From: Beijerinckiaceae bacterium
GTDB taxonomy: Bacteria > Pseudomonadota > Alphaproteobacteria > Rhizobiales > Beijerinckiaceae
Direction: 5' to 3'
NCBI GenBank assembly: GCA_009773635.1
Contig: WSYC01000012.1
Span: 20,325-84,324 of the forward strand
Length of the DNA: 64,000 nucleotides
Positions 1-64,000 of the stretch are shown in pieces. A program made the position numbers and the translations under genes. Under the pieces are notes generated by a model. It was not told the origin of the DNA. It made no database searches and saw only the letters and a list, made by a program, of their open reading frames with translations. The number at the start of each line of letters is the position of its first letter. Position 1 is the first letter of the stretch.

Positions 1-2
1 GA

Positions 3-260
3 ACAGCGCTGGCGACGCTCGCGGGAGCGCTGACGCCAGGGGGGCCGGTCGTCGGCTACGCACTCGGCGCGGCAGCGCTGAAAGCGGGCGCGGATTTTGC
101 GCAGGTTATCGCCTACGTCACCGCATGGTCGCTGTTGACCTTCAACCGCATGATCACCTGGGAGCTGCCCTCGATGCCCGCCAGGCTGGTGCTCATCCGC
201 GTGATTGTTTCGCTGCCGTTTCCATTTCTGGCGGCGTGGGTGACGATGGCGTTCCGATAG
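3..260 (+). CDS. Probable permease, C-terminal fragment (5' end outside window)
   Basis: An open frame enters from the left edge (first full codon at 3) and stops at TAG 258-260, giving about 85 residues. The residues are strongly hydrophobic, with at least two membrane segments. A TPGGP stretch is followed by an Ala/Gly-rich helix and an AYVTAWSLL helix, which recalls the C-terminal half of YraQ/COG0701-type permeases. That family call is from memory of sequence style only. The gene converges on livF, and a 40-bp palindrome and a 44-bp repeat lie between them. Confidence 0.5.
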   Translation, partial: TALATLAGALTPGGPVVGYALGAAALKAGADFAQVIAYVTAWSLLTFNRMITWELPSMPARLVLIRVIVSLPFPFLAAWVTMAFR

Positions 261-265
261 TGCTC

Positions 266-305
266 GGAGCATTCTCAGTGAATTCGCATTCAACGAGAAC
301 GCTCC
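266..305. repeat. 40-bp imperfect palindrome after the permease gene
   Basis: Outer arms GGAGCATTCTC (266-276) and GAGAACGCTCC (295-305) pair over 11 bp with one G-U. Inner arms TGAAT (279-283) and ATTCA (288-292) pair around a 4-base loop. The element starts six bases after the permease stop, so it could act as a 3' hairpin, but no T-run follows on either strand. Confidence 0.6.
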
Positions 306-321
306 AATTTCTTGGTCTGTC

Positions 322-365
322 GCATTTTCTTCACGCGAACCGGAATCCACTTCGCTCGAAAACGC
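322..365. repeat. 44-bp palindromic repeat, type A, copy 1
   Basis: Terminal arms GCATTTTC (322-329) and GAAAACGC (358-365) pair apart from one G-U. Read on the minus strand, the core is GAGCGAAGTGG-N3-CCGGTTCGCGTGAAG. The same core and exact 44-bp length recur at 31002-31045 and 37551-37594. It sits one base from the livF stop codon. Confidence 0.75.
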
Positions 366-366
366 T

Positions 367-1197
367 CTAGGCCAGCCACCTCTTCCTGCGCTTGTAGCTC
401 TTGACCTCGCGGAAGGATTTCTTGTCGCCCTCGGAAACGCCGAGGTAGAATTCCTTGACGTCCTCGTTCTCGCGCAGGGATTTTGCGTCGCCATCCATGA
501 CGATGCGGCCGGTTTCCATGATGTAGCCGTAGGTCGCGTATTTCAGCGCCATATTGGTATTCTGCTCGGCGAGCAGGAACGAGACGCCTTCCTTGGCGTT
601 GAGATCCTTCACAATCTCGAAAATTTCCTCGATCACCTGCGGCGCGAGGCCCATCGAGGGCTCGTCAAGCAGGATCATCTTCGGGCGGCTCATCAAAGCG
701 CGACCGATGGCGCACATCTGCTGCTCGCCACCGGAGGTGTAGCCGGCCATGGACTTCAGGCGCTGGCGGAGGCGCGGGAAGTAGGTATAGACCATCTCCA
801 TGTCGCGCTTGATCGCCGCACCGCCGTCACGCCGGGTGAACGCGCCGGTCAGGAGGTTCTCCTCGATGGTGAGATGGCCGAAGCAATGCCGGCCCTCCAT
901 CACCTGAATGCAACCGCGCCGGACGAGGTCAGCCGGGCTCATCGTATCGACGCGCTCGTTCTCGAAGATGATCGAGCCCTTGGTGACATCGCCGCGTTCA
1001 GCCTTGAGCAGATTGGAAATCGCTTTCAGCGTCGTTGTCTTGCCTGCGCCGTTCGCCCCCAGCAGGGCCACGATGCCGCCGCGCGGCACAGTGAGCGACA
1101 CGCCCTTCAGCACGAGGATCACATGATCGTAGATCACCTCGATGTTGTTGACGGCGAGGATCGGCTCGATGGTTTCGGTAGCGATCTCAGTCTGCAT
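367..1197 (-). CDS. livF: Branched-chain-type ABC transporter ATP-binding protein (LivF-like)
   Basis: ATPase subunit of an importer of the branched-chain amino acid (HAAT) class. It would energise uptake at the cytoplasmic face together with the livG product. The 276-residue product has Walker A GANGAGKT (about 47-54), a signature variant TSGGEQQ (154-160) and Walker B MILLDEP (174-180). The open frame extends 77 codons further upstream, but ATG 1197 is preceded by GGAG at good spacing and its product matches the family length, so I chose it. The C-terminus has a Lys/Arg-rich tail after residue 258, slightly longer than usual. It is last in the operon, 80 bases after the binding-protein gene. 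The true substrate may be an organic or aromatic acid rather than leucine, given the linked ligase. Confidence 0.9.
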   Translation of the reverse strand: MQTEIATETIEPILAVNNIEVIYDHVILVLKGVSLTVPRGGIVALLGANGAGKTTTLKAISNLLKAERGDVTKGSIIFENERVDTMSPADLVRRGCIQVMEGRHCFGHLTIEENLLTGAFTRRDGGAAIKRDMEMVYTYFPRLRQRLKSMAGYTSGGEQQMCAIGRALMSRPKMILLDEPSMGLAPQVIEEIFEIVKDLNAKEGVSFLLAEQNTNMALKYATYGYIMETGRIVMDGDAKSLRENEDVKEFYLGVSEGDKKSFREVKSYKRRKRWLA

Positions 1198-1277
1198 GGG
1201 GTGCTCCGGCACAAATTCTGGCAGCGGGGGCGGGATGGGCCCGAGGGCCCATCCCTTCATCGGGTTCGGTTGCCGGA

Positions 1278-2600
1278 TCAGGCACCCTTCTCGCAAGGTG
1301 CGGTGCGCTTCGGCCAGCCGGCGTCCTTCGCCACGTAGTCCTTGGCTTCCTGCTCGATCAGCGGGCGGACGATTTCCTTCATCGGGTCCATCCAGTCCGA
1401 GGCCTTCACGTATTTGGAGCCATCCCACTGCGAGACGAACACCTTGTTGTGGCCATTGTGATCGTTGCAGGCGAGCTTGACCGAATTGGCGAAGCCTTCC
1501 ATGCCCATTTCCTTGAGGCGCGCATCGGTGATGTTGAGCGCCTCGAAACCACGACGCACATCCTCGCCGGTCACCGCCTTCTTGCCGGTGATCTTCTGCG
1601 CGGTGCGCACGGCTTCGGCGATCAGCATCGAGTTGTAGACCCCGCGATTATAGAGGTTCTCGCCCACCTGCTCACGCTTGGCCTGACTGAGGTTCTTGTC
1701 GAAGACATGCTTCAGGATGTCCTGCATCACCGGGAAGCTGTTGCCGGTGTTGTGGAAGTTAAGGGTCTTGTAGCCCTTGGCGGCGGCTTCACCCGCGCGG
1801 GCGTCGTCGTCACCACCGGCCCACCACACGCCGACGAGCTTGTCGATCGGGAAGCCGGCCTTCACCGCTTCCTTCACGGCCGTCGGGTTCATGGCACCCC
1901 AGCCCTGATTGTAGATCCAGTCCACGCGATCGCGGCGGATGGCGAGCCACTGCGAACCCTGGTTCTGCATCTGCGCGGCCGGGACCGGATAGAGCTTGAG
2001 CGTGAAGCCGTATTTCTTCGCGAGCGCCTCGAGAACCGGGATCGGCTCCTTGCCGAAGGGCGCGTCAAGATGCATGAGGCCGAGCGTCTTGCCCTTGAGC
2101 TTCTCAAGCCCGCCTTCAACCGCCGCAACGTGCTTCACGAACACCGAAGCGCCATCCCAGTAGGTCGCCGGCGGGTTGAAAACCCACGGGAAGTTGCCGC
2201 CATCCGCCGAGGCTGAAAGCCCGTAGGCCATGGAGAGGACCGGGATCTTGTCAACCGCCGCCTTGGGGATGAGCTGGAGCGTGATACCGGTCGAGTAGGG
2301 GTTCACCACGACCGGGTTCTTGCCCTTCATCGACTCATAACACTCGACACCCTTCTTGGTGTCGTAGCCGGTTTCGCATTCCTCGATCGTGATCTTGGCC
2401 CCGCCGATGCCGCCATCGCGCTGGTTGAGCATTTCAAGGTAATCGCGCATGCCGTTGGCGATATGCACGCCCGAACCGGCAAACGGACCCGTGCGGTAGG
2501 TCAGCAGCGGCACGTAAACCGAATCCTGCGCCTGCGCCGGCAAGGCCAGCGAAGCCAGAGTTGTCGCGGCGAGTGCCGCAACTGTCAGGTGACGTTTCAT
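1278..2600 (-). CDS. ABC transporter periplasmic substrate-binding protein (Liv/amide family)
   Basis: Periplasmic receptor that captures the ligand for the livHM permease. The 440-residue product starts with a classical signal peptide (MKRHL, then an Ala/Leu-rich core ending LPAQAQ, about residues 1-25). It continues as a two-lobed receptor of the LivJ/amide-binding class, with an N-terminal region reading YRTGPFAGSG and a domain around residues 30-420. Several Cys residues occur (CETGYD, VECYES, a CNDHNG segment and one near the C-terminus), consistent with two disulfides. It lies between livM and livF in the same operon. Binding proteins of this sequence type also serve aromatic and aliphatic acid importers, so the ligand is not determined by the sequence. 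Confidence 0.88.
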   Translation of the reverse strand: MKRHLTVAALAATTLASLALPAQAQDSVYVPLLTYRTGPFAGSGVHIANGMRDYLEMLNQRDGGIGGAKITIEECETGYDTKKGVECYESMKGKNPVVVNPYSTGITLQLIPKAAVDKIPVLSMAYGLSASADGGNFPWVFNPPATYWDGASVFVKHVAAVEGGLEKLKGKTLGLMHLDAPFGKEPIPVLEALAKKYGFTLKLYPVPAAQMQNQGSQWLAIRRDRVDWIYNQGWGAMNPTAVKEAVKAGFPIDKLVGVWWAGGDDDARAGEAAAKGYKTLNFHNTGNSFPVMQDILKHVFDKNLSQAKREQVGENLYNRGVYNSMLIAEAVRTAQKITGKKAVTGEDVRRGFEALNITDARLKEMGMEGFANSVKLACNDHNGHNKVFVSQWDGSKYVKASDWMDPMKEIVRPLIEQEAKDYVAKDAGWPKRTAPCEKGA

Positions 2601-2694
2601 GAGCAGTTCCTCCTTTGCTCAGGCCCTATTCCGGACCCTTGGTTCACTCTTGCGCACCGATGTGCCGGCGGCAAGAAGCTGTTTTGGCCATCCC

Positions 2695-3774
2695 TTAATA
2701 GGGGAACGGCCAGGTTCTCAGTTTCTGCTTGGTGATCTGCCACAGCCGCGCCAGACCATGCGGCTCGACGATCAGGAAAAAGATGATCAACCCGCCAACC
2801 AGAAGATGGTTGAGATGCTCCGCCGTCTCCGAGCCAATGGCGATGCCGATGGCCGGAAAGCCGAATTTCAGGATGATCGGCACGATGTTCAAGAGCGCCG
2901 CGCCGAGGAAGCAACCGATCAGGCTGCCGAGCCCGCCGATGATGACCATGAACAGGATGTTGAAGCTCTGGCGGATGTTGAAGGCATCGGCTGCCTCGCC
3001 GCCGCCATACCAGAGAAACATCATCACCGCGCCGGCAACCCCGCAGTAGAAGGACGAGAGCGCGAACGCCATCAGCTTGGCCGGCAAGAGGCGGATACCC
3101 ATCAACTCCGCCGCAATGTCCATGTCGCGCACCGCCATGAAGGTGCGGCCGATACGCCCGTGCAGGATGTTCGAGGCGACCCAGGTCATCAGCACGACGA
3201 TGCCAAGCAGCACGAGGTAGCGCGTTGTCGGCGTCGCGTTCGCGCCGGTGATGGCGACGTCGAACAGCGTCCGCTGCGGCACCTGGATCGCACCGGAGGC
3301 CGAGTAGTTATAGAGCCACGGCACCCGTACGAAGCACCATTCGAGAAAGAACTGCGCCGCGAGCGTCGCCACCGCGAGGTAGAACCCCTTGATCCTCAGA
3401 CTCGGCAGGCCGAAGGCCGCGCCGATCGCCGCCGAGAAAATGCCCGAGGCGAGGATCCAGATGATGATGTTCACGTTCGGGAAAATGGTCGTCAGCTTGT
3501 AGCAGGCAAACGCCCCGACGCCCATGAACGCGCCCGTTCCGAGCGAGATCAGCCCGGTGTAGCCGGTGACGATGTTCAGCCCCATCGCCGCGAGGCTGAA
3601 CACCAGAAACGGGATCATCACCGAGGAGATGAAGAAGGTCGAACCCGTGAGCGGGATCACCACCGCCGCGACGATGAGGATGACGGCAATGCCGATCCTG
3701 TCCTGCAGGATCGGGAACACCGCCATATCGGCTGCGTAGGTCTTCTTGAACTGGCCGGCTTCGCGGTAAAACAT
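2695..3774 (-). CDS. livM: Branched-chain-type ABC transporter permease (LivM-like)
   Basis: Inner-membrane permease subunit, 359 residues, with about nine to ten hydrophobic segments. The family hallmark is present: a hydrophobic run MGLNIVTGYTGLISLGTG around residues 75-92, followed by GAFMGVGA. The segment RDMDIAAELMGI near the middle corresponds to the ATPase-contacting EAA loop of the LivH/LivM family. The product should pair with LivH to form the channel for ligand delivered by the binding protein. Spacing of 17 bases to livH upstream and 94 bases to the binding-protein gene downstream fits one operon. Confidence 0.9.
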   Translation of the reverse strand: MFYREAGQFKKTYAADMAVFPILQDRIGIAVILIVAAVVIPLTGSTFFISSVMIPFLVFSLAAMGLNIVTGYTGLISLGTGAFMGVGAFACYKLTTIFPNVNIIIWILASGIFSAAIGAAFGLPSLRIKGFYLAVATLAAQFFLEWCFVRVPWLYNYSASGAIQVPQRTLFDVAITGANATPTTRYLVLLGIVVLMTWVASNILHGRIGRTFMAVRDMDIAAELMGIRLLPAKLMAFALSSFYCGVAGAVMMFLWYGGGEAADAFNIRQSFNILFMVIIGGLGSLIGCFLGAALLNIVPIILKFGFPAIGIAIGSETAEHLNHLLVGGLIIFFLIVEPHGLARLWQITKQKLRTWPFPY

Positions 3775-3791
3775 GGGTCCGGTCTCGCTTC

Positions 3792-4748
3792 TCAGATACG
3801 TTCGATGATCTTGTCGCCGAAGAGCCCCTGCGGCCTGAACATCAGGAAGCCGAGCGCGATGACGTAAGCGATCCAGCTTTCGATGCCGCCGCCCACCAAG
3901 GGGCCCCAGTAGAATTCCGCGACCTTCTCACCGACACCGATGATCAGCCCGCCGACAATCGCGCCGGGGATCGAGGTGAAGCCGCCAAGGATCAGCACCG
4001 GCAATGCTTTCAGCGCGATGATGTCGAGCCCGAAGGAGACCTCGGAGCGTGCACCCCACATGATGCCGGTGATCAGCGCGACGATACCGGCCGCGAACCA
4101 GACGATCGCCCAGATCTGGTTGAGCGAGATGCCCACCGACAGCGCCGCCTTGTGGCTGTCCGCCACCGCCCTGAGCGCCCGCCCGATGCGGGTATACTGG
4201 AAGAAGGCCGCCAGTGCCGCGATCATCACGGACGCGATCACCGCCGCCGCGATATCGATCTTCTGGAAGGTGACGCGGCCGCCGAGCATCTTCACGTCGA
4301 TCGCGCCGCGCGGAATGAAAAGCTGCTCGGCAATCATCTGTTTCGGTTCACCGCCGAAGATGAATTCGCCAACGCCGATCAGCACATAGGTGAGCCCGAA
4401 GGTCGCCATGAACAGGATGATATCCGGCTGGTTGACCAGCGGGCGGAGCACGAAGCGCTCCACCGTGAGCGCGAGGAGATACATCACGCCCAGCGTCAGG
4501 ATGACGGCGAGCCAGGCCGGGACGCCCTTCTCATGCAGGCCGACCAGCGTCAGCGCCGCAAACACCACCATGATGCCTTGCGCGAAATTGAAAACACCGG
4601 AGGCCTTGAAGATCAGCACGAAACCAAGCGCGATCAGCGCGTAGAGCACGCCGGAGACGAGCCCCTCCCACAGCGTCTGGACCAGAAGATCCGGCGCTCC
4701 AGCCATATCGAGGAAGGGGGTGACGAAGATGCTTTGAAGGATATCCAT
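3792..4748 (-). CDS. livH: Branched-chain-type ABC transporter permease (LivH-like)
   Basis: Inner-membrane permease partner of LivM, 318 residues. Near the N-terminus it has the typical segment LVSGVLYALIALGFVLIFKASG followed, after a few residues, by FNFAQG (from about residue 30). The loop GRALRAVADSHKAALSVGI is the conserved cytoplasmic ATPase-contact region. About eight membrane segments are visible and the C-terminus carries the family-typical FRPQGLFG. It sits 12 bases downstream of livG, so co-translation is likely. Confidence 0.92.
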   Translation of the reverse strand: MDILQSIFVTPFLDMAGAPDLLVQTLWEGLVSGVLYALIALGFVLIFKASGVFNFAQGIMVVFAALTLVGLHEKGVPAWLAVILTLGVMYLLALTVERFVLRPLVNQPDIILFMATFGLTYVLIGVGEFIFGGEPKQMIAEQLFIPRGAIDVKMLGGRVTFQKIDIAAAVIASVMIAALAAFFQYTRIGRALRAVADSHKAALSVGISLNQIWAIVWFAAGIVALITGIMWGARSEVSFGLDIIALKALPVLILGGFTSIPGAIVGGLIIGVGEKVAEFYWGPLVGGGIESWIAYVIALGFLMFRPQGLFGDKIIERI

Positions 4749-4760
4749 GTTCTTGTTCCC

Positions 4761-5555
4761 TCAATGCGCCACGCCGAGATAGGCGTCGATGACCTTCTGG
4801 TTGGCTTTCACCTCATCAGGCGTGCCATCCGCGATCTTGATGCCGTATTCGAGCACCACCACCCGGTCCGACAGGTCCATGACGACGCCCATATCGTGCT
4901 CGATGAGCGCGATCGTGGTGCCGTATTGCTCCTTGGTGTCGAGGATGAAGCGGCACATGTCCTCTTTTTCCTCCAGATTCATGCCGGCCATCGGCTCGTC
5001 GAGCAGCAGCAGTTCGGGCTCCATCGCGAGCGCGCGGCCCAGCTCGACGCGCTTCTGCAAGCCATAGGGCAGCTTGCCGACCGGCACCTTGCGGATATGC
5101 TCGATCTCCAGGAAGTCGATGATTTCCTCGACAAACTTGCGGTGCTCGATTTCCTCGTTCATCGCCGGGCCATGGCGGAACAGGTGCCAGAAGAAGCTCT
5201 TCTGCATCTTCAGCGTGCGGCCGACCATGATATTGTCGAGCGTCGTCATGCCCTTGAACAGCGCGACGTTCTGGAAGGTGCGGGCGATGCCCTGCGTCGC
5301 CGCGACGTGCGGGCGCATTTTCGAACGCGTCGCGCCGCGATAGGTGATCTGCCCTTCCTGCGGGTGGTAGAACCCGTTGATGACGTTCAGCATCGAGGTC
5401 TTGCCAGCGCCGTTCGGGCCGATGATCGCGCGCACCTCGCCCTTGACGATATCGAAGGAGACATCGGTGATCGCTTTGACGCCGCCGAAGCGCAGCGACA
5501 CGTTCTCGACATTCAGCAATTGCTCGCCCGGCTCGATCTGACGCAAAGGTTTCAT
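4761..5555 (-). CDS. livG: Branched-chain-type ABC transporter ATP-binding protein (LivG-like)
   Basis: Second ATPase subunit of the importer, 264 residues. Walker A GPNGAGKT is at about 46-53, a degenerate signature PYGLQ at 163-167 and Walker B ELLLLDEP at 181-188. LivG proteins commonly have LSYG-like signatures, so the variant is normal. The C-terminal half ends with VIDAYLGVAH, a LivG-type ending. It follows the acyl-CoA ligase gene by about 40 bases on the same strand. Confidence 0.92.
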   Translation of the reverse strand: MKPLRQIEPGEQLLNVENVSLRFGGVKAITDVSFDIVKGEVRAIIGPNGAGKTSMLNVINGFYHPQEGQITYRGATRSKMRPHVAATQGIARTFQNVALFKGMTTLDNIMVGRTLKMQKSFFWHLFRHGPAMNEEIEHRKFVEEIIDFLEIEHIRKVPVGKLPYGLQKRVELGRALAMEPELLLLDEPMAGMNLEEKEDMCRFILDTKEQYGTTIALIEHDMGVVMDLSDRVVVLEYGIKIADGTPDEVKANQKVIDAYLGVAH

Positions 5556-5596
5556 CGTGCTTGCCGTTTCATGTTTCTTGTCCGCTCTTCCGGTTC

Positions 5597-7570
5597 TCAG
5601 GCCGCCTGCGACGGCGTAGCCGTCACGGGCCAGATTTTGGCGTCCATCACCTTCACGCGCGCGGAAATCACGCCCTTGCGGCCATCCTCGAAGGTGACTT
5701 CGGTGGAAATCGCCGCTTCGCTGGAGCCGTCATAGAGCCCCTTGACGAGGCTGGCGTATCGCTCCGCGATGAAGCCGCGCCGCACCTTCTGCGTGCGGGT
5801 CAGCTCGCCGTCATCCGCATCAAGCTCCTTCGGCAGGATCAGGAACCGCGCGATCTGTGAACGCGCCATCATCGGCTCATCGGCAAGCTGGCGGTTCACC
5901 TCGGCGACATGCCCGGCGATGATGTCATAGACCTGCGGGTTGCCCGCGAGCTCCTGGTAGGAGCCGTAGGAAACGTTGTTGCGCTCGGCCCAGTTGCCCA
6001 CCGCCACGAGGTCGATGTTGATGAACACGGTGACGCTGTCCTCGCCCTGTCCGAAGGCGACGACCTCGCGGATGTTGGGGAAGAATTTCAGCTTGTTCTC
6101 GATGTATTTGGGCGCATAAAGCGCGCCATTATTGAGTTTACCGACATCCTTGGCGCGATCGATGATGCGGAGCTGGCCATCCTTCTCGAAGAACCCGGCA
6201 TCGCCCGTCTTGACGAAGCCATCCGGCGTCATCGTCTCCGCGGTCTTTTCCGGCTCCTTGAAATAGCCGACGAACTGACCTGGTGACTTGTAAAGCACCT
6301 CGCCGTTCTCATCGATCCTGATCGTGACATTCGGCGTCGCCGGGCCGACGCAATCAGCGCGCACGGCCGTATCGGTCTGGCAGGTGACGTAAAGGAAAGC
6401 CTCGGTCTGCCCATAGAGCTGCTTGAGATTGAGACCGATCGAGCGGAAGAACGAGAACAGCTGCGGGCCGATCGCTTCGCCGGCGGTATAGCCGATGCGG
6501 ATGGTCGAAAGCCCGAGCACGTTCTTGATCGGCCCGTAGATCAGAACTTCGCCGAGCATGTAGTTCAGTCGTGCGAGCAGCGGCACACTCTCGCCATTGT
6601 GGATCTTCTCGCCCCACTGCCGGGCGACTTCGATGTAATAATTGAAGAGCTTGCGCTTGAGCCAGCTCGCATCCTCCATGCGGATCATGATGCCGGTGAG
6701 CATGCTCTCGAACACCCGCGGCGGGGCGAAGGCGAAGGTCGTGCCGATCTCGAGCCGGTCGTTCACCGCCGTATCCGGGCTTTCCGGGCAGTTGATCGTG
6801 AAGCCGGCAACCAGCGCCTGCGCGTAGTTGAGGTAGTGATCGCCCACCCATGCGAGCGGGAGGTAGGCAATCACCTGATCCTTGTCGGTGAGCCCGTCAA
6901 AGGCCACGGTATCCTTCGCCGCGTTGATGCAGCCTGATGCCGAGAGCATCACGCCCTTCGAGCGCCCGGTGGTGCCGGAGGTATAGAGCATCACCGAGAT
7001 ATCCGAGCCCTGCCCGGTCGCAATCGCCTGCTCGAGGCGCGTGACCGCCGCCGGATCGGCAAACAGGATGCCTTCTCCCTGTGCGATGACATCGCCGATC
7101 GCCTGAAGGCGGGAATGATCGTAATCACGAAGCCCGCGCGGCTCGTCGTAGAACACCATCTCGATGCGCGAGAGGCGTTCGGCAACCGAGAGGATCTTGT
7201 CGACCTGCTCCTGATCCTGCACGCAGGCGAAGCGCACCTCGGCATGATCGAGCACATAGGCCATCTCGTCCGCGACCGAATCCGCGTAGACCGGCACAGG
7301 CACCGCGCCAAGGCACTGCGCCGCCATCATCGACCAGTAGAGCTTCGGCCGGTTGGAGCCGATGATCGCGATCTTGTCGCCATGCTGGAGGCCATGCGCC
7401 ATCAGACCGAGCGCATAGCTGCGGACGATCCGGTCGATCTCGGCCCAGCTCCATTCCTTCCAGATGCCGAGGTCCTTGTGGCGCATCGCAGGGCGCGCCG
7501 GGCGCACCGCAGCATTGTGCTGGAGCCACTTCGGAAATGTATCAAGACTGGCCGTGGCGTTTGCCGACAC
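5597..7570 (-). CDS. AMP-dependent acyl-CoA synthetase (long-chain fatty/aryl acid-CoA ligase type)
   Basis: Predicted to activate a carboxylic acid to its CoA thioester through an acyl-AMP intermediate in the cytoplasm. The AMP-binding P-loop YTSGTTGRSKG lies at about residues 196-206. The later motif LYGQTEAF (adenine-pocket region), a TGDAG motif and the Lys-containing C-terminal domain are also present. I chose the GTG start at 7570 because GGGGAGAG precedes it by six bases; a TTG five codons upstream is the alternative. It is the first gene of the unit that continues into livG-livH-livM-binding protein-livF. This physical coupling suggests that the imported ligand is an acid that is immediately CoA-activated (inference). 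The long 657-residue form resembles FadD/FAA1-type ligases. Confidence 0.88.
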   Translation of the reverse strand: MSANATASLDTFPKWLQHNAAVRPARPAMRHKDLGIWKEWSWAEIDRIVRSYALGLMAHGLQHGDKIAIIGSNRPKLYWSMMAAQCLGAVPVPVYADSVADEMAYVLDHAEVRFACVQDQEQVDKILSVAERLSRIEMVFYDEPRGLRDYDHSRLQAIGDVIAQGEGILFADPAAVTRLEQAIATGQGSDISVMLYTSGTTGRSKGVMLSASGCINAAKDTVAFDGLTDKDQVIAYLPLAWVGDHYLNYAQALVAGFTINCPESPDTAVNDRLEIGTTFAFAPPRVFESMLTGIMIRMEDASWLKRKLFNYYIEVARQWGEKIHNGESVPLLARLNYMLGEVLIYGPIKNVLGLSTIRIGYTAGEAIGPQLFSFFRSIGLNLKQLYGQTEAFLYVTCQTDTAVRADCVGPATPNVTIRIDENGEVLYKSPGQFVGYFKEPEKTAETMTPDGFVKTGDAGFFEKDGQLRIIDRAKDVGKLNNGALYAPKYIENKLKFFPNIREVVAFGQGEDSVTVFINIDLVAVGNWAERNNVSYGSYQELAGNPQVYDIIAGHVAEVNRQLADEPMMARSQIARFLILPKELDADDGELTRTQKVRRGFIAERYASLVKGLYDGSSEAAISTEVTFEDGRKGVISARVKVMDAKIWPVTATPSQAA

Positions 7571-7606
7571 GTGCGCTCTCCCCAATGTCTAGTTTCCGCC
7601 GGGTGC

Positions 7607-7629
7607 GATCCCGCTTTTTTGCCGGGATC
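7607..7629. repeat. Inverted repeat in the leader of the acyl-CoA ligase operon
   Basis: Arms GATCCCG and CGGGATC (7 bp) flank a loop with a run of six T (plus strand). It lies roughly 40 bases upstream of the ligase start codon, so on the minus-strand transcript it would form a leader hairpin with an A-rich loop. It could be an operator or an mRNA hairpin. Coordinates may be off by one. Confidence 0.5.
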
Positions 7630-7682
7630 ACTTATCATTGCCCCCACGTTCGCAGGACGCGGCCCATTTCGCAAGACTGGCC

Positions 7683-7748
7683 TTGACAGACATAGGGGTG
7701 ATTTGCTTTTAAGGTTCCGAGCCCACATGTAATTTCATGCGGGCTTTT
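7683..7748 (+). promoter_or_regulatory. Orphan plus-strand promoter-like sequence followed by a hairpin with T-run
   Basis: A perfect -35 hexamer TTGACA (7683-7688) is followed after 17-18 bases by CTTTTA/TTTTAA, a weak -10. Ten bases later a 10-bp stem (AGCCCACATG/CATGCGGGCT, one G-U, loop TAATTT) ends in TTTT. No plus-strand gene is visible here. It may be a very short RNA, or a promoter and hairpin that coincide by chance. Confidence 0.3.
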
Positions 7749-7910
7749 GTCGTTTCGGGCGCAATTTCGTGTCGCGGGCCCCGCACAAGCTGTGTTCGAG
7801 CGCTCGAAAACGCACTTCATGCGACGAAATACGTAGGCCCGCCAGCAGCTCGATTGATATATTTTTGCTGACACCCCGAAGACGATGCCCCGCCTGCCAT
7901 CGGCAGAACC
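7749..7910. other. Rest of the intergenic region between the ligase operon and the Crp/Fnr gene
   Basis: Together with the hairpins described above this makes about 340 bases without a convincing gene. It must contain the 3' end of the Crp/Fnr transcript and the minus-strand promoter of the ligase operon. I could not identify a clear minus-strand -35/-10 pair. Short open frames here lack ribosome-binding sites and family resemblance. Confidence 0.4.
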
Positions 7911-8588
7911 TCAGGCCGTGCCGAACTTCGCGAGATCCTGCCAATCCCGGATCGACACCCCGCCACGCTCGGCCTGCAGCACACCCGCAGCTTCGAGGAT
8001 CTTGATCGACTGGTTCGTCACCTGCCGCGAGAGGCCGGACAGGAGTCCGATTTCCTCCTGCGTGATCGCGAGATGCGTGCCGACTCCGGGGTTGAGCCGC
8101 GGGTTGAAGATGCAGGAAAGCGCGCGCGCCACGCGGCCGGTGGCATCCAGCATCCGGTCGTTCTCGACCTGACCGATGAACTGGCCGAGCCGCTCGTTGA
8201 ACTGACGCACGAGAAAGCGGTTGAACCCAACCGAGTGCTCGAAGAGCCAGTTGAAGGTCGCGCCATCCATCAGCGCCAGCCGGGTTTCGCGCAAGGCGAC
8301 GAGATCATAGCGGCGCGGCTCGTTCTTGAGGATCGAGCCCTCACCGAACCATGCGCCGGTGGCGAGCCCCGCAAGGCTGACCTGCTTGCCGGCATCGGAC
8401 ACGGTCGACAGCTTGACCAGCCCTGACATCACCCCGCCCCAGGGGTCAAAACGGTCGCCCTGGTGGCAGATATACGCGCCCTTGGCGTAAACCTTTTCGG
8501 AGGTGCCGCGGCGCGCGCGCTCCGCTTCTTCCGGCGTCAGCTCGGACGCCCAGATGGCATGGCGCTTGAGGGTATCGAGCGAAATCAC
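7911..8588 (-). CDS. Crp/Fnr family transcriptional regulator
   Basis: DNA-binding regulator of 225 residues. Residues about 15-130 form a cyclic-nucleotide-binding-type beta-barrel (KGAYICHQGDRFD, then GAWFGEGSIL). A dimerisation helix follows, then a winged helix with recognition region ITQEEIGLLSGLSRQVTNQS (about 175-194). Only two Cys (about 41 and 159) are present and no N-terminal Cys cluster, so it is not an oxygen-sensing FNR; it belongs to the broad Crp group of unknown effector. It lies between the fused indolepyruvate oxidoreductase and the ligase/Liv operon on the same strand, which makes both candidate targets. An 8-bp-arm inverted repeat just upstream (8629-8649) could be its own operator. 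Confidence 0.88.
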   Translation of the reverse strand: MISLDTLKRHAIWASELTPEEAERARRGTSEKVYAKGAYICHQGDRFDPWGGVMSGLVKLSTVSDAGKQVSLAGLATGAWFGEGSILKNEPRRYDLVALRETRLALMDGATFNWLFEHSVGFNRFLVRQFNERLGQFIGQVENDRMLDATGRVARALSCIFNPRLNPGVGTHLAITQEEIGLLSGLSRQVTNQSIKILEAAGVLQAERGGVSIRDWQDLAKFGTA

Positions 8589-8628
8589 GACCGTTCCTTC
8601 AAAGGCGTCAGGACAAAGACGACAGGAT

Positions 8629-8649
8629 TGTCAGGCAAGGCGCCTGACA
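8629..8649. promoter_or_regulatory. Inverted repeat upstream of the Crp/Fnr gene (possible operator)
   Basis: TGTCAGGC and GCCTGACA are perfect 8-bp arms around a 5-base spacer (AAGGC). It is centred about 50 bases upstream of the regulator's start and 64 or more bases after the iorAB stop. It could be an autoregulatory site or a 3' hairpin of iorAB; no T-run supports the latter. Confidence 0.4.
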
Positions 8650-8712
8650 CACCAATTTTCCCGTTCACTATCGCGCTGCAATGCAGCGCATGCAAGCGGG
8701 CCCGAACCCCGC

Positions 8713-11700
8713 TTATTCGGCAGCGGTGCGCAGCGGCAAGTCGGGAGCATGCCAGCGCGCCAGAAGCTCGGCCTCACGCGCATCTGCCTCAGCAGCATTT
8801 TTCGCCCGCACATGGCCATAACCCCGGATTTTCTCCGGCAGTGAGGCAAGCTCCACCGCCGGCGCCAGCCGGGCCGGATCGAGTTCCGCCAGCAGCGTCT
8901 CAACGAGATCGCGATAGCGCCCGATGCGGGTGCGCTCGTCGCGGCGCTCGGCACTGCGGCCAAAGGGGTCGAACGGCGTGCCGCGCAGCCCCTTGAAGCG
9001 CTGGAGCAGGCCGAAAGCCTTCATCATCCATGGCCCGAAGGTCATCTTTTTCGGCTTGCCGGATGAAGGATCTACTTTCGCCATCAGCGGCGGCGCGAGA
9101 TGGAACGTGAGGCTGAGACCGTCGCCCTCGAAGGCATCGGCAAGCTGCTTCCTGAACGCCTGCCCGGTGTAGAGCCGCGCGACCTCGTATTCGTCCTTGT
9201 AGGCCATCAGCTTGAAGAGGTTTTTCGCGACAGCCTCGGTGAGCGCGGTCGAGCCCGGCGACACCTCGGCCTCGCGCGCCCGCACCTTCTCGACAAAATG
9301 CTTGTAGCGCCCGGCATAGGCCCGGTTCTGGTAGTCGGTGAGGAAAGTTTCGCGCCGCGCGATCGCCTCATCGAGCGTCTGCGACAGCGCATGCGTCGAG
9401 ACATGGTCCGCACCGCCGAGAATCTCGCGTGCCAGCTCCGGCGCCTGCGCGATCGCGCGGCCCCAGCGGAAGGCCTCGCGGTTCATCGCCACCGCCTCGC
9501 CGTTCATCTCGATGGCACGCTCCAGCGCATCCGCGTGCAGCGGCACGCCGCCCTTCTGGTAGGCATAGCCAAGAAGGAACATATTCGCGGCAATGGACTG
9601 CCCGAAGAGCGCGGTGGCGATTTTGGAGGCATCGAGAAACCACACCTTGTCCTTGCCGGCAGCAGCGGTAATGCCGCGCTTCAGACGCTCGGACGGTAGG
9701 GAATAGTCGGGGTTGCGGGTGAAATCACCCGGCAGCACTTCGGCGGTGTTGACGACAAAGGTCGTCGCTTCCGGTTTGACGGAGGCCAGAACCTTCTTCG
9801 AGCCGGACACGACGAGATCGCAGCCGAGGATGAGATCGGCCATGCCGGCGGAAACGCGGATCGCGTGGATATCCTCCGGGTGCTTGGCGAGGCGGATGTG
9901 CGAGTAGACCGCGCCGCCCTTCTGTGCGAGCCCGGCCATGTCGATCATGCCGCAGCCGCGCCCCTCAAGATGCGCCGCCATACCGAGAATTGCCCCGATG
10001 GTCACCACCCCTGTGCCGCCGACACCGGTGACGATCGCGGCCCAGGCGGCGTCATCGAGATCAGGAATCCGGGGTTCGACGAGCTTGGGCAGCGCCAGCG
10101 CCTTTGCCGAGCCCGCAATGCGACGCGGCTTGGCCCCGGAAACCGTGACAAACGACGGGCAGAACCCGTCAAGGCAGGAGAAATCCTTGTTGCAGCTCGA
10201 TTGGTCGATCTTCCGCTTGCGCCCGAATTCGGTATCGACCGCCTGAACGGACACGCAGTTCGAGGCCTTGCCGCAATCGCCGCAGCCCTCGCAGACAAGC
10301 TCGTTGATCAGAACGCGCTTGTCCGGGTCGGGGTAGAGCCCGCGCTTGCGGCGACGACGCTTTTCGGCCGCGCAGGTCTGGTCATAGATCATGACCGTGA
10401 CACCTTCGATGGCGGCGAGCTCGCGCTGCACCGGCATCAGCTCGGAGCGGTGATGGAAGGTGACGCCCGCCGGCCAGGTATATTCCGGGCCGTATTTATC
10501 CGGCTCGTCCGAAACAACCGCGATCCGCGCCACGCCTTCCGCCCGCACCTGCCGGGCGATCATATCCGGCGTGAGGTTGCCCTCGTGGTGCTGGCCGCCG
10601 GTCATCGCGACGGCATCGTTGAACAGGATCTTGTAGGTAATGTTGGTTTTCGCCGCCAAAGCCCAGCGCAGCGCAAGAATACCGGAGTGGTTGTAGGTGC
10701 CATCCCCGAGGTTCTGGAAGACGTGATCGCGCGTCGAGAACGGCGCTTCCCCGATCCAGTTGGCACCCTCGCCGCCCATCTGGGTGAAGCCCTCGGTGCC
10801 GCGGTCCATCCACTGCACCATGTAGTGGCAGCCGATGCCGGCGTAGGCGCGCGTGCCCTCCGGGATTTTCGTCGATGAGTTATGCGGGCAGCCGGAGCAG
10901 AAATACGGGATGCGGGTCGCGATATCCGAGACCTCGCCGAGATGCACCTGCGCCTGCCGGATCGGTTCCAGCTTCGCCGCAAGCTCCGCATCCGCGCCGC
11001 GCGCGAGCAGGCGTTCCGCGATCGCGATGGCGATATCGTTGGGGTCAAGCGCGCCCTTGACCGGGAAGAGCCACTCGCCCTTTTCATCCTTCTTGCCGAC
11101 GACAACGGGCTGGTGGGCGGAGCCGTAAAGCTCCTCGCGCACCTGCACCTCGATGAGGCTGCGCTTCTCCTCAATGACCATGCAGAGGTCGATATCCGCG
11201 ACGAAATCCTTGAGTCGCTCGGGGTCAACGGGCCAGGGCGAAGCCAGCTTGAGCAGTTTCAGCCCGAGCTTGTCCGCCCGTTTGGCATCGATGCCAAGCA
11301 TATCGAGCGCCTGCATGACATCGAGGTAGTTCTTGCCGACAGAGATGATGCCGATCCGGGGCTTCTTGCCGCCGGTGAAGGTCAGTTTATCGAGATTGTT
11401 GGCGCGGAAATACGCCAGCACCGCCGCCCGCTTGAATTCATGCAGGCGCGCTTCCTGCTCAAGAAAATTGTCGTTCGGGCGGATGTTGAGCCCGCCCGGC
11501 GGCATCATGAAATCATTCGGAATCTGGATCGAGACGCGATTCAGCCGGCCGTCAACCGAGGCGGTCGATTCCACGTTGTCCTTCACACCCTTGAGCGCCA
11601 CCCAGACGCCGGCATAGCGGCTGAGCGCGAAGGCATGGAGGCCGAAATCCAGCATCTCCTGCACCCCGGCGGGGTTGAGGATCGGGATCATCGTATCGAC

Positions 11701-12216
11701 GAAGTTGAACTCGGTCTGATGCGCGTTGGTGGAGCTTTCCGCCGTGTGATCATCGCCCGACAGACAGACGACGCCGCCGAATTTCGAGGAGCCCGCCATG
11801 TTCGCGTGGCGGAACACATCGCCGGTGCGGTCAACCCCCGGCCCCTTGCCATACCAGAGCGAGAAGACACCCTGAAACTTGCCTTCGCCGCGCATTTCGG
11901 CCTGCTGCGTGCCCCAGCACGCGGTCGCGGCAAGATCCTCGTTGAGGCCGGGCTGGAAGACGATCTCGTGTTGCTTGAGTTTCTTGCCGGCCTTGAACAT
12001 CTGCTGGTCGAGCCCGCCCAGCGGCGAGCCGCGATAGCCGGAGACAAAGCCTGCCGTCTTCAGTCCGGCCAGACGATCCCGCTCCTGCTGCATCAGCAGC
12101 AGGCGCACCACGGCCTGCGTGCCGGACAGGAATACCTGTTCCGCCGCAAGGTCGTACTTGTCGTCAAGCGTGACATCCTTGAGCGGCGAATGCTTCTGGG
12201 AATTCTGCTTGCCCAT
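8713..12216 (-). CDS. Fused indolepyruvate ferredoxin oxidoreductase family protein (alpha/beta fusion)
   Basis: Predicted to decarboxylate aryl-pyruvates such as indolepyruvate or phenylpyruvate oxidatively to aryl-acetyl-CoA with ferredoxin reduction. The product is about 1167 residues. The N-terminal half contains the TPP-enzyme regions (CSGCPHNSSTK and GIGCHYMVQWMD are family hallmarks). A Cys cluster CEGCGDCGKASNC follows, and then a gamma-type domain starts at VTGVGGTGVVTIGAILG. ATG 12216 was chosen over an upstream ATG because GGGGAGAG precedes it at good spacing. The fusion architecture is common in alpha- and betaproteobacteria. Linkage to a CoA ligase, a Liv-type importer and a Crp regulator suggests aryl or keto acid catabolism, with the exact substrate undetermined. 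Confidence 0.92.
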   Translation of the reverse strand: MGKQNSQKHSPLKDVTLDDKYDLAAEQVFLSGTQAVVRLLLMQQERDRLAGLKTAGFVSGYRGSPLGGLDQQMFKAGKKLKQHEIVFQPGLNEDLAATACWGTQQAEMRGEGKFQGVFSLWYGKGPGVDRTGDVFRHANMAGSSKFGGVVCLSGDDHTAESSTNAHQTEFNFVDTMIPILNPAGVQEMLDFGLHAFALSRYAGVWVALKGVKDNVESTASVDGRLNRVSIQIPNDFMMPPGGLNIRPNDNFLEQEARLHEFKRAAVLAYFRANNLDKLTFTGGKKPRIGIISVGKNYLDVMQALDMLGIDAKRADKLGLKLLKLASPWPVDPERLKDFVADIDLCMVIEEKRSLIEVQVREELYGSAHQPVVVGKKDEKGEWLFPVKGALDPNDIAIAIAERLLARGADAELAAKLEPIRQAQVHLGEVSDIATRIPYFCSGCPHNSSTKIPEGTRAYAGIGCHYMVQWMDRGTEGFTQMGGEGANWIGEAPFSTRDHVFQNLGDGTYNHSGILALRWALAAKTNITYKILFNDAVAMTGGQHHEGNLTPDMIARQVRAEGVARIAVVSDEPDKYGPEYTWPAGVTFHHRSELMPVQRELAAIEGVTVMIYDQTCAAEKRRRRKRGLYPDPDKRVLINELVCEGCGDCGKASNCVSVQAVDTEFGRKRKIDQSSCNKDFSCLDGFCPSFVTVSGAKPRRIAGSAKALALPKLVEPRIPDLDDAAWAAIVTGVGGTGVVTIGAILGMAAHLEGRGCGMIDMAGLAQKGGAVYSHIRLAKHPEDIHAIRVSAGMADLILGCDLVVSGSKKVLASVKPEATTFVVNTAEVLPGDFTRNPDYSLPSERLKRGITAAAGKDKVWFLDASKIATALFGQSIAANMFLLGYAYQKGGVPLHADALERAIEMNGEAVAMNREAFRWGRAIAQAPELAREILGGADHVSTHALSQTLDEAIARRETFLTDYQNRAYAGRYKHFVEKVRAREAEVSPGSTALTEAVAKNLFKLMAYKDEYEVARLYTGQAFRKQLADAFEGDGLSLTFHLAPPLMAKVDPSSGKPKKMTFGPWMMKAFGLLQRFKGLRGTPFDPFGRSAERRDERTRIGRYRDLVETLLAELDPARLAPAVELASLPEKIRGYGHVRAKNAAEADAREAELLARWHAPDLPLRTAAE

Positions 12217-12361
12217 CGATCTCTCCCCGGTTGAACAGCGCATCCCGACATCGGTTTGTTCCGGTATTCTGCGCGCTTCTCGGTCTTGAGTATACGTCAG
12301 CATTGCTGACATTTATAGCCGGATGAATCATCGATATCACGCAATAAAATGTCGCGATTTG

Positions 12362-12378
12362 TGCAAATGCCGTTTGCA
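12362..12378. promoter_or_regulatory. Inverted repeat TGCAAA-N5-TTTGCA in the iorAB/zevA divergent region
   Basis: Perfect 6-bp arms around TGCCG, midway between the two divergent genes (258-base gap). Its position suits an operator. It does not resemble a Zur box (no TGTTA/TAACA arms), and I recognise no specific regulator. Confidence 0.35.
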
Positions 12379-12474
12379 TCTGCCTTGGTGATGCCACGGA
12401 TTGCGCCTAACGGAATTTTCCGGTCAACTGACGATCACGCCCGGCCTCGAAGGCTATCAGGAAACGCTGCACGC

Positions 12475-13125
12475 ATGGCCTACTTTCGCTCCCTTATTAC
12501 AGGTTCGGCCACAGCCTTCGCATTGGCGGCGAGCAGCATCGCATCGCTGGCACATCCGCATGTGATGGTCACGGTCAAATCGGTGATGATGCTCGACGAT
12601 ACCGGCGAGATCAGCGCCATCCGCCACGCCTGGACCTTCGATGAAGCCTTTTCCGCCTTCTCGACCAGCGGGCTTGATACCAACAAGGACGGCAAGCTCG
12701 ACCGCGATGAACTCGCCAGCCTCGCGCAGGTGAACGTCGAATCGCTGCATGAATACGCATTTTTCACCTACGTCCGGAAGGGCAAGGCCACGTCCGAGTT
12801 CGGCGCGGTGAAGGACTATTTCCTCAGCCATGATGGCAAGGCGCTGACGCTGCATTTCACGCTGCCGGTCGAGAAGCAGAAACTCGCGATCAAGGACGTG
12901 AAGCTGGAAGTCTATGACCCCAGCTATTTCGTCGCCTTCGATTTCGCCAAGGAGGTCCCGGTGACGGTTGAGGGCGGCAAGCTCGCATGCACGGCGCGGG
13001 TTTCAACACCGAATACCGCCGTCACCAGCCGTCTGTCACAGATGAGCGAGAATTTCTTCCAGTCGCTGAATTCCACCGGCGGCAACGCTGATTGGGCCGC
13101 CCCGGTCCGGTTCGACTGCAAATGA
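12475..13125 (+). CDS. zevA: DUF1007 periplasmic protein, ZevA-like
   Basis: Periplasmic partner of the NicO-family permease encoded immediately downstream. The ZevAB pair was described as a zinc transporter in Haemophilus influenzae (established knowledge). The 216-residue product has a signal peptide ending at about SLAHPH, and the mature N-terminus HPHVMV is the family hallmark. An EF-hand-like loop DTNKDGKLDRDEL lies at about 68-80, followed by beta-rich sequence. I chose ATG 12475 because it gives a clean signal peptide; AGGAAA lies about 13 bases upstream. The stop overlaps the zevB start (ATGA). The position just before the znu locus supports a zinc role. Confidence 0.85.
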   Translation: MAYFRSLITGSATAFALAASSIASLAHPHVMVTVKSVMMLDDTGEISAIRHAWTFDEAFSAFSTSGLDTNKDGKLDRDELASLAQVNVESLHEYAFFTYVRKGKATSEFGAVKDYFLSHDGKALTLHFTLPVEKQKLAIKDVKLEVYDPSYFVAFDFAKEVPVTVEGGKLACTARVSTPNTAVTSRLSQMSENFFQSLNSTGGNADWAAPVRFDCK

Positions 13126-14060
13126 AGATGCGGAATTCGGCGCTCCGCGCCAGCCTCGTGACGCTTCTGATCACCGGAGTGCCGGTGCTCGCGCTCGCGC
13201 AGGCAAACCCGTTCGGTACCCGAGTCCCCGGCGGGTCAGCTCCGGTGCCGGTGAGCGGCATCACCGGCTGGTTGCTCCAGCAGCAGGCGGCATTCCACAA
13301 GGCGCTGACGGCGGCGATCAGCGCGGTTGAAACCAGCCCTTCGGCGCTCTGGGGGCTTGTCGGGCTCGCCTTTGCCTATGGCGCGCTGCATGCCGTCGGC
13401 CCCGGCCACGGCAAGGCGGTGATCGCGAGCTATCTCGTTGCGAACGAACGCGCGCTCAAGCGCGGCATCGGCCTCGCTTTCGGCGCGGCGCTGGTGCAGG
13501 CGTTGATCGCGATCGGCGTTGTCGGCATCGTCGCCGGCCTGATGAGCGGCACGGCGGCGATGATGAACCGCACGGTTGAGCTTGTCGAGCAGGGCGGCTT
13601 CCTGATCATCGTGGCGATGGGGCTCTGGATCGCCTTCCGCAAGGCGCGGGCGCTGTTTTCGCCAGCCAGCGCGGCCAGTTGCGAACCTGATTGCGGACAC
13701 GACCACGGCGGTGACCCCGCGATGCTGGCGCGCGCCTCGACGCGTGAGCTTGTCCTCACCGCCATCGGCGCGGGCATCCGGCCGTGTTCGGGTGCGATCA
13801 TCCTGCTCGTTTTCGCGCTGACGAAAGGCCTGTTTCTTGCTGGCGCACTCTCGGTCGGCGCGATGGCCGTGGGTACCGCGATCGGCACCAGCGCATTTGC
13901 GTTCATCGCCGTCAAAGCGAAGGTGATCGCGCTCAACATGATTTCCGGCGGCACCGGCGTGCTGCGCCGGCTCGGGCTCGTCATCGAACTCTTGGCCGGG
14001 CTGCTGCTGGCCGCGCTTGGTGTGGCGCTGCTGCTCGGCGCGATGAGCGCCGGAAGCTGA
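13122..14060 (+). CDS. zevB: NicO/RcnA-type metal permease, ZevB-like
   Basis: Inner-membrane transporter of the nickel/cobalt-transporter (NicO) family, 312 residues with six or more membrane segments. Hallmarks are HAVGPGHGKAVIASYL (family motif H-x-x-GPGHGK) and GIRPCSGAIILLVFAL. A short Cys/His loop CEPDCGHDHGGD lies between membrane segments and may bind metal. The N-terminus looks like a signal sequence followed by a periplasmic segment. It overlaps zevA by four bases (ATGA), so the two are translationally coupled. Family members transport Ni, Co or Zn; the neighbouring Zur-controlled znu operon favours zinc. Confidence 0.85.
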   Translation: MKMRNSALRASLVTLLITGVPVLALAQANPFGTRVPGGSAPVPVSGITGWLLQQQAAFHKALTAAISAVETSPSALWGLVGLAFAYGALHAVGPGHGKAVIASYLVANERALKRGIGLAFGAALVQALIAIGVVGIVAGLMSGTAAMMNRTVELVEQGGFLIIVAMGLWIAFRKARALFSPASAASCEPDCGHDHGGDPAMLARASTRELVLTAIGAGIRPCSGAIILLVFALTKGLFLAGALSVGAMAVGTAIGTSAFAFIAVKAKVIALNMISGGTGVLRRLGLVIELLAGLLLAALGVALLLGAMSAGS

Positions 14061-14069
14061 CGCGCGCCT

Positions 14070-14100
14070 TTTCAAGCGAAGTGCTCCGCGGTTCGCGTGA
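14070..14100. repeat. Degenerate type A palindromic repeat
   Basis: AAGCGAAGTG followed by CGGTTCGCGTGA matches the core of the 44-bp type A repeat, but the right terminal arm is missing. It lies in the 85-base space between the convergent zevB and ggt genes. Confidence 0.45.
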
Positions 14101-14145
14101 CCCGCAGGGCCGCGAGAGCGAATAAAATGCGTCAAAGAACAAGCT

Positions 14146-15741
14146 CTACAACCCCAGCGCGCCACCATCGGACCGCGGATCATGCACGGCCTCGACGCCG
14201 CCCTTCGGCTTGAGCATCAGCATGCCGGCATGGCCGAACATATCGGCGTAGGGCTTGTCGATCATCTCGATCTGATGCCCTGCGCGATCAAGCTTCTCGA
14301 TGAGATGGCCATCAAAACGGTTTTCGAGCTTCAACGTCGCACTCGGCTTGCCCCAGGTCTTGCCGAAGAGGAAGCGCGGCTGGTCAATCGCCTTGCCGAG
14401 ACTCTGACCGTAGCGGATTGCCCGGAAGAAGATCTGCGCCTGAAACTGCGGCTGGCCATCACCGCCCATCGCGCCATAGGACATCACCCGCCCGTCATCG
14501 AACACCGCAAGCGGCGTGTTGAGTGTATGGAACGGCCTGCGCCCCGGTTGGAGCGGATTGAGCGCCTTGGGATCAAGCGAGAACGCCAGCCCGCGGTTCT
14601 GCCAGAGAATGCCGGTCTGAGGCAGCACGACGCCGGAGCCGTATTCCCAGTAGATCGACTGGATGAAGGAAATCGCGAGGCCCGATTTATCCACCGCCCC
14701 CATCCAGATCGTGTCGCCATCGGCGCTGGCAAAGGGCCATGCTGCCGCGCGGTCCATGCGGATCGCCGCCGCCTCGCGGGCAAAACGCGCCTCGGTGAGA
14801 TAATCCGCAGGATCAACCGCCATCTGGTCGAAATCGGTGACCACGCGATCGCGGATCGCGTAGGCGCGCTTCGACGCCTCGATCAACCCGTGGATATGCT
14901 CGAAACTCTCGGCCTTCGGTGCGTCGAGCCGGGAGAACACGCCGTGCAGGATGAGCGACGCCAGTCCTTGCGTCGGCGGCGGATTGTTGTAGAGCGTCGC
15001 GCCGGGAATGCGCGTCGCGAGCGGCTCGCGCCAGCGCGCCGCGTAGGTGCGTAAGTCATCCCGCGTTACCGGCGAGCCGACCCGCTCGAGATCAGCCGCA
15101 ATTTCGCGGGCGATGTCTCCGCGATAGAAATCGGCGAGACCGGCGCGCGCCAGTTGGTGGAACACCGCCGCGAGCTTGGGTTGCTTGCGAATCGAGCCCG
15201 CCTTGGGCTGATCACCATTCTCCCCCATGAAGTGCGCGGCAAAACCGGGCACGCCGAGGATTTCCGCGCGCTCCTTAATTGAATATCGTCCCTCGCTCTG
15301 ACTGATCGGCGCCCCTTCCGTCGCATGGGTTTCCGCGCGCTTGAGCAATTCCCTGAGCGGCATTTTTCCGCCAAGCGATTTTGACAGCTCCAGCGCCTCG
15401 ATCCAGCCGCCGATCGCGCCGGCAACGGTCAGCGCGGCATCGGGCCCGCGCACCGGGATCGCATCATAGCCCTTGTCGCGATAGCGGCTGATGGTCGCCT
15501 TTGCGCCGGCAAAACCGCAGGCCTCGATGGAGCGCACCTTGCCATCGGGCGTGCGGATGACCCAGAATCCATCACCACCAATGGCGTTCATATGCGGATA
15601 AACCACCGCAATGACGCTGGCCATGGCGATCATCGCCTCGATCGCATTGCCGCCTTCGACCAGAATCTCGCGCCCTGCCTCGGCAGCGAGGGCGTGCGGG
15701 GCCACGACAGCAACATGGCCAAAGGACGGCGTTTCGGTCAT
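14146..15741 (-). CDS. ggt: Gamma-glutamyltransferase family protein (cytoplasmic, YwrD-like)
   Basis: Member of the Ntn-hydrolase gamma-glutamyltransferase family, which hydrolyses or transfers gamma-glutamyl groups after autocleavage before a conserved Thr. The 531-residue product has N-terminal landmarks GNAIEAMIA and GGDGFWVI. The probable nucleophile is Thr344 in DGDTIWMGAVD, and GAMGGDGQPQFQ is present in the small subunit. No signal peptide is visible, so it is probably cytoplasmic, unlike E. coli Ggt. The start ATG has AGAGAG immediately upstream. It lies alone between zinc-locus genes on the opposite strand. Related enzymes include cephalosporin acylases and hydantoinase-associated amidases, so the substrate is uncertain. 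Confidence 0.88.
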   Translation of the reverse strand: MTETPSFGHVAVVAPHALAAEAGREILVEGGNAIEAMIAMASVIAVVYPHMNAIGGDGFWVIRTPDGKVRSIEACGFAGAKATISRYRDKGYDAIPVRGPDAALTVAGAIGGWIEALELSKSLGGKMPLRELLKRAETHATEGAPISQSEGRYSIKERAEILGVPGFAAHFMGENGDQPKAGSIRKQPKLAAVFHQLARAGLADFYRGDIAREIAADLERVGSPVTRDDLRTYAARWREPLATRIPGATLYNNPPPTQGLASLILHGVFSRLDAPKAESFEHIHGLIEASKRAYAIRDRVVTDFDQMAVDPADYLTEARFAREAAAIRMDRAAAWPFASADGDTIWMGAVDKSGLAISFIQSIYWEYGSGVVLPQTGILWQNRGLAFSLDPKALNPLQPGRRPFHTLNTPLAVFDDGRVMSYGAMGGDGQPQFQAQIFFRAIRYGQSLGKAIDQPRFLFGKTWGKPSATLKLENRFDGHLIEKLDRAGHQIEMIDKPYADMFGHAGMLMLKPKGGVEAVHDPRSDGGALGL

Positions 15742-15882
15742 TTCTCTCTCGGCAAGGCTTGGTTGAAACGGGAATCGCGGATTGCGCGGGCGGTAAAAAC
15801 GATATAGCGGTTTTGCGAACTGTGAAACGACTTGTGATCAGGGCCGCAGGCGCACCCGCCGTCGCCCGAGAAGGCATCGACC

Positions 15883-16116
15883 ATGGCTGAAAAGCGCCTG
15901 AACCGCCAGAATGCTCTCACCGTGATCTGCGCCGCGATTCTTGTCGGCACGGAGATCATCGCAGCAGCGCTCGCACTCGGCTGGGCTGTCGGCGGCCTCA
16001 CCGGCTGGGGCCAGGAATTCACCTGGGGTCTGGTCGCGCTCTGCCTGCTCGCCGGCATCTACCTCACCTACCGCTTCGTGCGTGGCGCGGCGAAGGTCGA
16101 ACCGCTCTTCGATTGA
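15883..16116 (+). CDS. Small hypothetical membrane protein (77 aa)
   Basis: A 77-residue product with two hydrophobic segments (about 14-36 and 45-64) and a short charged N-terminus. AGAAGG lies about eight bases upstream of the ATG. I recognise no family. It lies about 120 bases upstream of the Zur-box promoter and on the same strand, but the Zur-controlled promoter starts after it, so it need not be part of that operon. Confidence 0.65.
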   Translation: MAEKRLNRQNALTVICAAILVGTEIIAAALALGWAVGGLTGWGQEFTWGLVALCLLAGIYLTYRFVRGAAKVEPLFD

Positions 16117-16201
16117 CGACCACCGGTTTGCTACACTGATCGGGCGCGTCTGCTGGCCAAGAGAGCTTGCCCGCAGAAAACCTTCTTGCCAGCAGGAAGC
16201 C

Positions 16202-16230
16202 TTGCCAACCCGATAATGTTACTTTATAAC
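16202..16230 (+). promoter_or_regulatory. Promoter of the znu operon, apparently leaderless
   Basis: TTGCCA (16202-16207), a 17-base spacer and TATAAC (16225-16230) form a good sigma-70-type promoter. Transcription would start seven or eight bases later, at or next to the ATG at 16238. The first mRNA would therefore have essentially no 5' leader. Confidence 0.6.
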
Positions 16231-16233
16231 ATT
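16215..16233. promoter_or_regulatory. Zur box
   Basis: The 19-bp perfect palindrome AATGTTA-CTTTA-TAACATT matches the known Zur operator pattern (TGTTA...TAACA arms) closely. It covers the -10 element, so zinc-loaded Zur would block RNA polymerase. It lies four bases upstream of the His-rich gene that opens the znu operon. Confidence 0.85.
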
Positions 16234-16237
16234 TTCG

Positions 16238-16528
16238 ATGATCGCCACTCCCAAAACAATCACTCTGGTTCCCGAACCGGCGCATGCCGGCGAGCACGAG
16301 AACCATGACCACGGACACCATGACCATGCAGATCATGCGCATGATCATGATCACGGCGATCCCGATCATGCCCACCATTCCCATGATGTCGCGGGTAAGA
16401 ACCGCCGGTCGCGCACGATACCGAGTCTGTCGCTGATCGGCCTTTCCGCGTTCCAGCGGCTGGTGCTGGCCCTGCCGGCGATCGGCCTGCTCTGGCTGTT
16501 GACGCTCTGGGCGATGCACAATGGCTGA
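16238..16528 (+). CDS. His-rich small membrane protein, first gene of the znu operon
   Basis: A 96-residue protein with 15 His between residues 16 and 49 in HD/HAH-type repeats. A basic stretch (KNRRSR) follows, then one membrane segment near the C-terminus (about 73-93). The topology suggests a metal-binding tail anchored in the inner membrane. Its ATG coincides with the predicted transcription start and no Shine-Dalgarno can fit, because the Zur box ends four bases before it. Its 3' end overlaps znuC by eight bases, so it is coupled to the ATPase gene. I do not recognise a named family. A role in buffering zinc or handing it to the ZnuB side is inference. Confidence 0.75.
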   Translation: MIATPKTITLVPEPAHAGEHENHDHGHHDHADHAHDHDHGDPDHAHHSHDVAGKNRRSRTIPSLSLIGLSAFQRLVLALPAIGLLWLLTLWAMHNG

Positions 16529-17255
16529 CATCGCGCTCGAATTCCGCGATCTGACCCTTGGCTATGACCGTCATCCGGCGGTGCATCACCTTACGGGAAC
16601 GGTGATGCGTGGCGATCTTCTTGCGATTGTCGGGCCTAATGGCGGCGGCAAATCCACGCTGCTGAAGTGCCTTGCCGGGCGGCTCGCACCCCTGAGCGGC
16701 AGCGTGGTCAACCACCTTTCCGGCCTCGCCTACATGCCGCAGATCGGCGATCTCAACCGGGATTTCCCGGTATCCGTTTTCGATCTCGCTCTGACGGGCC
16801 TGTGCGGGAAGCGCGGCATGTTCGGTCGCATTTCCCGCGGCGAGCAGGCCCGCGCGCAGGAGGCGCTGGCCGCTGTCGGCTTGACCGGCTTCGAGAACCG
16901 CTCGATCCGCACGCTGTCCGGCGGACAATTGCAGCGCCTGCTCTTCGCCCGGCTGATGTTGCAGGATTCCGAACTGATCCTGCTCGACGAACCCTTCACG
17001 GCCATCGATTCGCGCACCATCGACGATCTCCTCGTGATCATGCACCGGTGGCACGCCGAAGGCCGGACCGTGCTCGCGGTGCTGCATGACCTTGAACTCG
17101 TCAAGGCACATTTCCCGAAAACACTGCTTCTGGCGCGCGATCCGCTCGGCCTTGGCCCGACCACAACCGTGCTGACCGACGCGCGCCTCGACACCGCCCG
17201 GGCGATGGCCGAAGCCTTCGACCGCGACGCCTCCGAATGCCACAGGGCGGCCTGA
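16521..17255 (+). CDS. znuC: Zinc ABC transporter ATP-binding protein ZnuC
   Basis: ATPase of the high-affinity zinc importer, 244 residues. Walker A is GPNGGGKST (38-46), the signature LSGGQ (132-136) and Walker B ILLDEP (153-158), and VLHDLELV carries the H-loop. The segment YMPQIGDLNRDFPV is typical of metal-type ABC ATPases. It overlaps the upstream His-rich gene and is separated from znuB by one base. Confidence 0.92.
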   Translation: MADIALEFRDLTLGYDRHPAVHHLTGTVMRGDLLAIVGPNGGGKSTLLKCLAGRLAPLSGSVVNHLSGLAYMPQIGDLNRDFPVSVFDLALTGLCGKRGMFGRISRGEQARAQEALAAVGLTGFENRSIRTLSGGQLQRLLFARLMLQDSELILLDEPFTAIDSRTIDDLLVIMHRWHAEGRTVLAVLHDLELVKAHFPKTLLLARDPLGLGPTTTVLTDARLDTARAMAEAFDRDASECHRAA

Positions 17256-17256
17256 C

Positions 17257-18123
17257 ATGCTCTACGATGCCCTGATCGGTCCTTTTGTCGAATTTCCGTT
17301 CATGAAGCGCGCACTGGTCGGCGGCATCGCGATCTCGCTTGGCGCGGCACCGATCGGCGTTTTCCTGATGCTGCGCCGCATGAGCCTCATCGGCGATGCG
17401 ATGGCGCATGCGATCCTGCCCGGCGCGGCGATCGGCTTCCTGATCGGCGGGATTTCGCTCGGCTATATGACCATCGGCGGCCTGATCGCTGGCCTCGGTG
17501 TGGCGCTCGCCTCCGGGCTCGTGTCGCGCACGACGCTGGTGAAGGAGGATATGGCGCTTGCGGCCTTCTATCTCATCAGCCTCGCGCTCGGCGTGACGCT
17601 GGTCTCGGCGAGCCGCTCCAATATCGATATCCTCGCGCTGCTGTTCGGCTCGATCCTCGCGCTGGATGACCCGACGCTGCTGCTGATCGTTTCCGTTGCC
17701 AGCCTCACGCTGGCGGCGCTCGCGGTTGGGTATCGCGGTATCCTGATGGAGTGCCTCGACCCTGGTTTTGCCTCGGGTGTGAGTCGGTATGGTTCGCTGT
17801 TCCATCTCGGGTTTCTGGTCTTCGTGGTGCTGAACCTCGTCGCGGGGTTCCATGCGCTCGGCACCTTGCTGGTGGTCGGCATCATGATGCTGCCCGCCGG
17901 AACAGCCCGCCTGTGGAGCGACGATGTCGCCACGATGATCGCCATTGCCGTCCCGGTTGCGATGCTGTCGAACCTCGCGGGACTGCTGATTTCCTATCAT
18001 GCCGGCCTTGCCTCCGGCCCCGCGATCATTCTGGTTGCCGGCGCGCTCTACGCTGCCTCGCTGATTTTCGCACCTTACGGCCTGCTGCGGCGTTTCCTGC
18101 CGCAGCGCCACCTCGAAGCCTGA
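17257..18123 (+). CDS. znuB: Zinc ABC transporter permease ZnuB
   Basis: Inner-membrane permease of the ABC-3 metal family, 288 residues with about eight membrane segments. Hallmarks are RRMSLIGDAMAHAILPGAAIGFL near the N-terminus and the conserved stretch ALGTLLVVGIMMLPAGTARL in the C-terminal half. It is predicted to form the homodimeric zinc channel driven by ZnuC and fed by ZnuA. The start is one base after the znuC stop and znuA follows 22 bases downstream. Confidence 0.93.
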   Translation: MLYDALIGPFVEFPFMKRALVGGIAISLGAAPIGVFLMLRRMSLIGDAMAHAILPGAAIGFLIGGISLGYMTIGGLIAGLGVALASGLVSRTTLVKEDMALAAFYLISLALGVTLVSASRSNIDILALLFGSILALDDPTLLLIVSVASLTLAALAVGYRGILMECLDPGFASGVSRYGSLFHLGFLVFVVLNLVAGFHALGTLLVVGIMMLPAGTARLWSDDVATMIAIAVPVAMLSNLAGLLISYHAGLASGPAIILVAGALYAASLIFAPYGLLRRFLPQRHLEA

Positions 18124-18145
18124 CCCTCACCGACGGAGAACCCCG

Positions 18146-19129
18146 ATGACCTTCTTTCGCCCAAGCCGGAGCAATGTGATGAATGGTATAACATCCCGAC
18201 GCGGGATGCTGCTGTCCGCGATTGCGGCGACCTGCCTCGCTGCCATCCCGGCTCAGGCGCAGCAGCCGGAGGCGAAGCGCGTCAAGATCGTCGCCTCGTT
18301 TACGATCCTCGCCGATATCGCCAAGTCCGTGGCCGGTGATCGCGCGACAATCACGTCCCTCGTCGGTCCGAACGGCGATGCGCATGTCTACCGCGCGACC
18401 CCCGCCGATGCGAAGACGCTGAAGGAAGCCGATCTCGTCGTCGTCAACGGGCTGGGCTTTGAAGGCTTCATGCCGCGCCTGATCAAGTCGTCGGGCACCA
18501 AGGCGCCGGTCATCACCGTGACGACCGGGTTCAAACCACTCGAAAAGCCGAAAAAGGCCGCCGGCGGCCACGATCATGGGCACGACCACGATCACGGCGC
18601 GAAGGCGGATCCGCATACCTGGCAATCGATCGAGGCGGCGAAGCGCGCGGTGATCAACATCCGCGATGGCCTCGTGGCGATCGATGCCGCGGGAGGCGAC
18701 ACCTACCGGCGCAATGCGGAGGCCTATCTCGCCAGCCTGAGCGCGCTCAAGGCCGAGCTTGATGCGGGTTTTACCGCCATCCCGCAGGAGAAGCGCGTGA
18801 TCGTGACCAGCCACGATGCTTTCCGCTATTTCGCGGTAGATTTCGGCTTCCGCATGGAGGCGGTGCAGGGCGTTTCGACGGAGAGCGAGCCTTCCGCCAA
18901 GGATGTCGCACGCATCATCCGCGTCACCAAGGAGAAGAAAGCGCGCGCGATCTTCATCGAGAACATGGCGAACCCGAAGATCGCGGAGCAGATCGCGCGC
19001 GAATCCGGCGCCAAAATTGGCGGCACGCTGTTTTCCGATGCACTCTCCGATGAAAAAGGCCCGGCGCCCACCTATATCGCGATGATGAAGCACAACGCGA
19101 AAATGCTGATTGACGCACTCAAGGATTAA
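18146..19129 (+). CDS. znuA: Zinc ABC transporter substrate-binding protein ZnuA
   Basis: Periplasmic cluster-9 metal receptor, 327 residues. Residues 17-23 read SRRGMLL followed by a hydrophobic stretch ending AIPAQA, which looks like a Tat-type signal. Expected metal ligands are seen in GDAH (His80), DPHTW (His157), a TSHDAF motif and the C-terminal FSDALSD region. A His/Asp-rich loop (about 142-150) is the typical ZnuA charged loop and supports zinc rather than manganese. The ATG at 18146 has GGAG seven bases upstream; ATG 18179 is a shorter alternative. It is the fourth gene of the Zur-controlled unit. Confidence 0.93.
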
Positions 19130-19242
19130 CCGGCGCACGAAAGCCGGCTTTGCCGCAAGAAACACTTGAAGCCGGCAGCAGTTTTCGCTTCAAACGAACC
19201 AACAGGCGCGCCGCCGGGATGGCGGTGCCGGAAGGACTGACC

Positions 19243-20343
19243 ATGACCGCAACCACCCCCGCGCACACCCCCGCCCCTGCAGGCAAAATCCCCGTCACCG
19301 TGCTCACCGGCTATCTCGGCGCCGGCAAGACGACGCTGCTCAACCGCATTCTCTCGGAGCCGCACGGCAAGAAATACGCCGTCATCGTCAACGAGTTCGG
19401 CGAGATCGGCATCGACAACGATCTCGTCGTCGGTGCGGATGAGGAAATCTTCGAGATGAACAACGGGTGCATCTGCTGTACCGTGCGCGGCGATCTCATC
19501 CGCATCATCGAGAACCTGATGAAGCGCAAGGGCCGCTTTGACGCCATCATCGTCGAGACGACCGGCCTCGCCGACCCCGCGCCGGTCGCGCAGACCTTCT
19601 TTGTCGATCAGGATGTGCAGGACAAGGCCCGCCTCGACGCGGTGGTGACCGTGGCCGATGCAAAATGGCTTGCCGCCCGGCTCAAGGATGCACCGGAAGC
19701 CAAGAACCAGATCGCGTTCGCCGATGTGATCCTGCTCAACAAGACCGACCTCGTGACCCCGGCCGAGCTGCGCGAGGTCGAGGCCCGCATCCGCGGCATC
19801 AACCCCTATGCGACGCTGCACAAGACGCAGAAGTGCGCCGTGCCGCTCGATGCGGTGCTCGGACGCGGGGCATTCGATCTCGAACGCATTCTCGAAATCG
19901 AGCCGGCCTTCCTCGAAAAGGATGATCACGATCATCACCATGATCATGATGATCATGAATGTGGCCCCGGCTGCTCGCACGGGCACCATGACCACAGCCA
20001 CGATCATGCCCATCATCACCATGGCGGGCTGAAGCACTACCACGACGAGCACATCCAGTCGGTGTCGATCAGCCATGACGGCGATGTCGATCCCGAGAAA
20101 TTCATGCCGTGGATCAACGATCTCGTGCAGAAGGAAGGCCCGAGCATCCTGCGCTCGAAAGGCATCCTCGCGTTTCTCAAAGAGCCCAAGCGCTTTGTCT
20201 TCCAGGGCGTGCACATGATCCTCGATGGCGATTTGCAACGTGACTGGAAGAATGACGAAAAGCGCGTCAGCCGCATCGTCTTCATCGGCCGCGATCTTGA
20301 TGCCGAGGCCCTGCGCGCCGGCTTCCTCGCCTGCGCCGCGTGA
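19243..20343 (+). CDS. COG0523 (CobW-like) GTPase, probable zinc metallochaperone
   Basis: G3E-family GTPase of 366 residues. The P-loop is GYLGAGKTT, the metal-binding signature is CICC, and NKTD is the guanine-specificity motif. The CobW C-terminal domain follows a very His/Asp-rich linker (about residues 226-266) that should bind metal. COG0523 members under Zur control deliver zinc to client proteins under depletion (established for the family). ATG 19243 was chosen because GGAAGGA lies eight bases upstream, although the frame is open 31 codons further. It starts 113 bases after znuA with no visible terminator or second Zur box between, so it probably shares the transcript. Confidence 0.9.
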
Positions 20344-20346
20344 TCC

Positions 20347-20391
20347 GCTTGATCCGAAAAAGTGGCCTCCGGTTTTTCGTGGCGATCATGC
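20347..20391. repeat. Palindromic repeat, type B, copy 1
   Basis: Core GAAAAAGTGG-N3-CCGGTTTTTCG lies between arms GCTTGATC (20347-20354) and GATCATGC (20384-20391), with one mismatch. A perfect second partner GATCAAGC lies at 20400-20407. It fills the 67-base gap between the COG0523 gene and the WD40 gene. Confidence 0.65.
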
Positions 20392-20410
20392 GGAAAGAAG
20401 ATCAAGCCTG

Positions 20411-21403
20411 ATGTCGAACGCCCAAATCCAGACGCTGACCGATCGCGTCACCACCCTCGCCTTCGATCAGCACGTGCTGAAGGCGGGGTTCTTCGGCGAG
20501 CAGCCTTTTTTCGTGCTGGCGGATGGCGCGATCCATCTTGGCCGCGAGAAGCCGGCGCTGCGCCCGCACGACGACGCCATCCTCGTGGTTGCAGCGGACC
20601 AGAGCCGCGTCGTCACCGGCGGCGATGACGGCAAGGTGATCGAAACACAGCCTGACGGCACCACGCATATCCTCGGCGACGAGAAGGGGCGCTGGATCGA
20701 TGCCGTTACACTCGGGCCGGATGGTTCGGTCGCATGGAGCGTCGGCAAGACCGTCCGGGCGCGTGACGGCAAGGGCAAAATCCGCGACCTCACGGTGCCT
20801 TCAACGCCCCAAGGGCTCGGTTTCGCGCCCAAGGGCTATCGCCTCGCAATCGCGCATATCGACGGGGCGACGGCATGGTTCCCGAACATGGACGCCGCGC
20901 CGGAAAAATTCGACTGGAAGGGTCCGCACCTCGATATCACCTTCTCGCCCGACAACCGCTTCCTCGTGACCTCGATGCAGGAGAACCAGCTCCACGGCTG
21001 GCGGCTCAGCGACAAGGGTCACATGCGGATGTCCGGCTATCCCGGAAAAACGCGCTCGTTTGCGTGGTCCTATGACGGTCTCTGGCTCGCGACCTCCGGC
21101 GCGGAGGCGGCCATCGTCTGGCCCTTCGCGAAGGATGGTCCGACCGGCAAGGCCCCGCGCGAATGCGGCATCCGCCCGGCGCGTGTCAGCCAGGTGGCGT
21201 TTCACCCCAAAGCGCTGGTGCTGGCCATCGGCTATGAGGACGGCTGGGTTATCCTCGTCCGCTTCACCGATGCGGCGGAACTGCTGGTGCGCGCGGGGGG
21301 GGATGGCACACCGATCACCGCGCTCGCGTGGGACAAGGACGGCAAGCGCCTCGCGTTCGGCTCCGAGAGCGGCGGCGGCGGGCTGCTGACGCTGCCGGTC
21401 TGA
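20411..21403 (+). CDS. WD40-like beta-propeller protein linked to the COG0523 GTPase
   Basis: A 330-residue product without signal peptide. It contains repeated segments of about 40 residues with WD-type features (VAWSVGK, RSFAWSYDGLWLATSG, ALAWDKDGKRLAFGSESG), consistent with a seven-bladed propeller. ATG 20411 begins the conserved-looking N-terminus MSNAQIQTL; the open frame upstream overlaps the COG0523 gene and the repeat. Pairing of a WD40 protein with a COG0523 GTPase recurs in related bacteria as far as I recall. A role as scaffold or client partner in zinc delivery is inference. Confidence 0.75.
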   Translation: MSNAQIQTLTDRVTTLAFDQHVLKAGFFGEQPFFVLADGAIHLGREKPALRPHDDAILVVAADQSRVVTGGDDGKVIETQPDGTTHILGDEKGRWIDAVTLGPDGSVAWSVGKTVRARDGKGKIRDLTVPSTPQGLGFAPKGYRLAIAHIDGATAWFPNMDAAPEKFDWKGPHLDITFSPDNRFLVTSMQENQLHGWRLSDKGHMRMSGYPGKTRSFAWSYDGLWLATSGAEAAIVWPFAKDGPTGKAPRECGIRPARVSQVAFHPKALVLAIGYEDGWVILVRFTDAAELLVRAGGDGTPITALAWDKDGKRLAFGSESGGGGLLTLPV

Positions 21404-21405
21404 AC

Positions 21406-21449
21406 CCATGCACCCTAAAAGTGGAAACCGGTTTTCGGACAAGGGCATG
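21406..21449. repeat. Palindromic repeat, type B, copy 2
   Basis: Core AAAAGTGG-N3-CCGGTTTTCGG lies between arms CCATGC and GCATGG, with an additional CCCT/AGGG pair. It lies directly after the WD40 stop codon, upstream of the 90-residue gene. Confidence 0.65.
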
Positions 21450-21469
21450 GAGAAGGAAAAAACAAGGCG

Positions 21470-21742
21470 ATGAGCCTCTTCCCGAACCCCTTCCGCAGGA
21501 AGCTCCCGCGCGATGAGGCCGCGCTGGCCCGCCTTCGCGCATGGGTTTCGGCAGCACTCGGCGATCCCGCTGGTCTCGATCTCACGATTTCCGAGGTTGA
21601 CTGCGCCGATCCCGCCTGCCCCGGCCTCGAAACCTTCATCCTCGTGCTGCGCTCGGGCGAGGCGACGCAGGCAGTAAAGGTGAAAAAGCCGATCGCGGAA
21701 ATTACCGAAGCGGACGTAGTGGAGGCCGTACGGTTCTTGTAG
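21470..21742 (+). CDS. Small conserved-looking protein with Cys-x4-Cys (90 aa)
   Basis: A 90-residue soluble product. Residues 15-35 are a helical, Ala/Leu-rich N-terminal part; the motif DCADPACPGLET with Cys45 and Cys50 follows, and then an alternating beta-like region. AAGG lies just upstream of the ATG. It is the last gene of the zinc locus on this strand. I recall similar small proteins annotated only as hypothetical in Rhizobiales. The Cys pair and the context suggest metal binding, but that is inference. Confidence 0.65.
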   Translation: MSLFPNPFRRKLPRDEAALARLRAWVSAALGDPAGLDLTISEVDCADPACPGLETFILVLRSGEATQAVKVKKPIAEITEADVVEAVRFL

Positions 21743-21913
21743 ACCGGCCGCCGCAAAGGTGGAACGCAACCTCCCCGCCCGCAATGTTGGGCAGGGCTCC
21801 TACGGCTCTTCCCTCCGCTTGAAATCGGGGCAGAGGGTTCAAAAATGCGGGCCATGGATGTCGTTGCGTTCCGATCATCAAACTACCGCATTTGCCCCCT
21901 GAATCACTCTCCC

Positions 21914-23347
21914 TCACCGCACCAGTACATTCCTGAACTGCCAGGGGTCGGAATAATCGACATCCTCGGGGAACAGCGCCTCGCGATCCTGCGCCGGGTT
22001 CCAATCCGTGTAGAAGCCTTTTACCGGTCCGAGATACGGCATCTGCACTTCAAGGCAGCGGCGATAATCCATCTCGTCGGCTTCGACGATGCCGGCGTCC
22101 GGGTTCTCGAGCGCCCAGACCATGCCCGCGAGCACCGCCGAGGTCACCTGCATCCCGGTCGCGTTCTGATACGGCGCGAGCTTGCGCGTCTCCTCGACCG
22201 AAAGCTGCGAGCCATACCAGTAGGCGTTGTTCTTGTGGCCGAAGAGCAGCACGCCAAGTTCATCGATGCCATCAACGATCTCGTGCTCGGTGAGGATGTG
22301 GTGCTCGGGCTGGATATGCCCGCCATTGCCGAACAGCTCGTGCAGCGAGATCACGGCGTCATTCGCCGGATGATAGGCGTAATGGCACGTCGGGCGATGG
22401 AGAACCTTACCCGAGGCATCGCGCAGCGTGAAATAATCCGCGATCGAGATCGACTCGTTATGCGTGACGAGGAAGCCGTATTGCGCGCCCATCGTCGGGC
22501 ACCAGGTGCGCACGCGGGTGTTCGCACCCGGCTGGAGGAGATAGATCGCGGCGCCGCAGCCCGATTCATGCTGGCGACCGTTTTCCGGCATCCACTTCTC
22601 GTGCGTGCCCCAGCCAAGTTCGGCCGGCTGCATGCCTTCCGACAGGAAGCCTTCGACCGACCAGGTGTTGACGAAGACATTCGGCGGCTTCGGGCTTTTC
22701 GCACGCTGGGTGTCGCGTTCAGCAATGTGCACGCCCTTGACGCCGGCATCCGCCATCAGCTTGGCCCAGCCTTCGCGGGTCGTCGGCTCGGTGAACGACA
22801 AGCCGAGATCAGAGGCCACATTCAACAGCGCCTGCTTGACGAACCAGCTGACCATGCCGGGGTTGGCACCACAGGTCGACACCGCCGTCGGCCCGCCGGG
22901 TTTCCTGCGCTTGGCTTCAAGCAACGTCTCGCGCAGGGCATAGTTGGAGCGCGCTGCGGCACCACCTGAGTTATCCCAGTAGAACCCAAGCCAGGGTTCG
23001 ACCACAGTATCGATGTAGAGCGCGCCAAGTTCGCGGCAGAATTCCATCAGATCGACCGAGCCGGTATCGACCGAGAGGTTGACGCAGAAGCCCTGCCCTG
23101 CGCCTTCGGTCAGCAAAGGCTTGAGCATGTCGCGGTAATTATCCCGCGTCACTGCGGCCTGCATGTAGCGGATGCCGCGTTCATCGAGCAGCGCACGATC
23201 GGCATCGCTGGGATCGATCACGACAAAGCGCGATTTGTCGAACTTGAAATGCCGCTCGATGAGGGGCAGCGTGCCGCGTCCGATCGAGCCAAAGCCGATC
23301 ATGACGATGGGGCCGGAAATCGTGCCGTGGATGGGCCAATCAGTCAT
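21914..23347 (-). CDS. hss: Homospermidine synthase
   Basis: NAD-dependent enzyme that makes sym-homospermidine from putrescine (EC 2.5.1.44 or 2.5.1.45 type), a characteristic alphaproteobacterial polyamine. The 477-residue product begins with a Rossmann fold: VMIGFGSIGRGTLPLIERHF at about 15-34, then VVIDPSD. The saccharopine-dehydrogenase-like catalytic region includes NPGMVSWFVKQALL and the WGTHEKWMP segment. Ornithine decarboxylase, which would supply putrescine, lies two genes upstream on the same strand. Confidence 0.92.
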   Translation of the reverse strand: MTDWPIHGTISGPIVMIGFGSIGRGTLPLIERHFKFDKSRFVVIDPSDADRALLDERGIRYMQAAVTRDNYRDMLKPLLTEGAGQGFCVNLSVDTGSVDLMEFCRELGALYIDTVVEPWLGFYWDNSGGAAARSNYALRETLLEAKRRKPGGPTAVSTCGANPGMVSWFVKQALLNVASDLGLSFTEPTTREGWAKLMADAGVKGVHIAERDTQRAKSPKPPNVFVNTWSVEGFLSEGMQPAELGWGTHEKWMPENGRQHESGCGAAIYLLQPGANTRVRTWCPTMGAQYGFLVTHNESISIADYFTLRDASGKVLHRPTCHYAYHPANDAVISLHELFGNGGHIQPEHHILTEHEIVDGIDELGVLLFGHKNNAYWYGSQLSVEETRKLAPYQNATGMQVTSAVLAGMVWALENPDAGIVEADEMDYRRCLEVQMPYLGPVKGFYTDWNPAQDREALFPEDVDYSDPWQFRNVLVR

Positions 23348-23450
23348 CGGAATCGTCTTTCTTCAGTCAGGACAGGGACAACACGCGCGTGCCCGCCTTT
23401 TGCGGAGAGCACGCGATAACGTCAAGTCTTAGAGGGGGTGAACGACAGAT

Positions 23451-23990
23451 TTATGCTGCCTTTCGGCGGTCTGCCAGCTCGCGCGCCTGCTGGAGCGAGA
23501 TTGCCCCGGTTGCCCGGACAAGCCCGCGTGCGCGAGCAAAAGCCGCCGGCACCAGCTCGGCACCCAGAAAACGGGCACCGTCAAACGGGCCAGGCAATTC
23601 CAGACGTGCCACAGGCGCGCGTTCAAACCCGAAGCGGTTATAGTAGCCGGCATCGCCGACCAGAATCACGCCGCGATGACCATATTCCGCCGCATGGGCA
23701 AGACCGTGCCGGATCAGCGCGCTGCCAAGACCGCCGGAGCGGAAAACCGGATCAACCGCGATCGGGCCCAGCATCAGGGCCGGCACGCCGCCAGCGTCTA
23801 TGTGCCAGAAGCGCAAGGTCGCCACGAGACGATCATCCGACCGTGCAACGAAGGCGAGGCCATCCGCCGGCAGCCGGCCCTCGCGAAGACGCTCGCAGGT
23901 CTTGGCGAAGCGGTTCGGTCCGAAAGCGCGATCAAGCAAGTGCTCCCGCGCGGGGATGTCGAAGAGTTTTTCAGTATCGATATAGGCCAT
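23451..23990 (-). CDS. GNAT family N-acetyltransferase
   Basis: A 179-residue protein with the GNAT acetyl-CoA-binding motif A (GPIAVDPVFRSGGLGSALIRHG, about 75-96, containing R-S-G-G-L-G). A GDAGYYNRFGFERA segment typical of YhbS-like acetyltransferases follows. The substrate is unknown. The position between ornithine decarboxylase and homospermidine synthase makes polyamine acetylation conceivable, but no sequence feature proves it. Confidence 0.85.
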   Translation of the reverse strand: MAYIDTEKLFDIPAREHLLDRAFGPNRFAKTCERLREGRLPADGLAFVARSDDRLVATLRFWHIDAGGVPALMLGPIAVDPVFRSGGLGSALIRHGLAHAAEYGHRGVILVGDAGYYNRFGFERAPVARLELPGPFDGARFLGAELVPAAFARARGLVRATGAISLQQARELADRRKAA

Positions 23991-24053
23991 CGGGTGGTCC
24001 TCTCGGGATCAGGAATGAGAGAACCCTCGCACCATGAGCGCGCGCCCATGATC

Positions 24054-24095
24054 CCCGGAAAAGTGGTTGCCGGTTTTCCGGCAGGGACCATGGGC
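24054..24095. repeat. Palindromic repeat, type B, copy 3
   Basis: Arms GCCCATG (24054-24060) and CATGGGC (24089-24095) flank the core GGAAAAGTGG-N3-CCGGTTTTCCG. It lies between the acetyltransferase and ornithine decarboxylase genes, so it may form a hairpin in their shared minus-strand transcript. Confidence 0.65.
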
Positions 24096-24169
24096 AATAT
24101 CCGGCGCGCTCACGCCGAACGGGAGGAAGCTGAAGGCGCACACCCGTGAGTGTGCGCAGAAGCCGTGCG

Positions 24170-25303
24170 TCAGATGACGATCTGGCGCAGGCCGGTCATG
24201 CCGTTGAAGTTCTGCGACGAATAGGTCGTCGTATAGGCACCCGTGCCTTCGATGAGGACCTTGTCCCCGATCTCGAGGCTGAACGGGAGCAGATACGGCT
24301 CCTTCTCGTACATCACATCCGCCGAATCGCAGGTCGGTCCGGCCAGCACGCAAGGGATGAGATCATCGCCATCCCGCGGGGTGCGGATCGGATAGCGGAT
24401 CGACTCATCCATCGTCTCGGCAAGGCCGTGGAACTTGCCGATATCGAGATAGACCCATCGGAGATCCGCGGGATCGTCGGACTTGTTCGACACCAGCACG
24501 ACCTCGGCCTCGATGATGCCGGCATTGCCGACCATGCCACGACCCGGCTCGATGATCGTCTCCGGGATGCGGTTGCCGAAATGCGCCTTGAGCGCGGCGA
24601 AGATCGCCTGCCCGTAGGCTTTTACGGCCGGGACATCCTTGAGATACTTAGTCGGAAAACCACCGCCGAGATTGACCATCGACAGCGTGATGCCACGCTC
24701 CGCCATCTCGCGGAAAATCGCGGCAGCCGAGCCCAGCGCACGGTTCCACATCAGCGGGTTGCGCTGCTGCGAACCGACGTGGAACGACACGCCATGCGCC
24801 ACGAGGCCAAGACGATGAGCCAGCTCAAGAACGCGCGGCGCCATCTCCGGCACGCAGCCGAACTTGCGCGACAGCGGCCATTCCGCACCTTCGCCATCGC
24901 AGAGGATGCGGCAGAACACTTTCGAACCCGGGGCGGCGCGCGCGATCTTCTCGACTTCCGCTTCGCAATCGACCGCGAAGAGCCGCACGCCGCGCTCATA
25001 GGCACGGGCGATGTCACGCTCTTTCTTGATCGTGTTGCCGAACGAAATCCGGTCAGCAGCAGCACCGGCCGCGAGCACCATTTCGATCTCGCCGATCGAG
25101 GCGGCATCGAAGCACGAGCCGAGCTTGGCCAGAAGCTCCAGGATTTCCGGCGCCGGGTTCGCCTTCACGGCATAGAACACGCGCGTGTCCGGCAGCGCCT
25201 TGGCAAAGGCGTTGTAGTTGTCGCGGACGACATCGATATCGATGATGAGGCGCGGGCCCTCGTCGCGGCGCGTACGGAGGAATTCGCGAATACGATCAGT
25301 CAT
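24170..25303 (-). CDS. Type III PLP-dependent decarboxylase, probable ornithine (ornithine/lysine) decarboxylase
   Basis: Alanine-racemase-fold decarboxylase of 377 residues that would convert ornithine to putrescine, feeding homospermidine synthesis. PLP-binding Lys47 lies in FYAVKANP, the His motif is FHVGSQQRNP, the phosphate-binding motif is EPGRG (252-256) and catalytic Cys325 lies in PTCDSADV. Length and motifs fit eukaryotic-type ODC. ATG 25303 was chosen because AAGGGA lies about eight bases upstream. The 620 bases upstream hold no gene and look like a regulated leader. Confidence 0.9.
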   Translation of the reverse strand: MTDRIREFLRTRRDEGPRLIIDIDVVRDNYNAFAKALPDTRVFYAVKANPAPEILELLAKLGSCFDAASIGEIEMVLAAGAAADRISFGNTIKKERDIARAYERGVRLFAVDCEAEVEKIARAAPGSKVFCRILCDGEGAEWPLSRKFGCVPEMAPRVLELAHRLGLVAHGVSFHVGSQQRNPLMWNRALGSAAAIFREMAERGITLSMVNLGGGFPTKYLKDVPAVKAYGQAIFAALKAHFGNRIPETIIEPGRGMVGNAGIIEAEVVLVSNKSDDPADLRWVYLDIGKFHGLAETMDESIRYPIRTPRDGDDLIPCVLAGPTCDSADVMYEKEPYLLPFSLEIGDKVLIEGTGAYTTTYSSQNFNGMTGLRQIVI

Positions 25304-25925
25304 GGCAGCATCCCTTACGCGGGCACCTCGGCCCGCATTGGCGATGGACACGGTAGGATACGACTTCGCCTTGCCCGCGCGGTGGAGGCGCGGAAACAGG
25401 GGTCACTCGCATCCCATGCCGCGCGAAGGTCGGAGAGACCCCGTTGCGGCGGTGACGCTGCGCCGTATGACGGTTTTTCGCGGCCAAAATCGCAGCAAGC
25501 GACGTCGACCGTTAAAAACGCCATCGTTTGGAAGGGAAAGACCCGACCGCACGCCCGGCAAGATGGACAAGCCTCTTCAGTTCGCCGGACTTGGAACCCG
25601 GCTGAGACCAAAAAAGCCCGCTCCGTCGTTGCTTTGAGCTGCGTCACCCGCTTCGGGCGGGGCCGCCGGTTCGCCTCCGGCTACTGGTCCGTTCTTCAGA
25701 GAAACAAGGCTTGCGCTTTGCTCTCCAACGACTGGCGTTTTTCCGGCCTCTTGTCCGGAGATCCGCCGACCAGCACGCAACCACAGGCACGTGCGAAATT
25801 GGGCAAGGCGGTGTATACGGCCATCGCCCCCCCGATGCAAGAAAAACCGACGCTTTTCCCGCAAAAAAATTTTCGTGAATTAAGCGTGACTTTCCCAAGC
25901 CTTAACACGCATTTTGTGAGCCGGA
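25304..25925 (-). promoter_or_regulatory. Long leader region of ornithine decarboxylase; candidate speF-type leader RNA with attenuator
   Basis: There are 622 bases between the ODC start and the copper ATPase stop with no convincing gene. On the minus strand there is a short upstream frame (ATG 25824 to stop 25696, 42 codons). GC-rich hairpins follow (CCCGC/GCGGG), and then GAGCGGGC and six T (plus-strand A-run 25610-25615), which looks like an attenuator about 300 bases before the gene. The speF motif (Weinberg and co-workers) is a known structured leader upstream of ODC genes in alphaproteobacteria; assignment to it is inference from position and layout only. Confidence 0.45.
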
Positions 25926-28142
25926 TTACCGAGCCGTTCGCGAGAGCCTGACCGCATTAAGCGCGACCGAAACGGACGAGAGCGCCATGGCCGCCCCGGC
26001 GACCGCCGGGGAGAGCATTCCGGCCATCGCCAGCGGGATCGCGATGCCGTTGAACACGAATGCCAGAACGAGATTTTCGCGAATGCCATTCCGCGTCCGT
26101 CGGGCAATCCGGATAAAATCCGCCACCAGCCGCGGGTCGGGCCGCCCGAGCACCACCGAAGCCGCGCCCTTAGCCACTTCCGTCCCGGTCCCCATCGCAA
26201 TCCCGACCTGCGCCGCACGCAAGGCCGGCCCATCGTTGAGCCCGTCACCGACGAAGGCGAGCTTGCCGCCCCTCTCGATGATGCCATTGAGCACGGCGAG
26301 CTTGTCTTCGGGCTTCAGGCCGCCGCGGGCGTCATCAATGCCCAGCGTTGCCGCGACGGGTTCAACCACCTCCTGCCGGTCTCCCGAGAGCATGATCGTG
26401 CCGATGCCCAACGCCCTGAGATCAGTGATGGCTTCGACCGATGTTGCCCGCAGTGGGTCCCCGACAACGAGCACCGCGCGCGGAACGCCATCAACGGCGA
26501 GATAACTCGCCGGCAGCGCGTTCTGGCCGGGGTCGAGCCGGGCAACCAGCCCGGAAAGAGCCTGATCCGCCACCCCTGCCGGATCGATGAAGGCGCGCGA
26601 ACCCAGCGCCAGTCGCCTGCCCTCCACCAAGCCGGAAAGCCCACCGCCGGAGACAGCCTCGAAGGCTTCGATGCCCTCCTGAAAAATTCCGCGCGCGCGC
26701 GCCGCCGCGACAATCGCCGTATCGATCGGGTGGTCCGACCCTGCCGCGAGTCGCGCAGCAAGACCAAGCGCAGCCTTCTCGGTGCCCTCAGTGACGCGGA
26801 TCGCCACCAGCGTCGGTCTGCCTTCCGTCAGGGTTCCCGTCTTGTCGAAGGCAACATTGGTGATGCCGGCACCGGCTTCGAGCGCCGCATGATCCGCCAG
26901 AATGAGGCCACGCCGCGCTGCCGCGCTGGCGCCCGCGACAAGCGCGATCGGGGTTGCCAGCCCGAGCGCGCAGGGGCAGGCGACGACCAGCACCGAGGTT
27001 GCGATGATCAGCGCCCGTTCCGCTCCAACCCCGGCCAGCAGCCAGCCGGTGGCGGTCAGCACGGCAAGCACGAGAACCGCCGGCACAAAAACATGGGAAA
27101 TCCGGTCCGCCAAAGATATCGCCGGGGCCTCATTGAGCCCGGCATCCTCGATCAGCCGTGCGAGGCGCGCGAGCCGGGTTTCGTCCTGCACAGCCTGAAC
27201 CTCGACAACGAGCGTGCCGCCTGAAACCCCTGACCCCGCCTGCACCTTGTCGCCGACGCCGCGGGCGACCGGCATGCTTTCGCCGGTCAGGCTTGATTCG
27301 TCGAGAAAGGCATGGCCTTCGAGCACCAGCCCATCGACCGGCAAGATCGCTCCTGGCCGTGCAACAACCTGCATGCCCGGCAACACAAGATCGCGCGCCA
27401 GTCGTCGCTCGCCGGCCGCATCGCGAACGAGAACCTCATCCGGGAGCATATCCGCCAGCGCGCCCAAGGCAGCGCCCGCCTCGCGTTTGGCCGCGCGCTC
27501 GATCATCTTGCCGATGAGCACGAAGGCAATCACCGCAACGCTGCCTTCGAAATAGAGCGGCGCGCCGTGATGCGCCGAGCCATCAAGGACATGCCGCAGG
27601 CTCATGATAAACGCCGTCGCGGTGCCCAGCACCACCAGGACATCCATGTTCGTGCCTCCGCTGCGCACCGACGCCCACGCCCGCCCGTAGAACGGCCAGG
27701 CGCAGAACACCTGCGCCACCAGCGCCAGTCCCAGTTGCCATGCCGGTGGAATGACATGTGCGTGCTCGGTCTGGAAAACCTCGATACCCATTGCCACCAT
27801 GAACGGCACCACGATGACCAACGCCACGATCGCCCGGAGGCGCAGCATGTCGCTTTCCGCCTTCAGCGCAGCGGCGCGCTTTTCCCTGCCGGCGTGCCGC
27901 TCGGCAAGACTGCCCCCCCGCGCGAAACCTGCGTAGCCGGCATCGCTGATGGCCGTGAGAGCGGCTTTCAGTGCCGCATCCGCCGTCACGCCTTCCCCCG
28001 GCGCAATCACTGCACGATCCTGTGCGAGATCGACAAAGGCCTCGCGGATCTCCGGCGCTTTGCGAAGCACGCGCTCGATCCGTTGCGCACAGGCTGCGCA
28101 GGTCATTCCGGAAATATCGATCCCAATTCGCGGCGTTGTCAT
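25926..28142 (-). CDS. copA: Copper-type P1B ATPase (CopA-like exporter)
   Basis: Cu(I)-exporting heavy-metal ATPase of 738 residues. It has one N-terminal HMA domain with GMTCAAC, a TGES actuator motif, the transmembrane metal site ACPCALGLATP, the phosphorylation motif DKTGTLTEG, SDHP (nucleotide binding) and GDGLND. In the last helices FVFNGIAIP and AMALSSVSVALNAVRL match the copper-class N and M-x-x-SS ligands, so copper is favoured over zinc. No cco genes are nearby, so an exporter role is likelier than oxidase assembly. It diverges from a MarR-type regulator. Confidence 0.92.
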   Translation of the reverse strand: MTTPRIGIDISGMTCAACAQRIERVLRKAPEIREAFVDLAQDRAVIAPGEGVTADAALKAALTAISDAGYAGFARGGSLAERHAGREKRAAALKAESDMLRLRAIVALVIVVPFMVAMGIEVFQTEHAHVIPPAWQLGLALVAQVFCAWPFYGRAWASVRSGGTNMDVLVVLGTATAFIMSLRHVLDGSAHHGAPLYFEGSVAVIAFVLIGKMIERAAKREAGAALGALADMLPDEVLVRDAAGERRLARDLVLPGMQVVARPGAILPVDGLVLEGHAFLDESSLTGESMPVARGVGDKVQAGSGVSGGTLVVEVQAVQDETRLARLARLIEDAGLNEAPAISLADRISHVFVPAVLVLAVLTATGWLLAGVGAERALIIATSVLVVACPCALGLATPIALVAGASAAARRGLILADHAALEAGAGITNVAFDKTGTLTEGRPTLVAIRVTEGTEKAALGLAARLAAGSDHPIDTAIVAAARARGIFQEGIEAFEAVSGGGLSGLVEGRRLALGSRAFIDPAGVADQALSGLVARLDPGQNALPASYLAVDGVPRAVLVVGDPLRATSVEAITDLRALGIGTIMLSGDRQEVVEPVAATLGIDDARGGLKPEDKLAVLNGIIERGGKLAFVGDGLNDGPALRAAQVGIAMGTGTEVAKGAASVVLGRPDPRLVADFIRIARRTRNGIRENLVLAFVFNGIAIPLAMAGMLSPAVAGAAMALSSVSVALNAVRLSRTAR

Positions 28143-28326
28143 CGTCTTGTCATCAAACTGTGTCGAACGGTTAGCGGCATCGTGTGATTGCTTGCATCAT
28201 GGGATGCGCAGCGTTGCCCGGCAACAGACCGGGTTTGAAGATCACGATTCCAAAGGCGATCAGCCATCACAATCGGGATCGATCTTGGAAGCTGATCGGT
28301 GTAGCATGGCAACGGGGGAAAGATCG

Positions 28327-28815
28327 ATGAAACATCCAGGACGCAAATCCATCGGGTTTCAGCTGGTGCTCGCAGCGCGGTTGCACCGCACCCGCATGGC
28401 CATGCTGCTGGATGAGATCGGCCTGTTCCCCGGCCAGGAACAGGCGCTTCAGGTTCTGGCGGAACACGAGAACGGCATGACGATGGGAGAACTCTCCCGC
28501 ACGTTGCGCGTCCGCCCGCCCACCGCCTCGAAAACCATCGCTCGCCTGTCGGCGCAGAAGCTCGTCGGACGGGAGGGGAATTCCCCCGATGGTCGCGTTG
28601 TCCGCGTCGGCCTGACCGAGCTTGGGAGGGAAAAGCTGGAGCGAATCGGGATCGCGACCGATCAGCTTGAGGCCGAACTGAACGACCTTTTCGACAGCAA
28701 GGACGCCAAGCGTCTGCGCAAATCCCTGCGCCGCATCACCAAGCAGCTCGGCGAGCACATCAACCCCGATGATGTCACCAACGGGCTTGATGACGAGGGC
28801 GACGACGAGGATTGA
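28327..28815 (+). CDS. MarR family transcriptional regulator
   Basis: A 162-residue winged-helix protein. The HTH region MTMGELSRTLRVRPPTASKT lies around 52-71 and the wing NSPDGRVVRVGLTELG follows. The C-terminus is very acidic (GLDDEGDDED). GGGGGAA precedes the ATG at 28327. It is divergent from copA with about 184 bases between them, so it may control copA or itself. Copper exporters are usually under CueR or CsoR, so that link is only a possibility. Confidence 0.85.
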   Translation: MKHPGRKSIGFQLVLAARLHRTRMAMLLDEIGLFPGQEQALQVLAEHENGMTMGELSRTLRVRPPTASKTIARLSAQKLVGREGNSPDGRVVRVGLTELGREKLERIGIATDQLEAELNDLFDSKDAKRLRKSLRRITKQLGEHINPDDVTNGLDDEGDDED

Positions 28816-28962
28816 TCGTCACGGGCTGAATCGACACGGAAACATCAATCCCGCAGGATTGAAACTTGGCGCGCGTCAGGGTCTACTGAACGCGGGATCG
28901 CAGCCTGAAGCTTGCGATCATGAGACCCTCATCCGCATTCCCGGATCGCCAAGGAGAAGACC

Positions 28963-29934
28963 GTGTCCGAATTTGAAGTGCTGATCACCGGCCCGATCAT
29001 GCCGCTCATCCGCGAGGGGCTTGAAGCGCGGCTGAAAGTGCACCGTCTCTACGAGATCGCCGACAAGGCAGCCTTCATCGCCAGCCATGGCAAGGCGATC
29101 CGCGGGCTCGTCGGGGGTTCCGGTCACGGCAAGATTGACGCGGCCTTCATGCAGCAATTTCCGAACCTGCAGATCGTCGGTAACTTCGGTGTCGGCTATG
29201 ACGGGGTTGACGCGAAATGGGCCGGCGAAAACGGCATTGTCGTCACCAATACGCCGGATGTGCTGACCGACGAGGTCGCCGATCTCGCCATGGGCCTGCT
29301 GATCTCCACCGTGCGCCGCCTGCCGCAGGCAGATCGCTATGTCCGCGAGGGCAAATGGGTCAGCGCCGGCAATTTCCCGCTGACCGGCTCGCTGCGAGAA
29401 AAGAAGATGGGCATTCTCGGTCTTGGCCGCATCGGTGCAGCCATTGCGAAGCGGGCCGCCGCCTTCGGGCTCGCGCTCGCCTATCACAGCCGCTCACCGA
29501 AGCCCGAGGTACCCTATCCCTATTACGCCTCGCTGGTCGACATGGCACGCGATGTCGATATCCTCATGGTCATCGCGCCAGGGGGAGAATCGACACGCGG
29601 CATCGTCAGCCGCGCGGTCATGGAGGCGCTCGGGCCGGCGGGCGTTTTGATCAATGTCGCGCGGGGCACGCTGGTCGATGAACCCGTAATGGTGGAACTG
29701 CTGAAATCCGGCAAGCTGGGCGCGGCCGGACTGGATGTTTTCGAGAAGGAACCGGCGGTCCCCTCCGAATTGTTTCCGCTGGAAAATGTCGTGCTGCTGC
29801 CGCATGTCGGCTCGGCGTCGCACTACACCCGCAACAAGATGGGGCAGCTTGTGGTCGACAACGTCGTGAGTTTTTCGGAAGGGCGCGGCCCACTCACCCC
29901 GGTGCCGGAGACGCCGTGGCCACTCCACAAATAA
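28963..29934 (+). CDS. D-isomer-specific 2-hydroxyacid dehydrogenase
   Basis: NAD(P)-dependent oxidoreductase of 323 residues, probably of the hydroxypyruvate/glyoxylate reductase group. The Rossmann motif is GLGRIGAAIAKRAAAFG (about 146-162). The catalytic Arg lies in NVARGTLVDEP, the Glu in DVFEKEP and the His in LLPHVGSASHYTR. It starts with GTG preceded by AAGGAG. It neighbours minus-strand sugar-acid genes, so a role in hydroxyacid metabolism is plausible. Confidence 0.88.
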   Translation: MSEFEVLITGPIMPLIREGLEARLKVHRLYEIADKAAFIASHGKAIRGLVGGSGHGKIDAAFMQQFPNLQIVGNFGVGYDGVDAKWAGENGIVVTNTPDVLTDEVADLAMGLLISTVRRLPQADRYVREGKWVSAGNFPLTGSLREKKMGILGLGRIGAAIAKRAAAFGLALAYHSRSPKPEVPYPYYASLVDMARDVDILMVIAPGGESTRGIVSRAVMEALGPAGVLINVARGTLVDEPVMVELLKSGKLGAAGLDVFEKEPAVPSELFPLENVVLLPHVGSASHYTRNKMGQLVVDNVVSFSEGRGPLTPVPETPWPLHK

Positions 29935-29995
29935 GGGGTGATTAGCCGTCTAAAATAAACGGGAGAACCGCTTATTTCAGCACGTTCTCTGTCCG

Positions 29996-30976
29996 CTACG
30001 CGATCTTGCCGCCGAGTTCATCCTCGATATGCACCTTGAGGATATCCTCGAAACTCGACTCGGCGCGGAACCCGAGCGCTTGCGCCCGCTTCGCGTCGAA
30101 CTTGCGCGGCCAGCCTGCGACGATCTTCTCGATAACGGGATCGCGTTCACGCCGGATACGGGCAACAACCTTCTCGCCGCCGATCTTGCGCAGCGCCTCG
30201 ATTTGCTCGCCGATCGTGCAGGCGAGCCCCGGCATGGTGAGGTTGCGGCGCGGCCCAACCTTGGCGCCATCAATCATTGCAGCGTGAATGAGGAAGCCGA
30301 CCGCCGCGCGCGGGCTTGCGTGCCAGTGCATCACCTCATCCGAAACCGGGAGAACCGCCTCCTTGCCTGCGAGCGGCTCGCGGCAGATGTTGGAGAAAAA
30401 GCCTGAGGCCGCCTTGTTCGGCAGACCCGGCCGTACGCAGATCGTTGGCAGACGAATGCCGATGCCATCGAAAAACCCCTTGCGGGTGTAGTCCGCCAGC
30501 AGCAGTTCGCCGATGGTCTTCTGCGTGCCGTAGCTTGTCAGCGGCGTGTTGAAAAATTCGTCGCCGATCGCCTCCGGGAACGGAGCGCCGAACACCGCGA
30601 TCGACGAGGTGAAAACCACGCGCGGGCAATAGCCATCGCCGATCCGGCGGATGGCATCGAAGAGATTGCGCGTGCCATCAAGATTGATGTGATAGCCCTT
30701 CTCGAAATCGGCCTCCGCCTCACCCGAGACGATCGCCGCGAGATGGAAGATCACATCCGGGCGCGCGATCAGCAGCTTTTCGGCACCGCCCGCCATCGCG
30801 AAATCGGAGGCGAGGCATTCGCATGAGAAGGGCGCTGCGGCTGGCGCAGTCGGCATGACGATGTCGTGCATGATCACCCGGCTGATGGGAATACCACCAA
30901 TTCGGCCATCTTTGGCCAGGCGCTGCGCCAGCTTGCGACCGACCATGCCGGCCGCACCGAGAATCAGGATTTTCAT
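29996..30976 (-). CDS. NAD-dependent epimerase/dehydratase family, D-erythronate dehydrogenase-like
   Basis: Extended short-chain dehydrogenase of 326 residues with N-terminal GAAGMVGRKLAQRLA and the catalytic pair Tyr/Lys in TSYGTQKTIGE. The overall layout (GGIPISRVIMHDIVMP early, then a VRPGLPNKAASGFFSNI segment) resembles DenD, the D-erythronate dehydrogenase. The start ATG 30976 gives the canonical MKILILGAAG; the frame is open further only because it runs into a palindromic repeat. It is in the same orientation as the downstream-acting SDR and dehydratase genes. Confidence 0.8.
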   Translation of the reverse strand: MKILILGAAGMVGRKLAQRLAKDGRIGGIPISRVIMHDIVMPTAPAAAPFSCECLASDFAMAGGAEKLLIARPDVIFHLAAIVSGEAEADFEKGYHINLDGTRNLFDAIRRIGDGYCPRVVFTSSIAVFGAPFPEAIGDEFFNTPLTSYGTQKTIGELLLADYTRKGFFDGIGIRLPTICVRPGLPNKAASGFFSNICREPLAGKEAVLPVSDEVMHWHASPRAAVGFLIHAAMIDGAKVGPRRNLTMPGLACTIGEQIEALRKIGGEKVVARIRRERDPVIEKIVAGWPRKFDAKRAQALGFRAESSFEDILKVHIEDELGGKIA

Positions 30977-31001
30977 TGTTTGTCTCTCATTGCTGAATGT
31001 C

Positions 31002-31045
31002 GCCTTTTCTTCACGCGAACCGGTTCCCACTTCGCTCGAAAAGGC
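31002..31045. repeat. 44-bp palindromic repeat, type A, copy 2
   Basis: Perfect arms GCCTTTTC (31002-31009) and GAAAAGGC (31038-31045) flank the type A core. It lies between two minus-strand dehydrogenase genes and ends three bases before the stop codon of the SDR gene, so it would form a hairpin in the intergenic mRNA. Confidence 0.75.
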
Positions 31046-31048
31046 TTT

Positions 31049-31810
31049 TCAGAGCGCAAAACCGCCGTCCGCGAGGTGGATCTGGCCGGTTGTGTAGCTC
31101 GATTCATCCGAGGCGAGATACACCGCAAGCATCGCGATCTCCTCCGCGCGGCCGAGCCGCCCCATCGGCTGCCGATCGATGAAGGCCTGCCGTACCGCTG
31201 CCAGTGTCTGCCCGGACGCCTTCGCCTGATCCGCGATACGCTGATCGAGCGAGGGCGACTGGATCGTGCCGGGGCAGATTGCGTTGGCCCGGATGCCCTG
31301 CTTGATGAAATCCGCCGCAATCGCCTTGGTGAGGCCGATCACTGCCGCTTTCGTCGCGCCGTAGGCATAGCGATTGGGGATGCCGCGGACCGAGCCAGCA
31401 CCCGAAGCGATATTCACGATCGAGCAGCTTGTCTTTTTTTCGGCCCCCTTCGCGAGCACGCCCGGCACGAAAGCCTTGCACATCCGGTGCATCGATTTCA
31501 CGTTGAGATCGAACGAGAAATCCCACGCCTTGTCATCGCATTCGAGGATCGAGCCGTGATGCACGAAGCCCGCCGCGTTGACGAGGATGTCGATGGTTCC
31601 GACCTTTTCCGCGAACTTCGCGACCGCCTTGTCATTGAGCACGTCGAGCTTGATCTTCTTTGCCTTCGCGATGCCCTCCAGCGCGTCGCGGTTGAGGTCG
31701 GTCGCGTAGACGACAGCCCCTTCCGCGACAAAGGCTTCCGCGATCGCCCGGCCAATGCCGGCGCCCGCCGCGGTGACAACAGCAACCTTGCCCTTCAAAC
31801 GTCCGGCCAT
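31049..31810 (-). CDS. Short-chain dehydrogenase (2-keto-3-deoxy-sugar-acid or hydroxyacid type)
   Basis: Classical SDR of 253 residues with cofactor motif TAAGAGIGRA, NNAG replaced by NAAG (LVNAAG), catalytic Ser in IVNIASGAG and YAYGATK as the Tyr/Lys pair. An Asp after the second strand (ATDLNRD) favours NAD. The sequence recalls 2-keto-3-deoxy-L-fuconate and related dehydrogenases. With the adjacent IlvD/Edd dehydratase this suggests a non-phosphorylative sugar-acid route, but the substrate is not fixed. Confidence 0.85.
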   Translation of the reverse strand: MAGRLKGKVAVVTAAGAGIGRAIAEAFVAEGAVVYATDLNRDALEGIAKAKKIKLDVLNDKAVAKFAEKVGTIDILVNAAGFVHHGSILECDDKAWDFSFDLNVKSMHRMCKAFVPGVLAKGAEKKTSCSIVNIASGAGSVRGIPNRYAYGATKAAVIGLTKAIAADFIKQGIRANAICPGTIQSPSLDQRIADQAKASGQTLAAVRQAFIDRQPMGRLGRAEEIAMLAVYLASDESSYTTGQIHLADGGFAL

Positions 31811-31873
31811 TTCAAACCCTTTCCTGCATTCCGACCGCGAGCGGCTTTTTCATGTGAACATCAGCGGCTTTGA

Positions 31874-32554
31874 TCACGTGCCGACCCGGCACTGCTCCAG
31901 TTGCCGTTTCTGCCGACCATCGGCATCGAAATTGGCAGGATCCAGCCAGCGCTCGAATCCGGCCCGGATCGCCGGCCACTCACAATCGATCATGGAGAAC
32001 CACGCCGTATCGCGGTTCTTGCCCTTGGCGACCATGTGCTGGCGGAACAGGCCCTCGTAGGTAAAGCCGAACCGTTCCGCCGCGCGTTTCGAGGGCAGGT
32101 TTTCGTTGTTGCACTTCCACTCGAAGCGGCGATAGCCGAGATCATCGAAGACGTGCTTCGCGGCGAGATACAGCGCTTCGGTCGCCACCCGGCTGCGGGC
32201 GATGATCGGCCCCCAGTGGATGGAGCCGATCTCGATCACGCCATGGGCGTTGTCGATCCGCATGAAATCCTGTCGCCCGCCGATGCGGCCGGTCTGCCGG
32301 TCGATGACAATATGGCACTGGATGTCCGTGCGCTTTGCCTTCGCCTCGATCCAAACTTGGAAATCGGCGCGGCTCATCGTCGTCTCGAAGAGGTAGAGAT
32401 GGTCGTTCGCCGAACCCTCGCCCATCAGCGCGGCAAAAAGCCCGTCCGCGTGGCGGGCGGGGTCGAGCGGTTCAAGGCGGGCGTAGCGCCCTTCCAGAAC
32501 CACAGGCGCAGGCGACGGACGCGGTGTCCAGGCCGAGAGATCAATACCCGGCAT
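31874..32554 (-). CDS. GNAT acetyltransferase, RimJ/RimL type
   Basis: A 226-residue acetyltransferase. GRYARLEPLDPARH near the N-terminus, the GRIGGRQDFM region and ENLPSKRAAERFGFTYEG (about 170-187) are characteristic of the RimJ/RimL subgroup. Its ATG lies one base after the dehydratase stop, so translation is likely coupled. The substrate is unknown. Coupling to a metabolic gene is curious but common for this family. Confidence 0.85.
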   Translation of the reverse strand: MPGIDLSAWTPRPSPAPVVLEGRYARLEPLDPARHADGLFAALMGEGSANDHLYLFETTMSRADFQVWIEAKAKRTDIQCHIVIDRQTGRIGGRQDFMRIDNAHGVIEIGSIHWGPIIARSRVATEALYLAAKHVFDDLGYRRFEWKCNNENLPSKRAAERFGFTYEGLFRQHMVAKGKNRDTAWFSMIDCEWPAIRAGFERWLDPANFDADGRQKRQLEQCRVGT

Positions 32555-32555
32555 T

Positions 32556-34421
32556 TTAGTGGTTATCCCGCGGCGTGCCGTAGGTGCGGACGATGCGGCG
32601 ATATTTCGTCGCCGGTTTGAGCGTCATGCCTTCCGCAAGACCATCGACCATCCGGCGCTGGATATCCTGCCACGGCGACTGGCTCTTGGGGTATTTGTAG
32701 CCGCCCGCGGCCTTGAGTTCGGCAGCGCGCTTGGCGAACTCCTCCTCGGAGATCAAAATGTTTGCCGTACGCTTCATGAGATCGATGCGGATGCGGTCGC
32801 CGGACCGGAGCACCGCGAGACCGCCGCCCACAGCTGCTTCCGGCGTCGCGTTGAGGATCGAGGGCGTATACGACGTGCCGGATTGCCGCCCGTCGCCGAT
32901 GCAGGGCAGCGCCGTCGTGCCCTTGTTCAGGAGATAGGCCGGCGGGCGCATGTTCACGACCTCCGCCGCGCCGGGATAACCGATCGGGCCGGTGCCGCGC
33001 ATCACGAGAATCGCATCCTCGCCCATGTTGAGCTTGGGATCGTCGATGCGGTGATGATAATCCTCAGGCCCGTCGAACACGAAGGCGGGACCTTCGAACG
33101 CCATCGGATCCCTGGGATTTTCGAGATAGCGCTTTCGGAACTGGTCCGAAATCACGCTCGTCTTCATGATCGCGCTGTCGAACAGATTGCCGGAGAGGTT
33201 GATGAAGCCGGATTTCGCCTTCATCGGCGCGTCGAACGCCTTGATGACCGCACGGTCTTCCGCGAACTTGCCCTTGTTGTTCTCGCCGAAGGTCTTGCCG
33301 TTCACGGTCATTGCATCTTCATGGATGAGACCCTTGGCAATGAGTTCGGCGGCCACCGCCGGCACACCGCCAGCGCGGTGATATTCCTCGGCGAGATATT
33401 CACCGGCGGGCTGCAGGTTCACCAGCAGCGGGATTTCGTAGCCGAGCCTGTCCCAGTCGTTGTTGTCGAGCTTGACGCCGAGGTGCCTCGCGATCGCGTT
33501 GAGGTGGATCGGCGCGTTGGTCGAACCGCCGATCGCGGAGTTGACGCGGATCGCGTTCTCGAACGCCTTGCGCGTCATGATCTTTGTCGGGCGAAGGTCT
33601 TCCCAGACCATCTCGACAATGCGGCGACCGGTCTCGTAAGCGCATTGGCCGCGCTCGCGATAGGGCGCGGGGATCGAGGCCGAACCGGGCAGGCTCATGC
33701 CGAGCGCCTCGGCGAGGCTGTTCATGGTCGAGGCCGTGCCCATGGTGTTGCAATGCCCGGTCGAGGGCGCGGAGGAGGCCACGAGATCGACCATCTCGTC
33801 CTGCGTGATCTCGCCGCGCGCCAGCATCTCGCGTGCTTTCCACGCCACCGTGCCGGAACCGGCGCGCTCCCCCCTGAACCAGCCGTTGAGCATCGGTCCG
33901 ACGTTCATCGAAATCGCCGGGATATCGACCGTCGCCGCCGCCATCAGGCAGGCCGGCGTGGTCTTGTCGCAGCCGGTGGTCAGCACAACCGCATCAAGCG
34001 GGTAGCCATAGAGCAACTCGACGAGGCCGAGATAGGCGAGGTTGCGGTCGAGCGTCGCGGAAGGGCGCTTGCCGGTTTCCTGGATCGGATGCACCGGAAA
34101 TTCCATCGCGATGCCGCCGGCTTCGCGGATGCCCTCGCGGACGCGCTTCGCAAGTTCCAGATGGTGCCGGTTGCAGGGCGAGAGATCCGAGCCGGTCTGG
34201 GCGATGCCGATGATCGGCTTGCCCGATTGCAACTCCTCGCGCGTCAACCCGAAGTTGAGATAACGCTCCAGATAAAGGCCGGTCATCTCGGGGTTGGCGG
34301 GATTGTCGAACCAGTCGCGCGAGCGCAGACGCGCAATCTTGGCCTTCGAGGGCAAAGATCTTTTGCTCAAAGAACTGGATTTCCTGTTGAAAGAACCGGA
34401 CTTCGACGGCTTCCTGGACAA
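32556..34421 (-). CDS. IlvD/Edd family dehydratase, probable sugar-acid dehydratase
   Basis: Fe-S dehydratase of the IlvD/Edd family, probably acting on an aldonic acid (arabonate/xylonate type), because it matches the [19 protein letters not shown] pattern of that branch. The conserved Cys lies in [15 protein letters not shown] and [16 protein letters not shown], which also supports Fe-S ligation. The core begins at RSRDWFDNP. No ATG precedes the core closely: candidates are TTG 34421 (AGGG eight bases upstream, chosen), TTG 34370, or a distant ATG 34526. The extra N-terminus is Ser/Lys-rich and unlike the family. It is the first gene of a unit with GNAT, SDR and DenD-like genes. Confidence 0.85.
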
Positions 34422-34629
34422 AGCGGCACCCTGTTTTGGTCTGCTCTGGCCATGGGCCGAAGCACGACTGTTTCCTCCGGTCGGGTCCGCGCTGCACCGC
34501 GCTGGGCGATGCAGCGACCCGATCATTGATCTTATAGGGAAGATCGCCCATCGTGGGCTTGAAAATCAAGCACGATCCCGCGACCTCGTGTAGATAAAAA
34601 ATGCAGTATACCAAAACTAGGAAATGCCC

Positions 34630-35802
34630 ATGCTCGACATCGTGCCCGCCTTCGCCCGCATCGGCGAGGAAAACGCCTTTGCCGTCCTCGCTCGCGCCAC
34701 AGAACTTGCGCGTCAGGGCAAGGACATCATCAACCTCGGTATCGGCCAGCCAGATTTTCCCACACCCCCGCATATCGTCGAGGCTGCGATCAAGGCACTG
34801 CGTGACGGGCACCACGGCTACACGCCGGCGACCGGCATCCTGCCGCTGCGCGAGGCCGTGGCGGCTGATCTGCACAAGCGTTATGGCGCGAGTGTTTCGC
34901 CGGAACGGGTGATGATCGTCCCCGGCGGCAAGGTGACGATGTTCATGGCCATTCTGATGTTCGGCCAGCCGGGTGTCGAGATTCTCTACCCCGATCCCGG
35001 CTTCCCGATCTATCGCTCGATGATCGAATTCACCGGCGCGACGCCGGTCCCGGTGCCGATCCGCGAGGAGAACGGCTTCGCCTTCTCCGCCGATGAAACG
35101 CTCGCGCTCATCACGCCGAAAACGCGGCTGCTCATCATCAACTCGCCCGCGAACCCGACCGGTGGCGTGACCCCGAAGAGCGAGATCGACAAGCTGGTTG
35201 CCGGCCTCCAGCGCTTCCCGCGCGTCGCCCTGATGTCCGACGAAATCTACGACCAGATGACGTATGATAACGCGGTGCACGTTTCGCTGCTGAACTACCC
35301 TGAAATCCGCGACCGGCTGATCCTGCTCAACGGCTGGTCGAAAACCTACGCGATGACCGGCTGGCGCATGGGGTATTCGGTCTGGCCGGAGGCGGCCTAT
35401 GAAGCCGCGCGCAAGCTTGCGGTGAATTCCTATTCCTGCGTCAACGCGCCGGCGCAATGGGCGGGCATTGCCGCGCTGGAAGGCCCGCAGGATGCGGTCC
35501 ACGCGATGATGCGGGAGTTCGACCGTCGCCGCAAAGCCGTTGTTGCCGGGCTCAACGCGTTGCCGAATGTCACCTGCCTGACACCGACCGGGGCGTTCTA
35601 TGCCTATCCTAACATCAAGGCGACAGGCTGGAAGGCCAAGAAACTCGCCGCGCAACTGCTGGAGGAAGCGGGCGTCGCGACCATCGGCGGCCCGGATTTC
35701 GGGGTCTACGGGGAAGGCTACATCCGCCTGTCCTACGCCAATTCGCTGGAGAATATCGAGCGGGCGCTGGCGCGGATGGGTGCGTTTCTCGCCAAAGCAT
35801 GA
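34630..35802 (+). CDS. PLP-dependent class I aminotransferase
   Basis: Fold-type I aminotransferase of about 390 residues. GIGQPDFPTP lies near the start, the conserved Asn and Pro lie in SPANPTGG, Asp in SDEIYD, the PLP Lys (about 238) in GWSKTYAMTGWRMG, and the substrate-binding Arg in YIRLSYANS. The second ATG (34630) has AGGA at ideal spacing, whereas the ATG at 34624 overlaps it, so 34630 is preferred. It precedes a PaaK-like CoA ligase, so an aromatic or other amino acid may be transaminated and its acid activated. Specificity cannot be read from sequence. Confidence 0.88.
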   Translation: MLDIVPAFARIGEENAFAVLARATELARQGKDIINLGIGQPDFPTPPHIVEAAIKALRDGHHGYTPATGILPLREAVAADLHKRYGASVSPERVMIVPGGKVTMFMAILMFGQPGVEILYPDPGFPIYRSMIEFTGATPVPVPIREENGFAFSADETLALITPKTRLLIINSPANPTGGVTPKSEIDKLVAGLQRFPRVALMSDEIYDQMTYDNAVHVSLLNYPEIRDRLILLNGWSKTYAMTGWRMGYSVWPEAAYEAARKLAVNSYSCVNAPAQWAGIAALEGPQDAVHAMMREFDRRRKAVVAGLNALPNVTCLTPTGAFYAYPNIKATGWKAKKLAAQLLEEAGVATIGGPDFGVYGEGYIRLSYANSLENIERALARMGAFLAKA

Positions 35803-35840
35803 TCAGGAAAAGTGGTCCCCGGTTTTTCGTCCGATCATGC
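35797..35840. repeat. 44-bp palindromic repeat, type B, copy 4, overlapping the aminotransferase stop
   Basis: Perfect arms GCATGATC (35797-35804) and GATCATGC (35833-35840) flank GGAAAAGTGG-N3-CCGGTTTTTCG. The TGA stop codon of the aminotransferase (35800-35802) is inside the left arm, so the repeat defines the C-terminus. Confidence 0.75.
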
Positions 35841-35892
35841 GATCAGAAAAGACAATGCGAAACCGGTCGGCTGAACAACCCGGAGCGAGACA

Positions 35893-37128
35893 ATGAGCGA
35901 TTTTTTCGATGCCGTGGAAACCCGGCCGCATGAGCAGCGCGAAATCGCGCAGTTCAGCGAACTCCGGGATATTCTCGCCTGGGCAAGGCCTGCCGCACCG
36001 GCGCTCGACCGCCAGCTCGCCGGCATCGACATCGCCAGCCTGACTGATCGTGCGGCGCTGGCCGCCATTCCAGTGCTGCGCAAGGGCGATCTCCTGGGCA
36101 TGCAGAAGGTTGCGCCGCCCTTCGCCGGACTGACGACGACCGGGGACGGCATGTTGCGCCGCCTGCTGATGTCTCCCGGCCCGATTTTCGACCCCGAAGG
36201 CTATGCGGCGGACTGGTGGGGCGCGGGCCGCGCCTGTTATGCTGCCGGGTTCCGCAAGGGCGATATCGTGCTGAACACCTTCAGCTATCATTTCACGCCC
36301 GGCGCCTTCATCATGGAATCGGGCGCGCATGCAGTCGGCTGTGCGGTGATTCCTGCCGGCCCCGGCCAGACCGAGATGCAGATCGAGGCGATTGCCGCGC
36401 TCAAGCCGAATGCCTATGCCGGCACGCCGGATTTCCTGAAAATCCTGCTCGACAAGGCGGAGGAAGCCGGCAAGCCCGCGCTCTCGCTGAGGAAGGCTCT
36501 CGTTTCCGGCGCTGCCTTCCCACCGAGCCTGCAGGCCGCGATCAGCGCCAAGGGTGTCGAGGCCTATCAGGCCTACGCAACCGCCGATCTCGGCATCATC
36601 GCCTACGAAACCGAGGCGCGCGCCGGGCTTGTCGTCAACGAGGGCATCATCCTCGAAATCGTCAGGCCAGGCACGAACGAGCCTCTCCCCGATGGCGAGG
36701 TCGGTGAAATCGTCGTCACGCGGCTCAACAAGGATTACCCGCTCCTGCGCTTCGGCACCGGCGATCTCTCGAAGATCATCGATGGTGCCTCGCCGTGCGG
36801 GCGCACCAACCGCCGCCTCGCCGGCTGGATGGGCCGCGCCGACCAGCGCACCAAGGTGAAGGGCATGTTCGTCGATCCCGCCCAGATTGATGCTGTGGCA
36901 AAACAGCACCCCGGGCTCGGCCGGATGCGTCTCATCGTCACCCGCGAGAACGAAACCGATGTCATGACGCTGCGCGCGGAAAGCGAGAGCTTCGCGGGCG
37001 ATCTTGCGGCGGCGCTCGGCAAGGCGCTTCAGGCCACCACGAACCTGAAGGGGGCGATCGAACTCGTGCCGGTCGGCTCGCTGCCGAATGACGGCAAGGT
37101 CATTTCCGACGAGCGCCCGGCCGGATAA
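35893..37128 (+). CDS. Phenylacetate-CoA ligase-like adenylate-forming protein (PaaK family)
   Basis: A 411-residue protein with the overall layout of PaaK-type CoA ligases: AGFRKGDIVLNTFSYHFTPG, then YAGTPDFLKIL, a GEIVVTRLNKDYPLLRFGTGDL motif containing the ATP-contacting Asp, and KGMFVDP of the C-terminal domain. The canonical SSGTTG phosphate loop is not seen; at its place stands LTTTGDGM. Catalytic competence is therefore open. GGAG precedes the ATG. It lies 90 bases downstream of an aminotransferase on the same strand, with a palindromic repeat in between. Confidence 0.82.
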   Translation: MSDFFDAVETRPHEQREIAQFSELRDILAWARPAAPALDRQLAGIDIASLTDRAALAAIPVLRKGDLLGMQKVAPPFAGLTTTGDGMLRRLLMSPGPIFDPEGYAADWWGAGRACYAAGFRKGDIVLNTFSYHFTPGAFIMESGAHAVGCAVIPAGPGQTEMQIEAIAALKPNAYAGTPDFLKILLDKAEEAGKPALSLRKALVSGAAFPPSLQAAISAKGVEAYQAYATADLGIIAYETEARAGLVVNEGIILEIVRPGTNEPLPDGEVGEIVVTRLNKDYPLLRFGTGDLSKIIDGASPCGRTNRRLAGWMGRADQRTKVKGMFVDPAQIDAVAKQHPGLGRMRLIVTRENETDVMTLRAESESFAGDLAAALGKALQATTNLKGAIELVPVGSLPNDGKVISDERPAG

Positions 37129-37175
37129 CCGCGCAAGATTAGGGCTTAACAAACGCAGCGGGCACGCTATTTGGA

Positions 37176-38315
37176 ATGGCTATGATCAAGCCATCCCGTA
37201 TCCCCGCCCCCTTCGCCTCCGAAGCTGAAATGCGCGCCATCCGCCTTCCCGAGGGCCACTCGCCCGTCAAGAAGGGCAAGGTCGGCGTTCTGCTGCTCAA
37301 CCTTGGCACGCCCGATGGCACCGACTACTGGTCGATGCGGCGCTACCTCAAGCAATTCCTCTCCGATCGCCGGGTGATTGAGGTGCCGCGCCTCCTGTGG
37401 TGGCCGCTGCTCAACCTCATTATTCTCACGACGCGTCCGGGCCGGAAGGGCAAGGATTACGCGACGATCTGGAACAACGAGCGTAACGAAGGGCCGCTGA
37501 AAACCATCACCCGCGATCAGGCGGAGGGCTTGGCCAAACGCTTTGCAAAAGCAAAATCGAGCGAAGTGGGCACCGGTTCGCGTGAAGATTTTGCGTCTGG
37601 AAATAACGACGATAAAGTCATCGTCGACTGGGCGATGCGCTACCAGAACCCCTCGACCGAAAGCCGCATCGAGGCGTTGATGGCGGAGGGCTGTGACCGC
37701 ATCCTCCTGCTGCCGCTCTACCCGCATTATGCCGCAGCGACGACCGCGACCGCCAATGATGAAGCCTTCCGTGCGCTGATGAAGATGCGCTGGCAGCCTT
37801 ACGTCCGCGTCGCACCGGCCTATGCGGATGAACCCGCCTATATCGATGCGCTCGCGAACTCGGTGCGCACGCATCTCGCCGGGCTCGACTGGGAGCCGGA
37901 GGTGCTGATCGCCACTTTCCACGGCATGCCGCAGAAATATCTCGAAAAGGGCGACCCCTACCACTGCGAATGCCAGAAAACAGGACGCCTTTTGCGTGAA
38001 GCCCTCGGCTACGACAAGGATCGCTTCAAGATCACCTTCCAGTCCCGGTTCGGCAACGACCCCTGGCTCCAGCCCTATACGGACAAGACCGTGGAGGCGC
38101 TCGCCAAATCCGGCGTCAAGCGCCTCGCGATGATCGCGCCGGGCTTTTCTGCCGATTGCCTGGAAACGCTGGAAGAACTCGACGGCGAAAACCGCGAGAT
38201 CTTCGAGCACAACGGCGGCGAGAAATTCAGCTACATTCCCGCCCTGAACGCCAGCGAAGGTGGCATCGATGTCATCGAGGCCATCGCACGCCGGGAGTTG
38301 ATGGGCTGGCTCTGA
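37176..38315 (+). CDS. hemH: Ferrochelatase with an in-frame repeat-derived insertion
   Basis: Inserts Fe(II) into protoporphyrin IX as the last step of heme synthesis. The 379-residue product has VLLLNLGTPDGTDYWSMRRY, YPHYAAATT, catalytic His249 in TFHGMPQKY and the C-terminal GFSADCLETLEEL. Residues about 125-146 are additional compared with the usual family: they are encoded by a type A palindromic repeat (37551-37594) that keeps the frame open and lies just before DKVIVDWAMRY. The insertion falls in a loop before a conserved strand, so activity may be kept. The start could also be the third codon's ATG. Confidence 0.93.
   Translation: MAMIKPSRIPAPFASEAEMRAIRLPEGHSPVKKGKVGVLLLNLGTPDGTDYWSMRRYLKQFLSDRRVIEVPRLLWWPLLNLIILTTRPGRKGKDYATIWNNERNEGPLKTITRDQAEGLAKRFAKAKSSEVGTGSREDFASGNNDDKVIVDWAMRYQNPSTESRIEALMAEGCDRILLLPLYPHYAAATTATANDEAFRALMKMRWQPYVRVAPAYADEPAYIDALANSVRTHLAGLDWEPEVLIATFHGMPQKYLEKGDPYHCECQKTGRLLREALGYDKDRFKITFQSRFGNDPWLQPYTDKTVEALAKSGVKRLAMIAPGFSADCLETLEELDGENREIFEHNGGEKFSYIPALNASEGGIDVIEAIARRELMGWL
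37551..37594. repeat. 44-bp palindromic repeat, type A, inside hemH
   Basis: Perfect arms GCAAAATC (37551-37558) and GATTTTGC (37587-37594) flank GAGCGAAGTGG-N3-CCGGTTCGCGTGAAG. It has the same length and core as the two intergenic copies, but the arms differ and remain complementary to each other. Confidence 0.8.
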
Positions 38316-38354
38316 GCACGCCGCGACATGGCAACCGCACGAACCTGCCCGAAT

Positions 38355-38394
38355 AAAAAGGAGCGCCGGAGTCTGGGGTAAACGCCCGGCGCTC
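38355..38394 (-). terminator. Rho-independent terminator of the alpha/beta hydrolase gene
   Basis: On the minus strand, GAGCGCCGG and CCGGCGCTC (9-bp stem, 38386-38394 with 38361-38369) are followed by C and TTTTT (A-run 38355-38359). The stem overlaps the hydrolase stop codon. hemH ends about 40 bases away on the opposite strand. Confidence 0.75.
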
Positions 38395-39283
38395 AGTCGG
38401 GGCCGCTGCGGGAGATGAATTCCGCAGCGTGCTCATGAACCTTCTGTGACATCAGGATGCGCCGGTGCCCGAGGCCGGGCGTCGGCAGCAATTCGACGTG
38501 TGCGCCGGCGGAAGCCAGCGCCTCCGCATCGGAAAACGGGATTTCCTTGTCATCGGGGGCGTGCATGACCAAGGTTGGCACGGTGAACCGACGGAGATAG
38601 TCGACCCCGGAAAAACTGGCCATGGGCCGACCCGCCAGCGCCATGACCTGATCCTCGAAGGCAGCATGCCCGCGCTGCGTCAGCCCAAGCGCGTCGGCGA
38701 ACTGCCGGCCGTAGCCCTGCATCTCCTTCGGGGTGGCGACCGTCACGATCCGCTTGACCGGGACCGGATCGAACCCCTCGACCCCGCCGGCCGCCGCCGC
38801 AAGAGCGATGGACCCGCCAAAGGAATGCGCGACGATTCCCGCCAGTTCGCCCTCGCCCCGCACCGCGGCGGTCAGCGCCTCGATCGCCAGCGGGAACGTC
38901 AATTGAGTGCCCGAGGAGCCACCGTGAGCCGGTAGATCCATCGCGATCACACGATAGCCCTTCGCCAGCAGCGTCTCCGCGAAGCCGGACATGAAGAGGC
39001 TCTGCCCGGTCCAGCCGTGCAGCAGCAGGACAGTGCCACGCGGCTCCTGCTCCGGGTTCACCGATGTGACCCGCACAACGCCGCGCGCATAGGCAACCAT
39101 TCGCTGCTCGCCGCGCGCGAACACCGCCTTGGCGGCGCGGATCTTCGGGTTGGCGTCATTGATCCTGGCGTGGCCGATCGGTGTGCAGAACAGGCGGAAT
39201 GCCAACCGGCCAACCGTCCGCGGGGAGAGCGTGCTGGACAGCCGGATGACGGGGCGGATGACCTTCAGGGCTGCATGTGCCAT
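38393..39283 (-). CDS. Alpha/beta hydrolase, serine hydrolase type
   Basis: Cytoplasmic alpha/beta-fold hydrolase of 296 residues. The oxyanion motif is VLLLHGWTGQS, the nucleophile elbow is VAHSFGGS, the acid lies in LVMHAPDDKEIPFS, and the catalytic His is in GLGHRRIL. ATG 39283 has AGAGGTG upstream; a longer frame starts inside the operator region and is rejected. It is divergent from a MarR gene with twin operators in between, so it is very likely the regulator's target. The substrate is unknown, perhaps an ester or lactone. Confidence 0.87.
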   Translation of the reverse strand: MAHAALKVIRPVIRLSSTLSPRTVGRLAFRLFCTPIGHARINDANPKIRAAKAVFARGEQRMVAYARGVVRVTSVNPEQEPRGTVLLLHGWTGQSLFMSGFAETLLAKGYRVIAMDLPAHGGSSGTQLTFPLAIEALTAAVRGEGELAGIVAHSFGGSIALAAAAGGVEGFDPVPVKRIVTVATPKEMQGYGRQFADALGLTQRGHAAFEDQVMALAGRPMASFSGVDYLRRFTVPTLVMHAPDDKEIPFSDAEALASAGAHVELLPTPGLGHRRILMSQKVHEHAAEFISRSGPD

Positions 39284-39309
39284 TGTTACACCTCTGATGA
39301 AAACATAAA

Positions 39310-39343
39310 GTTCAATGTTGAACATTGTAGTTCAAGATTGAAC
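39310..39343. promoter_or_regulatory. Twin MarR operators between hydrolase and marR
   Basis: Two perfect copies of GTTCAA-N2-TTGAAC lie at 39310-39323 and 39330-39343, with centres 20 bp apart (about two helical turns). They fill the 75-bp divergent region and cover both likely promoters, as expected for a MarR dimer repressing itself and the hydrolase. Confidence 0.75.
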
Positions 39344-39358
39344 AAAATCAAGAGCTCA

Positions 39359-39907
39359 ATGTCACGCATCGACAGCACGGCCCGAATTACGACCCGAGGG
39401 GAAATGTCTGAACGATCTCAATCGCCCGCATCGGAGCCCGGCAAGCCACCGGAGCTGCCGTGGACACGGCCCCGATTCAAGAACTGGCTCGCGGTCGCGC
39501 GCGTTCATTCCCTCTGGGCGCAACGCCTTGCAGCAGCCCTGGTACCGCTCGGGCTCCGGATGGCGCAATTCGATATCATGGCCAACCTGCTCTATGAGCC
39601 CGGCATGACGCAGCAGCGGCTGGCGGAAAAAATCTTTGTCGGCCGCTCCAATCTGTCGATGGCGCTGCCGGATCTTGAAGCCATCGGCTGGGTCCGCCGC
39701 GATGCGGATGCGGAGGATCGCCGCGTCCGCCGGCTGTTCCTCACCGAGGAAGGCACGCGGATCACGCATCTTGCGCTTGAGGAGGAGTGCAAGCTGCTCG
39801 ACGAGATGATGGATGCGCTCTCGGAGGCCGAATGCAACCAGCTCGGCGATTTCATGCGTCGGCTGGCCGAACAGCTCAAGCAGGGGGCTCGCAAGGCGAC
39901 GCCCTGA
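39359..39907 (+). CDS. MarR family transcriptional regulator
   Basis: A 182-residue winged-helix repressor. The HTH reads MTQQRLAEKIFVGRSNLSMA and is followed by the wing DAEDRRVRRLFLTEEG; helices for dimerisation flank it. I start it at ATG 39359 (AAGAG six bases upstream). ATG 39404 is a shorter alternative, but its GAGGGG is only two bases away. The twin palindromes 16 bases upstream are the probable autoregulatory operator. Confidence 0.87.
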   Translation: MSRIDSTARITTRGEMSERSQSPASEPGKPPELPWTRPRFKNWLAVARVHSLWAQRLAAALVPLGLRMAQFDIMANLLYEPGMTQQRLAEKIFVGRSNLSMALPDLEAIGWVRRDADAEDRRVRRLFLTEEGTRITHLALEEECKLLDEMMDALSEAECNQLGDFMRRLAEQLKQGARKATP

Positions 39908-40014
39908 AAACCGATACCTGACTGCTTTTCCCCGCACAGGCCCTTGCAGGGGACTTCCATCACCGCCATCTTGTGCGTGGACGCAGCGAGGGCGTCAACC
40001 AGAGGAGAAGCCGG

Positions 40015-41001
40015 ATGATCGTCGATAGCGGGCAAGTCGTCGCGCTGATTTTCGTCGCCTTTGCCATTATCACGCTGATGGCGGGCATCCGGCAGGTGCC
40101 GCAGGGGCGGCATTACACAATCGAGCGATTCGGGCGTTACAATCGCACGCTGACACCCGGCCTCGGCCTCGTCATTCCCTACATCGAGACCGTCGGCGCC
40201 AAGGTCCTGATGATGGAGCAGGTGCTGGATGTGCCGACGCAGGAAGTCATCACCAAGGACAACGCTTCTGTCCGCGCCGATGGCGTGATCTTCTATCAGG
40301 TGGTGGATGCCGCGCGGGCAACCTATCAGGTCGCCCAGCTCGACTATGCCCTTCTCAACCTGACGACGACCAACATCCGCACCGTCATGGGTTCGATGGA
40401 TCTTGATTCGCTGCTCTCGCATCGCGACGAGATCAACGTGAAACTGCTCTCGGTTGTCGATGCCGCGGCCTCGCCCTGGGGCGTGAAGATCACCCGCATC
40501 GAAATCAAGGACATCGTGCCACCGGCCGATCTTGTCGGCGCGATGGGCCGGCAGATGAAAGCCGAGCGCGAGCGTCGCGCCTCGATCCTCGAAGCCGAGG
40601 GACAGCGGCAATCCGCGATCCTGAAGGCCGAGGGTGAAAAGCAGGCGCAGATTCTCGCCGCAGAAGGGCGCAAGGAAGCCGCTTTCCGTGATGCCGAAGC
40701 CCGTGAACGGCAGGCGGAGGGCGAAGCCAACGCCACCCGCATGGTGTCCGATGCCGTCGCCAAGGGCGACCTCGCCGCACTGAATTATCTCATCGCCGAG
40801 AAATACGTGGGGACGCTGGGCAAGCTTGCCAGCGCGCCGAACCAGAAGGTCCTGATTATTCCGGCGGAAATGTCTGGTCTCGTCGGCACGCTCGGCGGCA
40901 TCGCCGAACTCGCGAAATCCGCACTGGGGAGCGACCCCACAACGCCGCGCAATGCCGACGGCCCGAAGCGGTCGTGGTCCGATCCCAAGGCCAAGGAATA
41001 A
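40015..41001 (+). CDS. qmcA: SPFH/band-7 domain protein, stomatin-like (QmcA)
   Basis: Membrane-anchored scaffold protein of 328 residues. There is one N-terminal membrane helix (about 6-26), an SPFH domain with QVPQGRHYTIERFGRY, and a long charged coiled coil (about 180-250) with repeated Ala-Glu heptads such as LEAEGQRQSAILKAEGEKQ. Homologues form large membrane assemblies that modulate proteases and membrane microdomains. AGAGGAGAAG precedes ATG 40015. nfeD follows ten bases downstream, the classic partnership. Confidence 0.92.
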   Translation: MIVDSGQVVALIFVAFAIITLMAGIRQVPQGRHYTIERFGRYNRTLTPGLGLVIPYIETVGAKVLMMEQVLDVPTQEVITKDNASVRADGVIFYQVVDAARATYQVAQLDYALLNLTTTNIRTVMGSMDLDSLLSHRDEINVKLLSVVDAAASPWGVKITRIEIKDIVPPADLVGAMGRQMKAERERRASILEAEGQRQSAILKAEGEKQAQILAAEGRKEAAFRDAEARERQAEGEANATRMVSDAVAKGDLAALNYLIAEKYVGTLGKLASAPNQKVLIIPAEMSGLVGTLGGIAELAKSALGSDPTTPRNADGPKRSWSDPKAKE

Positions 41002-41010
41002 GAGGGCGCC

Positions 41011-41454
41011 ATGATTTATCTCGGTTTGCCCGTTATCTGGGGCTGGCTTGGCGCCGGGCTTGTCCTGATCGCGCTCGAAGTGCTGCTCGCTCCGGGAAGT
41101 TACCTGCTCTGGATCGGCCTTGCGGCGCTCACCATGGCGGGGCTCTCCGCGGCCATGAGCTTTTCCGCCGGTGGCGAACTCGCGACATTCGGCCTTCTCG
41201 GTCTTGCCTTCGGGGCGCTCGGCTGGCGGATCTATGGCGCGCGCGTTGAGAACGACGCAGCGCGTGACCTGCATGACCCCGCGATCACCATGGTCGGCAG
41301 GGTCTTCGTGCTGTCCGGCGCGATCGAGAACGGCATCGGCCAGGTCCGGGTCGATGATACCGTCTGGCGGGTTTCCGGCCCACCTCTTCCGCTAGGTGCT
41401 GCGGTGAAGGTCAAGTCACTTGACGGCTCGACGCTGATCGTCGAGCCGGCCTGA
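41011..41454 (+). CDS. nfeD: NfeD family membrane protein
   Basis: A 147-residue partner of the SPFH protein. Two or three N-terminal membrane segments (about 5-75) are followed by a small OB-fold domain (GRVFVLSGAIENGIGQVRVDD, then KVKSLDGSTLIVEPA). The OB domain is typical of short NfeD1b proteins without the protease domain. Position and spacing indicate co-translation with qmcA. Confidence 0.9.
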   Translation: MIYLGLPVIWGWLGAGLVLIALEVLLAPGSYLLWIGLAALTMAGLSAAMSFSAGGELATFGLLGLAFGALGWRIYGARVENDAARDLHDPAITMVGRVFVLSGAIENGIGQVRVDDTVWRVSGPPLPLGAAVKVKSLDGSTLIVEPA

Positions 41455-41495
41455 TACGTCCGCAGAACAAAGACACGAGACGCGCCCACCCCTTG

Positions 41496-42479
41496 TCAGG
41501 CCACGCCGATCCTCAGGAGGTCGTGCACATGCACGATGCCGCTCGGCCGCCCGGCATCATCAAGCACGAACAGCGCCGTGATCTTCGAGCGGTTGATGAA
41601 CTCGATGGCTTCAACCGCCAGAATGGTCTCGCGCACGGTTTTCGGGTTGCGGGTCATGACATCATCGACGAGCAGTGTCGGCAGGTCCGGGCGCATGTGA
41701 CGCCGGAGATCGCCGTCCGAGACGATGCCGATCATCATGCCATCGGAGGTGACAACCGCCACGCAGCCGAAGCCGCGCGAGGTCATCTCGACGATCGCGT
41801 CGCCCATCCGGGTGCCGGAGGCAACCTTGGGAACGGCCTCGCCCCGGTGCATCACGTCGCGCAGGAACGTAAGCTTCGCGCCGAGCTTGCCGCCAGGATG
41901 GAAAGCCCGGAAATCCTCGGGCGTGAAGCCGCGCGATTCGAGCAGCGCGACCGCCAGCGCATCGCCGAGTGTCAGCTGCATCGTGGTCGAGGTCGTCGGC
42001 GCAAGCCCGTTCGGGCAGGCCTCTTCCGCCTTCGGCAGCACCAGCGCGACATCCGCCTCCTTGGCGAGCGTCGATTCCGGGTTCGAGGTGAACGCGACGA
42101 GCCCGACGCGATAGCGCCGCGAATAGGCGATGATATCCGAGAGTTCGCTCGTCTCGCCCGACCACGAGAGCGCGAGGATGACATCCTCGTTGCGGATCAT
42201 GCCGAGATCACCGTGGCTCGCTTCGCCCGGATGGACGAAATGCGCAGGCGTGCCGGTCGAGGCGAGGGTCGCCGCGATCTTGCGCCCGACATGCCCGGAT
42301 TTGCCCATGCCCGTCACGATCACGCGCCCGGTCGCAGCCTTGATGAGCGCGACGGCATCCGTGAACGGCTTGCCCAACCCGTTGGCGATCGCCGTCCGCA
42401 GCTGTTCCAGCCCTGCGATTTCGGTGCTGATGGACCGGAGCGCGCTCTCAAGAACGCCTTCCCCTGCTTGTCGAGCCAT
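41496..42479 (-). CDS. kdsD: Arabinose-5-phosphate isomerase, KdsD/KpsF family
   Basis: Interconverts ribulose-5-phosphate and arabinose-5-phosphate, the first step of Kdo and lipopolysaccharide synthesis. The 327-residue product has a SIS domain (VIVTGMGKSGHVGRKIAATL, HPGEASHGDLGM, LSWSGETSE) and two C-terminal CBS domains (from about 200; GIVSDGDLRRHM, GIVHVHDLLRIG). ATG 42479 was preferred over one 14 codons upstream because GGAGAAG lies at good spacing. It is divergent from an outer-membrane barrel gene. Confidence 0.92.
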   Translation of the reverse strand: MARQAGEGVLESALRSISTEIAGLEQLRTAIANGLGKPFTDAVALIKAATGRVIVTGMGKSGHVGRKIAATLASTGTPAHFVHPGEASHGDLGMIRNEDVILALSWSGETSELSDIIAYSRRYRVGLVAFTSNPESTLAKEADVALVLPKAEEACPNGLAPTTSTTMQLTLGDALAVALLESRGFTPEDFRAFHPGGKLGAKLTFLRDVMHRGEAVPKVASGTRMGDAIVEMTSRGFGCVAVVTSDGMMIGIVSDGDLRRHMRPDLPTLLVDDVMTRNPKTVRETILAVEAIEFINRSKITALFVLDDAGRPSGIVHVHDLLRIGVA

Positions 42480-42615
42480 TTGATCTTCTCCACGCGGGAT
42501 TAAATCGATCGGTTCAGACAAACCCGGCAGAAACTGCCGCGTTGGAAACCAAGCGTTAACCCTCGATCTTTACTTCTTGGCAACAGGTTGAACCCCGAGC
42601 CACCAAGGCAGCCTT

Positions 42616-44304
42616 TTGACGAGCCGCTCTGATACGCGCTTCGAATGGAGTTGGATAGCCCGCCTCGGTCCGGCGGCGCTGATCGCGCTTGGCTTGTCCG
42701 CAGCCCATTCCAGCAGCGTCAAGGCGCAGATCCTCGGCACGCAAACGCCGGGCACCCCCGGAGCGATCGACGGCGAAGGCCGCTCGACAGGTCAGCCGGT
42801 GGTCACAGGCATCCGCACAGGGTCTTCTTTGGGGCCGGCCTTGCGAGGACCTGATTCGGATATCGATGGCCCGCCCGCCAGCCGGAAATTCGGCCTGAAG
42901 CGCAATTCCAACACCGCGGCAAAGCGTCAGGTCGGTTCAGGCCAGACGCGCAATTCCGGCTTTCCCGGCGCATCGCCAACTGGAGGCGGCGGCGTGCCGG
43001 CCAACCCGGCAAACCGGAACCCGCGCGATATCACCGGCACCCGCTTCGGCAATGCTGCCGATGCCAATGCCACTGCCCCTCCGCTCGGACGGCCGACAAT
43101 CCCTTACTCGGTCGCGCCGGGGCTGACCCCGATCACACCGCCGGCAAACAGGCGCGCACCGCGCGAGGATGACCCTTACGCGCCGCTCGGCGTGAGGATG
43201 GGCACGATGATCCTGCGCCCAGCTCTTCAGGTCGATGGCGGCTATGACACCAACGCCACCCGCTCCGGCACAACGCGCCGACCCTCCGCCTTCTATCGGA
43301 CCGAAGGCGAGGTCAACGCGACCTCGGACTGGTCGCGTCACCAGCTCGATCTCGGCCTGCGTGGCAGCTACACCGGCTACACCTCGGTCGATAACGCCAA
43401 CCGGCCGGAGGGCGATGCCCGCATCGCGCTGCGCCTCGATGCCACCCGCGATCTCACGCTCGATGCAGCCCTGACCGGGCGCGTGGACACAGAAAGCCCG
43501 ACATCGGTGAACCTGCCGGGCGGGATCTCCTCGCGCACGCTGTATTACACCACCGGCGCGAGCCTCGGCGCGACGCAGCGCTTCGGGCGGTTGAGCCTTG
43601 GCTTGCGCGGCACGCTCGACCGCCTGATGTATGCCGACGCCCAATCGGGTGGGGTCAGCGTCAGCCAGGAGAGCCGGAACGTCACCACCTACGGCTTGCG
43701 CCTGCGCGCGGGCTATGAGGTGACGCCCGGGATCAGCCCGTTTGTCGAGACGGGAATCGATACGCGCGTGCATGATCTCGCTGCGGACGCAGGCGGTTAT
43801 CGCCGCGATTCGCAAGGCCTGACGGTCCGGGCTGGCTCAACCTTCGAACTTGCGCGCACGCTGACCGGCGAGGCCTCGCTCGGCTATACCTTCCGGGCCT
43901 ATGAGGATGCGCGCCTCGCCTACCTGCGTGCGCCGGTCGTGGATGCCGCGCTGACCTGGTCGATCTCGCCGCTGACGACGCTCAACCTGCGCGCCCAGAG
44001 CGAGATCGCGGAGACGACGATCGCCAATTCCGCCGGCGCGCTCGCCTATCGCGGGACGGCGACGCTGACGCACGCGTTCCTGCGGAATTTCACTGCGACG
44101 GCGACGCTCGGCGTCGGAAAGACCGAGTATGACAGCGTCAGCCGCCGCGAAACCACGCTGACGGGGGGCATGCGGCTCGAATACAAGTTCAGCCGGATGA
44201 TGGCGCTGCGCGGCAGCTATGCCTTCGAGAAAACCACCGTCAACGCCCCCGGCGAGAGCTACAACGCGCATACCTTCATGCTCGGCATGCGCGTAACGCC
44301 ATAA
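42616..44304 (+). CDS. Outer-membrane beta-barrel protein (BBP2-type)
   Basis: A 562-residue exported protein. The start is TTG at 42616, with an N-terminal hydrophobic segment (about 15-38) as signal. A long Pro/Gly/Asn-rich low-complexity linker (to about 190) is followed by a C-terminal half of alternating amphipathic strands (QVDGGYDTNATRSG, LRGSYTGYTSVD, TTYGLRLRAGYEV) and a terminal strand ending FMLGMRVTP, as in barrels assembled by BamA. This resembles the putative beta-barrel porin 2 family seen near exopolysaccharide genes. The TTG start and the exact signal cleavage are uncertain. Confidence 0.8.
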   Translation: MTSRSDTRFEWSWIARLGPAALIALGLSAAHSSSVKAQILGTQTPGTPGAIDGEGRSTGQPVVTGIRTGSSLGPALRGPDSDIDGPPASRKFGLKRNSNTAAKRQVGSGQTRNSGFPGASPTGGGGVPANPANRNPRDITGTRFGNAADANATAPPLGRPTIPYSVAPGLTPITPPANRRAPREDDPYAPLGVRMGTMILRPALQVDGGYDTNATRSGTTRRPSAFYRTEGEVNATSDWSRHQLDLGLRGSYTGYTSVDNANRPEGDARIALRLDATRDLTLDAALTGRVDTESPTSVNLPGGISSRTLYYTTGASLGATQRFGRLSLGLRGTLDRLMYADAQSGGVSVSQESRNVTTYGLRLRAGYEVTPGISPFVETGIDTRVHDLAADAGGYRRDSQGLTVRAGSTFELARTLTGEASLGYTFRAYEDARLAYLRAPVVDAALTWSISPLTTLNLRAQSEIAETTIANSAGALAYRGTATLTHAFLRNFTATATLGVGKTEYDSVSRRETTLTGGMRLEYKFSRMMALRGSYAFEKTTVNAPGESYNAHTFMLGMRVTP

Positions 44305-44320
44305 TCGCGCGGGACCGGCC

Positions 44321-45196
44321 TTACCGGAGGTCGAGGATTTCGGTGATCGCCTTGCGGAAATCCGGCGCGATATCCGCCCGCATCATCGCATAGGCGACGT
44401 TGGCGGAGAGGAAGCCCAGCTTCGAACCGGTATCATAGACCCGCCCGTCGAAGCGCACGGCGTGAAACGCCTCGGTTTTCGCCAGTTCAAGCATCGAATC
44501 AGTCAGCTGGATTTCCCCGCCCGCGCCGCGCTCCTGCTTCTCCAGCAGATCGAAGATCGTCGGCTGGAGGATATAGCGCCCGGAAATCGCAAGGTTCGAC
44601 GGCGCAGTCCCCTTCGCGGGCTTCTCGACCATGCGGGCGATTTTGGCGACCTTGTCCGATGATCCCGCGACATCGACGATGCCGTATTGATGCGTTTCAT
44701 CATCCGCCACCGGATAGACGCCGATATGGTTGCCACCCTTGGCCTCGTAAGCCTCGATCATCTCCGCGAGGCACGGCTTGACGCCAAGATGCAGCATATC
44801 CGGCAGCAACAGCGCAAACGGCTCATTGCCGACGATATCACGCGCGCACCAGACGGCATGCCCAAGCCCGAGCGGCTCCTGCTGACGCGTGAAGCTGGTG
44901 CCGCCGGCAGGCGGCGTATCCCGTTCGAGGGCAGCGAGTTCGGCGAGCTTGTTGCGACCACGCAAGGTGGCTTCAAGCTCGAACTGCTTGTCGAAGTGAT
45001 CCTCGATGATGTGCTTGTTGCGCCCGGTGATGAAAATCAGATGCTCGATACCGGCCGCGCGGGCCTCATCGACGACGTGCTGGATCACCGGCCGGTCGAC
45101 GACCGTCAGCATCTCCTTGGGCATGGCCTTTGTCGCCGGGAGGAACCTTGTTCCAAGCCCTGCCACGGGAAAGACGGCCTTGCGAATACGCTTCAT
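44321..45196 (-). CDS. galU: UTP-glucose-1-phosphate uridylyltransferase
   Basis: Makes UDP-glucose from UTP and glucose-1-phosphate for polysaccharides and envelope glycolipids. The 291-residue product has the nucleotidyltransferase signature FPVAGLGTRFLPATKAMPKE, the GRNKHIIEDHFD segment, LLPD and a VEKP motif. It faces the barrel gene convergently and is divergent from galE, so the two UDP-sugar genes share a 158-base control region. Confidence 0.95.
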   Translation of the reverse strand: MKRIRKAVFPVAGLGTRFLPATKAMPKEMLTVVDRPVIQHVVDEARAAGIEHLIFITGRNKHIIEDHFDKQFELEATLRGRNKLAELAALERDTPPAGGTSFTRQQEPLGLGHAVWCARDIVGNEPFALLLPDMLHLGVKPCLAEMIEAYEAKGGNHIGVYPVADDETHQYGIVDVAGSSDKVAKIARMVEKPAKGTAPSNLAISGRYILQPTIFDLLEKQERGAGGEIQLTDSMLELAKTEAFHAVRFDGRVYDTGSKLGFLSANVAYAMMRADIAPDFRKAITEILDLR

Positions 45197-45354
45197 GATC
45201 TCGATCCGTTGTTGTCATCAGGTTATTCGGGCGCGTGACCTGTCTTCACAGGGATGATCGCGCCGTTCTGCAGTGCCGGAGTGTAGCTTAACGCTCCTTG
45301 AACCGGGAATGACTAGAACCATTAGGGTGGCAAAATAGTGGGAAGGATTGTCCG

Positions 45355-46341
45355 ATGGCGATCATGGTAACCGGCGGCGCGGGTTATATCGGCTCGCATA
45401 TGGTGCTCGCTCTTGCGGACCGCGGCGAAAAGGTCGTCGTCATCGACAACCTCTCGACCGGCTTTCCCTGGGCGCTGCCGCCGAATGTCGCGTTGCGCGG
45501 CGGCGATGTCGGCGATGCCGGCTTCGTGCAATCGGTCATCGAGGAATTCGATGTCACCGAGATCGCGCATTTCGCAGCGAAGATCGTGGTGCCGGAATCC
45601 GTCGTCAACCCGATGCTGTATTACGGCAACAACACCGCCAAGAGCCGCATCCTGTTCGAAACCGCGGTTCGCTGCGGCGTCAAACGCGTCATCTTCTCCT
45701 CGACCGCGGCGGTCTACGGCGATGTCTCCGGCGCTCCCGTCAGTGAGGACCTCGCGCCGAACCCGGTCTCGCCCTACGGCCGCTCCAAGCTGATGACCGA
45801 GTGGATGCTGGAGGATGTCTCCCGCGCGCATGACCTCAAGTTCATCGCGCTGCGCTATTTCAACGTCGCCGGCGCTGACCCACAGGGCCGCTCGGGGCAA
45901 TCCACCCCCAATGCAACCCATCTCATCAAGGTCGCCGTGCAGACCGCGCTCGGCCAGCGCAGCCATCTCGATATCTTCGGCACCGATTACCCGACGCGGG
46001 ACGGTTCCTGCATCCGGGATTATATCCACGTCACCGACCTTGCCTCGGCGCATGTCGATGCCCTCGCCTATCTCCGGCGCGGCGGCGACAGCATGATCAT
46101 GAATTGCGGCTACGGGCAGGGTTTCTCCGTGCTGGAAGTGGTCGATGTCGTCCGCAAGGTCACCGGCGTGAATTTCAAGGCCAATCTCGTGCCGCGCCGC
46201 CCCGGCGATCCCGCGAGCATCGTCGCGAAATCGGACAAGATCCGCGCCGTTCTCGGCTGGAAACCGGAGCACGACAATCTCGAAGAGATCGTGAAGGCCG
46301 CGCATGGCTGGGAGCGGCATCTGGCCACGCGCAATTCCTGA
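45355..46341 (+). CDS. galE: UDP-glucose 4-epimerase
   Basis: Interconverts UDP-glucose and UDP-galactose, using GalU's product. The 328-residue extended SDR has VTGGAGYIGSHM, catalytic Ser/Thr in FSSTAAVYGD, the YGRSK pair, and RYFNVAGADPQGRSG, which is diagnostic for GalE-type enzymes. C-terminal RRPGDPASIVA is also typical. Confidence 0.93.
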   Translation: MAIMVTGGAGYIGSHMVLALADRGEKVVVIDNLSTGFPWALPPNVALRGGDVGDAGFVQSVIEEFDVTEIAHFAAKIVVPESVVNPMLYYGNNTAKSRILFETAVRCGVKRVIFSSTAAVYGDVSGAPVSEDLAPNPVSPYGRSKLMTEWMLEDVSRAHDLKFIALRYFNVAGADPQGRSGQSTPNATHLIKVAVQTALGQRSHLDIFGTDYPTRDGSCIRDYIHVTDLASAHVDALAYLRRGGDSMIMNCGYGQGFSVLEVVDVVRKVTGVNFKANLVPRRPGDPASIVAKSDKIRAVLGWKPEHDNLEEIVKAAHGWERHLATRNS

Positions 46342-46398
46342 GCGAAAATCCGCCGGCCTTGACGTAGAATCCAGCTGATTCGTTTCGGGAGATCGTCG

Positions 46399-47709
46399 AT
46401 GCTGAGCCTGCGGATGCACGTGTTGAAAGCCTTCTGCATCGCCATGCTGGTGCTTCCCGGCATTCCCGCGCACGCGCAGGCCCCTGCCGCGCCAAAAGCC
46501 AAAGCGGCTGCGCCCAAAACGCAAGCTGCAAAAGCTCAAGCCTCGAAAACTACTGCCCCCAAGGCGACGCCGGCAGCTGTCCCTGTCAGTCAGGGTGATT
46601 TTTCCGGCTTTATCTCTCGCCTCTGGCCGGATGCGCAGCGGCAGGGCGTGAGCCGCAAGACCTTCGATGCCGCCTTTGCCGGCGTGACACCAGACCCTTC
46701 GGTCATCGCGCTGACAAAAAAGCAGAGCGAATTCGTCAAGCCGATCTGGTCCTATCTCGACAGCGCGATCTCTGCGGCGCGGCTCGAACGCGGGCGCGCG
46801 GCGGCCGAGCAATATGCCTCCGTGCTCGCCGATCTCGAACGGAAATACGGCGTTGACCGCCGGGCAGTGCTCGGCGTCTGGGGCATGGAGACGAATTTCG
46901 GCTCCTACACCGGCAGTATGGATGTCATCCGCTCGCTGGCGAGCCTCGCCTGGCGACGTTACCGCGATGATTTCTTCCGCGATGAATTGCTCGTCGCCCT
47001 GCGCATTCTCGAAGAGGGTCACGTCGATCGAAAGGCCATGCGCGGCTCATGGGCCGGCGCGATGGGGCAGACGCAGTTCATGCCCTCAAGCTTCATGAAA
47101 TACGCCGTCGACTATGATGGCGATGGCGCGAAAGACATCTGGTCCACCGTGCCGGACGCGCTCGCCTCCACCGCGAACTATCTTGCCAGTTTCGGCTGGG
47201 AAGCTGGCGTGCCCTGGGGCGTCGAGGTCACGTTGCCGGCGGGATTCGACCTCGCTTCCGCCACCGGCAGCCGCGAGTTTTCAACCTGGGGCGATGCCGG
47301 CGTTACGCGCGCAAGTGGTAGCGCGCTGCCGCGCAAGGGCAAGGCCAGCCTGTTCCTGCCCGCCGGCATCCGGGGGCCGGCGCTTCTGATCTCGGAGAAT
47401 TTCCGCGTCATCAAGAAGTACAATTCCTCCGATGCCTATGCGCTCGGCGTGGCCCATCTCGGCGACCGGCTGCTCGGCGGCGGGGCGATCCGGGCCAGCT
47501 GGCCGCGCAACGACAAGCGCCTCAGCCTTGAGGAAACCAAGGATCTCCAGCGCCGGCTGGTCGCCATGGGCCTGCCGGTCGGCAAGATCGACGGTCGCAT
47601 CGGTGAGATGAGCCGCGACTCTGTCAAGAAGGCGCAGATCCGGCACGGGTTGCCTGCCGATGGATATCCGACGCATACCCTGCTTGCGCGCATACGCCAG
47701 AAGCCCTGA
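46399..47709 (+). CDS. mltB: Lytic murein transglycosylase, MltB type with peptidoglycan-binding domain
   Basis: Cleaves the glycan strands of peptidoglycan to form 1,6-anhydro-muramyl ends in the periplasm. The 436-residue product has a signal peptide ending IPAHAQA and a Lys/Ala/Pro-rich linker (28-62). The SLT_2 domain carries catalytic Glu164 in GVWGMETNFGSYTG and GAMGQTQFMPSSF. A C-terminal peptidoglycan-binding domain (about 375-435) includes LQRRLVAMGLPVGKIDGRIG. GGGAGA precedes the ATG. A paralogue begins at 63140. Confidence 0.92.
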   Translation: MLSLRMHVLKAFCIAMLVLPGIPAHAQAPAAPKAKAAAPKTQAAKAQASKTTAPKATPAAVPVSQGDFSGFISRLWPDAQRQGVSRKTFDAAFAGVTPDPSVIALTKKQSEFVKPIWSYLDSAISAARLERGRAAAEQYASVLADLERKYGVDRRAVLGVWGMETNFGSYTGSMDVIRSLASLAWRRYRDDFFRDELLVALRILEEGHVDRKAMRGSWAGAMGQTQFMPSSFMKYAVDYDGDGAKDIWSTVPDALASTANYLASFGWEAGVPWGVEVTLPAGFDLASATGSREFSTWGDAGVTRASGSALPRKGKASLFLPAGIRGPALLISENFRVIKKYNSSDAYALGVAHLGDRLLGGGAIRASWPRNDKRLSLEETKDLQRRLVAMGLPVGKIDGRIGEMSRDSVKKAQIRHGLPADGYPTHTLLARIRQKP

Positions 47710-47844
47710 CAGGCAATCCGCCGCAGATTTGCCATAGCTCCTTGTTTTGCTGCACGCTGCTGGGGCAGAATTGGCTTTCACTGCCGCGCAGCACGCTCTA
47801 TTGCCGGGCGATGGGTTTGGGATGATCCCCTGATCGAGGATGTC

Positions 47845-49056
47845 ATGACGAGATCATCACACGATCTGTCCATCACACAGCGGTTCGCGATCGCCCTCCT
47901 GGCGCTGTTTGCGGCTTTCTCAGGCGAAGGCACCGCGCGCGCGGAAAGCGATGCTTCCGTGCAGAGCTGGCGGATCATCGTGCCGCAGCGCGCCGCTCCG
48001 GCCCCCGCCACGCAGACCTATCGCGCCCGCCGCCGCTATGATGCTCCCCGGCCACGGTTCCCGGATGATGCAACGCTCGGCCTGACCATGCCGGATTTCT
48101 CGATCACGGCACCGGCCCCTCCGGATACGGCCCGCACGAAGATCGCCATCATCGGCGATTCCCTGGCTGAAGCCCTGCTCTATGGCATGGAAGCCGATCC
48201 TGCCCTCAAGGCCGAGCTGCTGATCCGTTCCAAGACGGTCAGTGCGTCGGGTCTGGTCCGCGAGGATTATCACGATTGGCCAAAGGCCATCAGCCAGATC
48301 ATCGCGGAAAACCCCGGCCTTGCCGCGCTCATCGTGATGGTCGGTGTCAACGACCGGCAGGCGATACGGGTAGGCGACGCCACGCTGGAGCCGCTAACCG
48401 AGCCGTGGCGTGAGGCCTATCGCAAGCGTATCGATGCGGTGATCAGCGTCGCGCAGGCCGCAAGGGTGCCACTTGTCTGGGTTGGTCTGCCGATCATGCG
48501 CACGCCGCGGCTCTCCGCCGATGTCGCGAGCTTCAACGAGATGGCCCGTGACCGCGTGAGCACCAGTGGCGAAACCTTCATCGATATCTTCGACAGTTTT
48601 GCCGACCAATCCGGCGCCTTCTCGGCGACGGGGCCGGATGTCATCGGCGATACCGTTCGCCTGCGCGGTCCCGATGGCATCCATTTCACCCCCGCCGGTC
48701 AGCGCAAGCTCGCCTTTTTCGTCGAAAAACCGTTGCGCAAACGGATTGGTGAGCGCCCGCAGCCTGAAGCCGGCGCCTCGCTTGCGGTCTTGCCGATCCA
48801 ACCTTCCGTGCAACCGTCGACAACGCCGGCGGAAGTGTCCCTCCCGCTTCCGGCAGCGACGGTGGCGCCGATCTCCATCGTTCGGCCCCGCGTTGATATC
48901 GGGGAAGTCCGGTCCCTGACGTCCACCGCAACGGCCAGTACACTTATCGGTCGCCAGACCAAGCCGCTCGATGATCCCGCAACGCGGGATCTCTTCGACC
49001 GTGGCCTCTCGCCCACGCCGCGCGACGGGCGCAGCGACGATTACCGCTGGCGATAG
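47845..49056 (+). CDS. Exported SGNH-hydrolase protein (DUF459 type)
   Basis: A 403-residue protein with a signal peptide (about 12-33), a Pro/Arg-rich spacer and an SGNH/GDSL hydrolase domain. Nucleophile Ser106 lies in GDSLAEAL, the oxyanion Asn in GVNDRQ, and the catalytic Asp277/His280 pair in DGIHFTPAG. After about 300 comes a disordered Pro/Ala/Thr-rich tail. DUF459 proteins of Rhizobiales lie next to cell-wall genes and may deacylate or deacetylate envelope glycans (inference). It follows mltB by 135 bases on the same strand. Confidence 0.85.
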   Translation: MTRSSHDLSITQRFAIALLALFAAFSGEGTARAESDASVQSWRIIVPQRAAPAPATQTYRARRRYDAPRPRFPDDATLGLTMPDFSITAPAPPDTARTKIAIIGDSLAEALLYGMEADPALKAELLIRSKTVSASGLVREDYHDWPKAISQIIAENPGLAALIVMVGVNDRQAIRVGDATLEPLTEPWREAYRKRIDAVISVAQAARVPLVWVGLPIMRTPRLSADVASFNEMARDRVSTSGETFIDIFDSFADQSGAFSATGPDVIGDTVRLRGPDGIHFTPAGQRKLAFFVEKPLRKRIGERPQPEAGASLAVLPIQPSVQPSTTPAEVSLPLPAATVAPISIVRPRVDIGEVRSLTSTATASTLIGRQTKPLDDPATRDLFDRGLSPTPRDGRSDDYRWR

Positions 49057-49081
49057 CAGTCTTTTCCGGTGAACCCTGACT

Positions 49082-50116
49082 TCATCCGACGCCGCCATCG
49101 GCGAGATGGCAGGCCACCATGCGGCCATCACCCTCAACGATTTTCTTCGGCGTTTCCCGGCTGCAGCGTGGCCCGGCCAGCCCGCAACGCGGATGAAAAT
49201 GGCAACCGGTCGGCGGGTTCAGCGGCGAGGGGATTTCCCCCTTCACAGTGGAGAAGCTGCGCTTTCTGGCGTCGAGCCGCGGCACATTGTCGAGCAGGGC
49301 GCGTGTGTAGGGATGCTGCGGATCGCGGAAGATGTCCGCGCTGCGCCCGCTTTCGATTACCCGCCCGAGATACATGATGAAAATGCGGTCGGCGATATGC
49401 CGGACAACGCCGAGATCATGGCTGATGAAGACATAGGCGAGCCCGAGCGCCTCGCGCAGATCCATGAACAGGTTGAGCACCTGCGCCTGAATGGAGACGT
49501 CGAGCGCCGCGACACTCTCATCGCACACCAGCAGCTTCGGTTGCACCGCCAGCGCCCGCGCGATGCCAATACGGGCGCGCTGACCACCGGAGAACTGATG
49601 CGGGAAGCGTCGCCGATACGTCGGATCGAGCCCAACCTGCCGGAAAAGCCCGGCGACATACTCATCCTGTGCAGCGCCGTTCATGAGGCCGTGCACGCGC
49701 GGTGCCTCGCCGACAATTTCGCCGGCGCGGATGCGCGGGTTGAGCGAGGACATCGGATCCTGGAAGATCATCTGCGCGCCGAGCGTGAACACCTGCCGCG
49801 CCGGCCCGTCCATTTCGGCGATATCCTGCCCACGCCAGAAGACACGGCCCTCGCTCGCCTCGTGGATGCCGGCGATGACGCGGCCCAGCGTCGACTTGCC
49901 GCAGCCGGATTCACCGACGAGCCCGACAACCTCCCCTTCCGCGACCGTGAGATCGACACTATCGACCGCATGGACAACGCTCTCGCGGTTTTTTGCGCCA
50001 AGCAGGTTGGCGATGCGCCCCGCGAGATCGACCGGCTTGACGAAGCGCTTCGAAATCCCCTCGATGCGCAGAAGTTCGGCATGCGGCGCAGCGGGATTGG
50101 TGGCTACGGCGCTCAT
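49082..50116 (-). CDS. dppF: Dipeptide/oligopeptide ABC transporter ATP-binding protein (DppF-like)
   Basis: Second ATPase of the importer, 344 residues. Walker A is GESGCGKST, the signature FSGGQRARIG, Walker B LLVCDESVA. The C-terminal oligopeptide-transporter extension has its Cys motif (CHFHPRCGLAGPRC). The start overlaps the dppD stop (ATGA). The Glu-to-Ser layout after the Walker B Asp-Glu is normal for the family. Confidence 0.9.
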   Translation of the reverse strand: MSAVATNPAAPHAELLRIEGISKRFVKPVDLAGRIANLLGAKNRESVVHAVDSVDLTVAEGEVVGLVGESGCGKSTLGRVIAGIHEASEGRVFWRGQDIAEMDGPARQVFTLGAQMIFQDPMSSLNPRIRAGEIVGEAPRVHGLMNGAAQDEYVAGLFRQVGLDPTYRRRFPHQFSGGQRARIGIARALAVQPKLLVCDESVAALDVSIQAQVLNLFMDLREALGLAYVFISHDLGVVRHIADRIFIMYLGRVIESGRSADIFRDPQHPYTRALLDNVPRLDARKRSFSTVKGEIPSPLNPPTGCHFHPRCGLAGPRCSRETPKKIVEGDGRMVACHLADGGVG

Positions 50117-51096
50117 GCCGTCACTCCTTGTTGAGGAACAGGATTGAAGCAGCGATAGGCACGCCCGTCCGACGCCTGGCTGATCACGGGCATGGTTGAG
50201 CACGCCGGCCCGGCCCGGTCACAGCGCGGCTCAAAAGCGCAACCCGGCGGCAGTTGGCCCAGCGATGGCGTCGAACCCCTGATCTGGTGCAAGCGCGTGC
50301 CCTCGAGATGCGCGCCGGGCACGGAGCCGATGAGGCCATGTGTGTAAGGATGCAATGGTCGATCAAGCACATCGTCGACCCGGCCCTGCTCGGCGATGCG
50401 GCCGGCATACATCACCGCCACACGGTCCGCGAGGCCAGCGACGACGGCCAGATCGTGTGTGATCCAGACGAGCGCCGTGCCGCTTTCCGCGCACAGCCGC
50501 TGCACCTCGCTGAGAATCTGGCTCTGGATGGTGACATCAAGCGCCGTTGTTGGCTCATCCGCGATGATCAGCGCCGGACGATGCAGGAGCGCGATGGCGA
50601 TCGCGACGCGCTGACGCATACCGCCGGAGAACTGATGCGGATAGGCCGACAGCCGCTCTTCCGGCGCGGGGATGCCGACCATGGCCAGCGCCGCCGCCGA
50701 ACGGGCGCGGGCCGCCTTGTCGGAGACGGCCTCATGCGCCTGCACGGCCTCCATCATCTGCGTATCGATGCGCAGAACCGGGTTCAGCGTCATCATCGGG
50801 TCCTGGAAGATCATCGCGAGCGATTTCCCCCGAACCTTGCGCATCGAGGCGTCGTCGCGGCCCACCAGCTCCTCGCCGTTGAGGCGGATCGAACCGGAGA
50901 CAATTTTTCCGGGCGGATCGATCAACCCCATGATCGAGAACCCCGTTACGGACTTTCCCGAGCCGCTCTCGCCCACAAGGCCCAGGACCTCGCCGGGCAT
51001 GACGTTGAAGGAAATGCCATCGACCGATTTGACGACGCCATCGCGGGTGAAAAAATGCGTCGCGAGATTGTCGACGACGAGAACGGGAGAGCTCAT
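50113..51096 (-). CDS. dppD: Dipeptide/oligopeptide ABC transporter ATP-binding protein (DppD-like)
   Basis: First ATPase of the importer, 327 residues. Walker A is GESGSGKSV, the signature FSGGMRQRVAIAIAL, Walker B LIIADEPTTALD, and the C-terminal Cys motif is CAFEPRCDRAGPAC. ATG 51096 has GGAGAAG upstream and lies two bases from the dppC stop. The four-base overlap with dppF indicates coupled translation. Confidence 0.92.
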   Translation of the reverse strand: MSSPVLVVDNLATHFFTRDGVVKSVDGISFNVMPGEVLGLVGESGSGKSVTGFSIMGLIDPPGKIVSGSIRLNGEELVGRDDASMRKVRGKSLAMIFQDPMMTLNPVLRIDTQMMEAVQAHEAVSDKAARARSAAALAMVGIPAPEERLSAYPHQFSGGMRQRVAIAIALLHRPALIIADEPTTALDVTIQSQILSEVQRLCAESGTALVWITHDLAVVAGLADRVAVMYAGRIAEQGRVDDVLDRPLHPYTHGLIGSVPGAHLEGTRLHQIRGSTPSLGQLPPGCAFEPRCDRAGPACSTMPVISQASDGRAYRCFNPVPQQGVTA

Positions 51097-51097
51097 G

Positions 51098-52018
51098 TCA
51101 CTTCTCCAGCCGTGGATTGAGCACGTCACGCAGGCGGTCGCCGACGAGGTTGATCGCAACGATGGTCAGCAGCAGCGCGAGGCCAGGGAAGAACGAAATC
51201 CAGTATTTGCCCGAAAGCATGTACTGGAAGCCGTTGGCAATGAGCACGCCGAGCGAAGGCTCGGTTTGCGGCAGGCCGACGCCGAGGAACGACAGCGTGG
51301 CTTCAAGGCTGATGGCATGCGCGGTCTGCACCGTCGCAATCACGATCACCGGCGCAAGGCAGTTCGGCAGAATGTGCTTGAACACGGTACGGGCATGGCT
51401 CAGACCGAGCGAGCGCGCGGCTTCGACGTATTCCTTCCGCCGTTCAACAAGTGCCGAACCGCGCACCGTGCGGGCGTAGTAAGCCCATTGCACCACGACC
51501 AGCGCGAGGATGATCTTGTCGACGCCCTTGCCGAGCAGCGCCACCAGAATGAGCGCCACCAGCACCGAGGGCAGCGAAAGCTGGAGATCGACGATGCGCA
51601 TGATCAAGGTTTCAACCCGTCCGCCCATATAGGCCGCCGTCAGGCCGAGAAAGAGCCCGAGGGTTGCCGCCAGCACACCGCTGATCACGCCGACCATCAG
51701 CGAAATACGGAGGCCATAGAGGATGCCCGAGACAAGGTCGCGGCCAACGCCATCGGAGCCAAGCCACATCGTGAAGCCGTCCCCCGCCTTGACGCCCGGC
51801 GGCTGACGCGAATCCATGATGTCGACCTTGCCGAGATCATAGGGGTTCTGCGGCGCGATGACCGGCGCCAGCACCGCGACGAGGATAATGAGAACCAGCA
51901 ACCCGAAACCGACGAGCGCCACCCGGTCCTCGGCGAAGCGCTGGATAAACCGGCGCAGCTCGCCTTGCGGTCTGGCGGTGGGCGGTTTGGCAACCGGTGT
52001 GAGATCAACACGGCTCAT
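51098..52018 (-). CDS. dppC: Dipeptide ABC transporter permease (DppC-like)
   Basis: Inner-membrane permease of 306 residues. The N-terminal cytoplasmic segment is followed by a membrane helix (about 34-55), a periplasmic stretch containing WLGSDGVGRDLVSGILYG (family hallmark), and the conserved EAARSLGLSHARTVFKHILPN loop that contacts the ATPase. The start overlaps the dppB stop (ATGA). Confidence 0.93.
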   Translation of the reverse strand: MSRVDLTPVAKPPTARPQGELRRFIQRFAEDRVALVGFGLLVLIILVAVLAPVIAPQNPYDLGKVDIMDSRQPPGVKAGDGFTMWLGSDGVGRDLVSGILYGLRISLMVGVISGVLAATLGLFLGLTAAYMGGRVETLIMRIVDLQLSLPSVLVALILVALLGKGVDKIILALVVVQWAYYARTVRGSALVERRKEYVEAARSLGLSHARTVFKHILPNCLAPVIVIATVQTAHAISLEATLSFLGVGLPQTEPSLGVLIANGFQYMLSGKYWISFFPGLALLLTIVAINLVGDRLRDVLNPRLEK

Positions 52019-52992
52019 GACTGGGTTCCTGTCAGACGCACGCGCGGATCGAGCGCGGAATAGAGGATGTCGACGATGAGGTTGATCGTTACGAACAAGA
52101 GCACGACGACCATCACGTAGGCGACGATCAACGGCCTATCGAGCCGCTGGATCGCTTCGAGCAGCAATTTGCCCATGCCCGGCCAGGCGAAGATCGTCTC
52201 CGTCACGACCGAAAAGGCGACGAGGCTGCCGAACTCCAGCCCGAGCACTGTGACGATCGGGATGAGGATATTCTTGAGGATATGCACGCCAACGATGCGC
52301 TGCTGCGATAGCCCCTTGGCCCGCGCGAATTTCACATAGTCCTGCAGCGCCGCCTCGCGCGCACCGGAGCGTGTCAGCCGGATCACGAGGCTGATTTTCA
52401 GCAACGCGAGGTTGATCGCCGGCAAAAAGAGATGCCGCCAGCCCTCCAGCGAGAGCATCGAGGTTTCCAGCCCGAAGATCGAGACCACCGGCCCGCGTCC
52501 CGTCGCCGGCAGCCAGCCGAGCATCACCGAGAACAGCATGATCAGCATCAGTCCAACCCAGAAGGTGGGGAGCGAAAACCCGAGGATCGACACCGCCATG
52601 ATCGAGCGCGAGGCCGGGTGATCCGGTTTCAGCCCGGCGAAGAGCCCGAGCGGAATGCCGATCAGCACCGCGAGGATCAGCGCCGCCAGGGCCAGTTCCA
52701 ACGTTGCCGGCATGCGGTCGAGAATGAGGTTGATGGCGGAGGAGCCATGCACATACGAGCGGCCGAACTCGCCGTGCAGCACATCCCCCAGAAACTTGAA
52801 GAACTGGACGTAGACCGGCTGATCGAAGCCGAAATCGCGGCGGACAGCCTCGATCTGCTCCTGCGTGGCATCGCCCGGCACCATCATCCACACGGGATCG
52901 CCGATGACATAGGTGCCGAAGAACACCAGAACGACCATCGCCACGACAACGAAGAAGGCCTGCGAAATGCGTCGGATAATGAAGGCAAGCAT
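52015..52992 (-). CDS. dppB: Dipeptide ABC transporter permease (DppB-like)
   Basis: Inner-membrane permease of 325 residues. The N-terminal MLAFIIRRISQAFFVV helix and GRSYVHGSSAINLILDRMPAT are typical of DppB/OppB. The ATPase-contact loop ARAKGLSQQRIVGVHILKN and C-terminal segments complete six helices. I chose ATG 52992 (GGAG nine bases upstream); the frame is open 26 codons further but without features. Confidence 0.93.
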   Translation of the reverse strand: MLAFIIRRISQAFFVVVAMVVLVFFGTYVIGDPVWMMVPGDATQEQIEAVRRDFGFDQPVYVQFFKFLGDVLHGEFGRSYVHGSSAINLILDRMPATLELALAALILAVLIGIPLGLFAGLKPDHPASRSIMAVSILGFSLPTFWVGLMLIMLFSVMLGWLPATGRGPVVSIFGLETSMLSLEGWRHLFLPAINLALLKISLVIRLTRSGAREAALQDYVKFARAKGLSQQRIVGVHILKNILIPIVTVLGLEFGSLVAFSVVTETIFAWPGMGKLLLEAIQRLDRPLIVAYVMVVVLLFVTINLIVDILYSALDPRVRLTGTQS

Positions 52993-53122
52993 GGTCTGCC
53001 GCTCCGGGAGGATGGGGAATATGCGCCAGCTGGCGGTGAGGCATCGCCTCACCGCGCCTGTCGCCGGCACCTGATCATGTCAACAGGTGCCGGACCTGAA
53101 GTAGAGTAAGATCGGCTTGGGA

Positions 53123-54739
53123 TCAGGGCTTGACCGACATGGCGAGCGTGTACTCGTCGGTCCGGGCCGTGACCTTCAGGCCCTTTTTCGCTGCCCAGGA
53201 ATTCTTCTGGTAGTGCAGCGGGATGAGGCCGATGTCGTTCATCGCGATTTCCGACGCCTCAGCCAGCATCGCCGACCGCTTGTCGAAATCCACCGTCGCC
53301 AGCGCCTTGTCGAGCACCGCATCCATCGCCGGGTTCGAATAGCGGCCACGATTGGCCGAACCGCGCCCGAGCTTGGTGTCATAGGTGCCGAGCAGCGATT
53401 TCAGCGAATCCGACGGCTCGCCCGTGCCGGCAGACCAGCCGGCAAGGATCATCGAGAATTCCGGCTGCTTGTCCGGCCCGCCCGACGATGCGCGGCTGAA
53501 GAACACCGCCGGCGGCAGGGTTTCGACAGCGGTTTCGATGCCGGCACGCGTGAACATCTGCGCGACGGCCTCGATGATCTTGGTATCGTTGGTGTAGCGC
53601 CCGTTGGGGCCGACAATCGTCAGCTTGAAGCCGTTGGGGAATCCGGCCTCGGCGAGCAGCTTCTTCGCCCCGTCGAGATCATAGGCCGTCGGCTTCAGCT
53701 TCTTCGAGGTGCCGGCGTAGCTGTCCGGCAGCATCTGGCTTGCGGGCACCGCCTCGCCCTCCATGATGCGATCGATGATCGCCGGGCGGTTGATAGCCTT
53801 GGTGAGTGCCTGCCGCACCTTGAGATCATGGAACGGGTTCTTGATCTGGGCACCGTCCTTGCCCTTCACGAAGGGCGTCTCGGCGCGGTAGCGATCCATG
53901 TGGAGATAGACGAGGCGGTTCGACAGCGCGCTGGAAACCGTAACCTTCGGCTCCTTGGAGAGGCGCTGGGCATCGGCGGTCGGCACGGTTTCGATCACAT
54001 CGACATCGCCGGAGAGCAACGCGGCAACGCGCGTCGGGTCTGACTTGATGAACTTGAACGTCACCTTCGCCCAAGGCTGCTTTTGGCCCCAGTAGGCGTC
54101 GTTGCGCTTCACCACGAAGCGGTCACCCGGCACAAACTCGACGAACTGGTAGGGCCCCGTGCCGATGTTGCCCTTGCCGGCGTTGATATCCTCGGTGGTG
54201 GCTGTCGCGGCGGCCTTGGCGGACATGATCTCGATATTGGCGAGATGATTGAGCATCAGGGCTTCGGGTTTCGCCGTCTTGACGCGGAAGGTGAGGTCAT
54301 CGACCTTCTCGATCGTCTTGCCGCGCACATAGGCGGTTTTCGGCGCCGGCGATTTCGGCACGTTCGGCACCCGGTTCAGCGAGAAGATGACATCCTCAAC
54401 CGTTAGCGGCGAGCCATCATGGAATTTGACGTTCGCCCGGAGTTTGAACTCCCAGGTGACATCATCGATGATCTTCCAGTTGGCGGCGAGCCCCGGCCCG
54501 ATCGCCTGGAATTCATCCTGGAAGACCAGCGGCTCGAAGACATGCCGCACGACCTGATTGTTCGGCGTGAGGTTATGATAGTGCGGGTCCGCCGAACTCG
54601 GCTCGGACGACATCGCGATCTTCAGCTCCTGCGCCTGCAGTGCGAGCGGCGATGTGCCGGCCAGAATGGCGGCGACCGCAAAGGATACCCCTCGCCATGT
54701 TGTCGCTTGTCGGTATGCAATAGTGCTGTTCTTATCCAT
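53123..54739 (-). CDS. dppA: ABC transporter substrate-binding protein, family 5 (DppA-like)
   Basis: Periplasmic receptor of the peptide/nickel/opine class, 538 residues. The signal peptide ends at about PLALQAQ, and the mature region starts ELKIAMSSEPSSADPHYHN. Family landmarks are KFHDGSPLTVEDVIFSLNR and RQALTKAINRPAIIDRI. ATG 54739 has GGGAGA upstream. It is first in the dpp operon and divergent from a LysR regulator. The ligand need not be a peptide. Confidence 0.92.
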   Translation of the reverse strand: MDKNSTIAYRQATTWRGVSFAVAAILAGTSPLALQAQELKIAMSSEPSSADPHYHNLTPNNQVVRHVFEPLVFQDEFQAIGPGLAANWKIIDDVTWEFKLRANVKFHDGSPLTVEDVIFSLNRVPNVPKSPAPKTAYVRGKTIEKVDDLTFRVKTAKPEALMLNHLANIEIMSAKAAATATTEDINAGKGNIGTGPYQFVEFVPGDRFVVKRNDAYWGQKQPWAKVTFKFIKSDPTRVAALLSGDVDVIETVPTADAQRLSKEPKVTVSSALSNRLVYLHMDRYRAETPFVKGKDGAQIKNPFHDLKVRQALTKAINRPAIIDRIMEGEAVPASQMLPDSYAGTSKKLKPTAYDLDGAKKLLAEAGFPNGFKLTIVGPNGRYTNDTKIIEAVAQMFTRAGIETAVETLPPAVFFSRASSGGPDKQPEFSMILAGWSAGTGEPSDSLKSLLGTYDTKLGRGSANRGRYSNPAMDAVLDKALATVDFDKRSAMLAEASEIAMNDIGLIPLHYQKNSWAAKKGLKVTARTDEYTLAMSVKP

Positions 54740-54882
54740 TTTAATCTCCCGGTTTTGCCTGCCCGGACCTTGCGTCCGGTCCAGGGTCATCAGAGCCATT
54801 CTCATTCCATTCCAGGGAATGACAACGGGAATCTGACGAAAGCAGCTGTCGCGTTCAGCGATCTTGGCGTGACAATATTATT

Positions 54883-54924
54883 CATTTCGGTTATTGTCAT
54901 GACTATCTTCATAACCATTTCGGT
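54883..54924. promoter_or_regulatory. Divergent dppA/LysR control region with nested symmetric motifs
   Basis: GGTTAT (54889-54894) and ATAACC (54911-54916) form an inverted repeat centred near the 8-bp palindrome GTCATGAC (54896-54903). The 9-mer CATTTCGGT occurs at 54883 and 54916, 33 bases apart. This AT-rich patch lies just upstream of the LysR start and is the natural LysR-binding candidate. Confidence 0.5.
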
Positions 54925-54932
54925 ATATCTCT

Positions 54933-55874
54933 ATGCAGGAAGATTCCGGCGTCTCTGGTCGCAGGCCCACGTTGCGCGAACTCGAAGTGCTCAGGACGCT
55001 GATCACCTTCGGCAAGACGACGGCCGCCGCCCGCAAGCTTGGCATTTCCCAGCCTGCGGTCTCCCGGGCCATTCATCAGCTTGAACAGCGCACGGAGCTG
55101 ACCTTGTTCCGCCGCGAGGGCGGGCGCCTCCTGCCAACCGCTGAAGCCCTCGCGCTCTATCAGGAGAGCGAGCCGATCTTTCTGACGCTTGAACGCCTTG
55201 AACGCGCGCGCTGGCGACCGGAAGAGACAAACCCGATCCTCCGGATCGCTGCACCGCCGACCCTCGCGCATTGGTTCCTGCATGATCTGCTGGCGCGCTT
55301 CTCGCGCGTTGAGCCGGAGACCCGCATCCAGATCGAGATCGGCTCGGGGCTCGATGTCGTGACGATGGTGGCGAACGGCAACATGGATCTCGGTGTCGTC
55401 GATTCCGGGCAGAGCCATATGGGCGTCCGCTTCGTGGCCTTCCGCTCGGCGGATGCCCATGCCACCATTCCCGCACAGTCCCCGCTCGCGGCGCGCCCGG
55501 AAATCACGCCCCATGATCTTGATGGCGTGCCGCTCATCGCGCTCGTCCGGCGTTTTCCCTCGCGCACGCAGCTCGATCGATTGTTCCTCGGTGCGGATGT
55601 CGTGCCCAACACCCGGATCGAGGTCTCGACCGCGGTTGCCGCCTATGAGTTTGTCCGCGCGGGGATCGGCGTCGCCATCATCAACCCGTTCCCGATGTGT
55701 TTGCGGCAGCATGCCGATGTCGTCTTCCGGCCATTCCGCCCGACAATTTCCTATGAAACCTCGTTCGTCCTCCCCGCAATGACGCCGCCCTCCGCGGTCG
55801 CGCGGCGCTTCATCGATTTTGTGCGCCTGAACCAGCCGGAGGACGGCTATTCCCTTGCGCTCCGCGCTGCTTGA
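54933..55874 (+). CDS. LysR family transcriptional regulator
   Basis: A 313-residue LTTR. The winged HTH is at about 13-72 (LRELEVLRTLITFGKTTAAA, then GISQPAVSRAIHQLEQRT), followed by an effector domain with ARPEITPHDLDGVPLIALVRR. No Shine-Dalgarno is visible before ATG 54933; a TTG at codon 14 with AGG upstream is an alternative. It is divergent from dppA and 40 bases from the downstream hydrolase, so it probably controls both. Confidence 0.9.
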   Translation: MQEDSGVSGRRPTLRELEVLRTLITFGKTTAAARKLGISQPAVSRAIHQLEQRTELTLFRREGGRLLPTAEALALYQESEPIFLTLERLERARWRPEETNPILRIAAPPTLAHWFLHDLLARFSRVEPETRIQIEIGSGLDVVTMVANGNMDLGVVDSGQSHMGVRFVAFRSADAHATIPAQSPLAARPEITPHDLDGVPLIALVRRFPSRTQLDRLFLGADVVPNTRIEVSTAVAAYEFVRAGIGVAIINPFPMCLRQHADVVFRPFRPTISYETSFVLPAMTPPSAVARRFIDFVRLNQPEDGYSLALRAA

Positions 55875-55913
55875 GAGCGAAATGCCGTCAACCGCCACGA
55901 TGTGAGCCCGACC

Positions 55914-56738
55914 ATGCCTGTTGACCTCGAAGCCGAATACAACAACCGCGCCCGCGTGCCCGAGCACCCTGCGCATATCGCCGGCTGGGCACGCGATTCT
56001 GCCGCCTATCGGGCTGTTGCGCACCATGAAGCGGATGTCTCCTATGGCGACAGGCCGCGGGAAACCTTCGATTATTTCCCGGCGCCGCAAGAGAGCGTCG
56101 AGCCCGTCGGCCTGTTCATCCATGGCGGCTACTGGCAGGCGCTCGACAAATCCTTCTTCAGCCATATGGCGAAAGGGCCGAACGCCTGCGGCATGTCCGT
56201 CGCGGTCATGAGCTACGACCTCTGCCCGGAGGTTTCGATGAGCACCATTGTCAGTCAGGCCCGGCAGGCGGCGCTGGCGCTCTGGCGCAAGACCGGGCGG
56301 AAGGTGATCGCCAGCGGCCATTCCGCTGGCGGGCATCTCGCCGCGATGCTGCTCGCGACCGACTGGAAATCGCTCGATGCCGCGGCGCCTGCCGATCTTG
56401 TGCCTGCCGGCCTTGCGATCTCCGGCTTGTTCGAGCTCGAACCGCTGGTGCCGACGAGCATCAACGACAAGCTCAAGCTCGACGCGAGAGAAGCGCGGCG
56501 GCTGTCACCCGCCTTCCTCAAGCCCAACGCCGACACGCAGCTGACCGCCTTCGTCGGCGGCGCGGAGAGCAGCGAATACCTCCGGCAATCGCACCTGATC
56601 GTCGACACCTGGGCGGGCAAGGGCTGCGCGACGCTCTATGGGGAGATCGCCGGCGCAAACCACTTCACCGTGATCGCCGGGCTTGCAGAGGCGCGCTCGG
56701 ATCTCACGGATGCGCTGATCTGGCTGGCGGAGGATTGA
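55914..56738 (+). CDS. Kynurenine formamidase-like alpha/beta hydrolase
   Basis: Alpha/beta hydrolase of 275 residues. The oxyanion motif HGGYW (70-74) is the signature shared with arylformamidases and hormone-sensitive-lipase-type enzymes. The nucleophile elbow is GHSAGGH (Ser137), and AGANHFTV supplies the catalytic His. Such enzymes hydrolyse N-formyl-kynurenine or related formamides and esters. Co-orientation with LysR and divergence from a dipeptide-type importer suggest that the imported substrate is an amide processed here (inference). Confidence 0.82.
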   Translation: MPVDLEAEYNNRARVPEHPAHIAGWARDSAAYRAVAHHEADVSYGDRPRETFDYFPAPQESVEPVGLFIHGGYWQALDKSFFSHMAKGPNACGMSVAVMSYDLCPEVSMSTIVSQARQAALALWRKTGRKVIASGHSAGGHLAAMLLATDWKSLDAAAPADLVPAGLAISGLFELEPLVPTSINDKLKLDAREARRLSPAFLKPNADTQLTAFVGGAESSEYLRQSHLIVDTWAGKGCATLYGEIAGANHFTVIAGLAEARSDLTDALIWLAED

Positions 56739-56796
56739 TCGCCGGCTTCTCGCCGGCGCAAGCGCGACCGCGCGCCCGAGCTTGTGCGAGGAATAT

Positions 56797-56823
56797 CTCT
56801 GAATTCGCTTGCCGAATTCAGAG
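56797..56823. repeat. Perfect inverted repeat between convergent hydrolase and agmatinase genes
   Basis: Arms CTCTGAATTCG and CGAATTCAGAG (11 bp) flank a 5-base loop CTTGC. It sits 12 bases past the agmatinase stop codon on the minus strand and about 60 bases after the hydrolase gene. It may be a bidirectional 3' hairpin, but no T-run is present. Confidence 0.65.
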
Positions 56824-56834
56824 CAAAGGGAATC

Positions 56835-57881
56835 CTACCTCCCCTTCTTCAGCGACAGTGCCACAAGGCTGACGATCTCGAACAACATCTGCGCGCCGGC
56901 CTGCGCGGTGTTGGTCGTCGCATCGTATTGCGGCGCGACCTCGACGACGTCGCCGCCGATGATATCGAGGCCCGCAGCGCCGCGCAGGATCGCCATCGCT
57001 TCCCGTGACGAGAGCCCGCCGACTTCCGGCGTGCCGGTGCCCGGCGCAAAGGCGGGGTCAAGGCTGTCGACATCGAAGGAGACATACGTCGGACCGGAAC
57101 CGATCACCGCGCGCATTCTCTCGATGGTGGCGTCGACGCCGAGCCGGTGGAATTCCTCGGCGTGGATGACGCTCATGCCACTCTCGTAGGAGAATTCCCA
57201 GAGGTATTCGGCGTTGCCGCGGATACCGATCTGGATCACGCGGGTGGGGTCGAGAACGCCCTCCAGCACCGCCTGCCGGAACGGCCCGCCATGGTGAAAA
57301 CGCGTGCCTTCATAGGGCGCGGACGTGTCGCAATGCGCGTCGATATGGATCATGCCGACGGGGCACTTCTGTCCGAGCGCCTTCAGGATCGGCAGGGTCA
57401 TCGAATGGTCGCCGCCGACAGAAACCGGTCGCAGCCCGGCTTTGGCGATGCCGTGATAGAACGCCTCGATATCCTCGTGGCTTTGCTCAAGACTGTAGCG
57501 CGAGCGGAACGGCACATCGCCGATATCCGCAACGCCGCATTCCGCCATCGGCACGATGCGATGCACCTCATGATACGGCCCGATGCGCTCCACCGCCCGC
57601 ACCGCGCGCGGGCCAAGCCGCGATCCCGGTCGATGCGTGACGCCAAGATCCATCGGCACCCCGATCAGCGGGATAGCGATGCCGGCAAAATCGCCTTTTG
57701 TGGCAGCATCTGCCCTGAGCGGCGCATCGAGGAAGGTGGAAACGCCCTCATAGGGCTTTGCACGCCTGTCCTTGCCGGTGAACAGGAGGTCCACAACCTT
57801 CCTGAATTCGGGATCATGCACGTCGGTTGCGCCTGCGCCGGCGTATTTCGCGCGCAGGGCTTCGAGCTTTTTCGGGTCCAT
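56835..57881 (-). CDS. speB: Agmatinase/guanidino-acid hydrolase (ureohydrolase family)
   Basis: Mn-dependent ureohydrolase of 348 residues releasing urea from a guanidino compound (agmatine, giving putrescine, or a guanidino acid). Metal-binding motifs are GGDHS, DAHCDT and SFDVDSLDPAFAPGTG. The N-terminal THRPGSRLGPRAVR is typical of agmatinase/guanidinobutyrase members. ATG 57881 follows a perfect AAGGAGG. Arginase is less likely from the motif context. It could supply putrescine to the homospermidine route 33 kb away. Substrate specificity is undetermined. Confidence 0.88.
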   Translation of the reverse strand: MDPKKLEALRAKYAGAGATDVHDPEFRKVVDLLFTGKDRRAKPYEGVSTFLDAPLRADAATKGDFAGIAIPLIGVPMDLGVTHRPGSRLGPRAVRAVERIGPYHEVHRIVPMAECGVADIGDVPFRSRYSLEQSHEDIEAFYHGIAKAGLRPVSVGGDHSMTLPILKALGQKCPVGMIHIDAHCDTSAPYEGTRFHHGGPFRQAVLEGVLDPTRVIQIGIRGNAEYLWEFSYESGMSVIHAEEFHRLGVDATIERMRAVIGSGPTYVSFDVDSLDPAFAPGTGTPEVGGLSSREAMAILRGAAGLDIIGGDVVEVAPQYDATTNTAQAGAQMLFEIVSLVALSLKKGR

Positions 57882-57949
57882 CGGGGCCTCCTTGCTGGCG
57901 ATCAAGGTCGCAAGCAAGGCGCGCGAAGGCAAGCGGATTGCCGCGTCGA

Positions 57950-59899
57950 TTACACCGTCACCTGCGCGCCAAGCTCCACCACGCGCCCGGTCGGGATGTG
58001 GAAGAAGTCCGTGGCATTCGCTGCCGTGCGTGACAGGAAGATGAAGAGATTGTCCTGCCAGAGCGGCATGCCGGAGGTCGCTGCTGCCTTGATCGTGCGT
58101 TTGCCAAGGAAGAACGAGGTCTGCATGATATCGAAATCAAGCCCCCGCCGCCGCGCGAGCGCGAGGAAATGCGGCACACGCGGGCTTTCCATATAGCCGA
58201 CCTTGACGATGATGCGCTTCACATCCTCGGAGAGATCGTCGATGACGAGACGTTCGCTCTCGGGCACACGCGGCATCGGCACCGTATTGATGGTCATCAT
58301 GATGTTGCGCTTGTGCAGGACCTTGTTGTGCTTGAGGTTATGCAGCAACGCACCCGGCGCCGTATCCGGGTCCGAGGTCAGGAATACCGCCGTGCCCGCG
58401 ACGCGGACGGGCTTGGATTTCTCCAGCATCTTGATGAGATCGCTGAGCGGCACGGAATCCCGCCGCGATTTCTCGTAAACGATGCGGGTGCCGCGCACCC
58501 AGGTCCACATCATCAACATCAACAGCGCACCGAACAGCAGCGGCATATAAGCGCCTTCAGGAATCTTGAGGCAGTTCGCGCCAAAAAACACGAGATCGAT
58601 CATGAGGAAGGGGATGCCGAACAGCGCAACGCGCCACGGCGGCCATTTCCACACCAGCAGCGCCACGATGAAAAAGAGACCCGTATCCGCCAGCATCGCG
58701 CCGGTCACGGCGATGCCGTAGGCCGAACCAAGCGCGCTCGAATTCTTGAACAGGAAGACAAGCGCGAAAACGCCGATCGCCAGCAGCCGGTTCACCTGCG
58801 GGATGTAGATCTGCCCAAGTTGCGTCTCCGAGGTATGCCGGATCTCGATGCGCGGCAGGAGGCCGAGCTGAACCGCCTGCTGCGTGAGCGAGAATGCGCC
58901 GGTGATCACCGCCTGGCTGGCAATGATCGCCGCCAGTGTCGAGAGGATCACGAGCGGGAGCAGGGCCCAGTCCGGTGCCATCAGGAAGAAGGGATCGGCG
59001 ATCATCTTGGGATCGTCGAGGTGCTTGAGAATGAAGGAGCCCTGGCCGAGATAGTTGATCGCCAGCGCCGGAAAGACAAAGGTCAGCCACGCCAGCCGGA
59101 TCGGAAAGCGGCCGAAGTGGCCCATGTCCGCATAGAGCGCTTCCGCCCCCGTGACCGCCAGAAACACGGACCCCAGCACCAGCAGGCCGATCACGCCATG
59201 GTTCAGCATGAAAGCGCCGGCATAATACGGATTGAAGGCAGCCAGAATGCCGTAATCATCCGAAATGTGCACGGCACCAAGCAGCGCCAGCACGCTGAAC
59301 CAGATCACCATGATCGGTCCGAAGAAATTGGCAACGCTCGCCGTGCCCTTGTTCTGGACCATGAACAGGGCGAGCAGGATCGCCACCGAGAGCATGATGA
59401 CGTTCCACTGATCGGCGAACACCGGCGTCACCAGCTTCAGGCCTTCCACGGCCGAGAGCACGGTCATCGCGGGCGTGATGATGCTGTCGCCGTAGAACAG
59501 CGCGGCGCCGAGCACACCCAGCAGGAAAATCGGCATCGAGCGCCGCCCGAAAGCCTTCTGCGCCAGCGCCATCAGCGAGAGCGTGCCGCCTTCGCCCTTG
59601 TTGTCAGCGCGCATGATGAAAATGACATATTTCACGGTCACGACGATCATGATCGCCCAGAGCAGCAACGAGACGATGCCGATCACCTCGGCGCGCGTCA
59701 GCCCGTCCTTGGCGGCATGGTGCAGCGATTCCTTGAGCGCGTAGAGCGGCGACGTCCCGATATCGCCATAGACGACACCGACGGAACCAACGGCCATGGC
59801 CAGAGTGCGCTTGAACCCCTTTGGCGCGATCTCATGGCCGGTGTAGTCCGTATTCGCGCCGTTCATCGACGGTAAGTCGGACATGCCGGATTTTTCCAT
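57950..59899 (-). CDS. kup: Kup-type potassium transporter
   Basis: Inner-membrane K+ uptake protein of 649 residues with about 12 membrane segments. VGSVGVVYGDIGTSPLYALKE at the N-terminus is the diagnostic Kup/HAK motif; GEGGTLSLMALAQ follows, and the last 150 residues form the cytoplasmic domain. GGAG lies before the ATG. It stands alone, divergent from leuC across a 342-base region. Confidence 0.95.
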   Translation of the reverse strand: MEKSGMSDLPSMNGANTDYTGHEIAPKGFKRTLAMAVGSVGVVYGDIGTSPLYALKESLHHAAKDGLTRAEVIGIVSLLLWAIMIVVTVKYVIFIMRADNKGEGGTLSLMALAQKAFGRRSMPIFLLGVLGAALFYGDSIITPAMTVLSAVEGLKLVTPVFADQWNVIMLSVAILLALFMVQNKGTASVANFFGPIMVIWFSVLALLGAVHISDDYGILAAFNPYYAGAFMLNHGVIGLLVLGSVFLAVTGAEALYADMGHFGRFPIRLAWLTFVFPALAINYLGQGSFILKHLDDPKMIADPFFLMAPDWALLPLVILSTLAAIIASQAVITGAFSLTQQAVQLGLLPRIEIRHTSETQLGQIYIPQVNRLLAIGVFALVFLFKNSSALGSAYGIAVTGAMLADTGLFFIVALLVWKWPPWRVALFGIPFLMIDLVFFGANCLKIPEGAYMPLLFGALLMLMMWTWVRGTRIVYEKSRRDSVPLSDLIKMLEKSKPVRVAGTAVFLTSDPDTAPGALLHNLKHNKVLHKRNIMMTINTVPMPRVPESERLVIDDLSEDVKRIIVKVGYMESPRVPHFLALARRRGLDFDIMQTSFFLGKRTIKAAATSGMPLWQDNLFIFLSRTAANATDFFHIPTGRVVELGAQVTV

Positions 59900-60241
59900 T
59901 GAAATGCTCCAAAGCGATCAAGCCCCTGATCGCAGCTTCCGCCGGTTGCAAGCTCCCGCCGGTTGACTGAGAACCCCTGCGTCTTTTCGAGTCATCATTC
60001 AAGTGCGAGACTGAAGCGGCGCGGCTTATACACCGGAACGATGGCCCCGGATAGTCGCCCCGCTGACGAAATCTGCCGCTGCCCGGCAGCGCCCGGATTG
60101 CGGGGAGAGCCTGCTCGTGAAACGCCGTTACAACAAAGGGCTGGCAACAAGGGGCTGGAAAGCCTCGCGCCTTTCGCTTAAACCGACCTCTGATGGAAGG
60201 CTGGCCGGCTCCGTTCCGGGTTGGCATCAGGAGAGCATGAG
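59900..60241. other. Kup/leuC intergenic region with short direct repeats
   Basis: No gene is supported here. CCGCCGGTTG occurs twice (59939-59948 and 59956-59965). A 14-bp unit CAACAAAGGGCTGG is tandemly duplicated with one mismatch (60131-60144, 60145-60158). I found no leucine-codon leader peptide and no clear attenuator. AGGAGA at the right edge is the ribosome-binding site for the original leuC start. Confidence 0.5.
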
Positions 60242-60292
60242 ATGAACGCGCCCAAGACCCTGTATGACAAAATCTTCGACGACCACTATTGA
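60242..60292 (+). pseudogene. Displaced 5' end of leuC, out of frame with the body
   Basis: ATG 60242 follows an ideal AGGAGA and encodes [16 protein letters not shown] before TGA at 60290. [15 protein letters not shown] is exactly the expected LeuC N-terminus, but the next recognisable residues (IDRHLVHEV) are in another frame. About 13 residues normally present between them are missing. A deletion of a length not divisible by three, or an assembly error, explains this. Confidence 0.7.
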
Positions 60293-61613
60293 CCGCCATC
60301 TTGTGCATGAGGTCACCTCGCCGCAGGCGTTCGAAGGCCTGCGCATGACCGGCCGCAAGGTCCGCGCGCCGGAAAAGACCCTCGCCGTCGTCGATCACAA
60401 CGTGCCGACCTCCGATCGCTCGAAAGGCATCGAGGAGCAGGAAAGCCGGATCCAGGTCGAGACCATCGCGAAAAATGCCGCCGAATTCGGCATTGAATAC
60501 TATTCCGAGCGCGACAAGCGCCAGGGCGTCGTCCACGTCATCGGCCCGGAGCAGGGCTTCACCCTGCCCGGCACGACCATCGTCTGCGGTGACAGCCATA
60601 CCTCGACGCACGGGGCCTTCGGCGCGCTCGCGCATGGTATCGGCACCTCCGAGGTCGAGCATGTGCTGGCAACCCAGACGCTGATCCAGCAGAAGGCCAA
60701 GAACATGCTGGTTCAGGTCAACGGCACGCTTCAGGGCGGCGTTACCGCCAAGGATATCGCGCTCGCGATCATCGGCGAGATCGGCACCGCCGGCGGCACC
60801 GGCTCGGTGATCGAATACGCGGGCTCGGCCATCGAGGCGCTGTCGATGGAAGGGCGGATGACCGTCTGCAACATGTCGATCGAAGGCGGCGCCCGCGCCG
60901 GCCTGATCGCGCCGGATGCGAAGACCTTCGCCTATCTCGAAGGCCGCCCGAAAGCGCCGAAGGGCGCGCATTGGGACAGCGCCGTGAAATACTGGGAAAC
61001 GCTGAAATCGGACCCCGGCGCGCATTTCGACCGCGTGGTGACGTTGGACGCCAACAATCTGCCGCCGATCGTTTCATGGGGCACTTCGCCGGAGGATGTG
61101 GTTTCGGTGCTCGGCTCCGTGCCGGACCCTTCGCTGATTGCTGACGAAGTGAAGCGCGACAGCAAAACCCGGGCGCTCGCCTACATGGGCCTCACCCCCG
61201 GCACGAAGATGACCGACATCGAGCTGGACGTGGTCTGGATCGGTTCGTGCACCAATGGCCGCATCGAGGATTTGCGCGCCGCTGCGAAGGTGCTCGAGGG
61301 CAAGACAATCTCCTCGCGCCTCGATTACGCGATGGTGGTGCCGGGTTCGGGTCTCGTGAAAGAGCAGGCAGAAGCCGAGGGCCTCGACAAGATCTTCATC
61401 AACGCCGGCTTCCTCTGGCGCGAACCGGGCTGCTCGATGTGCCTCGGCATGAACCCGGACCAGCTGAAACCCGGCCAGCGTTGCGCCTCGACCTCGAACC
61501 GCAACTTCGAGGGTCGTCAGGGGTTTAAAGGCCGCACGCATCTCGTCTCGCCGGCCATGGCAGCGGCGGCAGCGCTTGCGGGCAAGTTTGTCGATATCCG
61601 GACGGTGGGGTGA
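60264..61613 (+). CDS. leuC: 3-isopropylmalate dehydratase large subunit with altered N-terminus
   Basis: [4Fe-4S] isomerase subunit of leucine synthesis (2- to 3-isopropylmalate), acting with LeuD. The body is intact over 449 residues: [17 protein letters not shown], the Fe-S Cys motifs GSCTNGR and GCSMCLGMN, and NRNFEGRQG. In this frame the only available ATG (60264) gives MTKSSTTT before IDRHLVHEV and has no good ribosome-binding site. The canonical start at 60242 is out of frame. If the sequence is right, LeuC lacks its normal first 20 or so residues and would depend on re-initiation. Confidence 0.88.
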
Positions 61614-61614
61614 A

Positions 61615-61833
61615 ATGGACAGGAAGCCGCACGATCCTCGCGCCTCAAACCACGACGATCCCGGCGGCTTCCTCTCGTCGAACCTCGCGCGCGCCGGGGA
61701 TCATTTCGGCGCGAAGGACACCGATCCGAAGGACGCGACCGAGGTCTGGGCGACGCGCATCGGGCGCTCCCTTTCGCTCATCGCCTTTGTCGGGCTGGCG
61801 TGGTATTTCGGCCATCAGCTGAAGTGGTGGTAG
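61615..61833 (+). CDS. Small hypothetical protein with one membrane segment (72 aa)
   Basis: A 72-residue product. The hydrophilic, Asp/His-rich N-terminus (PHDPRASNHDDPGG) is followed by one C-terminal membrane helix (about 51-66) ending HQLKWW. The ATG is one base after the leuC stop, implying translational coupling. Similar small genes between leuC and leuD recur in Rhizobiales as far as I recall; the function is unknown. Confidence 0.65.
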   Translation: MDRKPHDPRASNHDDPGGFLSSNLARAGDHFGAKDTDPKDATEVWATRIGRSLSLIAFVGLAWYFGHQLKWW

Positions 61834-61843
61834 TGGCTCCGCC

Positions 61844-61944
61844 GTCATGGCCGGGTTCAGCCCGGCCATCCACGACTTGACTTGTCCGCTTTCCCGCATG
61901 AAGCAAGGTAAGTCATGGATACCCGGCCCAAGGCCGGGCATGAC
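61844..61944. repeat. Alphaproteobacterial REP-like double-hairpin repeat
   Basis: The element is bounded by GTCATG and CATGAC. ATGGCCGGG/CCCGGCCAT (9-bp arms, 61847-61869) and CCCGGCC/GGCCGGG (61922-61938) form two hairpins. This composition (GTCATGGCCGGG, then CCGGGCATGAC) is a very common interspersed repeat in Rhizobiales. Here it lies between the small membrane gene and the metallopeptidase. Confidence 0.8.
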
Positions 61945-61972
61945 GCCGGAACGTGTGCGACAGGTATAAATT

Positions 61973-62404
61973 ATGAGTGCGACATCGCGATTCCCTGCCG
62001 GGTCATGGGCCCCGATGACCGCACCGACCCTCGAGGATTTCGAGGTGATGGCGGATGAGGCCTTCAAGGCCCTGCCCGCGTCCTTCCTGAAAATGTGCGG
62101 CGATGTCATCATCCGCATCGAGGATTTCCCGGACGAGGAAGTCATCGAGACGATGGAGCTTGAAACGCCCTTCGATATCCTCGGCCTGTTCCACGGGCAG
62201 GGGCTGACGGAGGCCGGTGCCGTGCCGGACACCGGTCAGGCGCCCAACATGGTCTGGCTCTACCGCCGCCCGATCCTCGATTACTGGGCCGAAAACGTCG
62301 AAACGCTCGGCGCGGTGCTCACGCATGTGCTCGTGCACGAGATCGGCCACCACTTCGGCCTCTCCGATGCCGATATGGAAAAGATCGAGGCGGTGGCTGG
62401 TTGA
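61973..62404 (+). CDS. Zincin-like metallopeptidase family protein
   Basis: A 143-residue small protein of the zincin-like (PF06262-type) family. The HExxH motif is within [15 protein letters not shown] near the C-terminus. The N-terminal half contains IRIEDFP and [11 protein letters not shown] segments typical of the family. It may start at 61973 or at ATG 62018; neither has a good Shine-Dalgarno. It precedes leuD by 43 bases. No established substrate is known; proteolytic function is inferred only from the motif. Confidence 0.82.
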
Positions 62405-62447
62405 TTGCCGCCCGCATTTCGCTAAAAACGCTCCCGAGGAGTTCACC

Positions 62448-63053
62448 ATGCAGCCGTTCAAGACCCTGACGTCCACCCCCGCCCCGATGAAGGTGATGAA
62501 TGTCGATACCGACATGATCATCCCCAAGCAGTTCCTGAAGACGATCAAGCGCACTGGCCTTGGCGTCGCGCTGTTCTCGGAAATGCGCTACGACGAGCAG
62601 GGCAAGGAAAACCCGGATTTCGTGCTGAACAAGCCGGCCTATCGCAAGAGCGAGATCCTCATCGCCGGCGATAATTTCGGCTGCGGCTCCTCGCGCGAGC
62701 ATGCCCCCTGGGCGCTGCTCGATTTCGGCATCCGCTGCGTGATTTCGACGAGTTTTGCCGATATTTTCTACAATAACTGCTTCAAGAACGGCATCCTGCC
62801 GATCACGGTTTCGCCAGAGGATCTCGACAAGCTGTTCGACGATGCCGATCGCGGCTCGAACGCAACGCTGACGGTGGACCTTGAGGCGCAGGAAATCCGC
62901 GGCCCGGATGGCGGCACCGTGAAATTCGAGATCGATCCCTTCCGCAAGAAGTGCCTGATGGAAGGGCTCGATGACATCGGCCTCACGATGGCGAAGGCAC
63001 CGAAAATCGTGAACTACGAAACAACCTCGAAAATCGAGCGGCCCTGGCTGTAG
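62448..63053 (+). CDS. leuD: 3-isopropylmalate dehydratase small subunit
   Basis: Swivel-domain partner of LeuC, 201 residues. [35 protein letters not shown] and [20 protein letters not shown] are diagnostic. GAGGAG precedes ATG 62448 by seven bases. A 24-bp palindrome follows the stop and may end the transcript. Confidence 0.96.
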
Positions 63054-63075
63054 CGGTTCGCTCCAGCATTTTCGG

Positions 63076-63099
63076 CAGGGTTAACCTCCTTTAACCCTG
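63076..63099 (+). terminator. Hairpin after leuD, possible terminator
   Basis: CAGGGTTAA (63076-63084) and TTAACCCTG (63091-63099) are perfect 9-bp arms around a 6-base loop, about 20 bases past leuD. No strong T-run follows (TTGCCTTA), so it could also be a protein-binding palindrome for the following gene. Confidence 0.45.
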
Positions 63100-63139
63100 T
63101 TGCCTTACATTCGCGCGCATTGATGTGGAGTTTACCCCG

Positions 63140-64000
63140 ATGCGCGCGCCTTTTCCCCGCCCCCTGCTCATAGCTCTTCTGGCCGCAATGGCCACAACCG
63201 CCCCTGCCCGCGCGGATTTCGCCTCCTGCGTGGCCGGGTTGAGGGCGCAGGCTGCGGGCAACGGGATTTCCGGCGCGACGTTCGATGCCGCGATGAAGGG
63301 CGTCGAGCCCGATCTGAAAATTCTCGAACTGATGAACAACCAGCCCGAATTCCGCACGCCGGTCTGGGATTACCTCGCAACCCTCGTCGACGAGCAGAAG
63401 GTCGCCGACGGCCGGGCCATGCTCGCCAAACATGCCGGCACGCTCGCCCGTATCGAGCAGGCCTATGGCGTCGACCGGCATACGGTGGTCGCGGTCTGGG
63501 GCGTTGAAAGTGATTTCGGGCAGATCGGTTCCGGGCGCTATCTGCCGCAGGCGCTCTCCACCGTCGCCTGCCTTGGCTCCCGCCGACAGGATTTTTTCCG
63601 CAAGGAATTGATGGCGACGCTGAAGATCATCCAGCGTGGCGATCTTGAGGCCTCCAAGCTCAGGGGCTCCTGGGCCGGCGCCTTCGGGCATACGCAGTTC
63701 ATGCCGACGACCTACCTGAGCCTCGCCGTGGATTTTGACGGCGACGGACGCCGCGATCTCGTGGATTCGATCCCCGACGCCTTGGCCTCGACTGCCAATT
63801 ACCTCAAGAAATCCGGCTGGATCACCGGTGCGAGCTGGGGTTACGAGGTCAAGGTTCCCGCGAGCTATTCCGGCCCGTCCGGTCGTAAAGCCAAGCAGGG
63901 GCTGGAAAGCTGGTCGGCGCGCGGGATCACCAAGATCGACGGCTCCGGGCTTTCCGGTCTCACCGCTGCCGGGCTTCTGATGCCCGCCGGGCGCAACGGA
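63140..64000 (+). CDS. mltB: Lytic murein transglycosylase, MltB type (3' end outside window)
   Basis: 287 codons without a stop reach the window edge. A signal peptide ends at about TAPARA. The SLT_2 domain shows catalytic Glu123 in VWGVESDFGQIGSG and GAFGHTQFMPTTY. It is clearly paralogous to the enzyme at 46399 (shared DFDGDGRRDL/DYDGDGAKDI and PDALASTANYL segments) but lacks that protein's Lys/Ala/Pro linker. Presence of a C-terminal peptidoglycan-binding domain cannot be judged. Confidence 0.9.
   Translation, partial: MRAPFPRPLLIALLAAMATTAPARADFASCVAGLRAQAAGNGISGATFDAAMKGVEPDLKILELMNNQPEFRTPVWDYLATLVDEQKVADGRAMLAKHAGTLARIEQAYGVDRHTVVAVWGVESDFGQIGSGRYLPQALSTVACLGSRRQDFFRKELMATLKIIQRGDLEASKLRGSWAGAFGHTQFMPTTYLSLAVDFDGDGRRDLVDSIPDALASTANYLKKSGWITGASWGYEVKVPASYSGPSGRKAKQGLESWSARGITKIDGSGLSGLTAAGLLMPAGRNG

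Follow-up and report, generated by a model that had tools for sequence, protein, structure and literature searches.

The stretch of DNA analyzed here (the window, 64 kb, in which all coordinates are positions) comes from a genome of Rhabdaerophilum (order Hyphomicrobiales), a genus of free-living bacteria. This source genome (G000) comprises 3.24 Mb in 35 contigs and is 98.7% complete. The window contains the ferrochelatase gene hemH, whose coding sequence includes a short palindromic repeat (table 1). That a repeat lies inside hemH and keeps its reading frame had been reported in the first-pass annotation of this DNA and was confirmed: the 44-mer starts at a codon boundary and has a single match in the window at up to 3 mismatches, and none of 100 shuffled sequences matched. 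The added residues had been placed at 125–146; the start was retained, whereas the alignment moves the end to residue 143, with an uncertainty of about one codon at the borders. Likewise, the arms had been called perfectly complementary, which holds for the 8-bp outer arms and the 5-bp inner stem but not for the whole 44 bp, which is not one perfect palindrome. A 76-nt stretch around the palindrome folds better than shuffled sequences (z = -2.7; 2 of 200 shuffles equal). A known structured RNA at this site was rejected, as the Rfam search of 37400–37750 gave no match up to an E value of 10.

Table 1. Positions of hemH, its insertion, and repeat copies within the window
Feature	Position	Strand	Evidence
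hemH, ferrochelatase, 379 aa	37176..38315	+	ORF; Pfam Ferrochelatase 1e-103; TIGR00109 hemH
Derived in-frame insertion, 57 nt, residues 125-143, KAKSSEVGTGSREDFASGN	37548..37604	+	Alignment with empty orthologs
44-bp palindromic repeat unit, purine-left-arm subtype	37551..37594	+	Window and genome pattern search; arm covariation
Outer left arm GCAAAATC	37551..37558	+	Complementary to 37587-37594; covariation across the 63 copies
Outer right arm GATTTTGC	37587..37594	+	Pairs with 37551-37558; arm covariation
Inner stem left, GCGAA	37561..37565	+	Pairs with 37577..37581
Inner stem right, TTCGC	37577..37581	+	Pairs with 37561..37565
Second clear repeat copy, no coding-like frame across	318..366	-	Pattern search; third-position G+C
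Third clear repeat copy, 5' edge of stop-to-stop ORF 29999-31048 (-)	30998..31046	-	
Decayed repeat copy	14066..14100	+	Inverted pairs I4, I5

The second and third clear copies had been described as intergenic. Our results agree, short of proof: no frame with third-position G+C of at least 0.65 on both sides runs across either of them. The third copy, being at the 5' edge of its ORF, probably precedes the actual start codon. Another family of repeats, alike in its GTGG-N3-CCGG core and different in its inner arms (AAAAGTGG...CCGGTTTT), was also observed at 20347–20380, 21406–21439, and 35797–35830; one of these copies shortly precedes the ORF at 35893.

We compared 110 HemH loci, which consist of 30 of the 59 whole genomes with a match and the best 80 of 587 contig matches, some genomes being present in both sets. 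The 19-residue insert was detected in three of them, namely the window and one other genome (G016, MAG BEIJ3), which is in the set twice (L033 and L061 are the same MAG contig) and has the same repeat DNA as the window. The other 107 loci have 0–11 residues at this position, indicating that the site tolerates changes in length. Ancestral protein sequence, which the first-pass annotation had raised as the opposing explanation of these residues, was rejected, because 107 of the 110 loci are without them and the remaining three carry the same repeat DNA. Within the genus (17 genomes), hemH is filled in two genomes (G000 and G016), empty in 14, and without a match in one (G010, 78% complete). The closest relative, G006, whose HemH is 95% identical over aligned residues, has an empty site. 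The 57-nt segment is a derived insertion which keeps the frame and belongs to a repeat family.

In the AlphaFold model of HemH (40 sequences; mean pLDDT 81.4, pTM 0.80), residues 128–144 have pLDDT values below 50 and are located between a helix (107–125) and a strand (148–154). The insert is thus modeled as a loop with no predicted structure, low pLDDT being no proof of disorder. As to the surface loop on which the first-pass annotation had proposed modeling, the result is a low-confidence loop between helix and strand.

The repeat occurs in 63 copies in G000 at up to 3 mismatches (0 for a reversed-pattern control) and, at the same threshold, in all 17 genomes of the genus, with 1–63 copies each. 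At up to 2 mismatches, it was matched in 22 of 199 genomes of the order, G000 and G001 included; the family is spread patchily over the order. Five plasmid records (four Bradyrhizobium and one Xanthobacter) match part of the element (46–52% of a 61-nt query), and exact core matches were found in ten viral-contig stretches. The unit has an 8-bp outer stem around a 28-nt middle, within which are a further stem of 5 bp and a core of the form GTGG-N3-CCGG. The outer arms are fully Watson–Crick over 8 pairs in 49 of the 63 copies; overall, 471 of 504 arm positions match, compared with at most 406 in 10000 permutations, a test which ignores the relatedness of the copies. In addition, three of the 61 distinct copies have A-T in place of one G-C pair of the inner stem. 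The stem arms covary. A chance origin of the repeat was rejected on the basis of the shuffles, the control, and the permutations. Two unusual arrangements were also observed. In G000, a head-to-tail array of five copies (L220, G000:C21:106101-106370) with a period of 60 nt is open in the sense frame; the ORFs on both of its strands gave no Pfam match, and it was left out of the coding counts. G090, a single 4.81-Mb contig, belongs to a different family of the order; one of its strands has 40 copies and the other 4. Among 20 of these copies (L269–L288), the analysis covered 17; most are outside long coding-like frames, and L285 and L286 are within long sense frames.

A genome search for other coding sequences with the repeat, as had been proposed, revealed that the original case was understated: 12 genes of G000 have an internal copy. 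Besides hemH, family matches were obtained for serS, topA, a glcE-like gene, a lutB/lldF-family gene, argC, an ampD-like amidase, a thiamine pyrophosphate (TPP) enzyme, and diaminopropionate ammonia-lyase (DAL), the glcE and ampD matches being below the cut-offs of those models. An hdaA-like and an imuB-like gene, neither of which has a Pfam match at 1e-5, were named by inspection, whereas the name of xdhC comes from a Rossmann domain; the hdaA copy has diverged too far to count among the 63. When the eight genes with family matches were compared with seven relatives using joined-piece queries, the matches were mostly 60–66 nt shorter, and that of lutB breaks at the insert. There are exceptions: serS of G004 is filled, the ampD genes of G004 and G009 are only 18 and 51 nt shorter because other residues stand there, and a few matches overrun their piece, giving 48, 57, 78, and 87 nt. 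DNA alignment shows empty sites for serS, topA, argC, ampD, and DAL, and for lutB with one relative; for glcE and the TPP enzyme it covers no relative's locus. The match is broken at the insert in seven of seven relatives for the hdaA-like gene and in all five relatives with a match for the imuB-like gene, while xdhC is 33–57 nt shorter in six relatives and matched only beyond the site in the seventh.

Eleven of the 12 internal copies share one sense frame. The xdhC copy is antisense, and a single sense frame for all internal copies was thus rejected. The hemH copy has five open frames and the consensus unit four; if frames are equally likely, the probability that at least 11 of 12 copies fall in one given frame is 2e-7 or 2e-6, respectively. 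Repeat copies also supply the last residues encoded by pdxJ, by xdhC (through a second copy), and by an ABC-3 permease gene, with a stop codon directly after the copy in pdxJ and xdhC. The xdhC gene (L026 and L030; G000:C32:47312 and 47920) therefore has two copies, one internal and antisense, the other C-terminal and sense. Three spurious-looking ORFs (L145, L148, and L152, the last without a Pfam match) were left out of the counts, and the remaining G000 copies either lie at the ends of genes or are in no clear coding frame.

Additional sense-frame copies were found elsewhere in the genus, in serS and cysS (G004 and G010), valS (twice in G004), glyS (G009 and G014), uvrB (G002 and G003), gcvPB (G009), dnaE2 (G001), pgi (G010), and an SDR gene (G008). 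For ten of these loci the identity comes from a model match, whereas G003 uvrB, G004 serS, and G010 cysS were named by likeness. As the search used the hemH peptide, these loci do not sample copies evenly; empty relatives were compared for serS alone. The sister G006 has 37 copies and none that is clearly internal and in frame, implying that entry into genes is no constant property. The filter used for G006 (third-position G+C of 0.65 on both sides) was somewhat stricter than that for G000 and would miss the G000 xdhC copy (0.62), so that "none clear" does not mean none. In serS (L002, L167, L150, L254, L241, and L244), the segment before the strand WLIPTAEVPL differs in six of nine aligned species; it is alike in G002, G014, and G009. 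This segment is not the repeat.

Purine-rich left arms (GCAAAATC, GCGAAATC, and the like) are present in 6 of 11 internal copies, that of hemH included, versus 2 of 52 others (P-value = 1.6e-4, Fisher's test, which overstates independence, the copies being related). Without imuB and xdhC, the split is 6 of 9 versus 2 of 54 (P-value = 3e-5). Openness does not explain this enrichment, because neither arm type closes the sense frame. Across the 17 genomes of the genus, the purine-left pattern was found in 24 places; in G006 it is present in 2 of 37 copies, too few to test, one of them at the N terminus of a QueG-like ORF. A speculative and rather doubtful extension is that this subtype is specialized for life in genes: exchanging the A and T runs of the paired arms would leave the hairpin intact and alter the peptide, so that selection at the protein level might have shaped a selfish DNA hairpin, which would spread in the guise of a tolerated peptide before crossing species on recombined housekeeping alleles.

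The history of the hemH allele was analyzed from trees and from divergence between species. Without the insert, hemH trees join G000 and G006 (support 0.995 and 100 for nucleotides, 0.976 for protein). G016 adjoins this pair weakly in the nucleotide trees (0.86 and 42) and groups with G009 in the protein tree. The inserts of G000 and G016 differ by three synonymous changes and no others; between these genomes, pS is 0.22 in the insert versus 0.54 in the rest of the gene (P-value = 0.025) and pN is 0 versus 0.10 (P-value = 0.028). Between G000 and G006, pS is 0.35 upstream of the insert (112 codons) versus 0.66 downstream (120 codons; P-value = 0.0001), with P-values of 0.11 or more for the other 20 of 21 hemH pairs. 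For serS, the same two genomes show the opposite direction (0.38 versus 0.18, P-value = 0.024; other 14 pairs, at least 0.18). These breakpoint P-values are raw across 36 tests, and the signal comes from one pair and one gene. The pattern suggests a recombination border near the hemH insert, and either species may have received the foreign DNA.

Because a non-sister shares the insert and synonymous divergence from the sister shifts there, transfer of the allele by recombination is suggested. Alternatively, the insertion might be ancestral to part of the genus, G006 and other relatives having lost it cleanly, without any allele transfer. The site and tail that G016 and G000 have in common fit such a history, as does the weak placement of G016 beside G000 and G006 in two of the three hemH trees. 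However, at least G006 would have to have lost the insert precisely and in frame, the inserts of G000 and G016 have diverged less than the remainder of their genes, and divergence from G006 shifts at the insert; we consider this history unlikely, although it retains some weight. Two independent insertions at the same codon, i.e., a target hot spot, would agree with the apparently same-site copies across species in serS (G000, G004, and G010) and, by eye, in glyS (G009 and G014) and uvrB (G002 and G003). Yet the tail GCGTCTG follows the palindrome in 1 of the 63 G000 copies, that of hemH, and is shared by G016 hemH, which makes a double insertion quite improbable.

It may also be asked whether the added peptide or the RNA hairpin is used, so that it modulates HemH activity or folding or the hemH mRNA. 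No amino-acid change separates G000 and G016 over the 19 residues and the purine-left subtype is concentrated in genes, both of which would favor a use; the predicted disorder of the insert, the near-identical peptides in unrelated enzymes, and the 107 of 110 HemH loci that do without it argue against one, and we regard it as a shade less probable still than a double insertion. As for an assembly artifact, repeats misassemble readily and G000 is in 35 contigs, but a separately assembled second genome is filled at the same codon, the frame is kept, and other genes show the same pattern. The first-pass annotation had already thought an artifact unlikely, and we give it a negligible chance.

We favor, with a probability of roughly 0.87, that a non-autonomous palindromic element entered hemH of a Rhabdaerophilum lineage in the sense direction and without loss of frame, where it would form a tolerated 19-residue loop, that it entered 11 other genes, and that the filled allele later moved, probably, between species. 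In this scheme, a member of a patchily spread family would have inserted into hemH, be translated as an unstructured loop that links a helix to the beta-strand after it, and be kept because the enzyme presumably tolerates it; the same element would have entered 11 other G000 genes, and homologous recombination would then probably have carried the hemH allele between species. The RAYT-type transposase domain Y1_Tnp (PF01797) was detected in none of the 17 genomes of the genus (controls positive, 5 of 14), by which a RAYT-driven REP was rejected. A MITE would be expected to have the inverted repeats of a parent IS and a target duplication; no such duplication was noticed by eye at the filled and empty sites of serS, topA, argC, ampD, and DAL. 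Thus, it is copy number and empty sites that argue for mobility. Our guess is that copying might proceed through a single-stranded hairpin by an enzyme other than RAYT.

Palindromes within genes are already a known kind, as both Rickettsia palindromic elements (RPEs) and intragenic REPs show. RPEs insert in frame into conserved genes, and a guanylate kinase with such an insert stays active with changed substrate affinity (PMC2229807 and PMC10969869). The likeness to RPEs drawn in the first-pass annotation holds for the way of working: according to the same papers, RPEs are palindromes found between genes and in frame in conserved genes, where they add peptide, and G000 likewise has in-frame copies in unrelated protein genes (12) plus copies elsewhere. 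The host differs (Rickettsia versus Rhabdaerophilum), and so does the size, 105–146 bp in PMC2229807 versus a 44-bp unit with about 60 nt inserted, the two being compared by description. Wolbachia palindromic elements, protein-coding palindromes of another alphaproteobacterium as cited in PMC2229807 and PMC3733652, are similar by description and belong to a different host.

The rarity of such insertions had been overstated. Intragenic REPs of the GTAG and CGTC classes were described in 2013 in many species, with tRNA synthetases and repair genes among their hosts (PMC3733652), and these short palindromes resemble the present repeat in host genes such as tRNA synthetases, uvrB, and DnaE2. GTAG REPs would be expected together with a RAYT (Y1_Tnp) transposase in the genome, a domain for which the 17 Rhabdaerophilum genomes gave no match, and with an unpaired GTAG tag at one end, whereas here GTAG is not constant, 3 of the 63 copies having it at their left border. 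According to PMC3733652, the CGTC class is without a dedicated transposase; the search of the Rhabdaerophilum genomes covered PF01797. The class has a CGTC tag and an 8–9-bp stem that starts with A/T pairs and encloses a 4–5-nt loop; in contrast, the first pair of the Rhabdaerophilum stem is G-C, and between its arms are 28 nt with a stem of their own. Of the 63 copies, 21 have the base triplet GTC after the stem and 17 have GAC. The repeat architecture fits neither tagged REP class.

No account of the Rhabdaerophilum repeat was found in a literature search with sequence and peptide strings and keywords, which did bring up works on related elements, subscription papers being mostly outside this search. 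In the literature searched, the repeat family, its burst into genes in one species, and the gene-concentrated, arm-swapped subtype are new, as is the contrast between sisters (12 internal copies in G000 versus none clear among 37 in G006). These results extend protein-coding palindromes to a genus in which filled and empty alleles of the same housekeeping genes exist in closely related species. Old questions thereby become testable, namely by which route such elements reach an in-frame position, whether the peptide carries any cost, and whether it is the peptide or the hairpin that is under selection.
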